Shown piece after piece: positions 1 to 43,065 of a DNA stretch of 43,065 nt. Numbering within the stretch: the stretch's first letter is position 1; each line of letters starts with the position of its first letter. The position numbers and the translations under genes are program-made. The notes beneath the pieces were generated by a model that saw only the letters and a program-made list of their open reading frames with translations, was not told the origin of the DNA and searched no databases. Source of the stretch: Anaerolineae bacterium (lineage in GTDB: Bacteria; Chloroflexota; Anaerolineae; UBA4142; SHND01); NCBI GenBank assembly GCA_021463195.1, contig JAJTXZ010000038.1:1-43065 (forward strand), written 5' to 3'.

Positions 1-1230
1 CCCCCCCGCATTGATTTGCGCACATTGCCGCCGCTTTTATCCACCGGCGACGCGGGTTCATTCGCCAAATACACCCTCCAAGAGCGCGACCCGCGCATTC
101 TGGCGGATTTGGAAGCGGCGCCGCGTTTTTCGCCCGATCTAAAACGCGGTCTCGCTAAATTGCGCGTGGAACTGACCGACGGCGCGATTCAGCCGTTGCG
201 CGAAGACGCGCCCGATGTGGATTTTTGGCGGCAGCTCGCCAAACCGCACATTGGCAAAAGTTGGCTCGACGTGCCGTGGTATTGGGCGGAAACCTATTTT
301 TATCGCCGCATTTTGGAAATCACGCGCTATTTTCAGCCCGGCGCATGGCACGAGCGGGACCCGTTCGCGCATCTCAAAGACGCCGAATTGCAGCCGGAAG
401 CGGCGCCCGAGCGCGTCCGCGCGTTATTGGCAATGCTGAATGAGGATGAACCGCGCGCGCAGGCGGAAGCGTTTGAATTGTTTTTGCGCGGCGCGTTGTG
501 GGGCAATCGCGTAGATTTATCGTACAACGTGGAGCGTTTGCTCGGGGGCGCCGCGGGGTTGTCTGATGAGCGCGAAAATTTAGTGGCGGATGATGTCGCG
601 CGCGCGCAAGCTTTTTTGCGCGCGCGTCGTGTGCGCCAACTCGTCTATATCGCGGACAATGCCGGCGTGGAACTCGCGCTCGATTTGGCGACGATTGATT
701 TTTTGCTGCGCGAACGCGCGGCTGACGCGCGTCCGTATGCGGAACAAATTACGCTGCATCTGAAACCCCAACCGTTTTACGTTTCGGATGCGATGCCGCA
801 AGATGTGTGGCGCACGCTTGACGCGTTTGAACGGGCGAACGCGGTCACGCGCGCGTTGGCGCAGCGGCTGCGCGCAGCTTTAAAAGCGAAACGCTTGACG
901 CTGCGGACGCATTGGTTTTATCCGACGCCGCTGCATTATTTTGAATTGCCGGATGATTTATGGCAGCTGCTGCGCGCGGCGGATTTCGCGATTCTCAAGG
1001 GCGATGTAAATTATCGGCGCGCGGTCGGCGACGCGCATTGGAATCCGACGCTGCGCTTTGAATATCCGACGCGTTATTTTCCCGCGCCGTTCGTGGTTTT
1101 ACGCACATTGAAATCGGATGCGATTGTGGGTTTGCGCGCCGAACAGGTGAGCGCATTAAATCAAACCGATCGCGCGTGGCGCGTGAATGGCAAACGCGGC
1201 GTGGCGCAGGCGAATTTGGAAATCAGCTAG
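1..1230 (+). CDS. DUF89 / ARMT1-like metal-dependent phosphatase (5' partial)
   Basis: The reading frame is open to the left edge, so the true start lies outside the window; the TTG at 16 is only the first in-frame initiator-like codon. The visible protein of about 409 residues matches the DUF89 family, whose members (human ARMT1, plant and yeast damage-control phosphatases) are Mn/Ni-dependent hydrolases of reactive or damaged phosphometabolites. Diagnostic stretches are GDAGSFAKYT near the N-terminus, DVPWYWAETYFYRR around residues 86-99, the metal/phosphate signature ADNAGVEL in the middle, and KGDVNYRRAVGD near the C-terminus. No signal peptide is visible, so it is probably cytosolic. A DUF2207 membrane-protein gene follows 20 bp downstream on the same strand. 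The family call is firm; the substrate is unknown. Confidence 0.85.
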   Translation, partial: PPRIDLRTLPPLLSTGDAGSFAKYTLQERDPRILADLEAAPRFSPDLKRGLAKLRVELTDGAIQPLREDAPDVDFWRQLAKPHIGKSWLDVPWYWAETYFYRRILEITRYFQPGAWHERDPFAHLKDAELQPEAAPERVRALLAMLNEDEPRAQAEAFELFLRGALWGNRVDLSYNVERLLGGAAGLSDERENLVADDVARAQAFLRARRVRQLVYIADNAGVELALDLATIDFLLRERAADARPYAEQITLHLKPQPFYVSDAMPQDVWRTLDAFERANAVTRALAQRLRAALKAKRLTLRTHWFYPTPLHYFELPDDLWQLLRAADFAILKGDVNYRRAVGDAHWNPTLRFEYPTRYFPAPFVVLRTLKSDAIVGLRAEQVSALNQTDRAWRVNGKRGVAQANLEIS

Positions 1231-1250
1231 CAGTGGACAATGAGCGAACT

Positions 1251-3284
1251 ATGAAACGATTTGCGGTTGGCTTGGCATTGCTCTTGATGTTGTGCGCGCT
1301 AGCTTGGTCTGACGCGCGCGCGCAGTCCAAGTCAGTGGTCGTCGAGCGGCGTGATGGCGAGATGATTTTGCGCGCCGACGGCACGGTGCAAGTGGTCGAA
1401 ACGTGGGTGGTCAATTTTCAAGGCGGACCATTTCGCTTTGCGTTTCGCGCGATTCCGCTCAAGCGCATTTCGTCGCTGCAATTTCAAGGGGTGGGCGAAA
1501 GCGGCGACGCGTATACGCGCGCGAATGACGAGCGCCCCAACACGTATCGCGTGGACATGGACGGTAATCGCCGCGTTCTCTATTGGTATTTTGAACCGAC
1601 GACAAACGCGACGCGCGTGTTTGAATTGCGTTATACGCTATATGACGCGCTGCGAATTTACGACGGCGGCGATCAATTTTGGTGGAAGTTTATCGAAGCC
1701 GAGCGCGGGTATCCGATTGAAGCGTCGCGCGTGACCGTTCGTTTGCCGGCGGAATTTCCGCCCGCCGAAATTTTGGCGACGACGTACGAAAATGGAGACG
1801 AAACTGGCGGCGCGCAAGTATTGAACGGCGGCGTCGTCGAATTTACCGGCGGGCCGTTCGCCGACGATGTGGAATGGGAGATTCGCGCGCAGTTTCCGCA
1901 CGGCGCGGTCACGCAAGCGGCGCAACCTTGGCAAAAAACCGATGATGCCATTCACGCGCAACAAGAGCTTGCCGCGCAGCGCATGGAACGTTTTTCGTTC
2001 TTTGCGTGGCTGACGACGTGGATCGTTTTGATTGGCGGAAGTTTGGGTTTGTTGGGATTGTGGTTTGTGGGTGGACGCGATGCGGTGATTGCGCTGCCTG
2101 CGGAGTTTTTGAACGCGCCGCCGAGCGCGTCGCCCGGCACGGGGACTGTTTTGACGCCCGCGCTGGCAGGCACATTGATTGACGAGGAGGCGAATGTGCG
2201 CGATGTACTGGCGACGTTGATTGATTGGGCGCAGCGCGGCATTATCACAATCCGCGCGCTGCCGCAAGGCGCGAAAACCGCAGACCCGAACGATGATTAC
2301 ACGTTTGAAAAAATCAACGACGCGCCGCCGTTGGCGCACGTATACGAACGCGAATTGATGCAGAATCTGTTCAAGGGCGAAACGCGTCGCAGTATGCTTT
2401 CCATTCGTCACGGTTTCACCGCGTCGCTGGACAGCATGTTTGACAGTTTATACAACGAGCTGCGCGCGGACGGCTATTGGAATGCGCGACCTGATCGTGT
2501 GCGCGGGCAGTATCGGCGTTTCGCGTGGCTGCTCTTGGTCTTGGTGTGTCCCGTCGCGTTTTTATTTCAAATTCTCGCGTCCGTCCTCGTGGGCAAGGAA
2601 TTATTTTTCTCAATGGCGGCGCTGGCGCCGTGGTTCGCGCTCGGCGCGATTTTGATGGCGTTATTGTATCTATCGCGCTATCTGCCGCGCAAAACGCGCG
2701 CGGGCGCGGAAGCGACCGCGCAGTGGAACGCGTTTCGGCGATATTTAGAGAACATTGAAAAATACACGAACGTCGCGGCGGCGCAAGATCAATTTGAAAA
2801 ATATTTGCCGTATGCGGTCGCGTTCGGTATTGATAAAACGTGGGTGGAGAAATTCGCGGCGGTCGAGACGCCCGCGCCGACGTGGTACATTGCGTCGGCG
2901 ACGGGACGCGCCCCAAGCGCAACGCGTTCGCCTTCTCGACCATCGTCCGCCGACAGTTCTCCCGTTTCATCCGGCGCGGGTACGGTTTCTGGCGGCGGTG
3001 GCGGACCTGTATCGAGCGCGAGCGCGCCGTCGCTGGACAGCGCGGCGCGCGGCGCGTTCACTTCGCTCAACAGCGTGAGCGCGAGTTTCTTTTCGATGTT
3101 GAATACGACGGCTTTGACATTTACGCAGACGAGTTCTTCCGCCGCGCCGAGCAGCGGCAGCTTTCGTTCGAGCGGCAGCCAGAGTAGTTGGGGTAGCAGC
3201 TCGCGTTCAAGCGGCAGCAGTTTTTCCGGCGGAGGCAGTCGCGGCGGCGGCGGGGGAGGCGGCGGCAGCAGCGGTTTTGGATAA
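1251..3284 (+). CDS. DUF2207-domain membrane protein with Gly/Ser-rich tail
   Basis: A 677-residue protein. I chose the ATG at 1251 because it gives a clean signal peptide (MKRFAVGLALLLMLCALAWSDARAQ); upstream in-frame codons overlap the previous gene. The N-terminal half is the extracytoplasmic beta-rich DUF2207 domain. A transmembrane helix (AWLTTWIVLIGGSLGLLGLW) sits near residue 255. A cytoplasmic segment follows, then a pair of transmembrane helices around residues 425-480. The tail is low-complexity and Ser/Gly-rich, ending in a glycine run and SGFG, which is typical of the family. Function is unknown; these proteins are membrane-anchored and common in Gram-positive bacteria and Chloroflexota. 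No strong ribosome binding site is visible. It may be cotranscribed with the DUF89 gene. Confidence 0.85.
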   Translation: MKRFAVGLALLLMLCALAWSDARAQSKSVVVERRDGEMILRADGTVQVVETWVVNFQGGPFRFAFRAIPLKRISSLQFQGVGESGDAYTRANDERPNTYRVDMDGNRRVLYWYFEPTTNATRVFELRYTLYDALRIYDGGDQFWWKFIEAERGYPIEASRVTVRLPAEFPPAEILATTYENGDETGGAQVLNGGVVEFTGGPFADDVEWEIRAQFPHGAVTQAAQPWQKTDDAIHAQQELAAQRMERFSFFAWLTTWIVLIGGSLGLLGLWFVGGRDAVIALPAEFLNAPPSASPGTGTVLTPALAGTLIDEEANVRDVLATLIDWAQRGIITIRALPQGAKTADPNDDYTFEKINDAPPLAHVYERELMQNLFKGETRRSMLSIRHGFTASLDSMFDSLYNELRADGYWNARPDRVRGQYRRFAWLLLVLVCPVAFLFQILASVLVGKELFFSMAALAPWFALGAILMALLYLSRYLPRKTRAGAEATAQWNAFRRYLENIEKYTNVAAAQDQFEKYLPYAVAFGIDKTWVEKFAAVETPAPTWYIASATGRAPSATRSPSRPSSADSSPVSSGAGTVSGGGGGPVSSASAPSLDSAARGAFTSLNSVSASFFSMLNTTALTFTQTSSSAAPSSGSFRSSGSQSSWGSSSRSSGSSFSGGGSRGGGGGGGGSSGFG

Positions 3285-3325
3285 AAATTCTTGCGACGGC
3301 TAAATACAACAGGACTTGCGCCAAG

Positions 3326-3535
3326 TGTCATTTCGAGATGGTCAGCCCGCAGGGGCTGTGTGAGCAGAGAACTGTCACATCGAGCGGAGCGAGATGCCTC
3401 AGTCCCTTCGACATGACAAGTTCTGTGCAGTCGTTTCCTCAATTCTTCGGGACATGCTTTGCGAGAAATCTCAATGGGAAAGCGCGAGATTTCTCACAGA
3501 GTTCACCCCGAAGGATTGAGGGGTTCGAAATGACA
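3326..3535. repeat. 210-bp inverted-repeat element (MITE/REP-like) in the 440-bp gap before prfB
   Basis: This fills much of the only gene-free stretch longer than 300 bp (3285-3724). The ends are a perfect 11-bp inverted repeat: TGTCATTTCGA at 3326-3336 and TCGAAATGACA at 3525-3535. Nested inside are further inverted pairs: GAACTGTCA (3369 region) with TGACAAGTTC (3415 region), and GAGAAATCTC with GAGATTTCTC around 3459-3496. The motif CATTTCGA with GAGCGGAGCGAG and GAGAAATCTC recalls dispersed intergenic repeats in many environmental bacterial genomes. No open reading frame is convincing. A clear target duplication is not visible. The remainder of the gap (3592-3724) shows nothing recognisable. 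Confidence 0.6.
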
Positions 3536-3554
3536 AGCGAAAGTTCTATACAAT

Positions 3555-3592
3555 AAAAAAATCTCGAACCGCCGAGTTCGGGATTTTTTTAT
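3555..3592. terminator. Bidirectional rho-independent terminator
   Basis: The arms AATCTCGAAC (3561-3570) and GTTCGGGATT (3577-3586) form a hairpin, flanked by an A-run on the left and a T-run on the right. It lies between the + strand DUF2207 gene and the - strand prfB gene and could serve both. Confidence 0.65.
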
Positions 3593-3724
3593 CGTGGAAA
3601 TTTATTTTTGTCGGAGCGGCTTTTGATTTCAGCGAAAAATATCCGACGCGTTTATTTAACGCGCGCAAAATAAAACGCCCGCGACAATTTATTTTGCCGC
3701 AGACGTTCGTATCGTCACGCGCGA

Positions 3725-4820
3725 TTAGCTGACCTGTGATTTTAAATATGCTTCGATCAAAGAGTCGAGGTCGCCATCCAATACGAGGTCGGTGCGCGCC
3801 GTTTCATACTCGCTGCGATTGTCCTTGACCATTTGGTACGGATGCAGCACGTACGAACGAATCGCGTTGCCCCAGCCCGCTTCGACATGCTTGCCTTTGA
3901 TGCGCGCGCGTTCGGCTTCTTGTTCCTCGATTTTCTTTTCCACCAAACGCCCGCGTAACACTTTCCACGCGTTCTCTTTGTTTTGCAACTGCGAACGTTC
4001 GTTTTGACAAGTGACGACGATGCCCGTTGGAACATGCGTCAAGCGGACTGCCGTCGCGACCTTTTGCACATTTTGACCGCCGTGTCCCGACGCGTGATAA
4101 ATGTCCACGCGTACATCGTCGGGAGCGATTTCGATTTCGCCATCGTCTTCGAGTTCGGGTATCACCTCGACCAACGCAAAGGAAGTGTGCCGGCGATTGT
4201 TGGCATCGAACGGCGAAAGACGCACGAGACGATGCACGCCGCGTTCCGCTTTCAAACGTCCGTACGCCAATTCGCCAGCCACTTGAACGGTCACGCTTTT
4301 GATGCCCGCCTCTTCGCCTTCGGTCTCTTCCAAGATTTCGGTTTTGTAACCGTGCGATTCTGCCCAACGCAAATACATGCGTAAAAGCATCTGCGCCCAA
4401 TCTTGCGCTTCGGTGCCGCCCGCGCCCGCATGAATCGAAAACGCCGCGTTGTTGTGGTCGTACGGTTCGGAAAACAATAACGCGAGTTCAAGCGCGTTCA
4501 ATTCTTTTTCGAGCGCGGACGTTTCTTCTGCGACTTGGAGAATCGTGTCGTTATCGTTTTCTTCGACCGCGAGTTCGAGCAAATCGTTCGCGTCGCGCAA
4601 GCGCGCTTGCAAATCTTTCCACCGCGTCATATCGGCTTGGCGCGCGGTGAGGTCTTTCATTATCTTTTGCGCGTTTTGCGTGTCATTCCAAAAATCGGGC
4701 GCGCTCGATTTTTCTTCCAGCGCGGCAATTTGTTTTTCTTTGCCCGGCAGGTCAAAGACGCTCCAACAACGTAGCGAGGCGCGCGTTCATTTCGTTCAAG
4801 CGTGATTTTAAATCTTCCAT
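3725..4820 (-). CDS. prfB: Peptide chain release factor 2 with programmed +1 frameshift
   Basis: RF2 recognises UGA/UAA stop codons and triggers peptidyl-tRNA hydrolysis. The start is the ATG at 4820-4818 (MEDLKSRLNEMNARL). Codon 23 is an in-frame TGA (4754-4752) in the classic slippery context CTT TGA C, preceded by an SD-like GGAG three bases before CTT. A +1 shift joins it to the long frame and gives about 364 residues, the usual RF2 length. The stop-codon-discriminating SPF tripeptide falls near residues 202-204 and the catalytic GGQ near 247-249, matching E. coli RF2 closely. A naive start at 4660 would drop the N-terminal domain. It lies downstream of ftsY on the same strand, separated by an AT-rich hairpin. 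Confidence 0.96.
4751..4764 (-). promoter_or_regulatory. prfB autoregulatory frameshift site
   Basis: Read on the minus strand the sequence is GGAG-CGT-CTT-TGA-C. The internal SD-like GGAG, the slippery CTT and the weak stop context TGAC match the established RF2 autoregulation signal: low RF2 favours the +1 shift and so more RF2. Confidence 0.9.
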
Positions 4821-4832
4821 GAGAGCTTGGTG

Positions 4833-4877
4833 GTTTGAAATCCAAAAAATTTCCAGGAAATTTTTTGGATTTCAAAC
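4833..4877 (-). terminator. Perfect 20-bp AT-rich hairpin between ftsY and prfB
   Basis: The arms 4833-4852 and 4858-4877 are perfectly complementary with a 5-nt loop (CCAGG). The hairpin begins directly after the ftsY stop codon and ends 12 nt before the prfB ATG. It is AT-rich with T/A tracts inside the stem rather than a GC stem plus T-tail, so it may be a processing or attenuation element, or a weak terminator, rather than a canonical one. Confidence 0.5.
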
Positions 4878-4878
4878 T

Positions 4879-5817
4879 TTATCCTTCAAACAAATCTTGC
4901 ACAAATTCCTCGGCGTCAAATTCCGCGAAATCGTCAATCTTTTCGCCGGTGCCGATATATTTAATGGGCAGTTTCAATTCTTTGGCAATCGCGAAAACGA
5001 TGCCGCCTTTCGCGGTGCCATCCAATTTTGCCAAAACAATTCCGGTGAGCGGCGCCGCTTTTTGAAATTCGCGCGCTTGGTTCAGCCCATTTTGACCCGT
5101 CACCGCGTCCAACACGAGCAGCGTTTCGTGCGGCGCGGTCGGGTCGCCCTTTTGCAGCACGCGCGCGATTTTTTCCAATTCCTTCATCAAATTCGTTTTC
5201 GATTGCAAACGGCCCGCCGTGTCAATGATCAATACGTCAGCGTTGTTCGCCACCGCCGATTGATACGCGTCGAACGCGACCGCCCCGGGGTCCGCGCCCT
5301 GTTGATGCGCGACGACATTCACCTTGACGCGCTCGCCCCACACTTGCAGCTGTTCAATCGCCGCCGCGCGAAAGGTGTCGCCCGCCGCGAGCAGCACGCG
5401 CTTATTTTGGTCGCGAAAATATTTGGCGAGTTTGCCGATGCTGGTTGTCTTGCCCGCGCCGTTCACGCCGACCATCAGAATGACATGCGGTTTGGCTTGC
5501 CAGACCCCGCGCGTGGGCGCGGTCTGATTCGCGTCGTTCAACGCCTTGGCTAATTCAGTCTTTAATAATCCTTCGATTTTTTTAGGGCTGACGATACGTT
5601 CGGCGTCCGCGCGCGCGCGTAAATCGTCCACGACCTGCATTGTCGCTTCGCCGCCAAAATCGGCTTGAATCAAAGTGTCTTCCAAACCGACCCAAAACTC
5701 GGGCGTGATTTCATTGTCGAGCCAGATGAGGTTTTGCAGCTTGGTCTTGAGCGACTCGCGGGTCTTGGTCAACCCCTCTTTGGTTTTTTCCTTGTCGCGT
5801 TTGAGAAAATTAAACAA
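4879..5817 (-). CDS. ftsY: Signal recognition particle receptor FtsY
   Basis: A 312-residue SRP-receptor GTPase that docks SRP-bound ribosomes at the inner membrane for cotranslational insertion. The N-terminal helical N domain is short and lacks the long acidic A domain of E. coli FtsY. The G domain shows the P-loop GVNGAGKT (117-124), GDTFRAAAIEQL (147-158), DTAGR (199-203) and the KLDGTAKGG motif near 275. The start codon is TTG (5817-5815) with GGAG about 9 nt upstream, giving MFNFLKRDKEK. It is probably cotranscribed with prfB. A -10-like TATAAT lies about 40 bp upstream. Confidence 0.95.
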   Translation of the reverse strand: MFNFLKRDKEKTKEGLTKTRESLKTKLQNLIWLDNEITPEFWVGLEDTLIQADFGGEATMQVVDDLRARADAERIVSPKKIEGLLKTELAKALNDANQTAPTRGVWQAKPHVILMVGVNGAGKTTSIGKLAKYFRDQNKRVLLAAGDTFRAAAIEQLQVWGERVKVNVVAHQQGADPGAVAFDAYQSAVANNADVLIIDTAGRLQSKTNLMKELEKIARVLQKGDPTAPHETLLVLDAVTGQNGLNQAREFQKAAPLTGIVLAKLDGTAKGGIVFAIAKELKLPIKYIGTGEKIDDFAEFDAEEFVQDLFEG

Positions 5818-5857
5818 GCGTGTGACTCCGTTCGATGATTGCGCGCGCAGCGACCAA

Positions 5858-5863
5858 ATTATA
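5858..5863 (-). promoter_or_regulatory. Putative ftsY -10 element
   Basis: On the minus strand a consensus TATAAT lies 40 bp before the ftsY TTG start and just downstream of the preceding gene's terminator. No good -35 hexamer is visible at 16-18 bp spacing. Confidence 0.35.
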
Positions 5864-5885
5864 CAAGCAGTCGGTTATTTCCAAA

Positions 5886-5916
5886 ATAAAAAACGGACAG
5901 GTTTGCGCCTGCCCGT
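5886..5916 (-). terminator. Rho-independent terminator of the SPFH gene
   Basis: On the minus strand the stem ACGGGCAGG/CCTGTCCGT (one G-U pair) with loop CGCAAA is followed by TTTTTTATTTT. It sits between the SPFH stop and the ftsY promoter. Confidence 0.85.
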
Positions 5917-5939
5917 TTTTTTATCGGACGCGGAATTTT

Positions 5940-6932
5940 CTAATTGCCCGTTTGCGAGAGACCGGTGCCGGCGCCGCTCGGCGGTTCGGATTCGGAAGGC
6001 GGCAGTTGGACAGTGCCGCTGGAATTGGCGACCTGAACCATACTCGCGTCCATTGGCTCTTCGCTGCTCGCTTGCTGAATAAATTCGGTCAAGCCTTGCA
6101 CGAGATTGGTGAATTCCATCGGGAAAATATATTTGGTCGAAGGACTCGCGCCGAGCTGTTTCAACGTGTCCATGTATTGCAAAGACAACGTTTTGGAATC
6201 AATGTTGCGCGCGACATTGAAAATGGTTTGGAGCGCGAGCGAGTACCCTTCCGCTTGCAAGATGCGCGCTTGGCGTTCGCCTTCACTGCGGAGAATGACC
6301 GCTTGCTTGTCGCCGTCCGCAACCGTGATGGCGGCTTGGCGTTTGCCGTCCGCTTCGGTGACCACCGCGCGGCGCGTGCGTTCGGCGGACATTTGCCGCG
6401 TCATCGCTTCTTGAATATCGCGCGGCGGGATAATTTCACGAATTTCGACCGCCGTCACTTTGACGCCCCAGCGTTCGGTGACTTCATCCAATTTGGTGCG
6501 CAGCACCGTATTGATATGTTCGCGTTGCGCTAGCACATCATCCAAAATAATATCGCCAATCACGGCGCGCAGCGTTGTCGTCGCAATGCCTTGCGACGCG
6601 CCCGCGAAATTGCCGACTTGGACGACGGACGAAACGGCGTCCACCACTTTGGAATAAATCAAAAAATCAACGCTGATGGTGACATTATCTTTGGTGATAC
6701 ACGTTTGATGCGGAATTTCTTGAAATTGTTCGCGCAAATCCACTTTGACCGGTTGGTCCGCAATCGGAAAAAGAAAAACAATGCCCGGCCCTTTGCTGCC
6801 AATCGCTTTGCCGAGCCGAAAGACCACTAACCGCTCGTACTCGCGCACCACGCGAATCGCGCTCAAAACGAGCACGAGCAATACAATTAAAATGAAAACG
6901 AGACAAATTAGACTTACAAGGGCGCTTTGCAT
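5940..6932 (-). CDS. SPFH/band-7 (stomatin/QmcA-like) membrane protein
   Basis: A 330-residue protein with one N-terminal transmembrane helix (about residues 5-27) followed by the SPFH/PHB domain (VVREYERLVVFRLGKAIGSKGPG, then VDLREQFQEIP and TKDNVTISVDFLIYSKV). A long charged, Ala-rich helical region (MSAERTRRAVVTEADGKRQAAI) follows, typical of stomatin/QmcA oligomers. Family members form membrane microdomain scaffolds and often act with NfeD proteins or FtsH-type proteases; no NfeD gene is adjacent here. The ATG at 6932 has AAGGAG 6 nt upstream. The C-terminal tail is Pro/Ser/Gly-rich and probably disordered. It appears monocistronic between its own promoter region and terminator. Confidence 0.92.
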   Translation of the reverse strand: MQSALVSLICLVFILIVLLVLVLSAIRVVREYERLVVFRLGKAIGSKGPGIVFLFPIADQPVKVDLREQFQEIPHQTCITKDNVTISVDFLIYSKVVDAVSSVVQVGNFAGASQGIATTTLRAVIGDIILDDVLAQREHINTVLRTKLDEVTERWGVKVTAVEIREIIPPRDIQEAMTRQMSAERTRRAVVTEADGKRQAAITVADGDKQAVILRSEGERQARILQAEGYSLALQTIFNVARNIDSKTLSLQYMDTLKQLGASPSTKYIFPMEFTNLVQGLTEFIQQASSEEPMDASMVQVANSSGTVQLPPSESEPPSGAGTGLSQTGN

Positions 6933-6982
6933 GGACGACTCCTTTTTCGATTTGAATGGTTTGCTCCAAATCGCGCGCCGTC

Positions 6983-6988
6983 ATTATA
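6983..6988 (-). promoter_or_regulatory. Putative SPFH-gene -10 element
   Basis: On the minus strand a perfect TATAAT lies 51 bp before the SPFH ATG. The -35 position at 17-bp spacing now falls inside the end of the inserted 94-bp element (TCACCA), a poor hexamer, so the insertion may have changed this promoter. Confidence 0.45.
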
Positions 6989-6997
6989 ACACAAGGG

Positions 6998-7105
6998 TTG
7001 ACCCCTGGTGATTACACGAATTTTCAGACCCCAAGAGTTTTCGAAAACCCTTGGGGTCTGAAAGTCTGCTACGTTTTCGAGATGCCAGTAATCACCAGTT
7101 GACCC
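6998..7105. mobile_element. 94-bp MITE-like element, copy 1, with 7-bp target duplication
   Basis: The element spans 7005-7098. It begins CTGGTGATTAC and ends GTAATCACCAG, a perfect 11-bp terminal inverted repeat that extends imperfectly to about 20 bp. It is flanked by the direct repeat TTGACCC (6998-7004 and 7099-7105), the expected target-site duplication. An internal hairpin of 17-bp arms (CAGACCCCAAG... and ...CTTGGGGTCTG, one mismatch) fills the left half. A second copy of identical length lies at 42729-42822. There is no coding capacity, so it would be mobilised in trans. Confidence 0.85.
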
Positions 7106-7127
7106 GCACGCGCGGCAATGTTAGAAT
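7099..7127 (+). promoter_or_regulatory. Promoter of the M20 peptidase gene
   Basis: TTGACC (7099-7104), a 17-bp spacer and TAGAAT (7122-7127) form a good sigma-70 type promoter 38 bp upstream of the ATG. The -35 hexamer lies within the right-hand target duplication of the MITE, so the insertion preserved it exactly. Confidence 0.65.
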
Positions 7128-7165
7128 CTCGCGCGTGCGCGTTAAATCTATCACAAGGAATTAGC

Positions 7166-8539
7166 ATGTCTCAATCGGCTTTGGCAATCGCTTGGGCGCG
7201 TCAACAGCGCGAGCGCTATGCGCGCGAATTGCAAGCGCTGGTCGCCATCCCTTCAATCTCAACTTTGTCCGAAAATCAACCTGATATACAGCGCGCGGCG
7301 GAATGGTTGGCGGCGCAGCTGCGCGCGCTCGCTTTGGACCGCGTATCCATTTTGCCCACCGGCGGACATCCGGTCGTGTACGCTGAAACGCTGCGCGCGC
7401 CCGGCAAACCGACGATACTGGTGTACGGGCATTACGATGTCCAGCCGGTTGATCCGCTAAACGAATGGCTCACCCCCCCCTTTGAGCCGACCGTGCGCGG
7501 CGAAAATTTGTACGCGCGCGGCGCGTGCGATATGAAAGGCAATTTGCACGCGGCGCTCAAAGCCATCGAAGCGCTTCAGCAACATGGCGGCTTGCCGCTC
7601 AATCTAAAAATTCTCATTGAAGGCGAAGAAGAAATCGGTTCGACGCATCTTGACGCGTTCATCGCGCAACATGCCGACATGCTCGCCTGCGATTTATGCC
7701 TCAACGCGGATTCCGGGATTTCCGGGCCCGCGCTGCCTTCGCTAGTGACTGGCTTGCGCGGTTTGGCTTATTTTGAATTGTGGGTCTATGGCCCCGCGCA
7801 AGATTTGCATTCCGGTTTATTTGGCGGCTCGATTCACAATCCCGCGCAAGCGCTGTGCGATTTAATCGCGGGGATGCACGACGCAAACGGACGCGTAACT
7901 TTGCCTGGTTTTTATGAGCGTGTGCGCGAACTGTCGCCGCAAGACCGCGCCGATTTCGCGGCGGACCCTGTCAGCGATGAACAATGGAAAGCGTTGGCGG
8001 GCGTCAACGCATTGTGGGGCGAAGTTGGTTTTACCGCCAATGAGCGCACGGGCGCGCGTCCGACGTTGGAAATCAATGGAATGTTGGCGGGCTTTACGGG
8101 CGAAGGTTCCAAAACTGTGCTGCCCGCCAAGGCGATGGCGAAAATTTCCATGCGGCTTGTGCCATATCAAGATTCCACGCGTGTCGAACAACAGCTCAAA
8201 GCTTATTGCGCGCAGCACGCGCCGTCCACCGTGCGCTGGGAAATTAAAACTATTACGCGCAGCGCGCCCGGTATTTTGTTAGAGCGCGACAGCGTTGGCG
8301 CGCGCGCCGCGCGCGCGGCGCTGCGTGACACCTTTGGCGTCGAACCTATTTTCGTCGCGGAAGGCGGCAGCGTGCCAGTCGTTTCGATCCTCAAGGAAAA
8401 ACTGGGCATTGATTCAGTCTTGCTTGGGTTTGGTTTGCCGGACAGTCATATTCATGGCCCAAATGAAAAATTGCATTTGCCCACCTATTATCGCGGCATC
8501 GAAACGTATATTCGATTTTTTGAAAATATGGCGGCGTGA
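7166..8539 (+). CDS. M20 family metallopeptidase (dipeptidase-like)
   Basis: A 457-residue di-zinc hydrolase of the M20/ArgE/DapE/CPG2 superfamily, of the dipeptidase type with a two-domain architecture. Catalytic and zinc-binding motifs are visible: GHYDVQP (His89), RGACDMKGN (bridging Asp122), EGEEEIGS (general base/ligand Glu near 152-154), LNADSG, and a C-terminal His in DSHIHGPNE. A lid/dimerisation domain lies between about residues 190 and 350. The start is the ATG at 7166 (MSQSALAIAW) with AAGGAA 5 nt upstream; longer frames from 7118 lack an RBS and run over the promoter. No signal peptide, so it is cytosolic, probably for peptide or amide turnover. A run of eight C (7473-7480) lies in the coding region. 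Confidence 0.93.
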   Translation: MSQSALAIAWARQQRERYARELQALVAIPSISTLSENQPDIQRAAEWLAAQLRALALDRVSILPTGGHPVVYAETLRAPGKPTILVYGHYDVQPVDPLNEWLTPPFEPTVRGENLYARGACDMKGNLHAALKAIEALQQHGGLPLNLKILIEGEEEIGSTHLDAFIAQHADMLACDLCLNADSGISGPALPSLVTGLRGLAYFELWVYGPAQDLHSGLFGGSIHNPAQALCDLIAGMHDANGRVTLPGFYERVRELSPQDRADFAADPVSDEQWKALAGVNALWGEVGFTANERTGARPTLEINGMLAGFTGEGSKTVLPAKAMAKISMRLVPYQDSTRVEQQLKAYCAQHAPSTVRWEIKTITRSAPGILLERDSVGARAARAALRDTFGVEPIFVAEGGSVPVVSILKEKLGIDSVLLGFGLPDSHIHGPNEKLHLPTYYRGIETYIRFFENMAA

Positions 8540-8553
8540 GATTCATGGCGCGA

Positions 8554-8594
8554 AAAAAAACGGCGCGCGAATTTTTTTCGCGCGCCGTTTTTTT
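8554..8594 (+). terminator. Rho-independent terminator of the M20 gene
   Basis: A strong stem ACGGCGCGCGAA/TTCGCGCGCCGT with a short T loop, flanked by an A-run and seven T, begins 14 bp after the stop codon. Confidence 0.9.
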
Positions 8595-8635
8595 CGCGGC
8601 AAGTTATTTTAGATCAGTTTCTGATTTAGGGGACG

Positions 8636-8670
8636 GACCCTTGGGGTTTCCGAAAACCCAAAGGGTCTTT
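8636..8670. repeat. Second hairpin, related in sequence to the MITE core
   Basis: The arms GACCCTTGGGGTTT (8636-8649) and AAACCCAAAGGGTC (8654-8667) pair with one mismatch and are followed by TTTT. It lies between convergent genes and may back up the M20 terminator. The sequence resembles the internal hairpin of the 94-bp element, but no terminal repeats or target duplication are visible. Confidence 0.45.
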
Positions 8671-8696
8671 TACTCGAGCCCAAATAGGAATTCGCT

Positions 8697-9164
8697 CTAG
8701 GAAAAGCGCAAAACCGCAAACAGGGCGCGCAATAAAATCGCCGCGCCCACGAATCCAAGCGCAGCCCCCGCCAATGTCGCCAAGCCAATGCCGTCTTGCA
8801 AGGTCAACAAGATCATCGCCGCGCCAAGCACAAGCATCGCCGCGCCCGGAAGCGCCGATAATAATTTGTCATCAGCGGTCCGTGTAGATAGCTCTGGCGG
8901 CATTAACGCGACCAATACAATCGCCATTACAAATATGAATAGTTGCGCGAAAAAAAAGATGGGATATTTGCTCGTTAAAAAGAATGCGCCGCCGATGAGT
9001 AGCGGGATGCCGCCAAAGCCCGCGCCCCAAATTAAAAAGAAAACCATCGCGCTCGCTGGTTCGCGGCGCACGAGCGCCCGCGCGTATGCGCCCACCGCCG
9101 CGCCGCCCAACACGATAAAGACGCATAAAAATAAAAATGCGGAAAATGCTTCATCGGCTGACAT
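8697..9164 (-). CDS. Small hydrophobic membrane protein, unrecognised
   Basis: A 155-residue protein with about five predicted membrane-spanning segments (FLFLCVFIVLGGAAVGAYA; MVFFLIWGAGFGGIPLLIGGAFFL; FFFAQLFIFVMAIVLVAL; AAMLVLGAAMILLTL; LAGAALGFVGAAILLRALFAVL). No catalytic motif or known family is recognised. It begins 6 bp after the stop of an upstream methyltransferase gene on the same strand, so the two are very probably one transcript. The start ATG at 9164 follows the upstream stop directly. Confidence 0.6.
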   Translation of the reverse strand: MSADEAFSAFLFLCVFIVLGGAAVGAYARALVRREPASAMVFFLIWGAGFGGIPLLIGGAFFLTSKYPIFFFAQLFIFVMAIVLVALMPPELSTRTADDKLLSALPGAAMLVLGAAMILLTLQDGIGLATLAGAALGFVGAAILLRALFAVLRFS

Positions 9165-9170
9165 GATGCC

Positions 9171-9809
9171 TCACCCTTTGCTTGCGATAAAAATATGAAC
9201 GGAACTCGCGCGCAGGCGCGCCGTTTCAATGCGCCAATGCCAAAGCGCGCCATCCGCGCGCGCCGCATCCAAAATATGCGCGCGGCGCGTTTGGTCCGCG
9301 CCGCCGCCGGTGATTTGAAACGCGCGATTGAGCAGCCGCGTATACCAATCCTTGGACTCTAAAAATGCCGCGTCCACCCACACCAAACGGCCCTGCGGCG
9401 CCAAGACGCGCCACATTTCATAGAGCGCTTGGGGGTTGAAAACAAAGCCGGGCGGAAAGGTCATGACCAGCGTTGAAAAAAAATTCGACGGAAACGGCAG
9501 CGCGCAGACATCCGCGCGCGCTAACCGCGCCGGCAATCCGCGCGCGCGTAATTTTTGTCGCGCAAGGCCGAGCATTTGCGGCGATAGGTCAATGCCGTAC
9601 GGGTTCAAGCCCGCGGCGTACAAGTCCACCTGCAAATTGCCCGTGCCAAACGCGAGTTCGAGCACGCGCGGACCGCGTACAAAGGGCAGCGCGGCGCGAA
9701 TCCACGCGCGCCACGCGCCGCGCGAAACGATTGCGCTCACCGCGTCATAGGTGAACGCAAAACGAGTGTAGAACTGTTCAAAAGCGAATTCGAGTTCAGC
9801 GCGCCGCAT
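9171..9809 (-). CDS. Class I SAM-dependent methyltransferase
   Basis: A 212-residue UbiE/Methyltransf_11-type enzyme. SAM-binding motif I is VLELAFGTGN (residues about 49-58; the usual acidic residue and glycines are kept but GxGxG is degenerate). The post-I acidic residue is in YGIDLSPQMLGLAR and motif II/III region is LARADVCALPFPSNFFSTLVMTF followed by EMWRVLAPQGRLVWVD. The substrate cannot be inferred; lipid or quinone targets are common in the family. It is followed at once by a small membrane-protein gene. The N-terminus lacks a signal peptide. It is not the same gene as the menG/ubiE-like one at the right edge. Confidence 0.88.
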   Translation of the reverse strand: MRRAELEFAFEQFYTRFAFTYDAVSAIVSRGAWRAWIRAALPFVRGPRVLELAFGTGNLQVDLYAAGLNPYGIDLSPQMLGLARQKLRARGLPARLARADVCALPFPSNFFSTLVMTFPPGFVFNPQALYEMWRVLAPQGRLVWVDAAFLESKDWYTRLLNRAFQITGGGADQTRRAHILDAARADGALWHWRIETARLRASSVHIFIASKG

Positions 9810-9894
9810 GCGGATTTCTCCGCGCGCATTATATGCCGATTGCTAAAATTTGGCGCGGCGCGCTCGAAAAAAATAATCCAGTACGCTTATCCTA

Positions 9895-9923
9895 TTGTAA
9901 TTCGTTTGTAATTCTAGTATAGT
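9895..9923 (+). promoter_or_regulatory. Putative promoter of the Flp-type pilin
   Basis: TTGTAA (9895-9900), a 17-bp spacer and TATAGT (9918-9923) lie 43 bp upstream of the pilin ATG in an AT-richer patch. Confidence 0.5.
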
Positions 9924-9966
9924 AGGGTCAGGTTTTTAGGTACCCAAATTATTCAGGAGGCTTTTT

Positions 9967-10128
9967 ATGCTTTATCTCCCGCGTCAGGACGAACAAGGAC
10001 AAGGTTTGGTCGAATATGCGCTCATCCTTGTCTTGGTTGCGGTCGTCGTCATTGCGATTCTCGCAATCCTCGGTCCGCAAATCGGCAACATTTTCTCCAA
10101 GGTCACCAACGGCCTTTCCGGAACCTAA
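9967..10128 (+). CDS. Flp/Fap-type pilin component (53 aa)
   Basis: A very short gene. The protein starts MLYLPRQDEQGQGLVEYALIL: a short charged leader, then the type IVb pilin hallmark G(Q)GLVEYALI with the conserved +5 Glu and the Tyr, followed by a single hydrophobic helix (VLVAVVVIAILAILG) and a short polar tail (PQIGNIFSKVTNGLSGT). Prepilin peptidase would cleave before the GLVEY segment. A strong AGGAGG (9955-9960) precedes the ATG by 6 nt, and a promoter and a terminator bracket the gene, so it is an independent, probably highly expressed unit. No tad assembly genes (cpaA, tadA-C, rcpA) are in the window, so the machinery must be elsewhere. Confidence 0.88.
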   Translation: MLYLPRQDEQGQGLVEYALILVLVAVVVIAILAILGPQIGNIFSKVTNGLSGT

Positions 10129-10151
10129 GCCGATACTGTTACGTTCCATTC

Positions 10152-10187
10152 GATGCCGCGTTCGCAAGAGCGCGGCGTCTTTTTTTT
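10152..10187 (+). terminator. Rho-independent terminator of the pilin gene
   Basis: GATGCCGCG (10152-10160) and CGCGGCGTC (10171-10179) form the stem, followed by eight T. It begins 23 bp after the pilin stop. Confidence 0.9.
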
Positions 10188-10254
10188 ATCGCCGCGCGTC
10201 CCATCCCCCCAATGTCTTATTCCGCGTGTCAAGCGCGTATGGTACAATCGCTTT

Positions 10255-11223
10255 ATGCAAACCTTGTCGCCTCTCAAATTTCTCGCGCGCGGCAGCGTCA
10301 TTCTGTGCGGCATTTTAGCGCTGAGTCTGTTGCGCGCCGCCGCGCAGCCCGTTTCCGCCGACATGGCGAAATGCGCGCTCTTTCCCGCCGACAGCGTATT
10401 CAATACGCCGATTGATACTCTGCCTGTTGACGCCAACTCGGACGCGTACATTCAATCCATCGGCGCAAATACGAGCTTGCATCCCGATTTTGGCGCGGCA
10501 GAGTGGGACGGCAAGCCGATTGGCATTCCGTATAACATTGTGCCAAAAGGACAGCCGCTAACGACGGTGAAATTTTCGTACGCCGACGAAAGCGACAGGG
10601 GACCCTATCCGCTGCCGCTAAATCCAAAAATCGAAGGCGGTTCGGACCGCCATATTCTGATGTTGCAGCGCAAAAAATGTTTGTTGTACGAATTATATGC
10701 CGCGCGCAAAACCAAACAGGGAAAATGGAAAGCGGGGTCGGGCGCGATTTGGAATTTGAATTCGAACGCGCTGCGCCCCGATGGTTGGACGAGCGCCGAT
10801 GCGGCGGGTTTGCCGATCTTGCCCCTGCTCGCGCGGTACGACGAAGTTGCGACGAACGAAATTAAACACGCGCTGCGCTTTACCGCCGCGCAAACGCGCG
10901 ACGCATATATTTGGCCCGCGCGGCACGCCGCCTCTGACCTGACCGATGAAAATACGCCGCCGATGGGGCAGCGCTTTCGTTTGAAAGCGTCGTTCGACGT
11001 TTCCGATTTTTCGCCGCAGACGCAAATAATTTTGAATGCGTTGAAAAAATACGGCATGTTTCTCGCCGACAATGGCAGCGATTGGTATATCAGCGGCGCG
11101 CCCAATGAAAATTGGGACGATGATACGTTGGGGGACGACCTGCGTCAGATTCACGGATCGGATTTTGAAGCGGTGGACGAAAGCGGTTTGATGCTCGACC
11201 CAAATTCGGGACAGGTTCGATAG
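10255..11223 (+). CDS. Conserved secreted protein of unrecognised family
   Basis: A 322-residue protein with a signal peptide (about residues 1-28, ...RGSVILCGILALSLLRAAAQPVSA). The mature part has well-defined conserved-looking blocks: FPADSVFNTPID, DAYIQSIGANTSLHPDFG, SDRHILMLQ, GSGAIWNL, RPDGWTSADAAGLPILPLLARYDEV, AYIWPARHAAS, and NGSDWYISGAPN with a following Asp cluster. I do not recognise a named domain or a catalytic triad with confidence. The blocks resemble a family of extracellular hypothetical proteins seen in actinobacteria and Chloroflexota. I chose the ATG at 10255 because an in-frame extension upstream would overlap the pilin terminator. A TACAAT -10-like hexamer ends only 6 nt before this ATG, consistent with a leaderless or very short-leader mRNA. 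Confidence 0.75.
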   Translation: MQTLSPLKFLARGSVILCGILALSLLRAAAQPVSADMAKCALFPADSVFNTPIDTLPVDANSDAYIQSIGANTSLHPDFGAAEWDGKPIGIPYNIVPKGQPLTTVKFSYADESDRGPYPLPLNPKIEGGSDRHILMLQRKKCLLYELYAARKTKQGKWKAGSGAIWNLNSNALRPDGWTSADAAGLPILPLLARYDEVATNEIKHALRFTAAQTRDAYIWPARHAASDLTDENTPPMGQRFRLKASFDVSDFSPQTQIILNALKKYGMFLADNGSDWYISGAPNENWDDDTLGDDLRQIHGSDFEAVDESGLMLDPNSGQVR

Positions 11224-11229
11224 GCGCGC

Positions 11230-11267
11230 AAAAAAGAATGGACGCAAACCTGCGTCCATTCTTTTTT
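11230..11267. terminator. Strong bidirectional terminator
   Basis: A perfect 17-bp stem (11230-11246 with 11251-11267, loop AACC) has A6 and T6 at its base. It lies after the secreted-protein gene and could also stop transcripts from the minus-strand ABC operon. Confidence 0.9.
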
Positions 11268-11396
11268 GTCCAATCAATAAAAATCTTTTGCCAATCTTCC
11301 AGTCAGATGTTAGGGAACGTTGAACTGTTTAGAGTATAGCAGGCAAAGGTTTTGAAAAGGTAATGTTTTCGTACAATGTTGGTATAATTTTTCTTC

Positions 11397-12239
11397 TCAC
11401 AAATCGCGCGTCCGAAAGGACCACACGCCCAACAGCAAGACGAGCAGTGTGTAACCAAGCGCCCACACCACCATCGCGTTGCTCGGCACCGACGCGGGCG
11501 AGAACGGCGTCATCGCCAAGTCGCGCATCAACGCGGGCTGCATGTTGTACGCCGCGAGCTGCCACAGCGATTCACTTGGCACGATCAACGAGGCAATCAC
11601 GCCGACATAACGCGCCGTTTCGTTTTGAAAAAGCGCGCCAATTTGTTCAATCCAGCCGCCGATGAACGCGAGTCCGAACAATCCAAAAACCAAAACGCCG
11701 TTCGCCAGCGTGGACAAACGCGTGCCGCCCGCAATCGAAAGGGTGAGCAGCAGCGTGGCTTCGAGGAGTATCAACGCGAGCCCGATAAAAATGTTCTGCG
11801 GCGTGATTCCCGAAACGATGCGCGCAATCAACAAAACACCGCCGCCCATCAACGCCAAATAGCCCGCGAGAATGACCCAAAACCCAAGCCATTTGCCCAA
11901 CACAATTTCCGCGCGGCGCAAAGGTTTCGTCACCAGCGATTGAATCGCGCCCGAACGAATTTCTCCGCTCAACGTGTCAACGGGCAGCAATGCCGCCATC
12001 ATCACCATTAAAAAATTGACCGCGTACAAACCCGCCATCATGAGAAAAATGTAAATCAACGCGCGCTGCGCCTGCGTTTCCGCCCCGCGCGGCGAATTGA
12101 TTACTTCGCGATTCATGAAATAAAAACCGAGCGCGAAAATCACGAGAAACGCGAATCCGAGCAGCGTCGCCGCGAGCAAAACGCGTTTGCGTAATGTTTC
12201 GTGGATGGTGAGTTGGGAGATGGTGAAAATGCCGCGCAT
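11397..12239 (-). CDS. ABC-2 type transporter permease
   Basis: A 280-residue integral membrane protein with about six transmembrane helices. The start is the ATG at 12239 (MRGIFTISQLTIHETLRKRV), the usual entry into the first helix of ABC-2 permeases; a longer in-frame extension to 12308 reads through intergenic repeats. Typical features are the amphipathic N-terminus, a large loop after TM1 and the conserved LSGEIRSGAIQSLVTKPLRRAEIVLGKW-type coupling segment around residues 93-120. It pairs with the ATPase gene upstream (12326-13243) to form an exporter of the ABC-2/NatAB class. The substrate is unknown. It is the last gene of the sigma/anti-sigma/ABC operon. Confidence 0.88.
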   Translation of the reverse strand: MRGIFTISQLTIHETLRKRVLLAATLLGFAFLVIFALGFYFMNREVINSPRGAETQAQRALIYIFLMMAGLYAVNFLMVMMAALLPVDTLSGEIRSGAIQSLVTKPLRRAEIVLGKWLGFWVILAGYLALMGGGVLLIARIVSGITPQNIFIGLALILLEATLLLTLSIAGGTRLSTLANGVLVFGLFGLAFIGGWIEQIGALFQNETARYVGVIASLIVPSESLWQLAAYNMQPALMRDLAMTPFSPASVPSNAMVVWALGYTLLVLLLGVWSFRTRDL

Positions 12240-12250
12240 GATGAAATAAC

Positions 12251-12323
12251 GAGATTGGAGACTGGAGATTTCTCGTTTTGTTCGGGATGACAGCTTTCCA
12301 GTCTCCAATCTCCAATCTCTAAT
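12251..12323. repeat. Inverted heptad repeats (GGAGATT/GGAGACT) between ABC genes
   Basis: GAGATTGGAGACTGGAGATT (12251-12270) is mirrored by AGTCTCCAATCTCCAATCTC (12300-12319), so the 7-mers GGAGATT/GGAGACT occur in both orientations and can fold into a hairpin in the transcript between ATPase and permease genes. Confidence 0.75.
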
Positions 12324-12325
12324 TT

Positions 12326-13243
12326 TTAACCCGCCCGCGCGTCCTCGCCCATCACTTCCAAAAACATTTTTTCCAATGATGGTTTCGCCGCGCCGATTTT
12401 GTACACGTCAACCCCTTGCGCCACGAGCCAGCGATTGATTTCGGGAATGTGGGATTCGCCGTCCGTTTCGAGATGAATCGAACCGTTCCACTGCCGCACA
12501 TTTTTTCCAAATTGCGCAAGGTCGCGCAATAAATTCGGCGTCGGATTTTTCACTTGCAACTCAATCTCAATCTCGTTGCGCGTTTCGCGCAAGCCCATCT
12601 CGCGTATGACGCGCCCATTTTTCACAAACGCCACGCGGTCGCACGTCACTTCGACTTCGCTCAAGAGATGCGAATTCAAAAACACCGCCGTTCCTTGCGC
12701 GCGCAATTCTTGAATCACATCGCGCACAATCAAGCGCCCCAACGGATCGAGTCCCGATGTCGGTTCGTCGAGAAAAACGAGCTGCGGTTCATTCAACAAC
12801 GCGGCGGCGAGTCCGATGCGCTGCAACATCCCTTTGCTGTACTCTTTGAGTTTGCGATTCGCCGCATCCTGTAAATCCACGCGCGTCAACAGTTTCTCGA
12901 TTCTCGCTTTTCGATTCTCGGTTTCGATTCCGTACAAGCGCGCGTGCAAATCCAAAAACTCGCGCCCGCTCAACCAATCTTGAAAACGAAAATGTTCAGG
13001 CAGGAATCCGATTTTCGCGCGCGCCGCGACGTTGCCCAATGGCGCATCGAGGACGCGTCCTTCGCCACTCGTGCGCGCGACGAGTCCGAGCAGCATTTTC
13101 ACGCTCGTCGTTTTGCCCGCGCCGTTCGGTCCCAAAAAGCCAAAAACCTCACCCCGCTGAACAGTCAGAGTGAGGTCGGCGACGGCAACTTTTGCGCCGA
13201 ATTCTTTGCGCAGCGCGTTCGTTTCGATTGCAGAGTGATTCAT
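12326..13243 (-). CDS. ABC transporter ATP-binding protein
   Basis: A 305-residue ATPase of the ABC-2 exporter type (CcmA/NatA-like). Visible motifs: Walker A GPNGAGKT (38-45), Q-loop region FLPEHFRF near 80-87 (glutamate in the usual Gln position), a degenerate signature YSKGMLQR (135-142) and Walker B LVFLDE (155-160) followed by PTSGLD. H-loop His is in NSHLLSEV. A C-terminal extension of about 80 residues after the ABC domain is typical of the family. It works with the permease encoded downstream. It sits in one transcriptional unit behind the ECF sigma and anti-sigma-like genes. Confidence 0.92.
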   Translation of the reverse strand: MNHSAIETNALRKEFGAKVAVADLTLTVQRGEVFGFLGPNGAGKTTSVKMLLGLVARTSGEGRVLDAPLGNVAARAKIGFLPEHFRFQDWLSGREFLDLHARLYGIETENRKARIEKLLTRVDLQDAANRKLKEYSKGMLQRIGLAAALLNEPQLVFLDEPTSGLDPLGRLIVRDVIQELRAQGTAVFLNSHLLSEVEVTCDRVAFVKNGRVIREMGLRETRNEIEIELQVKNPTPNLLRDLAQFGKNVRQWNGSIHLETDGESHIPEINRWLVAQGVDVYKIGAAKPSLEKMFLEVMGEDARAG

Positions 13244-13245
13244 GG

Positions 13246-13366
13246 CGAGTGCGATAGTTTGTGAGTGCGATAGTGCGATAGTTTGTGAGTGCGATAGTGC
13301 GATAGTTTAGATCAACAAGCGATTCCAACTATCGCACTATTGCACTATCCCACGATTGCACTATTG
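13246..13366. repeat. Mirrored octamer repeats (GCGATAGT / ACTATCGC)
   Basis: A 24-bp unit built of GCGATAGT words is repeated in tandem at 13251-13274 and 13275-13298, with a partial third. It is followed by a degenerate inverse array of ACTATCGC, ACTATTGC, ACTATCCC, ACGATTGC and ACTATTG at 13329-13366, which runs into the last codons of the anti-sigma-like gene. The two halves can pair as a long hairpin between the anti-sigma and ABC ATPase genes. Confidence 0.85.
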
Positions 13367-14353
13367 AACTGAATTCGCCATCTCTAACAAATCCACCGCA
13401 TTCGTATTGCCTTGCATCGCATACACCATTCCGTTGTTCGCCCAAAGCAAAACGGAATCGCCCTTTGCATAGAGACTCCGCCCATTGCGCGCGGCGCCAT
13501 TCGACGTGAGCATCAAACCATCCGCGCCATTCACAGTCACCTGACGCACTTCGGCGGCATTTGCGGGAATCGGAATCAGGAACGTGCTGCTCCAATCCAC
13601 CTTGTTTGCAAAATCGCGCGCCTCGTCCGCCGAAAGCCCCAGCACGCGCAATCCGATTTCGCCCAACTGTTTCAATTCAACCCCCGGCGGCAGTTCGATT
13701 TCTGGGCTCGGTGATTGCATCAATACAAGATTCCCGTCTTGTAGTTTGTACGTCAATAGCACAGCCGCCGGTTTGCGAATCGTGATTTGCGCGCCGTCGA
13801 GCTGCGCGGGAATTTTAACGTCATTCACGCCCGCCAATTCCAACAACTCTTGCGTCTTGGCAACGTTTACGGTAATCACAGCGGCGCCTGCCCCTTGAAC
13901 GGATATCTGCAATTTCGCGCCTTGCGGCGCTTGCGCCGGTACGGCGACATCAAAGTCCGCGCGCGCGCTCGCTTCTTGCACCGACGCGACGGTGACAGGT
14001 TTCCCCGACTCTTGTAAAATCTGCACATTGTCCGCGAACAATTTTTCGGTATCCACGTTGAGCTTGTCCAATTGTTTCATGCGCGCGGGGTCAATACTAA
14101 TCGCCGCGAATTTTTTCACGCGAAACAGGTCGAGAAAATCTTGCGCGAGCGCGCGTGTCGGCGGGAGCGAAATGACGAGGACGAGCGCGAGGACGATTGC
14201 CGCCGCGATGAACGCGGGACTCCAGCGCATCAAATTTTGACGCCATGTTTTTTGTGTTTGCATAACTGTTTCTCCATTCAATTTGTCTTGCAATTCTCGC
14301 GCGAACTCGGAGCGCGGAGATTCGCGATATTGTTTCAGAAATTGGTCGCCCAT
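13361..14353 (-). CDS. DUF4367-like membrane-anchored anti-sigma-type protein
   Basis: A 330-residue protein with an N-terminal cytoplasmic stretch (MGDQFLKQYRESPRSEFARELQDKLNGE) that looks like the sigma-contacting segment of short anti-sigma factors, a transmembrane helix at about residues 45-66 (FIAAAIVLALVLVISLPP), and an extracytoplasmic part ending in a DUF4367-like domain (near TYKLQDGNLVLMQS and YAKGDSVLLWANNGMVYAMQG). It lies 21 bp behind an ECF sigma gene, the classic arrangement for a cognate regulator. The role is inferred from position and topology; no zinc-binding HxxxCxxC motif of ZAS anti-sigma factors is visible. The final codon overlaps the octamer repeat array. Confidence 0.75.
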   Translation of the reverse strand: MGDQFLKQYRESPRSEFARELQDKLNGETVMQTQKTWRQNLMRWSPAFIAAAIVLALVLVISLPPTRALAQDFLDLFRVKKFAAISIDPARMKQLDKLNVDTEKLFADNVQILQESGKPVTVASVQEASARADFDVAVPAQAPQGAKLQISVQGAGAAVITVNVAKTQELLELAGVNDVKIPAQLDGAQITIRKPAAVLLTYKLQDGNLVLMQSPSPEIELPPGVELKQLGEIGLRVLGLSADEARDFANKVDWSSTFLIPIPANAAEVRQVTVNGADGLMLTSNGAARNGRSLYAKGDSVLLWANNGMVYAMQGNTNAVDLLEMANSVQ

Positions 14354-14374
14354 GAAAACCTCCGACGTCTGTGG

Positions 14375-14941
14375 TCATCCCTCCCATTTTGCTTTCAATT
14401 TCTCGACAATTCGATGCAGCGTTGTTCCCACGTTCGATTCGCTCATGCCCAACTGCCGCGCGATTTCGCGATTGTTTAATTCCGCGCCATATTTCAATGC
14501 AATCAATTCGCGTTCGTGTTCGTTCAACTGCGCGAGTAACGCGCCGAGTTGGGCGAGTTCCGCTTGGCGCGTGTACGCTTCGTGCGGCGAATCGGGCGCG
14601 GGAATTTGTTCCAGCGCGTCGAATGAAACATGCGCGCGGTGCGTGCGCAAATGGTCAATCGCAACATTGCGCGCAATCGTAAAAAGCCATGTCGGAAACG
14701 CGGCGCGGTCGCGTTGGTATTTTTCGCGCGCGCGCCATGCTTTCTCGAATGTCGCCGCCGTCAAGTCTTCCGCCAGCGCGTTATCGCCCAAACGGTACCG
14801 AAAATAATTATAGACACGCGGCAGTTCGCGTTGATAAACGGCGTTCCAGTTCGTCTTGCTTTTCGCCGTCGTCATAGCGCTAAACCGGCGCAAGGTAGGA
14901 TTTTGCGCGGACATTTTAGGTGTGAACGCATACGCGCTCAT
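14375..14941 (-). CDS. RNA polymerase ECF sigma-70 family factor
   Basis: A protein of 188 residues if the first ATG is used. Region 2 is LPRVYNYFRYRLGDNALAEDLTAATFEKAWRAR followed by FPTWLFTIARNVAIDHLR. Region 4 is LNEHERELIALKYGAELNNREIARQLGMSESNVGTTLHRIVEKLK with a clear helix-turn-helix. There is no C-terminal extension. The start is uncertain: a perfect TATAAT ends 3 bp before the ATG at 14941, so a transcript from it would begin inside the first codons. Internal starts at 14914 or 14875 (MTTAKSKTNW) are then plausible; none has a good RBS. It is the first gene of an operon with an anti-sigma-like protein and an ABC exporter, which it probably regulates. Confidence 0.92.
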   Translation of the reverse strand: MSAYAFTPKMSAQNPTLRRFSAMTTAKSKTNWNAVYQRELPRVYNYFRYRLGDNALAEDLTAATFEKAWRAREKYQRDRAAFPTWLFTIARNVAIDHLRTHRAHVSFDALEQIPAPDSPHEAYTRQAELAQLGALLAQLNEHERELIALKYGAELNNREIARQLGMSESNVGTTLHRIVEKLKAKWEG

Positions 14942-14944
14942 TTT

Positions 14945-14950
14945 ATTATA
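14945..14950 (-). promoter_or_regulatory. Putative sigma-operon -10 element
   Basis: A perfect TATAAT on the minus strand lies directly in front of the ECF sigma frame. No convincing -35 is visible at 16-18 bp. Confidence 0.35.
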
Positions 14951-15017
14951 CGTTCGCGCGGAGGATGTATCACAGTTTGGCGAAGCTAATTCGCGTCAAC
15001 AAAAACGCGAAACGTCC

Positions 15018-15680
15018 CTACGGATGTTCCCGCGCGCTAGGCTGCGCTTGCGAATGCGCTTGATTCGCCGCTGCGGGGATTGCGATGCCCAACGCGTTCA
15101 ACGCCGCCTCGAGCTGCGGCGCGGACGTAAAATGGATGGTATGAAAACCCAACGCGCGCGCCGCACGGATGTTCGCTTCCGCGTCATCAATGAAAACACA
15201 TTCGTCTGCGCGATATCCGATGCGCGTCAACAATAGTTCAAAAATACGCGGGTCGGGTTTGACGAGTTTCACATGCGCCGAGATAACCATATCGTCGAAC
15301 CAATTCAAAAATTCAAAGCGCGCGCGCGCGTACTCGAATTTTTCGGCGGGCCAATTTGACAGCGCGTACAGCGGATAGCCCGCGCGTTTCAGACGCGCGA
15401 CAAGTTCGACCGTCGGCTCAAGCGCGCCCGTTACGCTTTCGGGATAGCGCTCGTCGTACGCGCGAATATATTCGGCGTATTGCGGAAAGCGCGCGCTCAA
15501 TTCCGCGACGCCTTCGGCGAATGTTCGCCCGCGATCCTGCTCCACATTCCACGCGTAAAAATCTACTTGACGCAAAAACGCGTCTATGGACGCGTCGTCG
15601 TCAAACAGCTGCCGATACAAGACGCGCGGGTCCCAATGAATGAGGACGCCGCCTAAATCGAAAATAAGCGCTTTAATCAT
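15018..15680 (-). CDS. HAD superfamily hydrolase (HAD-IA)
   Basis: A 220-residue protein. The start is the ATG at 15680, giving MIKALIFDLGGVLIHWDP, where the DxG catalytic motif carries the nucleophile Asp at residue 8. A helical cap follows (residues about 15-85). Motif II is LYALSNWP, motif III Lys is in KLVKPDPRIFE, and motif IV is ECVFIDDAEANI with the paired Asp. This composition is typical of YihX-like sugar-phosphate phosphatases or haloacid-dehalogenase-like enzymes; the second position of motif I is Gly, so a phosphatase with non-aspartate acid/base is likely. It follows the MFS gene by 40 bp on the same strand. Confidence 0.9.
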   Translation of the reverse strand: MIKALIFDLGGVLIHWDPRVLYRQLFDDDASIDAFLRQVDFYAWNVEQDRGRTFAEGVAELSARFPQYAEYIRAYDERYPESVTGALEPTVELVARLKRAGYPLYALSNWPAEKFEYARARFEFLNWFDDMVISAHVKLVKPDPRIFELLLTRIGYRADECVFIDDAEANIRAARALGFHTIHFTSAPQLEAALNALGIAIPAAANQAHSQAQPSAREHP

Positions 15681-15720
15681 TGTTTGCTCCGTCTGTCGCG
15701 CGCGAATGGTTAATTTAAAT

Positions 15721-17013
15721 CTATGCGTCCGTCGCGCTTTCGATTCGAGTTTGCTCGAGCTCTTGCAGCGTCGGCGCAAATTCCGGACGCAAATCCATCG
15801 CGCGCAGCTGCGGCGCCAAAACGAATGTAACGCCGACGACAATGAGCGTGACGATGCCGCCGAGCCACACCGCCGGCGCCACGCCCAAAACGCGCGCCGC
15901 CACGCCGCTTTCGAATGCGCCGATTTCGTTGGACGATCCAATAAAGACCCATTGCACCGCCGCGATGCGCCCGCGCAAATGTTCCGGCGAATATAGACGC
16001 AAAATCGTTTCCCGAATCACCATGCTGATGCCGTCGAACATGCCGCTCAACGCGAGCGCAAACAACGACAGCAAAAAATTGCGCGATAACGCAAAGACGA
16101 TAATCGAGACGCCAAAACCCGCGACAACGCCGAATAAAATTTTTCCCGCGTTTTTGATGGGCGGATAGCGCGTAGACCACAGCATCGCGATTAACGCGCC
16201 AACCGACGGCGCGGCGACGAGCAAGCCCAAGCCCTGCGGTCCCACCTGCAAAATGTCGCTTGCGAAAATCGGCAGCAGCGCGATCGCGCCGCCGAACAAC
16301 ACCGCGAATAAATCGAGCGCCATCGAGCCGACGAGAATTTGATGATGAAACACATAACTCACGCCGACCTTGATGCTTTGCCAAATGGATTCGCCCTCCG
16401 TCGGCGGCGGCATCGGTTTACTGGCAATGAGCGCCATGCACAACCACGCGAGCGCGAGAAACGACGCAATCATCAAATACGTATTCGCCGCGCCAAAGAA
16501 CGCGTACACAAAACCGCCGAGCGTGGGGCCCAGAATCGCGGTGGCTTGGCCGACGCTGCCCGACCATGTCGCCGCGTTTACGTATAACGCGCGCGGCACC
16601 ACTTGCGCTTCAAACGCGGACACGGCGGGATCGGCAAAACCGCGCGCAATGCCCGCGATAAAGATCACCGCGTACAAGGCCGCGACGCCCAGCGCTTGCG
16701 CGTTCAACGAAATCGTCGCGAGCGCCAACGCCGCCAACACGGAAACCGCGCGCGTAATCAATACGATGGCGCGCCGATCATGGCGATCGGCAAAATGTCC
16801 GCCAAAGAGAGACAAGCCGACCGCGGGAATCGCTTCGACCAAACCGAGAATGCCGAGCGCGAGCGGATCGCGTGTTAATTCGTAAATTTGATAACCGATG
16901 GCGACTGCGAGCGCGCGATTCGCCAATGTGGAAAAAACGCTCGACGCGAGCCAATAGCGAAATTCAGAGAGCCGCAGGGATGCGTAGGGGTCGGATGCGC
17001 GCGCGCGTTTCAT
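15721..17013 (-). CDS. MFS transporter (EntS/MFS_3-like exporter)
   Basis: A 430-residue protein with 12 predicted transmembrane helices. The start is the ATG at 17013, which overlaps the TGA of the channel-like gene (ATGA), so translation is probably coupled. MFS signature after TM2 is GGHFADRHDRRAIVLITR. The overall sequence (FRYWLASSVFSTLANRALAVAIGYQIYELT) resembles the MFS_3/EntS group of drug or siderophore exporters. The C-terminus is cytoplasmic and acidic. The substrate is unknown. Confidence 0.9.
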   Translation of the reverse strand: MKRARASDPYASLRLSEFRYWLASSVFSTLANRALAVAIGYQIYELTRDPLALGILGLVEAIPAVGLSLFGGHFADRHDRRAIVLITRAVSVLAALALATISLNAQALGVAALYAVIFIAGIARGFADPAVSAFEAQVVPRALYVNAATWSGSVGQATAILGPTLGGFVYAFFGAANTYLMIASFLALAWLCMALIASKPMPPPTEGESIWQSIKVGVSYVFHHQILVGSMALDLFAVLFGGAIALLPIFASDILQVGPQGLGLLVAAPSVGALIAMLWSTRYPPIKNAGKILFGVVAGFGVSIIVFALSRNFLLSLFALALSGMFDGISMVIRETILRLYSPEHLRGRIAAVQWVFIGSSNEIGAFESGVAARVLGVAPAVWLGGIVTLIVVGVTFVLAPQLRAMDLRPEFAPTLQELEQTRIESATDA

Positions 17014-18182
17014 GGTTTTGCAAACGCCAGCGCGCCAAAGGTCAGCGCAGTGACGACGCACAAGATACCGAAAAAGAGGGGCCAGTATAGCGCTTCCACC
17101 CACATATTATCATTGTCGCGGAACAATCCCAGATTGGGCAGCGCGACCAACAAAACGGAATTGACGGCAACGCCGAGAATGAACAGATACGTCAATAGAT
17201 GCACGCTCTCGAGGTATACGATACCGTACGCTTTGACTTCATCGCGCAGCGAATTTTCCGCCACTAGCACGGCAAAGAAAAACGCCGCGCATGTAAAAAT
17301 CACCGCGCCGGGTCGCACGCCAAATTGTTCCAGCCGCTTATAGTCCGTGCCAATGACCAACACAATCACGAATAATTGCAGCAGAATCACCAGCGGCACA
17401 ATGAGGCGCGAAATTAGCGGACTGAGCAGTCCGCGTTTGATATTGATGTTGAAATACAATTCCGGCGTTTGCTGTTCCGAATCATAATCCGCGATGCCGA
17501 AATTGGCATTGTAACGATTCAGCCGATAACTGAAATAGCTCGATTCCGTCAGCCAATTTTCAATCACAAACTCCGAATCTACGCCGGGCAGTGTTTCAGG
17601 ACGCAAATTCGCATAACCCGCGATATCGGGGATCAAATAAATATCACGCTCAAAATCGGGATGCCACATTTGAAACCGAATCTTTTGGCGGTCCAACGGA
17701 TATTTTGAATAATCGAATTCTTGGCGCATCGTCGCCTTGAATGACCAACCCACCAGCGTTTCATTATTTTGATGCGTTTCGTACACCTTGGTCCAAGTCG
17801 CCGATTCCGCTTGAGGCAACAAGACTCCATAATCGAGGTCGGACGGCAGCGTATCCGCATAACGCTGCCATAGAAAACCCGAAGTTTGGAGCGTGTATGG
17901 ACCCTTGAATTCAACCGATTGAATAAAAATGCCGGTGGGAATATCATACCGCGGTGTTCCGTCGGAAGGGACATTGGCGTCCAAAACCTCTGGCGCGCGT
18001 GTCGGCGTAAACAGCGGAATTTCATCGGGATAAAATGACGGCGGCGCGGTATAAACCGCCATCCACAGAGCCGCAATCGCCGCCAGACAGCCCAGCGCAA
18101 TGACAGCCGAGACGATGCCTACTGCGCGCGCATATTTTGGATAACGCGCGCGCGTTTCTTGCGCGGTCAATTCATTCATCAT
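17010..18182 (-). CDS. Pentameric ligand-gated ion-channel-like membrane protein
   Basis: A 390-residue protein from the ATG at 18182 (MMNELTAQETRARYPKYARAVG); a TTG start 39 nt upstream is possible but sits in an inverted repeat. Architecture: one N-terminal helix (AVGIVSAVIALGCLAAIAALWM), an extracytoplasmic domain of about 210 residues, then four C-terminal helices (SPLISRLIVPLVILLQLFVIVL; AVIFTCAAFFFAVLVAEN; LLTYLFILGVAVNSVLLVAL; WPLFFGILCVVTALTFGAL). The extracytoplasmic stretch FDYSKYPLDRQKIRFQMWHPDF resembles the F-P-(L)-D-x-Q segment of Cys-loop receptor domains, and four helices after it fit the pLGIC layout. The extra N-terminal helix and the segment GIFIQSVEFKGPYTLQTSG suggest a sensory-domain variant. 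Family assignment is by pattern and needs a profile search. It overlaps the downstream MFS gene by 4 bp. Confidence 0.65.
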   Translation of the reverse strand: MMNELTAQETRARYPKYARAVGIVSAVIALGCLAAIAALWMAVYTAPPSFYPDEIPLFTPTRAPEVLDANVPSDGTPRYDIPTGIFIQSVEFKGPYTLQTSGFLWQRYADTLPSDLDYGVLLPQAESATWTKVYETHQNNETLVGWSFKATMRQEFDYSKYPLDRQKIRFQMWHPDFERDIYLIPDIAGYANLRPETLPGVDSEFVIENWLTESSYFSYRLNRYNANFGIADYDSEQQTPELYFNINIKRGLLSPLISRLIVPLVILLQLFVIVLVIGTDYKRLEQFGVRPGAVIFTCAAFFFAVLVAENSLRDEVKAYGIVYLESVHLLTYLFILGVAVNSVLLVALPNLGLFRDNDNMWVEALYWPLFFGILCVVTALTFGALAFAKP

Positions 18183-18196
18183 GCGATAGTGATTCC

Positions 18197-18270
18197 GATA
18201 ATATTTTGGACAGTTAGCCAAGCCCTTTTAGATTTTCGGAAACCCGAAAGGGCGGAGCGTCCAAATTATC
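18197..18270. repeat. Imperfect inverted-repeat element upstream of the channel-like gene
   Basis: The ends GATAATATTTTGGAC (18197-18211) and GTCCAAATTATC (18259-18270) are inverted repeats apart from a 3-nt difference. An internal hairpin uses GCCCTTT and AAAGGGC. No target duplication is visible. It lies 14 bp before the start codon. The rest of the 275-bp gap up to 18458 holds nothing recognisable. Confidence 0.45.
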
Positions 18271-18457
18271 AAGCTCTATAAATCACATTTTCCAATCGGG
18301 CGCGCTCTAGCGCGTTAAAAGCGCAGAATTGTCTGCGCCGCAAGGCGTTTTCTCGCGCCGTCATAGAGAATGCGGTCTAGGCAAGTTCATGTTGTTCGAG
18401 TAATAGGATTTGACGTCTACTTTACCACACTCGAAAAATTTTGAATACCGAAAAATT

Positions 18458-19753
18458 TTAGGCGCGCCCAAACAGCGCGAATGCGCCAAAACCGACGAGC
18501 CGAATCGCGCCCGCCACAATCAATGCTTGCGGAATCCCGATATTTGTCGCGAGCGTTGTCGCCACCAATGGCGCGATAAAAGTCGCCAGATACACCGTCA
18601 TTTGCTGCACGCCCACAAAGGTCGCCGCCTGTTCCTGCGGATAACTTGATACAACCATATCGAACAAAACCAAATCAATTCCGGCGGCAAACGTTCCCGC
18701 GATGCCCGCCAACAGAGTGACAAATAAAATTTGCTGCGTGAACGCCAGCGCGATCGGATAGAACGCGATCGTCAGCGTCGTCGTCAATAGCGCAAAACGA
18801 ATCCCGCGTTTTTTTGTCACGCGCGCCCAAAAAAAATACGCGCCCAACAAAACCGCGCCGTTCACCGTGGCGATAAAACCGATTTGTTCGTCTGTCGCAT
18901 TCAAAACGTGGACATAGTACAGCGGAAACAGCGGAATCGCGAACGCCAAGCCGAACCGATAAATGAATTGACTGCTGATGGTCTCGATGAATTTTGGATA
19001 TTGACGTATTACGCGCAGCCAGTCATGCAGCCGCGCGATGCGCGAAGCGGTTTGACCCTGCGGCGGCGGCTGCTGCGGCGGCAATTCAATGCGGCTCGAA
19101 AAGGCGAGACTCAACAAGCCCCCCATCGAAAGCGCGATAAAGATAATTTGAAAATTTAACGGAAAGACGATGCGGTCAAGCACGATACCCGCGAACGCGA
19201 CGACCACCGCGCTGGTGATGCCGAGCGATGACCAGCGGCGGCTCATCAAATAAAAACGTCCTTCCGGGCCCGCGACGCCTGCCATCACAACCGTAAAACC
19301 GACATTCACAATCGTTTGCGGAATAGTCGCCAGCGCCCAAATCAACAAAATCATCAATACAGTGTAATTGGTCACGAAAAAGGGCGCCAACCCTGTGAGC
19401 GTATAACAAAGCACTACCAAAAAACGCGACAGCGAATACCACGGCACAATATTGGGCCGTCGCGCTAAAAAATTTCCGAGCGGCACGGCGAAAATCAATC
19501 CCGCCAACGCGGGCATCGAAGTCAACAAACCGATGGCGAAATTATCAGCGCCGAGCCGCGTGAGAAAGACCGGCAAGTACGGCGCCGCCGCCGACGCAAT
19601 CCCCACGCCAATGCCGTCAATCAACACGCGTCGGATATTTTGCGATTGGACATCCTGACCCATTGGCACCCAGCCCGCCAACATCCGTCGCAGCGTCAAG
19701 CTTGGGCGTGGCGCCTTGCGCTGTCCTCGCATAGTTTTATCCGTCCGCTTCAT
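18458..19753 (-). CDS. MFS transporter
   Basis: A 431-residue protein with about 12 transmembrane helices after a 40-residue basic N-terminus. Helices are clear, for example FAIGLLTSMPALAGLIFAVPLGNFL and LMILLIWALATIPQTIVNVGFTVVMAGV. The MFS motif A is weak (LGNFLARRPNIVPWYSLSR). A cytoplasmic loop rich in Pro/Gln (LPPQQPPPQGQ) separates the two halves. The substrate is unknown; the fold resembles the sugar/multidrug MFS_1 group. Its start codon lies in a 195-bp gap from the upstream GtrA gene, whose terminator intervenes, so it is probably separately transcribed. Confidence 0.88.
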   Translation of the reverse strand: MKRTDKTMRGQRKAPRPSLTLRRMLAGWVPMGQDVQSQNIRRVLIDGIGVGIASAAAPYLPVFLTRLGADNFAIGLLTSMPALAGLIFAVPLGNFLARRPNIVPWYSLSRFLVVLCYTLTGLAPFFVTNYTVLMILLIWALATIPQTIVNVGFTVVMAGVAGPEGRFYLMSRRWSSLGITSAVVVAFAGIVLDRIVFPLNFQIIFIALSMGGLLSLAFSSRIELPPQQPPPQGQTASRIARLHDWLRVIRQYPKFIETISSQFIYRFGLAFAIPLFPLYYVHVLNATDEQIGFIATVNGAVLLGAYFFWARVTKKRGIRFALLTTTLTIAFYPIALAFTQQILFVTLLAGIAGTFAAGIDLVLFDMVVSSYPQEQAATFVGVQQMTVYLATFIAPLVATTLATNIGIPQALIVAGAIRLVGFGAFALFGRA

Positions 19754-19913
19754 CGTATTTTCCCGCAGTGAAAAGCTTTGCGCTCAAACCACGCGCTGTC
19801 GCGCGCGAAAAAAATCAGCTGCGCGTGAATTCTAGCGCGCAACTTTATCTCGCCAAATTTATTTCGCGCGGACGAAAACAGAACGCCGCCGCGTTGGAAC
19901 TTGCAAGGACACA

Positions 19914-19943
19914 CAAAAAAAGAGCGTCCGTTGACGGACGCTC
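19914..19943 (-). terminator. Rho-independent terminator of the glycan operon
   Basis: A perfect 10-bp stem GAGCGTCCGT/ACGGACGCTC (19922-19931, 19934-19943) is followed on the minus strand by seven T. It closes the unit ending with the GtrA gene. Confidence 0.88.
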
Positions 19944-19948
19944 CGGAT

Positions 19949-20476
19949 TCACAGCGGAGGAATCGAATCGTCAAGATAATCGGGCGCGACGCCATCCTTG
20001 CCAAATTTGATATGCCGATACGTCCAAATGCGATTGATGCCAAAATTCCAAAACAGCACCACGCCAATCGCGCATAGTTTCGCCAAATTGTACGCCAGCG
20101 TCTCATGCTGCGGCAGCAGCGGCAGAAAAATGACATTATCGGTCACGATAAAAACCGCTTGATTGATTGCCAAGCCGACGAGATTCACCGTGGCGAATTT
20201 GCCGAGCTGCGAATGAATTTTTTGCTCGCGCGATTCGGGAAAGGTCCACAAACGATTCCACGTAAAATTCGAGAGAATGGCGCAGCTGACTGAAATGATG
20301 TTGGCATAAAATTTTGGCGCGCCAAACACCAAAATCAAAATATTCAATACACTCACATCCAGAATCGCGCCGAAACCGCCGACAATCATGAATTTGATAA
20401 AACGTTTGACTTCGGGGTGCGCCATTTTGATGCGCGCAGGCGCCAACGCATTAACGCGTTCAAAGAGCGCTGTCAT
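19949..20476 (-). CDS. GtrA family membrane protein
   Basis: A 175-residue protein with four transmembrane helices in two pairs: FIKFMIVGGFGAILDVSVLNILIL, NIISVSCAILSNFTWNRLWTF, VNLVGLAINQAVFIVTDNVIFL and LCAIGVVLFWNFGINRIWTY. The paired NRxWTF/NRIWTY motifs ending TM2 and TM4 are the GtrA signature. Family members assist flipping of polyprenyl-linked sugars in O-antigen or cell-wall glycan modification. GGAGG lies 9-10 nt before the ATG at 20476. It follows an O-antigen ligase-like gene by 28 bp and shares its operon. Confidence 0.92.
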   Translation of the reverse strand: MTALFERVNALAPARIKMAHPEVKRFIKFMIVGGFGAILDVSVLNILILVFGAPKFYANIISVSCAILSNFTWNRLWTFPESREQKIHSQLGKFATVNLVGLAINQAVFIVTDNVIFLPLLPQHETLAYNLAKLCAIGVVLFWNFGINRIWTYRHIKFGKDGVAPDYLDDSIPPL

Positions 20477-20504
20477 CTTGCAAAACCTCCAAAATGGATA
20501 CGAA

Positions 20505-21971
20505 TCATTCGGGTTGCGCGTCCGCGCGGGTTATAATTTCGCCAAGCCCCAAAGCCAAACCGACTTGAATGTACATGGCATGCACAAATAGATTATCAAA
20601 AAAATTATGAATTGACAATGCGACAAGCATCCCAAAAATCCCCGCCGCGACGCCGACGCGCCAACCGCGCGCGCGCCGCGCGCCGCGCGCGCTCTGCCAA
20701 AACACCGCGCCCCATAAAAGCATAAATGCCGCGAATCCTAACGCGCCCGTTTCCGCCAATACGTTCAAATAATAATTATGCGCGTGTCCCAACGGGTCAT
20801 CCCATTTCGGCAGCGCAAAGCGCGGATACGCGGCGGCATAATTACCGAAACCGACGCCCAGCCACGGCGCCGCTTCAAACATGTCCAATGCCGCCTGCCA
20901 ATGCGCGCGTCGTTCCACGAGCGCGTAATTGTCATCGTTCGCGCGTACGCCGCGCACATCTTCAAAACCAAAATAATCGCCCACCGTCGCAAAACGCTGC
21001 GCGATGACATCCGGCACCACATTGATTTGACCCAAACCGACGACGCTTAAAACGAGCGCGGTCAAAACGAATGCCCACCGCGCCGCGCGTTTGGAACGCA
21101 CGAGTGTCAATAACGCGGTGATGCCCAATGCTGCCGTTACGCCAAGCCACGCGCCGCGCGAATACGAAAAAAATAACGCCGCCAACATGAGCGCGCTCGC
21201 GCCGCCCGCCAGCGCCAAAAAGCCGCTGCGCGCAAACCAAGACGCGCGCGCGGCGGCATCATCGCGCGCGCGCGCGAACCAACTCGCGCGCCCCAAACCC
21301 AAGGTTGCGCCGAACGCCAAGGGCAAGAGCAAGCCCAAATAACCCGCATACGGATTCGGCTGTTCAAAAGTGCCATACGCGCGCAGATTCGCGCCGCCAA
21401 ATAGCAAGAACCCTTCCGGACCCGCGCGGAAATAATATTGATACGCGCCCAACATTGCTTGACTCGCGCCCGCCACAAACATTACGCCCAACAAACGCGT
21501 CGCGCGCGTTTGATCCAACATTAACGCGACGAGCCAATACGCCGCGAGCATTTCAATCCACTTGGTTAATTCGCTGAGACTGTCTATGAGCGATTGCGCG
21601 ACAGTAATGGATACGGCGGCGGCGAAAATAAAAATGAGAAAGGGCAAAACAAGCGGCGGCGTATACAAAACTAGATTGCGCCGCGCCACTCCGCGCGCCA
21701 AATACAGACCCCACGCCAGCAGCAGCAAAATATCCGCCGCCGTCACGTTTGCGCCGCCCACTGACAGCGGCAGCAGCGAACCAAACGGCACTGCCAGCGC
21801 TACTAAATAAAGCGCGAGTTCGGGCAGCCACAGCAGCGCGCCCAATAACAGCGCGCCGCCGCCGCACAGCGCGGCAGTCGTGGGCGGCAAGAACGCTAAC
21901 GCCGCCGCGCCCGCGCCGAGAAAGGGCCACAGCAGCCACGCGCGCTGTCTCGAAAAATGAAACTTGAGCAT
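20505..21971 (-). CDS. O-antigen ligase / Wzy-type polymerase family protein
   Basis: A 488-residue multispanning protein with about 12 helices. It contains the Wzy_C (PF04932-type) core: SYSRGAWLGVTAAL, and the long periplasmic loop with RRAHWQAALDMFEAAPWLGVGFGNYAAAYPRF and LGHAHNYYLNVLAETGALG, including the catalytically important Arg and the H-N-Y/L motif. Members join or polymerise lipid-linked glycans on the outer leaflet. Neighbouring epimerase and GtrA genes support a role in extracellular glycan synthesis. Whether it is a ligase or a polymerase cannot be told from the sequence alone. Confidence 0.92.
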   Translation of the reverse strand: MLKFHFSRQRAWLLWPFLGAGAAALAFLPPTTAALCGGGALLLGALLWLPELALYLVALAVPFGSLLPLSVGGANVTAADILLLLAWGLYLARGVARRNLVLYTPPLVLPFLIFIFAAAVSITVAQSLIDSLSELTKWIEMLAAYWLVALMLDQTRATRLLGVMFVAGASQAMLGAYQYYFRAGPEGFLLFGGANLRAYGTFEQPNPYAGYLGLLLPLAFGATLGLGRASWFARARDDAAARASWFARSGFLALAGGASALMLAALFFSYSRGAWLGVTAALGITALLTLVRSKRAARWAFVLTALVLSVVGLGQINVVPDVIAQRFATVGDYFGFEDVRGVRANDDNYALVERRAHWQAALDMFEAAPWLGVGFGNYAAAYPRFALPKWDDPLGHAHNYYLNVLAETGALGFAAFMLLWGAVFWQSARGARRARGWRVGVAAGIFGMLVALSIHNFFDNLFVHAMYIQVGLALGLGEIITRADAQPE

Positions 21972-21983
21972 GCGTTCAAAGCA

Positions 21984-22017
21984 AAATAAAAACTTGCGCC
22001 AGTCCCGCGCAAGTTTT
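21984..22017 (-). terminator. Terminator-like hairpin between epimerase and O-antigen ligase genes
   Basis: On the minus strand AAAACTTGCGC (22017-22007) and GCGCAAGTTTT (21999-21989) pair around a 7-nt loop, followed by TATTTT. It lies after the epimerase gene and before the ligase-like gene, so it may reduce readthrough between them. Confidence 0.75.
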
Positions 22018-22088
22018 GTGGTTCGAATACGTTGGCAAGAATTCTTTCAGGTCGGGCAAAAAAAGCGCATCCGCATTCGCGCGCGGTT

Positions 22089-23027
22089 TTACGCGCGCTT
22101 CATCCGCGCGCGAAAATAAGCGATGGTTTCGCGCAGCCCGTCATCCAATTCTACTTGCGGTTCCCAACCCAGCAGCGTGCGCGCTTTCGTAATATCGGGA
22201 TTGCGCCGCGACGGGTCGTCCACCGGACGATACGTAAAAATAATGCCCGCCTGATTTTTTGTTAACGCGTTAATGCGTTCGGCGAATGTCTTGATGGTCA
22301 ATTCATTCGGGTTGCCAATGTTCACCGGCAATTCTTGATTCGACGCGAGCAAACGCGCGATGCCTTCCACCAAATCGCTGACATAACAAAACGAACGCGT
22401 TTGCGAACCGTCGCCATGCACAGTCAACGGTTCGCCGCGCAGCGCTTGGCCGACAAAATTCGGCACCACGCGTCCATCGTTCAACGCATTGCGCGGGCCG
22501 TACGTGTTAAAGATGCGCACGATGCGCGTGGCTATGTCGTGTTCGCGGTGATACGCCAACGTTAGCGCTTCGGCAAAACGTTTCGCTTCGTCGTACACGC
22601 CGCGCGGTCCAATCGGATTCACATTGCCCCAATACGCTTCGGTCTGCGGATGCACCAACGGGTCGCCGTACACTTCAGAAGTGGACGCCAATAAAAAACG
22701 CGCCTTTTTCGCGCGCGCTACGCCCAGCGCATTATGCGTGCCCAACGCGCCGACCTTCATCGTTTGAATCGGAAAATCCAAATACGATTTTGGACTGGCG
22801 GGCGAAGCAAAGTGCAAGACCGCGTCCACTTGCCCGGCCACATCAATAAATTTGGTCACGTCTTGCTCGATAAATTCAAAACGCGTCTCGCTGCGCAAAT
22901 GCGCGATATTATCGGGACTGCCGGTGATGAAATTATCCATCGCCACCACCTGATGTCCGCGCGCCAAAAAATAATCGCACAAATGCGACCCGATGAATCC
23001 GGCGCCGCCCGTAATAAATATTCGCAT
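22089..23027 (-). CDS. UDP-glucuronate decarboxylase-like NAD-dependent epimerase
   Basis: A 312-residue extended-SDR enzyme. The NAD-binding GGAGFIG is at 7-13, and the catalytic triad residues are Ser in STSEVYGD (about 115-122), Tyr145 and Lys149 in YDEAKR. The stretches [44 protein letters not shown] and [17 protein letters not shown] are characteristic of UDP-xylose synthases (UXS), which convert UDP-glucuronate to UDP-xylose. The usual Cys in GPRxCYDE is Val here, but the family match is otherwise close. GAGG lies just upstream of the ATG. It leads a unit with the ligase-like and GtrA genes. Confidence 0.9.
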
Positions 23028-23055
23028 GTTGCCTCAAAGATAAGAATGTGCGCCA

Positions 23056-23084
23056 ATTATATAAGGGTCGGACAAATTCGCCAA
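23056..23084 (-). promoter_or_regulatory. Promoter of the glycan operon
   Basis: On the minus strand TTGGCG (23084-23079), a 17-bp spacer and TATAAT (23061-23056) lie 28 bp before the epimerase start. Confidence 0.6.
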
Positions 23085-23129
23085 GAAGAATGAATGGCGT
23101 CGAAAAATATTTATGTCTATCACTAGAGA

Positions 23130-23158
23130 TTGTCATTCCCACATGACTGTTGTAAAAT
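23130..23158 (+). promoter_or_regulatory. dnaN promoter
   Basis: TTGTCA (23130-23135), a 17-bp spacer and TAAAAT (23153-23158) lie 61 bp upstream of the dnaN ATG. No DnaA-box-like TTATCCACA was seen in this gap. Confidence 0.65.
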
Positions 23159-23219
23159 GACGCCCGCTAAAGCAACCAAGCCCGCGTATTCGTTCGCGGC
23201 ATCCTTTTCGAGGTCATGT

Positions 23220-24359
23220 ATGAAAGTTAGCGTTTCTCAAGAAAATCTCGCGCGCGGCATTGCCATCGTCAGCCGCGCGGTCGCCACGCGTTCTACGCTG
23301 CCGGTGTTGAGTCACATTCTGCTTGCCACTGAAGGCGGACGTTTAAAACTCGCGGCGACGAATTTAGAAATCGGCATCACGCATTGGATTCCCGCGCAAG
23401 TAAAAACCGAAGGCGCGATTACGGTGCCCGCGCGGCAGATTGCCGATTATGTGAATGCGCTGCCGCCCGATACCGTCGAGATGGAACTGAATTCAAAAAC
23501 GCAGACCCTCCATCTAAAATGCGCGCGCTATGACGCGAATATCAAAGGCGTGGACGCGAGTGAATTTCCCATCATTCCCGTCATCAGCGACGGCGTCAAC
23601 CAAAAAATCTTGATCGAGTCGGACGCGCTCAAAAACATAATCGCGCAGACGACTTTTTCCGCCGCGCAAGATGATTCGCGTCCGGTCTTGACGGGGGTGC
23701 TTGCCAAGTTCGACAAAGATACCGTCACGTTCGCGTCCGCGGACGGATTTCGCCTCTCCGTGCGCAGCGCGCTGCTGGGCAGCAAACTCGACGCGCCAAT
23801 CAGCGTCATCATTCCCGCCAAAACGCTCACGGATGTTTCGCGTATCATGGGCGATCAGGACGCGCCGGTCGAAATCGCCATCACCGAAAATCGTTCGCAA
23901 GTGATGTTTCATCTCGCCAATACCGATCTAGTATCGCAGTTGATTGACGGCAATTTCCCCGATTTCAATCAAATCATTCCCAAAACGCGCACAACGCGCA
24001 CGGTGATGAACACCAACGAATTGCAGAATGCCGTCAAAGCCGCGTCGGTCTTTGCGCGCGAATCGTCCAATACGGTGCGCTTGAATATTTCGAGCGGCAA
24101 CGACATGGGCGGCGGGCGCGTCGTGATTACCGCGCAGAGCGCCGAGACGGGCGACAATGTGGGCGAGATTGACGCAACGGTCGAAGGCGACCCGATTGAA
24201 ATCGCGTTTAACGCGCGGTTTCTCGCGGATGTCTTGGTCGTGCTGAATTCGCCGCAGATGGCATTGGAAACTCTCGGCGCCGCGAGTCCGGGCGTTATCA
24301 AACCGGTTGGCCGCGACGACTTTACGCACGTCATTATGCCGATGCACATTGGCAAATAG
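23220..24359 (+). CDS. dnaN: DNA polymerase III sliding clamp, beta subunit
   Basis: A 379-residue beta clamp, the usual length, made of three clamp domains (boundaries near 125 and 250). It encircles DNA and tethers the replicative polymerase. The start is the ATG at 23220 (MKVSVSQENLARGIAIVSRAV), with GAGG 7 nt upstream; an in-frame upstream extension would run over the promoter. Typical segments include RSTLPVLSHILL, DGFRLSVR, LIDGNFPDFNQIIP and the C-terminal HVIMPMHIGK, which corresponds to the conserved M-P-(M/R)-R/H-(L/I) end that shapes the ligand-binding pocket. dnaA, recF and gyrB are not adjacent, so the canonical origin order is broken here. Confidence 0.96.
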   Translation: MKVSVSQENLARGIAIVSRAVATRSTLPVLSHILLATEGGRLKLAATNLEIGITHWIPAQVKTEGAITVPARQIADYVNALPPDTVEMELNSKTQTLHLKCARYDANIKGVDASEFPIIPVISDGVNQKILIESDALKNIIAQTTFSAAQDDSRPVLTGVLAKFDKDTVTFASADGFRLSVRSALLGSKLDAPISVIIPAKTLTDVSRIMGDQDAPVEIAITENRSQVMFHLANTDLVSQLIDGNFPDFNQIIPKTRTTRTVMNTNELQNAVKAASVFARESSNTVRLNISSGNDMGGGRVVITAQSAETGDNVGEIDATVEGDPIEIAFNARFLADVLVVLNSPQMALETLGAASPGVIKPVGRDDFTHVIMPMHIGK

Positions 24360-24377
24360 TTTTTGCCATTCGCGCGC

Positions 24378-24421
24378 AAAAAGAATCGCTTGGCGCTATG
24401 TGGCGCCAAGCGATTCTTTTT
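24378..24421 (+). terminator. dnaN terminator
   Basis: A perfect 19-bp stem (24378-24396 with 24403-24421, loop TATGTG), with a GC-rich top and an AAAAA/TTTTT base, begins 19 bp after the dnaN stop. Confidence 0.92.
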
Positions 24422-24522
24422 CAGGGTTTGTGATATGAAATTGTCTAGACCGCATTCTCGTAGAGCGCGCCATTGAAAGTAAAATTGGCGGAGATTCAAC
24501 GAAAAGACATAAAGAGGATTTT

Positions 24523-26247
24523 ATGAACGGCGGCGACCATGTTGCGGAAATTTTGAAAAGCGAAGGCGCGCGCTTTGTCTTTACGCTCGCGGGCGGACAC
24601 ATTGCGCCCATTCTCGTCGCGGCAAAAGCGCGCGGAATACGCGTCATTGACGTGCGACACGAAGCGAATGCGGTCTTTGCGGCGGATGCGGTCGCGCGTC
24701 TCACCGGCATTCCCGGCGTCGCGGTCGTCACCGCCGGCCCCGGCGTCACGAACACGCTCACCGCGCTTAAAAACGCGCAGCTCGCGCAATCGCCGCTCGT
24801 GTTGCTCGGCGGCGCCGCGGCGACCGCGCTGCAAGGGCGCGGCGCGTTACAGGATATTGACCAGCTCGCGCTTTTGAAATCGGCGGTCAAATGGCAAACG
24901 CGCGCGCGCCGCGTGCGCGATATCGCGCCGTCGCTGCGCGCCGCGTTTTATCACGCGCGCAGCGGCGCGCCGGGACCCGTGTTTGTCGAACTGCCGATTG
25001 ATTTGTTGTACGATTCCGCGCTGGTGAAACAATGGTACGGCGCGGAACGCGGCGGCAAAACTATCGCGGACAAAATCGTCAAGCGCTATTTACAATTTCA
25101 CGTCAATCGTATTTTCGCGGATGCGGATAAAATCCCAAACGCGCCGCCGCGCGCCGTCACAATTCCGCTGCCGTCGCAAAATCAAATTCAACGCGCCGCC
25201 GCCAAAATCAAAACCGCGCAGCGTCCGCTCTTGCTTATCGGCAGTCAGGCAATGCTCGACGCGTCAAACGTGAACGCGCTCGCGGACGCGGTGCGGCGGC
25301 TTGGCATTCCCGTGTATTTGTCGGGCATGGCGCGCGGTTTGCTCGGTCGCGCCGCGCCGCTGCAATATCGTCATAAACGTCGCGAAGCGTTGCGCGAAGC
25401 GGATGTCGTCATTCTTGCGGGCGTTCCGGCGGATTTTCGGCTCGATTACGGCAATCACATTTCGCGTCGCGCGTTTTATATTTCCGCGAATCGCGACGCG
25501 CGCGATCTCACGCGCAATCGCAAACCGCAGCTTGCCGCGCAGGCCGACCCCGCGCAATTTTTATTGCGGCTCGCCGCGCATTTTGAAAACGGCGAGCGGT
25601 GGCAAGCTTGGGCGGAAACGCTGCGCCAGCGCGACGACGCGCGCAATCAAGAAATTAGCGCGCAGAGCGAAACGCAAACGCGTGACATTAATCCGCTGCG
25701 CCTGTGCCGCCAAATCGAAGACGCGCTGCCCGACAACGCGCTGCTTGTCGCCGATGGCGGCGATTTTGTCGCCACCGCGTCGTACATCGTCTCGCCGCGC
25801 GCGCCGCTGTCGTGGCTTGACCCCGGCGTTTTTGGCACACTCGGCGTCGGCGCAGGTTTCGCGTTGGGCGCCAAACTCGCGCGTCCCGACGCGGAGGTGT
25901 GGCTCTTGTACGGCGACGGCGCGGCGGGATTCAGTCTGATGGAATTTGATACGTTCGTGCGTCACAATATTCCCGTCATCGCGGTCATTGGCAATGACGC
26001 GGGCTGGACGCAAATCGCGCGTGAGCAGGTGGAATATTTGCATGACGACGTGGCGACGGTTTTGAATTACGCGGCGTATGAACGCGCGGCGGAAGGATTG
26101 GGCGCCAAAGGATTTCGCGTTGACGATCCCGAATTGATTGACGAGACTTGGGACGCCGCGCGCCGCGCTGCCGCCCAAGGTTCTCCCGTTCTCGTGAATG
26201 CTATCCTCGGCAAAACCGATTTTCGCAAGGGTTCGATTTCGATGTAA
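24523..26247 (+). CDS. Thiamine-diphosphate-dependent enzyme, ILVBL/acetolactate-synthase-like
   Basis: A 574-residue ThDP enzyme with three domains: N-terminal Pyr domain (residues about 1-170), central transhydrogenase-like domain, and C-terminal PP domain. The catalytic Glu is in [13 protein letters not shown] (about residue 48). The ThDP/Mg motif is [16 protein letters not shown]...VIAVIGND. The N-terminus ([65 protein letters not shown]) resembles eukaryotic ILVBL (2-hydroxyacyl-CoA lyase 2) more than classic IlvB. No small regulatory subunit (ilvN) or ilvC is adjacent, so branched-chain synthesis is unlikely; a C-C lyase or ligase role is more plausible. AGAGG lies 8 nt upstream of the ATG. 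Confidence 0.85.
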
Positions 26248-26288
26248 AGAACGCGCCGCCGCGAGCGGTTTGAATTCTTGTGGCGCGC

Positions 26289-26317
26289 TTGACACGCGCG
26301 CGCGTCTCTGTTACAGT
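26289..26317 (+). promoter_or_regulatory. Strong promoter of the DUF6788 gene
   Basis: Consensus TTGACA (26289-26294), a 17-bp spacer and TACAGT (26312-26317). It predicts a 5' leader of about 125 nt before the ATG at 26450. Confidence 0.7.
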
Positions 26318-26389
26318 GCGCGCAAGTTACATAAATGCTCTGATAAACACTGTCTTGATTCGCCAAGCCAAGAAGGCGTTTTGTAAAAA

Positions 26390-26442
26390 TCAAGCGCAAG
26401 AAGCTTGCAAGTGGCGCTTGCGCGCCCAATTCAATTTGGGGA
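26390..26442 (+). promoter_or_regulatory. Structured 5' leader of the DUF6788 gene
   Basis: Two hairpins are visible. CAAGCGC (26391 region) pairs with GCGCTTG (26414 region), enclosing a small AAGCTTGCAAGT segment. CCCAA and TTGGG flank TTCAAT (26426-26441), just before GGGGAA, the likely RBS. The structure could control access to the start site. No known riboswitch class is recognised. Confidence 0.4.
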
Positions 26443-26449
26443 ATAAGCC

Positions 26450-26815
26450 ATGCCCAAACCAAAGACCAAATCCAAAACCGAAATTTTCCAGGACCTGAGC
26501 GAAAAGCAACTCGCGGAACTGCGCGCGATTGACGACCGCCTGAACCACGCGTTGCTCGACCGTCGCGCGGGCCGCAGCGTTGACACGGACGCGTCGCCGC
26601 GCATGGAAGCGCAAATCGGTTCGATTACGTTTCGTTACGAGACGGTGCGCTGCGGCAAAGAAAATTGTTCGCGCTGTCCGCACGGACCGTATTGGTACGC
26701 CTATTGGAAAGAAAATGGCCGCACGCGTTCGCGGTACATTGGCCGCACGCTGCCCACTGTCGCGCGTAAATCGTACGATGAAAAACATCAAGCGCGACTC
26801 GACAAACGCGGCTAA
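26450..26815 (+). CDS. DUF6788-like small protein with Cys/Arg-rich core
   Basis: A 121-residue basic protein. The N-terminal third is a charged helix (KTEIFQDLSEKQLAELRAIDDRLNHALLDRR). The core RYETVRCGKENCSRCPHGPYWYAYWKENGRTRSRYIGR contains three Cys and the HGPYWYxYW-x-x-GRTRSRYIG signature of DUF6788, a widespread small family often near mobile or phage-derived genes. The CxxxxCxxC arrangement suggests metal binding. Function unknown. The ATG at 26450 has GGGGAA 8-13 nt upstream. It has its own strong promoter and a long leader. Confidence 0.72.
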   Translation: MPKPKTKSKTEIFQDLSEKQLAELRAIDDRLNHALLDRRAGRSVDTDASPRMEAQIGSITFRYETVRCGKENCSRCPHGPYWYAYWKENGRTRSRYIGRTLPTVARKSYDEKHQARLDKRG

Positions 26816-27021
26816 CGCAGCGTAAATCAAAAAATCTCCGAGCTCTAAACTTTAATTTTCAAGCTCTAACCTCCAATCTCCAATCCTTATTCCATCTCAC
26901 CAAAGTCGCTTTACAGTTCAAGAAAATTTTCTTGCGGGATAGGTTTGTTTCTCCGCAAAATTCTATCGCCAATGTTAAGCATTTATGGTGAGACGGAATA
27001 ATCGCTCCCGCGCTTGTTCCC

Positions 27022-28233
27022 ATGGCGTTAATTTCCAAGCTTATCGTCGGCGTTCTCGGCTTGACTCTTATCGGCGGCATCGCGCTCGTCACGGCGCTCG
27101 TGTGGTTCACGCTCAATCCCCCGTCCGCCCCCCCCCCCGCTATCGAATTTAATTCGGTCGAGGTGGGCGAGATTGTGACGCTGACGGTCACGACGCGCGG
27201 CGAACGCGTTACGCGCGCGGAATTGTGGAGCGGCGAAACTTTGATTGCGCGCGAAGTGAATCCGAATCCCGCGTTGTCGGACGCGTGGAGTGTGGCATGG
27301 CAGTGGCAACCGCCCGCGGCGGGCGTATATCCGCTTGTCGCGCGCGTCTATGACGAAGCAGGCGCGTACGGCGCGTCTACCTTATTCAACGTCGTCATTC
27401 CGCCGCGCGCAAAATTATTATTCGCGTCCAATCGCGGCGGCGGACATACGTTATACGAAATCGAAACCGTGACGCGCGCGACCGGCGTCTGGCAATCCCC
27501 CGCGAATCAAAATCGTCAGCCCGCTGTGGCGCCGAATGGTACAGTCGCGTTTGCGACGAATCAAAATCACGCGTGGATGATTGCTGCGCGTCCCGCGCAG
27601 ACGCCGACCTTGACCATTCTCACGCCCAATTTAACCGCCGCGCAGCGACCGACTTTTTCCGCCGACGGCAAAAAAATCGTGTTTGAAACGACGGACGCGA
27701 ACGGCGCGACCAATCTCGTTAGCATGAACGCGGATGGCGCGCAGCAGCGTCTTTTGACCAATTCGGACGCGTACGACGGTCAGGCGAGTTTCAATCCGTC
27801 AGGCGACCACATCGCTTTTACCGCGCGCAGCGGCAATCAATCCGACATTTATACGCTCGCGTTGGCGGATGGGCAGTTGACGCGTTTGACCGTCGGCGGC
27901 GCGCAATCGGCGATGCCCGCGTGGTCGCCGGAAGGCAAGCGGATCGCGTATGTTTCCAATCAGAGTGGCATCGCGCAATTATGGTTAATGAACGCGGACG
28001 GCTCCAATCCGCGACAGTTGACGAATATTCCGAGCGGGGCGGAACAACCGAAATGGTCGCCCGATGGAGATTGGCTCGCGTTCGTCGCCAACACCGGCGG
28101 CGGCGAGGGGAGCAATCGCCGTGAATTGTATTTGATTTATACGCCGCCGAACGCGTCGAACGCGGCGGAGCGCAGCATGATTCGTTTGACGCAGAACGAT
28201 ACAGAAGATACAGAACCGGCGTGGCTAGAATAA
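27022..28233 (+). CDS. Membrane-anchored PD40/TolB-like beta-propeller protein
   Basis: A 403-residue protein with an N-terminal membrane anchor (residues about 8-31), a proline-rich linker, an Ig-like segment (residues about 40-130; WSVAWQWQPPAAGVYPLVARVYDEAG) and a C-terminal TolB/PD40 beta-propeller with repeats of the form PxFSxDGKxIxF, PSGDHIAFTA, PAWSPEGKRIAYVS and PKWSPDGDWLAFVAN. Such proteins are extracytoplasmic binding scaffolds. Within the linker codons lies an 11-C homopolymer (27128-27138), a hotspot for frameshifting. No RBS is obvious before the ATG, so the start is provisional. The stop faces the converging ABC operon. Confidence 0.85.
   Translation: MALISKLIVGVLGLTLIGGIALVTALVWFTLNPPSAPPPAIEFNSVEVGEIVTLTVTTRGERVTRAELWSGETLIAREVNPNPALSDAWSVAWQWQPPAAGVYPLVARVYDEAGAYGASTLFNVVIPPRAKLLFASNRGGGHTLYEIETVTRATGVWQSPANQNRQPAVAPNGTVAFATNQNHAWMIAARPAQTPTLTILTPNLTAAQRPTFSADGKKIVFETTDANGATNLVSMNADGAQQRLLTNSDAYDGQASFNPSGDHIAFTARSGNQSDIYTLALADGQLTRLTVGGAQSAMPAWSPEGKRIAYVSNQSGIAQLWLMNADGSNPRQLTNIPSGAEQPKWSPDGDWLAFVANTGGGEGSNRRELYLIYTPPNASNAAERSMIRLTQNDTEDTEPAWLE
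27128..27138 (+). repeat. Poly-C tract (11 C) inside a coding region
   Basis: Eleven consecutive C encode the Pro run just after the membrane anchor of the beta-propeller protein. One-base slippage would switch the gene off. Confidence 0.9.
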
Positions 28234-28288
28234 TTTCAGATTTTAATTTAGCGTTTTTGGATTTTTGATTGACGCACGGCAAAAAATA

Positions 28289-28323
28289 GACCCTTCGAGT
28301 TTTCAAAAACTCGAGGGGTTTTT
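28289..28323. terminator. Terminator between convergent genes
   Basis: ACCCTTCGAGTTTT and AAAACTCGAGGGGT pair (one wobble) around a short loop, followed by TTTTT. It lies between the beta-propeller gene (+) and the ABC permease gene (-). Confidence 0.8.
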
Positions 28324-28361
28324 CAAGCGAGGCAAAAGCGAAATTCGGCAAGCTCTATACG

Positions 28362-30905
28362 CTACTCGTACCGCAGCGCTTGAATAATATCCATGCGCGC
28401 GGCTTGACGCGCGGGAAGGATGGCGGCAAGGACGCCAAAGAGCAAACCAAGCGCGACGGCGGCGACGACGCCCGCGTAGGGAAAGGAATATTGAAGCGGA
28501 TACAAGCCGCTGGCGTTGAGACCTAGCGTCATCACATAACCGAGATACAAACCCGCGAGCAAACCAAATGCGGTGCCCATTGCGGCGAGTAAAATCGCTT
28601 CGGCAAGAATCGTGCGGCGCACCTGTTTGCGCGTCGCGCCAATCGCGCGCAACATTCCAATTTCGCGCGTGCGTTCGATAACGCCAATGGCAAGCGTGTT
28701 CAAAATCGCAATCAACGAAGGCAGCGCGAGGATGCCGAGCAAAATATAAAATGCCGAGAACGAAGTTGTGTAGAGCGAGCGCATCTCATTCAAATACGCC
28801 GCGCCCGAAACCAATTTGAACTGCGGATAGCGCGCGACGATTTCTTGCAGCCGCGCGTCCACCTCGGCGCGATTCGCGTTCGGCGCGAGATTCAACTGCA
28901 TGAACACATCTTCCGTCTTGTGAAAATCGCGCTTGAGATTCTCTTGCGAAATATACGCGCTTGTGATTTTTGTATTCAACACATCGCTCGCCACCGCAAT
29001 GACGCGATAGGTTTGTTCGCCTTCGGGCGATGGGATTTTTATTGCATCCCCCGCGTGCAATTTGAGCGTCGTTGCGCCGACGCCATTCAGAATCAAGCCG
29101 CGTCCTTTTGCCAGTTGCTCAAAAGCGGTGTTGGGGTCGCCTTCGGAAAAATTGAGTCCCGAAACTTTTGGAAATTCTACCGGGTCAATCCCAAGCAAGT
29201 TAATCGTTTGGTCGCCTACCGTTGTCGTCGCAAAGCGCATCGTACTCACCGCGCTGACGCCGTACACCGAACGCAATCGTTCCGCCAATGTTTCATCCGC
29301 GCCCACATCGCTGCCCCAAACGCCGATGGACGGCGGAACGAGCAAATAATCACTCCCCAACGTTTTCTCCAATAACGTATTGATGCCACCCGTGATGCTC
29401 GAAATGAGTCCAACGGCTGCGACCAAAATCGCGAGCCCAATCATCGTCGCGCTCGCCGTTATCGCCGCGCGCGAAGGTTGCCGCGTCAAGTTGCCTTGCG
29501 CGAGCTCTGCGGCGCCATCGCGCGCAAAAATAAAACCAAGCATCGCGCCAAATACTTGCGCGATAGGTTTCACCAACGCAGGCGCCAACAATGCCAGTCC
29601 CACCAAAAACGCAAAGCCGCCCAGCGCGACCAAGCTGATATTTTGCGAGAGCAATCCAACCAGCGCGGCGACCATGAGAACAATTCCCACAATCGTCCAC
29701 TTGTTCAAACGCCGCCGCGTTTCGACGGTCACCACATTCGGGCGGAGCGCCTCCATCGGTGTCACGCGGCTCGCGTTCCATGCAGGCACCAAACCGCTCA
29801 AGAGCGTCACGCCTACGCCCAAAACAATCGTGAGCAATACGAGCCCGGGCTCAATCACCGGCGCGCCCAACTGCATGTGCAAAAATTGTTGATAAATCCC
29901 GCGCGTCCCTTCGACAATCAAAACTCCCAGTCCATAACCGAGCGCCATTCCGATAGCAGTGCCAACAACTCCTTGCAGCAATCCTTCAAACAAAAACAGT
30001 CCGATGATGGTGCGCCGCCCCGCGCCAATCGCGCGCAACATTCCAATATCGTGGCGTCGTTCCGCCACAATCGTGCGAAACGTATTGAAAATAATAAAGC
30101 CGCCCATGAACAGCGCGAGAAAACCCATGAGGTTGAAAATTTGCTGCGCGGTTTGCAAACTCGCCATGAATTCCGAGCCGCTTGCCAGCCCGCCCAGTTG
30201 ATACTCGTCGCCAATCGTCGCGGCAATCGCGTTCGAAATGGCAGTCCGCTGCGCGGCATCGGTGGTGTCGAGTTTGATTTCGATGGTGTTGATGCGGTTG
30301 GGCGCGTTCAACAATTTTTGCGCCTCGTTCAACGTCAACCAAACCGGCTCATTGCCGGGCAAGGTTTGCGCCGCGCGGATGCCGACAATTTTCAATTTCA
30401 CCGCGCCGTTGACCGTTGGAATGGAAAGTTCGTCGCCGAGTTCAAGTTTGAGCGTATCCGCTAAACTCGATGTAATGATTGCTGCCCGCGTATCCGTGTT
30501 CTGAAGGAAACGTCCCTTTTGCATTGTGTAATCGCGCACCTGCTGCGCGTCACGCGGCACAATGCCAATCAACGACAGCGCGCCCACCGAACCGCTGCGA
30601 TAATAATTCGCGGGGATATTGATGGTTCGTTCCAAATTTCCGGAAAGCGCTTGGACGCCGGGAATGGATTCGATGCGATGCATAATGCTCGGCGCGAACG
30701 CTTCACCCGATTTGTTCGTGACCAACACATCCACTTGCCCCGACGCGTTCAACACGCTCGTCTCGAATGCGTGCGTCATCGTCGGCAGCAAAATGTTCAT
30801 GCCAAAAATGACAAACACGCCAAAAATAATCGCGAGCGTCGTGAGAAAGGTTCGCAGCTTGCGTCCCCACAAATAGCGCGCGGCGAGGGTGAGTTGGATT
30901 TTCAT
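28362..30905 (-). CDS. ABC transporter permease, two FtsX-like domains
   Basis: An 847-residue protein of the MacB/LolC-type exporter superfamily. It begins with a cytoplasmic segment and TM1 (LRTFLTTLAIIFGVFVIFGMNILL), followed by a MacB-type periplasmic core domain (residues about 45-235) and three helices (FtsX domain 1). A second half repeats the pattern (TM near RAAITASATMIGLAILVAAVGLI, another periplasmic domain, then FtsX domain 2 ending LQPARQAA-like LPARQAARMDIIQALRYE). Conserved coupling segments are IGMLRAIGAGRR and IGMLRAIGATRKQ, present in both halves. Such permeases export lipids, peptides or lipoproteins. Its ATPase is encoded 9 bp upstream. Confidence 0.93.
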   Translation of the reverse strand: MKIQLTLAARYLWGRKLRTFLTTLAIIFGVFVIFGMNILLPTMTHAFETSVLNASGQVDVLVTNKSGEAFAPSIMHRIESIPGVQALSGNLERTINIPANYYRSGSVGALSLIGIVPRDAQQVRDYTMQKGRFLQNTDTRAAIITSSLADTLKLELGDELSIPTVNGAVKLKIVGIRAAQTLPGNEPVWLTLNEAQKLLNAPNRINTIEIKLDTTDAAQRTAISNAIAATIGDEYQLGGLASGSEFMASLQTAQQIFNLMGFLALFMGGFIIFNTFRTIVAERRHDIGMLRAIGAGRRTIIGLFLFEGLLQGVVGTAIGMALGYGLGVLIVEGTRGIYQQFLHMQLGAPVIEPGLVLLTIVLGVGVTLLSGLVPAWNASRVTPMEALRPNVVTVETRRRLNKWTIVGIVLMVAALVGLLSQNISLVALGGFAFLVGLALLAPALVKPIAQVFGAMLGFIFARDGAAELAQGNLTRQPSRAAITASATMIGLAILVAAVGLISSITGGINTLLEKTLGSDYLLVPPSIGVWGSDVGADETLAERLRSVYGVSAVSTMRFATTTVGDQTINLLGIDPVEFPKVSGLNFSEGDPNTAFEQLAKGRGLILNGVGATTLKLHAGDAIKIPSPEGEQTYRVIAVASDVLNTKITSAYISQENLKRDFHKTEDVFMQLNLAPNANRAEVDARLQEIVARYPQFKLVSGAAYLNEMRSLYTTSFSAFYILLGILALPSLIAILNTLAIGVIERTREIGMLRAIGATRKQVRRTILAEAILLAAMGTAFGLLAGLYLGYVMTLGLNASGLYPLQYSFPYAGVVAAVALGLLFGVLAAILPARQAARMDIIQALRYE

Positions 30906-30914
30906 TCTATCAAT

Positions 30915-31658
30915 TTACTCCGCCAACGCGTTCATCTTGCCTCGAATCACTTGGGCGCCGTTGCCGTTTTGAGAATTCAAACGCGTTTCGTCCACAACGG
31001 TTCCATCTTTTAAAAATACAATGCGGTCCGCGTACGCGGCGATGCGCGGGTCGTGCGTGACCATCACCACAGAACGTCCCCACGCTTCCGCGACTTGGCG
31101 CAAGAGTCCTGCGATTTCATCCGCCGCGCGCGTGTCGAGATTGCCCGTCGGTTCATCCGCAAGCACCAGCGCGGGTTCGGCAACGAGCGCGCGCGCAATC
31201 GCGACGCGCTGCTGCTGTCCGCCCGAAAGTTGGTCGGGGCGACTATGCAAACGATTTTCCAAACCGACGCGCGTGAGCCATTCGCGCGCGCGCGCCTTGG
31301 CTTGCGCTGCCTTTGCGCCGTCGAGCATCATCGGCAGCGCGGCGTTTTCCACCGCGTCGAGTACGGGAATGAGATTGAAAAATTGAAACACAAATCCGAT
31401 TTTGCGCCGCCGCAGTTCCGTCAATTTATCATCGGACAAATCGCCGAGCGAAACATTTTCAATGCACACCTTGCCCGAGGTGGGACGATCCAGTCCGCCA
31501 ATCAAATGCAGCAGCGTGGATTTGCCACAGCCGCTCGGACCCATCACCGCGACAAATTCGCCCGCATCAATTTTGACGTTCACGCGATCGAGGGCAGTGA
31601 CAGCGGTTTCTCCGCTGCCATAAATTTTGGCGAGATTTTCGGTTTGAACGAGAGACAT
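30915..31658 (-). CDS. ABC transporter ATP-binding protein (LolD/MacB-like)
   Basis: A 247-residue ATPase: Walker A GPSGCGKS (40-47), Q-loop VFQFFNLIPVL (90-100), signature LSGGQQQR (144-151), Walker B LVLADEP (164-170) with PTGNLDT, H-loop His in MVTHDPR. This sequence pattern is typical of LolD/MacB/FtsE-like ATPases that pair with FtsX-type permeases, which matches the gene 9 bp downstream. The start is the ATG at 31658. The intergenic region upstream (31659-31892) carries TTTGGATTT-type heptad repeats and separates it from the divergent ArsR gene. Confidence 0.94.
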   Translation of the reverse strand: MSLVQTENLAKIYGSGETAVTALDRVNVKIDAGEFVAVMGPSGCGKSTLLHLIGGLDRPTSGKVCIENVSLGDLSDDKLTELRRRKIGFVFQFFNLIPVLDAVENAALPMMLDGAKAAQAKARAREWLTRVGLENRLHSRPDQLSGGQQQRVAIARALVAEPALVLADEPTGNLDTRAADEIAGLLRQVAEAWGRSVVMVTHDPRIAAYADRIVFLKDGTVVDETRLNSQNGNGAQVIRGKMNALAE

Positions 31659-31892
31659 TCGAATTTATGATTTCGGATTTTGGATTTTTGATTTGTCTCG
31701 GTTGATTGTACGCCTGCTTTATTTGATGGGCAAGCTATGTTGATTTCTTGAAAATGACACCCGGACGGGCATTACGCTTGGACATGATTTTGACCGAGAG
31801 AAAATATGCTTGGCATGATAAAGGATATGTGGAATAGCGCACAAGGTCTTGCTTCCATCCAGAGCTTGTGATTTGCTAAAACGAATCTTGCA

Positions 31893-32225
31893 ATGAATGC
31901 TCAACTACTCCGTGAAATTGACGCCTTGCACGCGCAACTCTGCGAAGGGTTGGCGGACCCAAAGCGCATCGCGCTGCTTTATGCGGTGCGCGACGGCGAG
32001 CTCACAGTCAATCAACTCGCTGAAATTTTGGATTTGCCGCAAGCGACGGTTTCGCGCCATCTCAAAATTTTGCGCGAGCGCAAGCTAGTGAACGCGCGTC
32101 GCGACGGTATGAATGTCTTTTATTCGCTGACGAACGCCAAAGTGGTGAGCGCGCTCGATTTGCTGCGTCAAGTGTTGAACGACAATCTGAATCGCAGCGC
32201 GGCGCTGGCAAAGGCGCTTGTGTGA
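31893..32225 (+). CDS. ArsR-family transcriptional regulator
   Basis: A 110-residue winged-helix repressor. The HTH is LTVNQLAEILDLPQATVSRHLKILRERKLVNARRDGMNVFYSL, with the recognition helix QATVSRHLKIL and the wing RRDGMNVFYSL, typical of ArsR/SmtB proteins. The usual metal-binding ELCVCDL motif is absent: the protein has a single Cys near residue 18 (QLCEGLADP), so classic metal sensing is unlikely and a sulfide/persulfide or other redox signal is possible. It is divergent from the ABC operon and directly precedes the sulfur cluster, which it probably controls. No clear operator palindrome was seen. Confidence 0.9.
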   Translation: MNAQLLREIDALHAQLCEGLADPKRIALLYAVRDGELTVNQLAEILDLPQATVSRHLKILRERKLVNARRDGMNVFYSLTNAKVVSALDLLRQVLNDNLNRSAALAKALV

Positions 32226-32227
32226 AA

Positions 32228-32310
32228 TGATGATGGGCGATTTGGTGATTGGGTGAGTTGCGAGAAACGAGAAGCGAGAAACGGCATGCGATACGCGATG
32301 CGCGATGCGC
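32228..32310. repeat. Low-complexity heptad/hexad repeat tract
   Basis: Successive short repeats fill the gap between the ArsR and SQR-like genes: GATTTGGTGATTGGGTGA (about 32240-32257), GCGAGAAACGAGAAGCGAGAAAC (about 32260-32282) and GATACGCGATGCGCGATGCGC (about 32290-32310). They belong to the same class of short repeats seen elsewhere in this window's gaps. Confidence 0.6.
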
Positions 32311-32325
32311 GAAAAGGAAAGCGAC

Positions 32326-33561
32326 ATGAAGAAATTATTGATTCTCGGCGCAGGCACGGCTGGCACGATGGTGGCGAATCGGATGCGCCGTCTGTTGGAC
32401 GATAATGAATGGCGCATCACTATCGTTGACCAACACGAAACGCATTATTATCAACCGGGTTTTTTGTTTATTCCGTTCGGCATGTACAGCAAAAGCGATG
32501 TGGTGAAACCGAAACGCGATTTTATTCCGAGCGGCGTCGAATTCATCATGTCGCCGATTGAAATCATCGAGCCGACCAAGAACCGCGTCAAATTGATCAA
32601 AGACGGACGGTATTTGCAGTACGATTTTTTGGTGATTGCGCTGGGCGCGCAGACGCATCCCGACCAGACACCCGGTTTGCGCGAACATGAATGGTATAAA
32701 ACGATTTTCGATTTTTACACCGTCGAAGGCGCGCTGGCGTTGGCGAAATATTTGCGCACATGGCAAGGCGGACGCATGGTCATTAACATTGTCGAGAATC
32801 CGATCAAGTGCCCCGTCGCGCCGCTTGAATTCGCGATGCTCGCCGATTGGTTTTTTCACGAACAGAATCTGCGCGACCGCGTTGAATTGATTTACGCGAC
32901 GCCCTTGCCCGGCGCGTTCACCAAACCCATCGCCTCGAAACATCTCGGCGATATTTTGGAACGTAAAAATATCAAAGTCGAATCCGAATTTTTGATTGAA
33001 CGGGTGGACCCGGACGCGAAAAAAATCGTATCGTATGACGAACGCGAAATTGAATACGATACGCTGGTAAGCATTCCGCTCAATATGGGGAATGAGGCGG
33101 TGGCGCGTTCGGGTTTGGGCAACGAATTGAATTATGTCGCGGTGGACCCGCACACGTTCATCTCGCCGCAGTATCCGAATGTGTTTGCGTTGGGCGACGC
33201 GGCGGCTCTGCCGACATCGAAAGCGGGATCGGTCGCGCATTTCGCGGTGGATTGTTTCGCGGAAAATTTTTTGCGCTATGCCGATGGTTTGGAAATGCTT
33301 CCGACATTTGACGGACACGCGAATTGTTTTATCGAATCCGGTTTCGGCAAGGGTTTGCTGATTGATTTCAATTACGACACCGAACCTTTGCCCGGCATGT
33401 ATCCGCTGCCCGGTCTCGGACCTTTTTCGCTTTTGCAAGAATCGGAAGCGAATCATTGGGGCAAGCTGATGTTTCGTTGGATGTATTGGAATATTTTGCT
33501 CAAGGGCCAAGAAATGCCGCTGCCCGCGCGGATGAGCATGGCGGGGAAATGGAAGAATTAG
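32326..33561 (+). CDS. Sulfide:quinone oxidoreductase-like FAD protein
   Basis: A 411-residue flavoprotein of the SQR/FCC type. The start is the ATG at 32326 (MKKLLILGAGTAGTMVANRMRR) with AAGGAA upstream. The FAD dinucleotide fold is GAGTAG (8-13); the second FAD motif is NVFALGDAAALPTSKAG (285-301). Two redox-relevant Cys are in PIKCPVAPLEF (Cys162) and HANCFIESGFGKG (Cys334), the positions of the catalytic pair of SQR; the third Cys of type I enzymes (near 125) is missing. A third Cys is at 310. The Cys-poor, hydrophobic C-terminus (FSLLQESEANHWGKLMFRWMYW) fits peripheral membrane binding. It probably oxidises sulfide or a persulfide and reduces the quinone pool. It leads a sulfur-gene cluster. 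Confidence 0.88.
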   Translation: MKKLLILGAGTAGTMVANRMRRLLDDNEWRITIVDQHETHYYQPGFLFIPFGMYSKSDVVKPKRDFIPSGVEFIMSPIEIIEPTKNRVKLIKDGRYLQYDFLVIALGAQTHPDQTPGLREHEWYKTIFDFYTVEGALALAKYLRTWQGGRMVINIVENPIKCPVAPLEFAMLADWFFHEQNLRDRVELIYATPLPGAFTKPIASKHLGDILERKNIKVESEFLIERVDPDAKKIVSYDEREIEYDTLVSIPLNMGNEAVARSGLGNELNYVAVDPHTFISPQYPNVFALGDAAALPTSKAGSVAHFAVDCFAENFLRYADGLEMLPTFDGHANCFIESGFGKGLLIDFNYDTEPLPGMYPLPGLGPFSLLQESEANHWGKLMFRWMYWNILLKGQEMPLPARMSMAGKWKN

Positions 33562-33625
33562 CGGATGGCAAACGCCCAAGGCGCGATGTATTGGGTTGAC
33601 GCCGCGCACAGCGGGAGGGTGAAAT

Positions 33626-34348
33626 ATGTTTGCGACGATGCAAACGGGCGCGCAGGGAAATGAAATGGAAACCGCGTTTGCGGATTTGAACCGCAAGTTG
33701 GATTTGCTCGCGCAGCAGGTCGCGTATCTCACCGCGCAGGCGCAGCAAGCGGAACGCGCGCGGCAAGCGCGCGAGGAATTGACGCGCGATTTGATGCCGG
33801 TGGCGAATGATGTGTTTCGCTTGGCGACGGAACAGTTGGCGGAAACGCAAGAGTATGTGGATTTGAATGATTTGCTGCGTCTGTTCAAACGACTCTTGCG
33901 CAATACGCCGATGCTGGAACGGATGTTGGACCAGTTGGAGAGCGCATCCGAATTGTTCGATACGATGATGCCGTTGAGCGATCAGACATTTGAAAAAGCG
34001 GTGGACACGCTGCAAACGCTGGAACAAAAAGGATATTTCACGTTCGCGCGCGGCGGCATGCAAATCGCGGATAATATCGTGACTTCGTTTACCGCCGCTG
34101 ACGTGAAAAAATTGGGCGATAACATTGTGTTGATTCTCAACGTTATCAAAGGCATGACACAACCCGAAATTATGCAGTTCGTCCACAACACGCTGCTCAT
34201 CGCGGAAAAAGAGGTCGAGAAACCGGTTGATATGTCCCTCCGCGCGCTGTTCAACCAACTGCGCGATCCGAATGTGCGGCGCGGCTTGGCGCTCACGATG
34301 CGCGTTTTGAGCGTCGTCGGCGCGCAGGCGGAGCCGTCGGCGAACTAG
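33626..34348 (+). CDS. DUF1641 protein
   Basis: A 240-residue, largely helical protein with a coiled-coil-prone N-terminus (NRKLDLLAQQVAYLTAQAQQAERARQAREEL) and the DUF1641 core (residues about 135-190: FTSFTAADVKKLGDNIVLILNVIKGMTQPEIMQF). No transmembrane helix is certain and it has no cysteine. DUF1641 genes are frequently adjacent to SQR-like or sulfur-transfer genes and to formate dehydrogenase accessory genes, so an assembly or electron-transfer accessory role is inferred. GGGAGG lies 7 nt before the ATG at 33626. The stop codon is followed at once by a GGAGACT tandem tract and then the dsrC-like gene. Confidence 0.82.
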   Translation: MFATMQTGAQGNEMETAFADLNRKLDLLAQQVAYLTAQAQQAERARQAREELTRDLMPVANDVFRLATEQLAETQEYVDLNDLLRLFKRLLRNTPMLERMLDQLESASELFDTMMPLSDQTFEKAVDTLQTLEQKGYFTFARGGMQIADNIVTSFTAADVKKLGDNIVLILNVIKGMTQPEIMQFVHNTLLIAEKEVEKPVDMSLRALFNQLRDPNVRRGLALTMRVLSVVGAQAEPSAN

Positions 34349-34353
34349 AGATT

Positions 34354-34381
34354 GGAGACTGGAGACTGGAGACTGGAGACT
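34354..34381 (+). repeat. Four exact tandem copies of GGAGACT
   Basis: GGAGACT occurs at 34354, 34361, 34368 and 34375 without change, between the DUF1641 stop codon and the dsrC-like RBS. The same heptamer family occurs at 12251-12323 and near 26861-26884. Confidence 0.9.
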
Positions 34382-34409
34382 GACCACTGATTCATCAGGA
34401 GAAATCAAA

Positions 34410-34727
34410 ATGGCTACAAAAGTGATTGCGGGGCATCAAGTTCAGATGAATGATGAAGGATTCATGACCAATCCGCAGGAATGGGACAGAGAGGTTGCGG
34501 CGGCGATTGCTCAAGCGGAAGGCATTCCCGAATTGACGCTTCAACATTGGCGCGTGATTGATTTTTGCCGTCAGGATGGTATGGCATCGGGCAAAGCGCC
34601 AACGCTGCGCCGCATCACCGCTCTCGCGGGCGTTTCGACCAAAGATATGTTCGCGCTGTTCCCAAAGGGGCCCGCCAAAAAGGTCGCCAAAATTTCGGGT
34701 CTCGGCAAACCGGAAGGATGTGTGTAA
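34410..34727 (+). CDS. DsrC/TusE-family sulfur carrier lacking the second cysteine
   Basis: A 105-residue protein with the DsrC/TusE fold: NPQEWDREVAAAIAQAEGI, LTLQHWRVIDFCR and the C-terminal arm KISGLGKPEGCV. The penultimate Cys104 (CysA) is present. At the position of CysB, 11 residues earlier, there is Ala93. This is the TusE-like or DsrC-like pattern, so it can carry a persulfide but cannot form the intramolecular CysA-CysB trisulfide used with DsrAB/DsrMK. Consistently, dsrAB and dsrMK genes are absent here. AGGAG lies 8 nt upstream of the ATG. Confidence 0.92.
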   Translation: MATKVIAGHQVQMNDEGFMTNPQEWDREVAAAIAQAEGIPELTLQHWRVIDFCRQDGMASGKAPTLRRITALAGVSTKDMFALFPKGPAKKVAKISGLGKPEGCV

Positions 34728-34730
34728 TTC

Positions 34731-34765
34731 ATTATTCGGTGATTGGATGATGGGGTGATTGGGAC
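34731..34765. repeat. Degenerate GATTGG/GATGGGGTGA tract
   Basis: A short low-complexity tract (GTGATTGGATGATGGGGTGA) in the gap before the DsrE2-like gene; same repeat class as at 32240-32257. Confidence 0.5.
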
Positions 34766-34838
34766 ATTTATTTTAAAGGGGCAATGTCTGGCGCTTGCTC
34801 GAATCCAAAATAAATGTCTCAGCGGAGGAGAAATAAAA

Positions 34839-35390
34839 ATGGTAACCGCAACCGCAACTGCGACCACGCCCGCGTTTGTCGTGACGCAAGAAGACAAGCC
34901 GCGTCACGTCGCGTTCATTTGCTCCAAAGGCACGCTCGATATGGTGTATCCCGCGCTCGTGATGGGTTGGGCGGCGTTGGGCAACGGGATTGATGTAACC
35001 ATCTTTTTCACGTTTTGGGGTCTCGACATGATTAACAAAAATCGCGTGGACCACATCGAAATCGCGCCGGTGGGCAATACCGCGATGAAAATGAGCATGA
35101 TGGGTCTGAACACCGGCAATCTCGGCATTCCGCAGCTTGCAGGTGTTCTGCCAGGGATGACCGCGTTCGCGACGAAATTGATGAAGGATAAAATAAAGGC
35201 GCTCGAAGTGCCGAGCGTGCGCGAATATTTGCAAATGCTCGTGGACGCGGGCGCGAAATTGTACGCGTGCAAAATGTCGGTGGACATGATGGGCTTGCGG
35301 CAGGAAGATTTTATCGAGGGCGTCGAAGCGATCGTGACCGCCGGCGATTTTATGGATATGACCGACGGCGCGCAGGTAGTGTTTATTTGA
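34839..35390 (+). CDS. DsrE2-like DsrE/F family sulfurtransferase
   Basis: A 183-residue protein. The start is the ATG at 34839 with GGAGGAG 8 nt upstream; an in-frame extension to 34743 is within repeats. Family stretches are HVAFICSKGTLDMVYPALVMGWAALG, TIFFTFWGLDMINK, MMGLNTGNLGIPQLAGVLPGM and the active-site region LYACKMSVDMMGL with Cys144; another Cys is at 28. DsrE2 proteins are predicted to hand sulfane sulfur between carriers such as TusA and DsrC. The hydrophobic FFTFWGLDM segment is a typical membrane-proximal or dimer feature. Its pairing with the DsrC-like and SQR-like genes supports a sulfane-sulfur relay. Confidence 0.9.
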   Translation: MVTATATATTPAFVVTQEDKPRHVAFICSKGTLDMVYPALVMGWAALGNGIDVTIFFTFWGLDMINKNRVDHIEIAPVGNTAMKMSMMGLNTGNLGIPQLAGVLPGMTAFATKLMKDKIKALEVPSVREYLQMLVDAGAKLYACKMSVDMMGLRQEDFIEGVEAIVTAGDFMDMTDGAQVVFI

Positions 35391-35411
35391 GATGCGGCGC
35401 GCAGCGGAAAA

Positions 35412-35450
35412 AGGGAACGCGTTCTTGGAATTCGGGAACGCGTTTTTTTT
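35412..35450 (+). terminator. Terminator of the sulfur cluster
   Basis: AACGCGTTC (35416-35424) and GAACGCGTT (35436-35444) form the stem, followed by a T-run, 22 bp after the DsrE2-like stop. Confidence 0.8.
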
Positions 35451-35517
35451 ATGCCCGCCGTTGTTGGTAATAGAGTTCATTGCGCCAAACATCGGTCCTC
35501 GCCATCAACAAAGAGTG

Positions 35518-35545
35518 TGATAAAATCCGATGGACCCGGAGGTGA
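35518..35545 (+). promoter_or_regulatory. Extended -10 promoter and RBS of the restriction-modification cassette
   Basis: TGATAAAAT (35518-35526) is an extended -10 element without a good -35. It is followed by a strong SD GGAGGTGA (35538-35545) 3 nt before the ATG at 35549, an unusually tight spacing. Confidence 0.5.
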
Positions 35546-35548
35546 CTA

Positions 35549-35950
35549 ATGGCAACAACAATCACAGAAACCGAGGTCAAACAACATCTTGATCTCTATT
35601 ATCGCCAGCGCGCAGACCGGCTTGCCAACTTGAAACTGCGCGATTTGCTCAAGCACAATTCCCATTTGCGAAATTTGATTTGGATGAATAGCGCGGCGGT
35701 TATCGTTGGTGAATTGATTGAGTATCATCTCGAATCGCATGAAAATTGGTGGCGCGAACTGCTCAAGGACAGAGACTTTTTTCTGCGCGTTGTGAAAATG
35801 AAATTGGCTTTTTGGGATTCGCGTTTTTGTTATGAGAATGAGAATGATAAAGCGCACAACAGATTGGTCAAGGCGATGATTGAGCAATTCTGCAACGCAG
35901 ATTATCATCTCGATTGGGAAAAATTACTGTTTGTGAATGACGCAGGATAA
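35549..35950 (+). CDS. Hypothetical protein at head of restriction-modification cassette
   Basis: A 133-residue, charged, helical protein (EVKQHLDLYYRQRADRLANLK and LIEYHLESHENWWRELLKDRDFFLRVVKMKL). I do not recognise the family. No helix-turn-helix of a C-protein or Vsr motif is evident. The N-terminal third faintly resembles the N-terminus of PmeII-type restriction endonucleases as I recall them, so it may be a remnant or a small specificity/accessory subunit; this is weak. It has its own promoter and strong SD and ends 2 bp before the methyltransferase GTG. Codon use is more AT-rich than in flanking genes, like the rest of the cassette. Confidence 0.6.
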   Translation: MATTITETEVKQHLDLYYRQRADRLANLKLRDLLKHNSHLRNLIWMNSAAVIVGELIEYHLESHENWWRELLKDRDFFLRVVKMKLAFWDSRFCYENENDKAHNRLVKAMIEQFCNADYHLDWEKLLFVNDAG

Positions 35951-35952
35951 TC

Positions 35953-37248
35953 GTGCCAAATAAAAATGTGACTGTTACGCAGTCTGCGAAACGCCCACGC
36001 AAAAAGCCCGAGCGCGTAGCGCGCGAAACTATCGCGCCCTTCCGCTACAATCCAACCTATGCAGCAATGCCCTTTACAGCATTTGGCTCGGTGAACTCTG
36101 CGACACCACTCGATGAGCTCAACCTAAATTGGCGCGAGACCGATTTACCTGAACGGGCGCGAACGAAACACGTTCATCGTTTGCATCCCTATCTCGGCAA
36201 GTTCATTCCGCAGCTTGTCGAGATTTTTCTTCGCAAGTATTTCGCCTCAGGGCAAACTGTTCTCGACCCCTTTTGCGGTTCAGGCACGACCCTTGTCCAA
36301 GCAAACGAGCTCGGTATCAATTCTATCGGATATGACATTTCACTGTTTAATGCGCTACTGTGTCGGGCTAAAACCGCCAAATATAATCTTGAGCGCGTAG
36401 AGCAAGAAGCGTTAGATATTCTAGAAAAACTTTGCCGCGCAACCTCAAGTGAAGGGAAACAGCTGCGCTTGTTCATGGAAACAAAAGCGGCGTTGCGCGT
36501 TTCCATCCCTGACAATCAATACCTCCAAAAATGGTTTGCCCCGCAAGCGCTCCGCGAGCTATTGATATACAGACGCTTGATAGAGTCTGAAGGATATCAG
36601 TATCGGGATTTACTGATGGTAATTCTGTCGCGGTCAGCCCGTTCGGCGCGATTGACGACGCACTTTGATTTAGACTGGCCCAAAAAACCACAAACAGAGC
36701 CATACTGGTGCTTTAAACATTCGCGTACTTGCGAGCCAATAACCGAAGCGTACAAGTTTTTGCGACGATATACGATTGATACCCTGCGACGAATCAAAGA
36801 ATTCGACACGCTGCGAACGGACGCCACCGTCTCGGTCTATCACGCTGATAGTCGCAATACGAAAATCTCGCGCATTGACGGAGTAATCACAAGTCCTCCC
36901 TATGTCGGTCTAATTGACTATCACGAGCAACATGCTTACGCATATCAATTGCTTGGCCTTGAAGACAATCGTCAATCCGAAATCGGCGCCGCAGTTAATG
37001 GCTCAAGCGGCAAGGCAAAGCGACAATATGTCGAAGATTTGGCTGCGGTTTTTCAACATGCCAAAGAAGCAATGTCTGTGGGCGGGCGAATGATTGTTAT
37101 TGCAAGTGACAGAGCTAATTTGTATGGTGAATTGGCGGAGCGCGTTGGAGTGCATGTCGAAGGTGTTGTCGAAAGGCACGTCAATCGCAGGACAGGCATT
37201 CGCTCAAATGATTTTTTCGAGAGTGTATTTATCTGGAGAAAAGTATGA
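35953..37248 (+). CDS. DNA methyltransferase (m4C/m6A, alpha-like order)
   Basis: A 431-residue site-specific DNA methyltransferase. It has a basic N-terminal tail, the SAM-binding motif I DPFCGSGTT (105-113), and the catalytic motif IV SPPY (314-317), which favours N4-cytosine methylation, although N6-adenine enzymes may also carry SPPY. Motif I precedes IV with a long intervening region (a probable target-recognition domain), the alpha-like order. The start is GTG at 35953. The stop overlaps the endonuclease start by ATGA (37245-37248). It modifies the host's own sites, protecting them from the partner nuclease. Confidence 0.92.
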   Translation: MPNKNVTVTQSAKRPRKKPERVARETIAPFRYNPTYAAMPFTAFGSVNSATPLDELNLNWRETDLPERARTKHVHRLHPYLGKFIPQLVEIFLRKYFASGQTVLDPFCGSGTTLVQANELGINSIGYDISLFNALLCRAKTAKYNLERVEQEALDILEKLCRATSSEGKQLRLFMETKAALRVSIPDNQYLQKWFAPQALRELLIYRRLIESEGYQYRDLLMVILSRSARSARLTTHFDLDWPKKPQTEPYWCFKHSRTCEPITEAYKFLRRYTIDTLRRIKEFDTLRTDATVSVYHADSRNTKISRIDGVITSPPYVGLIDYHEQHAYAYQLLGLEDNRQSEIGAAVNGSSGKAKRQYVEDLAAVFQHAKEAMSVGGRMIVIASDRANLYGELAERVGVHVEGVVERHVNRRTGIRSNDFFESVFIWRKV

Positions 37249-38072
37249 AACGTGAAACGCGCTCCAAGATGAAAGGTTATCTTGAAGGATTCATTCACGG
37301 GTTGCTCGACAATTACACGCCAAAATCCGCCCCAAGCGCGAAACGCAGATTTGTTGATTTTGATGAACCTGCCGTTGCGCTAGAGTACTTGAAAGAAGGA
37401 AGCTATAAACCCTTTCATCTTGCGCTGTTGCCCATAGAAATTATTCGCATCAGCGCATTTGTCAACGGCTTTGAAACTTCATTAGGCAACGCCTTTGAAG
37501 AATGCGCAAGACTTTTTGCCCTTGAGCGTTACCCATCTGCATTGAGGGGTTACAAACTTGTTGGCGAACTCTATGCTGATGCTGAAACAAGAATCAAAGA
37601 TCTGCTTGAGGATGTTGGAGATAACACGATTAGAAACAATTATCCAGATTTGGTACGCCAAGTCGTAAAGACCGGAGACAAATTGATCGCACGCACCCGC
37701 AAAGTCGATCTTTATCTGCAAGACGCGAGCGGGCATCAATTCTTTTTTGAAATGAAAGGGCCAAAGCCCAATAAAGAGCAGGCGCTTTCGGTAACCAGTC
37801 GTCTACTTCAAATTCATGCCATCCTTCACGAGACTCCGCCGATGGTGCAAACTTTCTATGCGATGGCATATAACCCGTACTCGGATAAAGTTTATCGTCA
37901 TAGCATTTCACTCAAGTATTTGGATATGAAGAATCAAGTACTCGTTGGTAACGAATTCTGGAAACTTGTTGGAGGTAGTACAGCATACAAGGAATTATTG
38001 GAACTTTGCCAAGAGGTACGAGAAGAAAAAGGCAAAGATATCATTGATCGGCTTGCATTTAATTTATCTTGA
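37245..38072 (+). CDS. TdeIII/MjaII-like type II restriction endonuclease
   Basis: A 275-residue protein resembling the TdeIII/MjaII restriction endonuclease family. A PD-(D/E)xK-type core is visible: Asp155 in RKVDLYLQD, then FFFEMKG with Glu169 and Lys171, preceded by a helical N-terminal half (FVNGFETSLGNAFEECARLFA). The recognition site of characterised family members is recalled as GGNCC, but this is not verified for this protein. Translation is coupled to the methyltransferase through ATGA. Composition is visibly lower in GCGC/CGCG than the surrounding genes, suggesting horizontal acquisition. Confidence 0.85.
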   Translation: MKRETRSKMKGYLEGFIHGLLDNYTPKSAPSAKRRFVDFDEPAVALEYLKEGSYKPFHLALLPIEIIRISAFVNGFETSLGNAFEECARLFALERYPSALRGYKLVGELYADAETRIKDLLEDVGDNTIRNNYPDLVRQVVKTGDKLIARTRKVDLYLQDASGHQFFFEMKGPKPNKEQALSVTSRLLQIHAILHETPPMVQTFYAMAYNPYSDKVYRHSISLKYLDMKNQVLVGNEFWKLVGGSTAYKELLELCQEVREEKGKDIIDRLAFNLS

Positions 38073-38138
38073 GGTACGTTCATCTGCATGGATTCTCGCC
38101 CATTCTTTGCATTCAACGGCTGTATATCATTTGAAAGA

Positions 38139-38180
38139 AACAACCGCGTTCCCGACAACGGGAACGCGGTTGTTGTTTTC
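38139..38180 (+). terminator. Terminator of the restriction-modification cassette
   Basis: A perfect 15-bp stem (38139-38153 with 38160-38174, loop GACAAC) followed by GTTTTC, between the endonuclease gene (+) and etfA (-). Confidence 0.85.
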
Positions 38181-38217
38181 TTTAATTCGCGTCAATTCGC
38201 GCTGCTTTGCGTTTCCT

Positions 38218-39189
38218 TTATCCCCTTCGTTTCCTTATCTCTGCGCAAATCGCCGGCACAACCTGATGCAAATCACCAATCACCGCGTAATCCGCTTTGA
38301 ACATGATGGATGCGTCGGGGTCGGTGTTGATGGCGAGAATATGTTTTGCGCCTTTTGCGCCGACCATGTGTTGAATCGCGCCGCTCACGCCGCACGAGAT
38401 GTACAGTTCGGGTTGAATGCGATTGCCCGTTTGTCCGATTTGGTCGGCGTGTGGACGCCAACCCAATCCGGTGACGACGCGCGAACCACCCACCGCGCCG
38501 CCGAGCAAATCCGCGAGTTCTTCCAAAATCTTGAATCCTTCCGCGCTGCCCACGCCGCGTCCACCGCCCACGACCACGCGCGCTTCGCCGAGCGAGATTT
38601 TGCCCGATGCTGTTTCGACGCGCGCGACGACGCGCGCGCGCAAATCGTTTTCGGATAACTGCGGCGTGAACGCGTCAACGGCGACGGTTTGCGCGTGCGC
38701 TGCCGCTTGCGCGGGAATGGAATTTGGCGCGACGGTCAACAATTTGGTCGCGCCCTTTAATTTCGCCTCTTCGAGCAAACTGCCGCCCCAGCGCAAACGC
38801 GTGACAACATAATCCTCGCCGGTTTGCGCTTGAACGCAATTCGCCGCCATCGGCAAATTCGTTTTCGCCGCGACGTGCGCCATGATTTCATTGCCGCGTT
38901 CGGCGCCTGCCGCAAACGCCGCGTCCGGTTTGTGCGCGTTCAGAATTTCGACGATGCTTTGCGCGTACGCTGCGGGCGCGTATTCGTTTAATTGCGCATG
39001 CTGCGCGAGATGCAGCGTGTTCACGCCAAACGCGCCGAGCCGCGCGACCAAAGCATCGCTTGCGCTGCCGATGGCGCTGGCGTGTAACGGCGCGTTCGAC
39101 ATTTCCGCGAGTTGGCGCGCCAGCGTCAATGCTTCAAACGACGCCTCGTTGACTTTGCCCCTGTCTTGTTCGATGTATACGAGAATCAT
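38218..39189 (-). CDS. etfA: Electron transfer flavoprotein subunit alpha
   Basis: A 323-residue ETF alpha subunit, the usual length. The N-terminal domain (residues about 1-195) is followed by the FAD-binding domain with GEARVVVGGGRGVGSAEGF, GGAVGGSRVVTGLGWRPHADQIGQTG and PELYISCGVSGAIQHMVG, and the C-terminal NTDPDASIMFKADYAVIGDLHQVVPAI. ETF collects electrons from several flavoprotein dehydrogenases and passes them to ETF:quinone oxidoreductase or the quinone pool. It is the last gene of the DMGDH-etfB-etfA unit. The start is the ATG at 39189. Confidence 0.95.
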   Translation of the reverse strand: MILVYIEQDRGKVNEASFEALTLARQLAEMSNAPLHASAIGSASDALVARLGAFGVNTLHLAQHAQLNEYAPAAYAQSIVEILNAHKPDAAFAAGAERGNEIMAHVAAKTNLPMAANCVQAQTGEDYVVTRLRWGGSLLEEAKLKGATKLLTVAPNSIPAQAAAHAQTVAVDAFTPQLSENDLRARVVARVETASGKISLGEARVVVGGGRGVGSAEGFKILEELADLLGGAVGGSRVVTGLGWRPHADQIGQTGNRIQPELYISCGVSGAIQHMVGAKGAKHILAINTDPDASIMFKADYAVIGDLHQVVPAICAEIRKRRG

Positions 39190-39271
39190 AAAATCAGATT
39201 GGACGCGAATGAACGCAGCGCGCGCGGATACAAGCGAAAATCCGCGTTTGTCCGCGTTTAACCGCGTCCTA

Positions 39272-40027
39272 TTACAGCAATCCCAACTCTGCCAACAAAT
39301 CCACCACGCGCGGCGCGGCTTCGGGCCCCTTGCCCAGAATTTCCACTTGGTGCGCTTCTTCGGGCGGATTGAGCAATTTTATTTTTTGCAAACCGCCATC
39401 TTGCCACGCGGGCTGCGTTGTCGCAAGCGGTTTCTTTTTCGCTTTGAGGCGTCCGGGCAATGACGGATAGCGCGGCAAGTTGATGCCCTCTTTGACCGTG
39501 ATCACGGCCGGCAGCGGCGCGTCGAAAATTTCCCAACCGCCGGGTATTTCGCGTTTTGCCGTAACCTGATTTCCGTTTACAGAAATTTCTTTGATGCCCG
39601 TCATGCACGGCAGACCGAGCGCATACGCGACGCGCACGCCGACTTGGAAATCGCCCGTATCGGCGGCTTCATTGCCAAACAGCAGCAAATCGAAAGTCGC
39701 GCCATCCGCGCGAATCGCTTCTACAATCGCGTTGGCGGTCGCAACCGGGTCGAATTCGCGCCCGTCGCTTTCGAGATGGATCGCGCGCTCGATGCCGATG
39801 GCCATTGCATCGCGCAACTGTTCCGCCGCGTCTACCGGCCCGAGCGTCAATACCGTCGCCGCGCCGCCATGTTTTTCCACGAGCCGTACCGCTTCTTCCA
39901 CCGCGCACTCTTCGTGCGGGCTGATGGTGAAACCCATCAAGCGCGTATCAATCGCTTGCGCGTCCGTCGTGAGCGAAATTTTTCCGCCCGTCAGCGGCAC
40001 GCGTTTAATGCAGACGAGAATGTTCAA
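39272..40027 (-). CDS. etfB: Electron transfer flavoprotein subunit beta
   Basis: A 251-residue ETF beta subunit. The AMP-binding region and the FAD-contacting stretch DGATFDLLLFGNEAADTGDFQVGVRVAYALGLP and the conserved GINLPRYPSLPGRLKAKKKP are visible; the latter Arg/Lys-rich recognition loop contacts partner dehydrogenases. The start is the ATG at 40027 (MNILVCIKRVP). It lies between the upstream dehydrogenase gene and etfA; an 82-bp gap separates etfB and etfA. It partners with the dimethylglycine/sarcosine dehydrogenase-like protein and EtfA. Confidence 0.95.
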   Translation of the reverse strand: MNILVCIKRVPLTGGKISLTTDAQAIDTRLMGFTISPHEECAVEEAVRLVEKHGGAATVLTLGPVDAAEQLRDAMAIGIERAIHLESDGREFDPVATANAIVEAIRADGATFDLLLFGNEAADTGDFQVGVRVAYALGLPCMTGIKEISVNGNQVTAKREIPGGWEIFDAPLPAVITVKEGINLPRYPSLPGRLKAKKKPLATTQPAWQDGGLQKIKLLNPPEEAHQVEILGKGPEAAPRVVDLLAELGLL

Positions 40028-40039
40028 AGTAAAAAGTAT

Positions 40040-40087
40040 AAAGTTAAAAGCTAAAAGTGAATGGTGTTTCTTTTAGCTTGTAACTTT
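40040..40087 (-). promoter_or_regulatory. Hairpin between dehydrogenase gene and etfB
   Basis: The arms 40040-40057 and 40070-40087 pair over 18 bp with one mismatch around a 12-nt loop. It is AT-rich with no T-tail. It lies within the 71-bp gap between the two genes and may act as a processing or attenuation structure. Confidence 0.5.
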
Positions 40088-40098
40088 TCGTTTTGAGC

Positions 40099-42618
40099 TT
40101 ATGCCTTAAGGCGTTTATTCTCCGGGTCCAACAGCGGCGTCGCGCCAACCGAAGCGACGGTGACCGGATAGTGTTCGCCGAAATATTCGACCTTGAGTTT
40201 CACGCCGACCTTGGCGTATTCGGGCGGCAGATAACTCATCAAAATATATTTGCCGAGCGAGGGCCCTGCGCCCGCGCTCGTGACGTACGAACGACGCCCG
40301 CGCGCATCCTCGATGGGTCCGCCGTCGAGCGTCAGAATCGGTTCGCGTCCCTGCATAAAACGTTTGACGCCGGACGAGGAAGTGTGGTCGTCCACCGTGA
40401 GCGAGCAGAGCAGCGCGGCGGGCGGCGCGGCGCGCTGTTTCAAGTACGCCGCCTTGCCGATAAAATCTTGCGCTTTGACTTTGGCGCGCATCATGCCGGC
40501 TTCGACGAGATTAAACTCCATCTCCAAATCGCTGCCGTACAAACGATACGCTTTTTCCAAACGACCCGTCGTGCCATATACGCCAATGCCGACGGGCGCG
40601 ATGCCGAAGCGTTGCCCCGCCTCGTACACCATGTCCCACAATTTCGCGCCTTGCTCGAACGAAACGTACAATTCCCAACCGAGTTCGCCAACGTACGAAA
40701 TGCGCGAGGCGAGAACGTGCACCGTGCCAAAATCCACATATTTGCACGTGCCGAACGAAAACGCGTCGTTGCTCCAATCCGTTTCGCCGATAGTTTGCAA
40801 AACCGCGCGCGCTTGCGGACCCCACACGCCGAGCGTCGAGTACGCGGCGGTGATGTCGGTCAAGGTCACGCTGCCATCGTCGGGCAGATGGTCGGTCAAC
40901 CATTTTTTATCGCGCGCGCCGTCGAATGCGCCGGTCACGACGCGAAAATGATTTTTGCCGAGCCGCATCACGGTGAGGTCGGCTTTGATGCCGCCGTGTT
41001 CGTTGAGAAAATTTGTGTACGTCACGCGTCCGATGGGCGTGTCCATTTGATTGACCGCCATCTTTTGCATAAAGTCCAACGCGCCCGCGCCCTGAATTTC
41101 ATAGAGCGCGAACGCCGATAAATCCACCATGCCGACGCGTTCGCGCAGCGCCAAATGTTCCGCGTTGATGATGGGCGACCACCAACGCGCATCCCATTCC
41201 GCCTCGCGCGACATTACGCGCGCGCCGAATTCGTCCAACAATTTCGCGTTCGATTCGTACCACTGCGGACGTTCCCAGCCCATCGCTTCATAAAAGACCG
41301 CGCCGAGATTTTTTTCGCGCTCATAGTACGGCGACAAACGCACGTTGCGATTGCTCGCCCATTGCTCGCGCGGATGCACGATGCCGTACGTTTTATTGAA
41401 ACCTTCCGCGCTGCGCGCGTTGACATGCGTTTTTGTTTTTTGATGCGGATAAAAGCGCGCAATATCGGAACCGCTCGGATCAATTTCGGGATTGCCGTGG
41501 GTCATCCATTCGGCGACCGCGCGCGCAATGCCCGGCGCTTCTTTGATCCAAACCGCGGCGACGGACCAAAGATTTTTCACTTCGGGCGTTTCGCCGAGAA
41601 TCGGAAACCCGTCGGGCGTGAGCGAAAGCAAACCATTGATGGCGTAGCGAATCCCGACTTTTTCATTGCCCAAAATATCGGGAATCAGTTCGAGCGCTTG
41701 TTCGAGCTGCGGGTCGAAATCGGCTTGCGTGAACGGCGCTTCGGTGGGCGATAGCGCCGCTTGTTCATTCGATGGCACGTCGTCGGGCGCCCACAAAATC
41801 GGACGATGCGCGTACGAACCGACTTCCATGTCGCTGCCGTGCTGGCGTTCGTACATGTTGGTATCCATATCGCGCACAATCGGATATTTGATTTCGCCGA
41901 CCGTATCCATCAATTCAGGAACGGGACCTACGGAAATCATTTGATGCACCGCCGGCGTGAGCGGAATGTACGCGCCCGCCATGCGCGCGAGGCGCGGACT
42001 CCACAAGCCGCACGCGATGACGACAATCTCGGCGCGGAGATTGCCGCGATTCGTTTCGACGCCGACGATGCGCCCATTTTCGACCGGCAAGCCGGTGATT
42101 TCGGTATTCGCGAAAGTTTGCAGCGCGCCGACGGATTGCGCGTATTCACGCATCAACGTGCCAGCGCGCAGCGAGTCCACCGTGCCGATGCCTTGCGTGT
42201 AAAATCCGTTCAGGATAATTTTCTCATTGAGGTACGGCACTAGTTTTTTCACTTCGGCGGGCGAGATGAGATGCATTCCTTCCACGCCCCACGCTTTGCC
42301 GGACGCGATGCGGCGTTTGAATTCTTCGACGCGTTCGGGCGTGCGCGAAACTTCGATGCCGCCGCTTTGCGTAAAGACGCCAAGTTCTTTATATTGTTCT
42401 ACGCTGTCGAGCGTAAACTTGCACATTTCTTTGGAATGATCTACGAGAAAAATAAAATTGGATGCGTGGCCCGTCGAGCCGCCGGGATTGGGCAGGGGCC
42501 CCTTGTCGAGCTGGACGATATCGCGCCAGCCGAGTTTGGCGAGATGATATACCATGCTGTTGCCGACAATGCCGGCGCCAATGACGACGACGCGCGCGTG
42601 CGAAGGCAGATTGCTCAT
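40099..42618 (-). CDS. Dimethylglycine/sarcosine dehydrogenase-like, FAD and GcvT fusion
   Basis: An 839-residue two-part enzyme. The N-terminal FAD-dependent amine oxidase (DAO) domain has GAGIVGNSMVYHLAKLG (13-29) and the covalent flavinylation-type His in GSTGHASNF (about residue 51). The C-terminal half is a GcvT/aminomethyltransferase fold (WSPIINAEHLALRERVGMVDLSAFALYEIQGAGAL, NEHGGIKADLTVMRLG, YVGELGWELYVSFEQG, GIGVYGTTGRLEKAYRLYGSDLEMEFN), which transfers the released one-carbon unit to tetrahydrofolate. This fits oxidative demethylation of dimethylglycine or sarcosine, products of glycine betaine breakdown, with ETF as electron acceptor, as the neighbouring etfB/etfA genes suggest. 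AAGGAG precedes the ATG at 42618. Distinguishing DMGDH from SARDH needs biochemical data. Confidence 0.92.
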   Translation of the reverse strand: MSNLPSHARVVVIGAGIVGNSMVYHLAKLGWRDIVQLDKGPLPNPGGSTGHASNFIFLVDHSKEMCKFTLDSVEQYKELGVFTQSGGIEVSRTPERVEEFKRRIASGKAWGVEGMHLISPAEVKKLVPYLNEKIILNGFYTQGIGTVDSLRAGTLMREYAQSVGALQTFANTEITGLPVENGRIVGVETNRGNLRAEIVVIACGLWSPRLARMAGAYIPLTPAVHQMISVGPVPELMDTVGEIKYPIVRDMDTNMYERQHGSDMEVGSYAHRPILWAPDDVPSNEQAALSPTEAPFTQADFDPQLEQALELIPDILGNEKVGIRYAINGLLSLTPDGFPILGETPEVKNLWSVAAVWIKEAPGIARAVAEWMTHGNPEIDPSGSDIARFYPHQKTKTHVNARSAEGFNKTYGIVHPREQWASNRNVRLSPYYEREKNLGAVFYEAMGWERPQWYESNAKLLDEFGARVMSREAEWDARWWSPIINAEHLALRERVGMVDLSAFALYEIQGAGALDFMQKMAVNQMDTPIGRVTYTNFLNEHGGIKADLTVMRLGKNHFRVVTGAFDGARDKKWLTDHLPDDGSVTLTDITAAYSTLGVWGPQARAVLQTIGETDWSNDAFSFGTCKYVDFGTVHVLASRISYVGELGWELYVSFEQGAKLWDMVYEAGQRFGIAPVGIGVYGTTGRLEKAYRLYGSDLEMEFNLVEAGMMRAKVKAQDFIGKAAYLKQRAAPPAALLCSLTVDDHTSSSGVKRFMQGREPILTLDGGPIEDARGRRSYVTSAGAGPSLGKYILMSYLPPEYAKVGVKLKVEYFGEHYPVTVASVGATPLLDPENKRLKA

Positions 42619-42653
42619 ACAACGACTCCTTTGTCCGTGAGTGGAATGACACT

Positions 42654-42682
42654 ATTATAAACGCGGATGCGCTGGGCGTGAA
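42654..42682 (-). promoter_or_regulatory. Putative promoter of the dehydrogenase-etfBA operon
   Basis: On the minus strand TTCACG (42682-42677), a 17-bp spacer and TATAAT (42659-42654) lie 36 bp before the ATG. Confidence 0.5.
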
Positions 42683-42720
42683 TGAGTTTAGGATAAAAGA
42701 TTTTTAGGCGTTGTCAAGGG

Positions 42721-42830
42721 ATATTTGTCTGGTGATTACGCGGATTTCCAGACCCCAAGGGTTTTCAAAAACCCTTGGGGTCTGAAAGTCTGCTACGTTT
42801 TCGAGATACGAGTAATCACCAGATATTTGT
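42721..42830. mobile_element. 94-bp MITE-like element, copy 2, with 8-bp target duplication
   Basis: The element spans 42729-42822, the same 94-bp length as copy 1. It has the same 11-bp terminal inverted repeat CTGGTGATTAC/GTAATCACCAG, an internal perfect 17-bp-arm hairpin (42748-42782), and about nine base differences from copy 1 by eye. It is flanked by ATATTTGT at 42721-42728 and 42823-42830, an 8-bp target duplication. It lies between the divergent dehydrogenase and menG/ubiE-like genes. Confidence 0.9.
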
Positions 42831-42854
42831 CTGCCATAACGCGGGAAAATAAAA

Positions 42855-43065
42855 ATGTTCGAACCTTTGCAAAAACGCGCGTACGTGCGCGACATGTTTG
42901 CGCGGATTGCGCCGCGCTATGATTTGCTCAATCGGCTGATGTCGTTTGGCTTGGATGCGCGTTGGCGCGCGGGCGCGGCGCGGCGGGCGGTTGACGCGCA
43001 AACGGCGCCATTCATTTTAGATTTGGCGACCGGCACCGGCGATTTTGCCATCGCAATGCAAAATC
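42855..43065 (+). CDS. UbiE/MenG-type quinone methyltransferase (3' partial)
   Basis: Seventy codons are visible, then the window ends. The protein starts MFEPLQKRAYVRDMFARIAPRYDLLNRLMSFGLDARWR, the conserved N-terminus of UbiE/MenG (demethylmenaquinone or 2-methoxy-6-polyprenyl-1,4-benzoquinol C-methyltransferase), followed by SAM motif I ILDLATGTGDFAIAM. The demethylmenaquinone activity is most likely in a Chloroflexota-like anaerobe, as the organism probably uses menaquinone. It lies 24 bp downstream of the MITE, so the element may sit in its 5' leader or promoter. Confidence 0.92.
   Translation, partial: MFEPLQKRAYVRDMFARIAPRYDLLNRLMSFGLDARWRAGAARRAVDAQTAPFILDLATGTGDFAIAMQN

Follow-up and report, generated by a model that had tools for sequence, protein, structure and literature searches.

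The yeast elements Ty3 and Ty1 dock on the transcription machinery and thereby integrate at a defined position in front of genes. Both are eukaryotic LTR retroelements that use RNA polymerase III factors and they have no relationship to the family studied here, although the way of working that we propose for it is alike. To our knowledge, a bacterial transposon that inserts at a fixed distance from the −35 and −10 hexamers, to a precision of 2–3 bp, has not been described, and a literature search limited to open-licence papers found no promoter-phased bacterial transposon. Like bacterial MITEs in general (e.g., MITEAba12, PMC6382973), the MITEs of this family are short, contain no gene, carry terminal inverted repeats (TIRs) and a target duplication, and are present in many copies. 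The difference is that their insertion is phased to the −35 and −10 hexamers with base-pair precision. The IS4 superfamily, which includes IS50, IS10, and ISPepr1 (PMC2266710), resembles the autonomous members of this family in the 5′-CT ends, the mostly single ORF and the length of 1.35–1.49 kb, and also in the direct repeats, which in this family are of 7–9 bp and hence near 10 bp rather than 4–6 bp. The word "promoter" is absent from that review and, as a consequence, no promoter phasing is described there.

The window, that is, the whole stretch of 43,065 nucleotides that was analysed, comes from an Anaerolineae bacterium, hereafter the host. It contains a 94-bp element bounded by perfect 11-bp inverted ends (Table 1), which fulfils the features of a MITE, as it is short and non-coding and has TIRs and a target duplication. 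The TIR was found at four exact places of the window, forming two pairs (7005/7088 and 42729/42812), vs. an expected count of 0.16 with one mismatch allowed. The initial annotation had described the 94-bp MITE with its 11-bp TIRs, its hairpin and a 7-bp TTGACCC duplication at 6998–7105, and the sequence is exactly as it claimed. The fold energy of the element is −44.9 kcal/mol, compared with −21.7 kcal/mol for shuffled sequences (z −7.2). No match was obtained in an Rfam search with the element, and a terminator scan of the region 6850–7250 identified none, indicating that this hairpin is no ordinary intrinsic terminator.

Table 1. Coordinates of the features identified around the two MITE copies of the window.
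Feature	Position	Strand	Evidence or remark
SPFH/Band 7 protein gene	5940..6932	-	PF01145, E 4.9e-33
Predicted extended -10 TGtTATAAT of the divergent SPFH gene	6983..6991	-	Conserved in relatives; sequence only, no transcript data
Left copy of 7-bp target duplication TTGACCC	6998..7004		Overlaps the spacer that precedes the SPFH -10; present once in each of five empty sites
94-bp MITE	7005..7098	+	Host genome has 53 or more copies
Left terminal inverted repeat CTGGTGATTAC	7005..7015	+	Common to autonomous elements
Internal palindrome/hairpin, 16-bp plus 4-bp stem	7020..7065		Fold
Right terminal inverted repeat GTAATCACCAG	7088..7098	-	Read from sequence
Right copy of target duplication TTGACCC	7099..7105		Read from sequence
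-35 TTGACC of the predicted M20 peptidase promoter	7099..7104	+	Conserved in 5 relatives
Extended -10 TGtTAGAAT of the predicted M20 promoter	7119..7127	+	TGnTANAAT in 5/5 empty sites
M20 peptidase gene	7166..8539	+	PF01546 and PF07687
Promoter-like site at standard phase beside the 42729 copy	42690..42717	-	TTGACA (42717-42712), 16-bp spacer, TATCCT (42695-42690)
Second MITE copy	42729..42822	+	Copy search; target duplication ATATTTGT read at 42721-42728 and 42823-42830

The right-hand copy of the duplication had been proposed to provide the −35 of a 17-bp-spaced promoter of the M20 peptidase gene, with TAGAAT as the −10. This assignment was borne out, as TTGACC-17-TAGAAT, with its extended TG, gives 10 of 12 matches, is the only such promoter site on the + strand of 6850–7250 and is conserved in five relatives. 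The relatives were obtained by searching the M20 protein in 20 related genomes for an empty-site comparison; in five of them, belonging to the same genus as the host, the M20 and SPFH genes are also divergent neighbours. All five empty sites have one TTGACCC followed by 16 bases and then by TANAAT, with TGn preceding, which is the opposite of the result that would have refuted the initial annotation. Since the empty sites already have this single-copy promoter, the M20 −35 is older than the insertion, and the right-hand duplicate rebuilt this predicted −35 together with its 17-bp spacer.

The same comparison bears on the SPFH side. In four of the five relatives a minus-strand TGnTATAAT of the SPFH gene lies about 8–10 bp to the left of TTGACCC, while the fifth (G004) has extra bases between both motifs. 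This position implies that the ancestral promoters overlapped, with the M20 −35 inside the SPFH spacer. By duplicating its target, the insertion supplied each of the two overlapping predicted promoters with its own copy of the common segment, and therefore neither the SPFH nor the M20 core was lost. As far as these predictions go, the insertion parted the two promoters by 101 bp while both cores were kept; its effect on expression is unknown. The initial annotation was thus right in that the SPFH and M20 promoters were separated without destroying that of M20, and the SPFH core can now be added to what persisted. It had also regarded the left-hand TTGACC as an orphan, which holds only in part, because this copy lies in the SPFH spacer in the empty sites and still does so here. 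The locus offers a clear instance in which a target duplication pulls overlapping divergent promoters apart and leaves both in place.

Further copies with matching ends, whose absence would have counted against the initial annotation, were found by the dozen in the host genome. The pattern TIR-N72-TIR with up to three mismatches is present at 45 places, vs. none for the reversed control pattern, and 53 distinct copies were collected when length variants were included, 47 of them being of 94 bp. As search results, these counts are minimum values. Among the exact target duplications, most are of 7 bp (12 copies) or 8 bp (14 copies). Neither internal sequence nor orientation is constant among the copies, as expected of a family that is old and has been mobilised many times. 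In host contig C112 (L043, 2228–2257) two element ends, separated by 8 bp, point away from each other, which would fit the insertion of one copy directly next to another.

When one mismatch was allowed, a search for the terminal 16 bases was positive for 91 of 396 genomes of the class, frequently at high copy number. Other genera and families harbour MITEs of 93–145 bp whose ends are the same while their internal palindromes show no relationship, and a strong internal hairpin is present in nearly all folded MITEs of this TIR family. In several loci (L201, L203, L209, L220, L226, L229, and others) the palindromes are unrelated while the total length is nearly constant (93–95 bp), which suggests that size is constrained and that local palindromic repeats were captured more than once. 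The hairpin core around CCCTAAGGGTTTTCGAAAACCCTTAGGG was also observed without MITE ends, as a stand-alone palindromic repeat, in 42 of 298 genomes of the class (L066–L094).

The initial annotation did not recognise the element as a named family and had suggested looking for an autonomous transposase with the same TIRs. Such a transposase exists in the class, and the family could be traced through the common TIRs to an IS4-superfamily element of Chloroflexota. At one locus (G239) both ends lie 1.48 kb apart and flank a broken IS4-type transposase; the use of this protein as query led to an intact transposase in genome G106, and to others. Neither the search with the G239 protein nor a profile search found the transposase in the host assembly. 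Ten transposase loci emerged when named genomes were scanned; nearly all belong to Chloroflexota MAGs, and one is labelled Rubrobacter. Eight of them are readable at both ends, and all eight have CTGGTGATTACCCA-type repeats as their limits and measure 1.35–1.49 kb, which connects the ends of the MITE with the transposase. An element of 2.16 kb that has these TIRs too (L095 889–3049, G281:C3) was not used as parent. It has a 559-aa ORF beside a transposase fragment; this ORF, without Pfam or NCBIfam match, is possibly cargo. The ends of host contigs C11 and C126, where 48 bp of the MITE continue into coding DNA, were rejected as parent, because this DNA is found in non-MITE places too and has its own ends (AGCGCATTTGAATATT) and a CTNAG target. 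It is consequently a separate IS inserted into MITE hairpins. Copies of this IS, with an apparent CTNAG target, are inserted in CTTAG or CTAAG of the hairpins and also elsewhere, and were seen at contig ends C11:1–132, C126:19084–19215, C88:1–99, and C91:1–99 (L035, L045, L105, and L106).

With respect to the classification of the transposase, six out of six proteins match the NCBIfam IS4 model NF033590, with a best value of 8e-9. The match is weak, and the intact G106 protein attains 22.5 of 160 bits, far under the curated cut-off. No Pfam match was obtained with the transposase, a profile search of the PDB returned nothing, and an AlphaFold2 model was set aside owing to its pLDDT of 42. The Y(2)R(3)E(6)K motif of the IS4 family is absent, W(2)R(3)E(6)Q being found in its stead in 6/6 proteins around E338, a block from which the position of the catalytic E was inferred. 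As to the ends, the IS50 subgroup has the consensus CW------Y---CA-A--W- (PMC2266710, Table 1), and the TIR CTGGTGATTACCCACA(A/T)nT matches this IS50 (Tn5) sequence at each of its seven fixed positions. In contrast, the ISPepr1 consensus YT-AA-YTT---A is not met, as positions 4, 5, 7, and 13 disagree. Direct repeats outside the host are equally of 7 and 8 bp (18 cases each), with one of 9 bp, compared with 8–9 bp in the IS50 subgroup. Given the IS50-like ends, but also the weak match to the IS4 model and the replacement of Y-R-E-K by W-R-E-Q, this transposase, which has no Pfam or PDB relative, is placed in a group of its own within the IS4 superfamily and not as an IS50 member.

The initial annotation had the target duplication carrying a −35 hexamer. 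This is true of the 7005 copy and is not the rule of the family, in which most copies lie 10–12 bp upstream of the −35. The recurrent picture is a duplication of 7–9 bp, two to four bases, TTGAC and then TATAAT 16–18 bp further on. TTGAC at offsets 10–12 from the element edge was found in 22 of 104 host flanks (0.79 expected, P 2e-24) and in 41 of 161 flanks of other genomes (0.69 expected, P 4e-57), the latter having been chosen by terminal repeat or transposase only, and −10-like hexamers peak at offsets 33–34. Promoters at this standard phase accompany 34 of the 53 host copies, while 0–4 were counted at each of twelve positions shifted by 12 to 78 bp and six inward-facing sites vs. those 34 outward-facing ones. 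The copy at 42729 is on phase, with its TTGACA on the minus strand. The remaining 19 copies, that at 7005 included, have no promoter at the standard phase by the criteria used; the edge of the 7005 copy is directly on the M20 −35, 10–12 bp (about one helical turn) closer than usual, and its orientation is the preferred one. Promoter-side flanks are all different, no two being alike, so duplication of a single locus does not explain the phasing. The presence of an open reading frame beyond these flanks, in the downstream direction, was assessed with a crude test that gave no significance (P 0.30). All promoters were predicted and not mapped, and the genomes are draft MAGs.

TTGAC is the most visible feature of the flanks and the duplicated 8 bp are 58–73% A/T, so that the transposase might simply read a DNA motif, TTGAC after A/T-rich DNA, and strike promoters as carriers of it. 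We give this explanation little credence. When TTGAC was present at offsets 9–13, a −10 followed after a 16–18-bp spacer in 14 of 25 host flanks and 24 of 43 others (38/68, 56%), whereas only 13 of 791 control TTGAC (1.6%) elsewhere in the host loci had a −10 at the right spacing. In addition, flanks lacking an exact TTGAC kept the −10 peak at 32–35 (8 vs. 1.07 expected in the host and 20 vs. 0.98 in other genomes), and the motif would need a reach of about 35 bp with both hexamers read. Another possibility is that of random intergenic insertion followed by selection purging the copies that break genes or core promoters. The core promoters beside on-phase copies are intact, as purifying selection would also leave them, but that process predicts a broad spread of distances, whereas the peak of TTGAC distances spans only 3 bp and counts are at background level from about 13 bp outwards; we find this explanation scarcely credible. 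A narrow peak and the need for both hexamers make docking on the polymerase a simpler explanation than either selection or motif reading.

The MITE could also be kept because it tunes host promoters, by replacing the distal UP region or through an insulating hairpin, the phase then reflecting positive selection. The phase itself would fit this, as would the strong hairpin of nearly all folded MITEs of the family and the bias of the arms, since of 32 informative copies 24 have the arm with CGTTTTCGAGATG on the promoter side (24:8, P 0.007). We nevertheless hold it to be very improbable, given that internal sequences are unrelated between lineages and that autonomous IS ends in several genomes are at the same phase. 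Two autonomous elements with an unbroken transposase (L271 and L274) are among them, which indicates that the phasing belongs to the transposition machinery and not to one MITE. The autonomous copy L274 (CAMDEX010000161.1) is flanked on either side by a promoter-like site that faces outwards and lies at the standard phase.

We consider it likely that the MITE was moved in trans by the transposase of a Chloroflexota IS of about 1.4 kb and that insertions of the family are phased to promoters, most likely under guidance of the polymerase. Mobilisation would depend on the transposase of this IS4-superfamily element, and mobility in the host is inferred, as none was found in its assembly. The statistics show that insertions are phased to predicted sigma70-type promoters, the −35 starting some 10–12 bp outside the element edge. 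If the spacer is of 17 bp, an edge 10–11 bp ahead of the −35 would correspond to about −46 and the duplicated 8 bp to about −45 to −38. The duplicated target is accordingly put at about −46 to −38, which we take to be the proximal UP element of the promoter. The transposase complex would thus recognise promoters, most likely as DNA occupied by the RNA polymerase holoenzyme, and insertion would presumably be placed where the alpha C-terminal domain binds, leaving genes and core promoters intact. The 7005 copy entered about one helical turn closer, duplicating the TTGACCC common to the overlapping divergent SPFH and M20 promoters. We lean towards the view that the family targets promoter-bound holoenzyme by docking and inserts in the proximal UP element as a safe site. 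The polymerase as landmark is the simplest reading of the sequence data, but it remains an inference, and direct reading of promoter DNA is possible.

If the family does dock on the polymerase, it would be a bacterial counterpart of Ty3. Confirmation would reveal a bacterial mobile element that chooses a harmless site via the transcription machinery, would offer a route toward a promoter-directed insertion tool, and would make the elements natural markers for those sigma70 promoters that are active in uncultured Chloroflexota.
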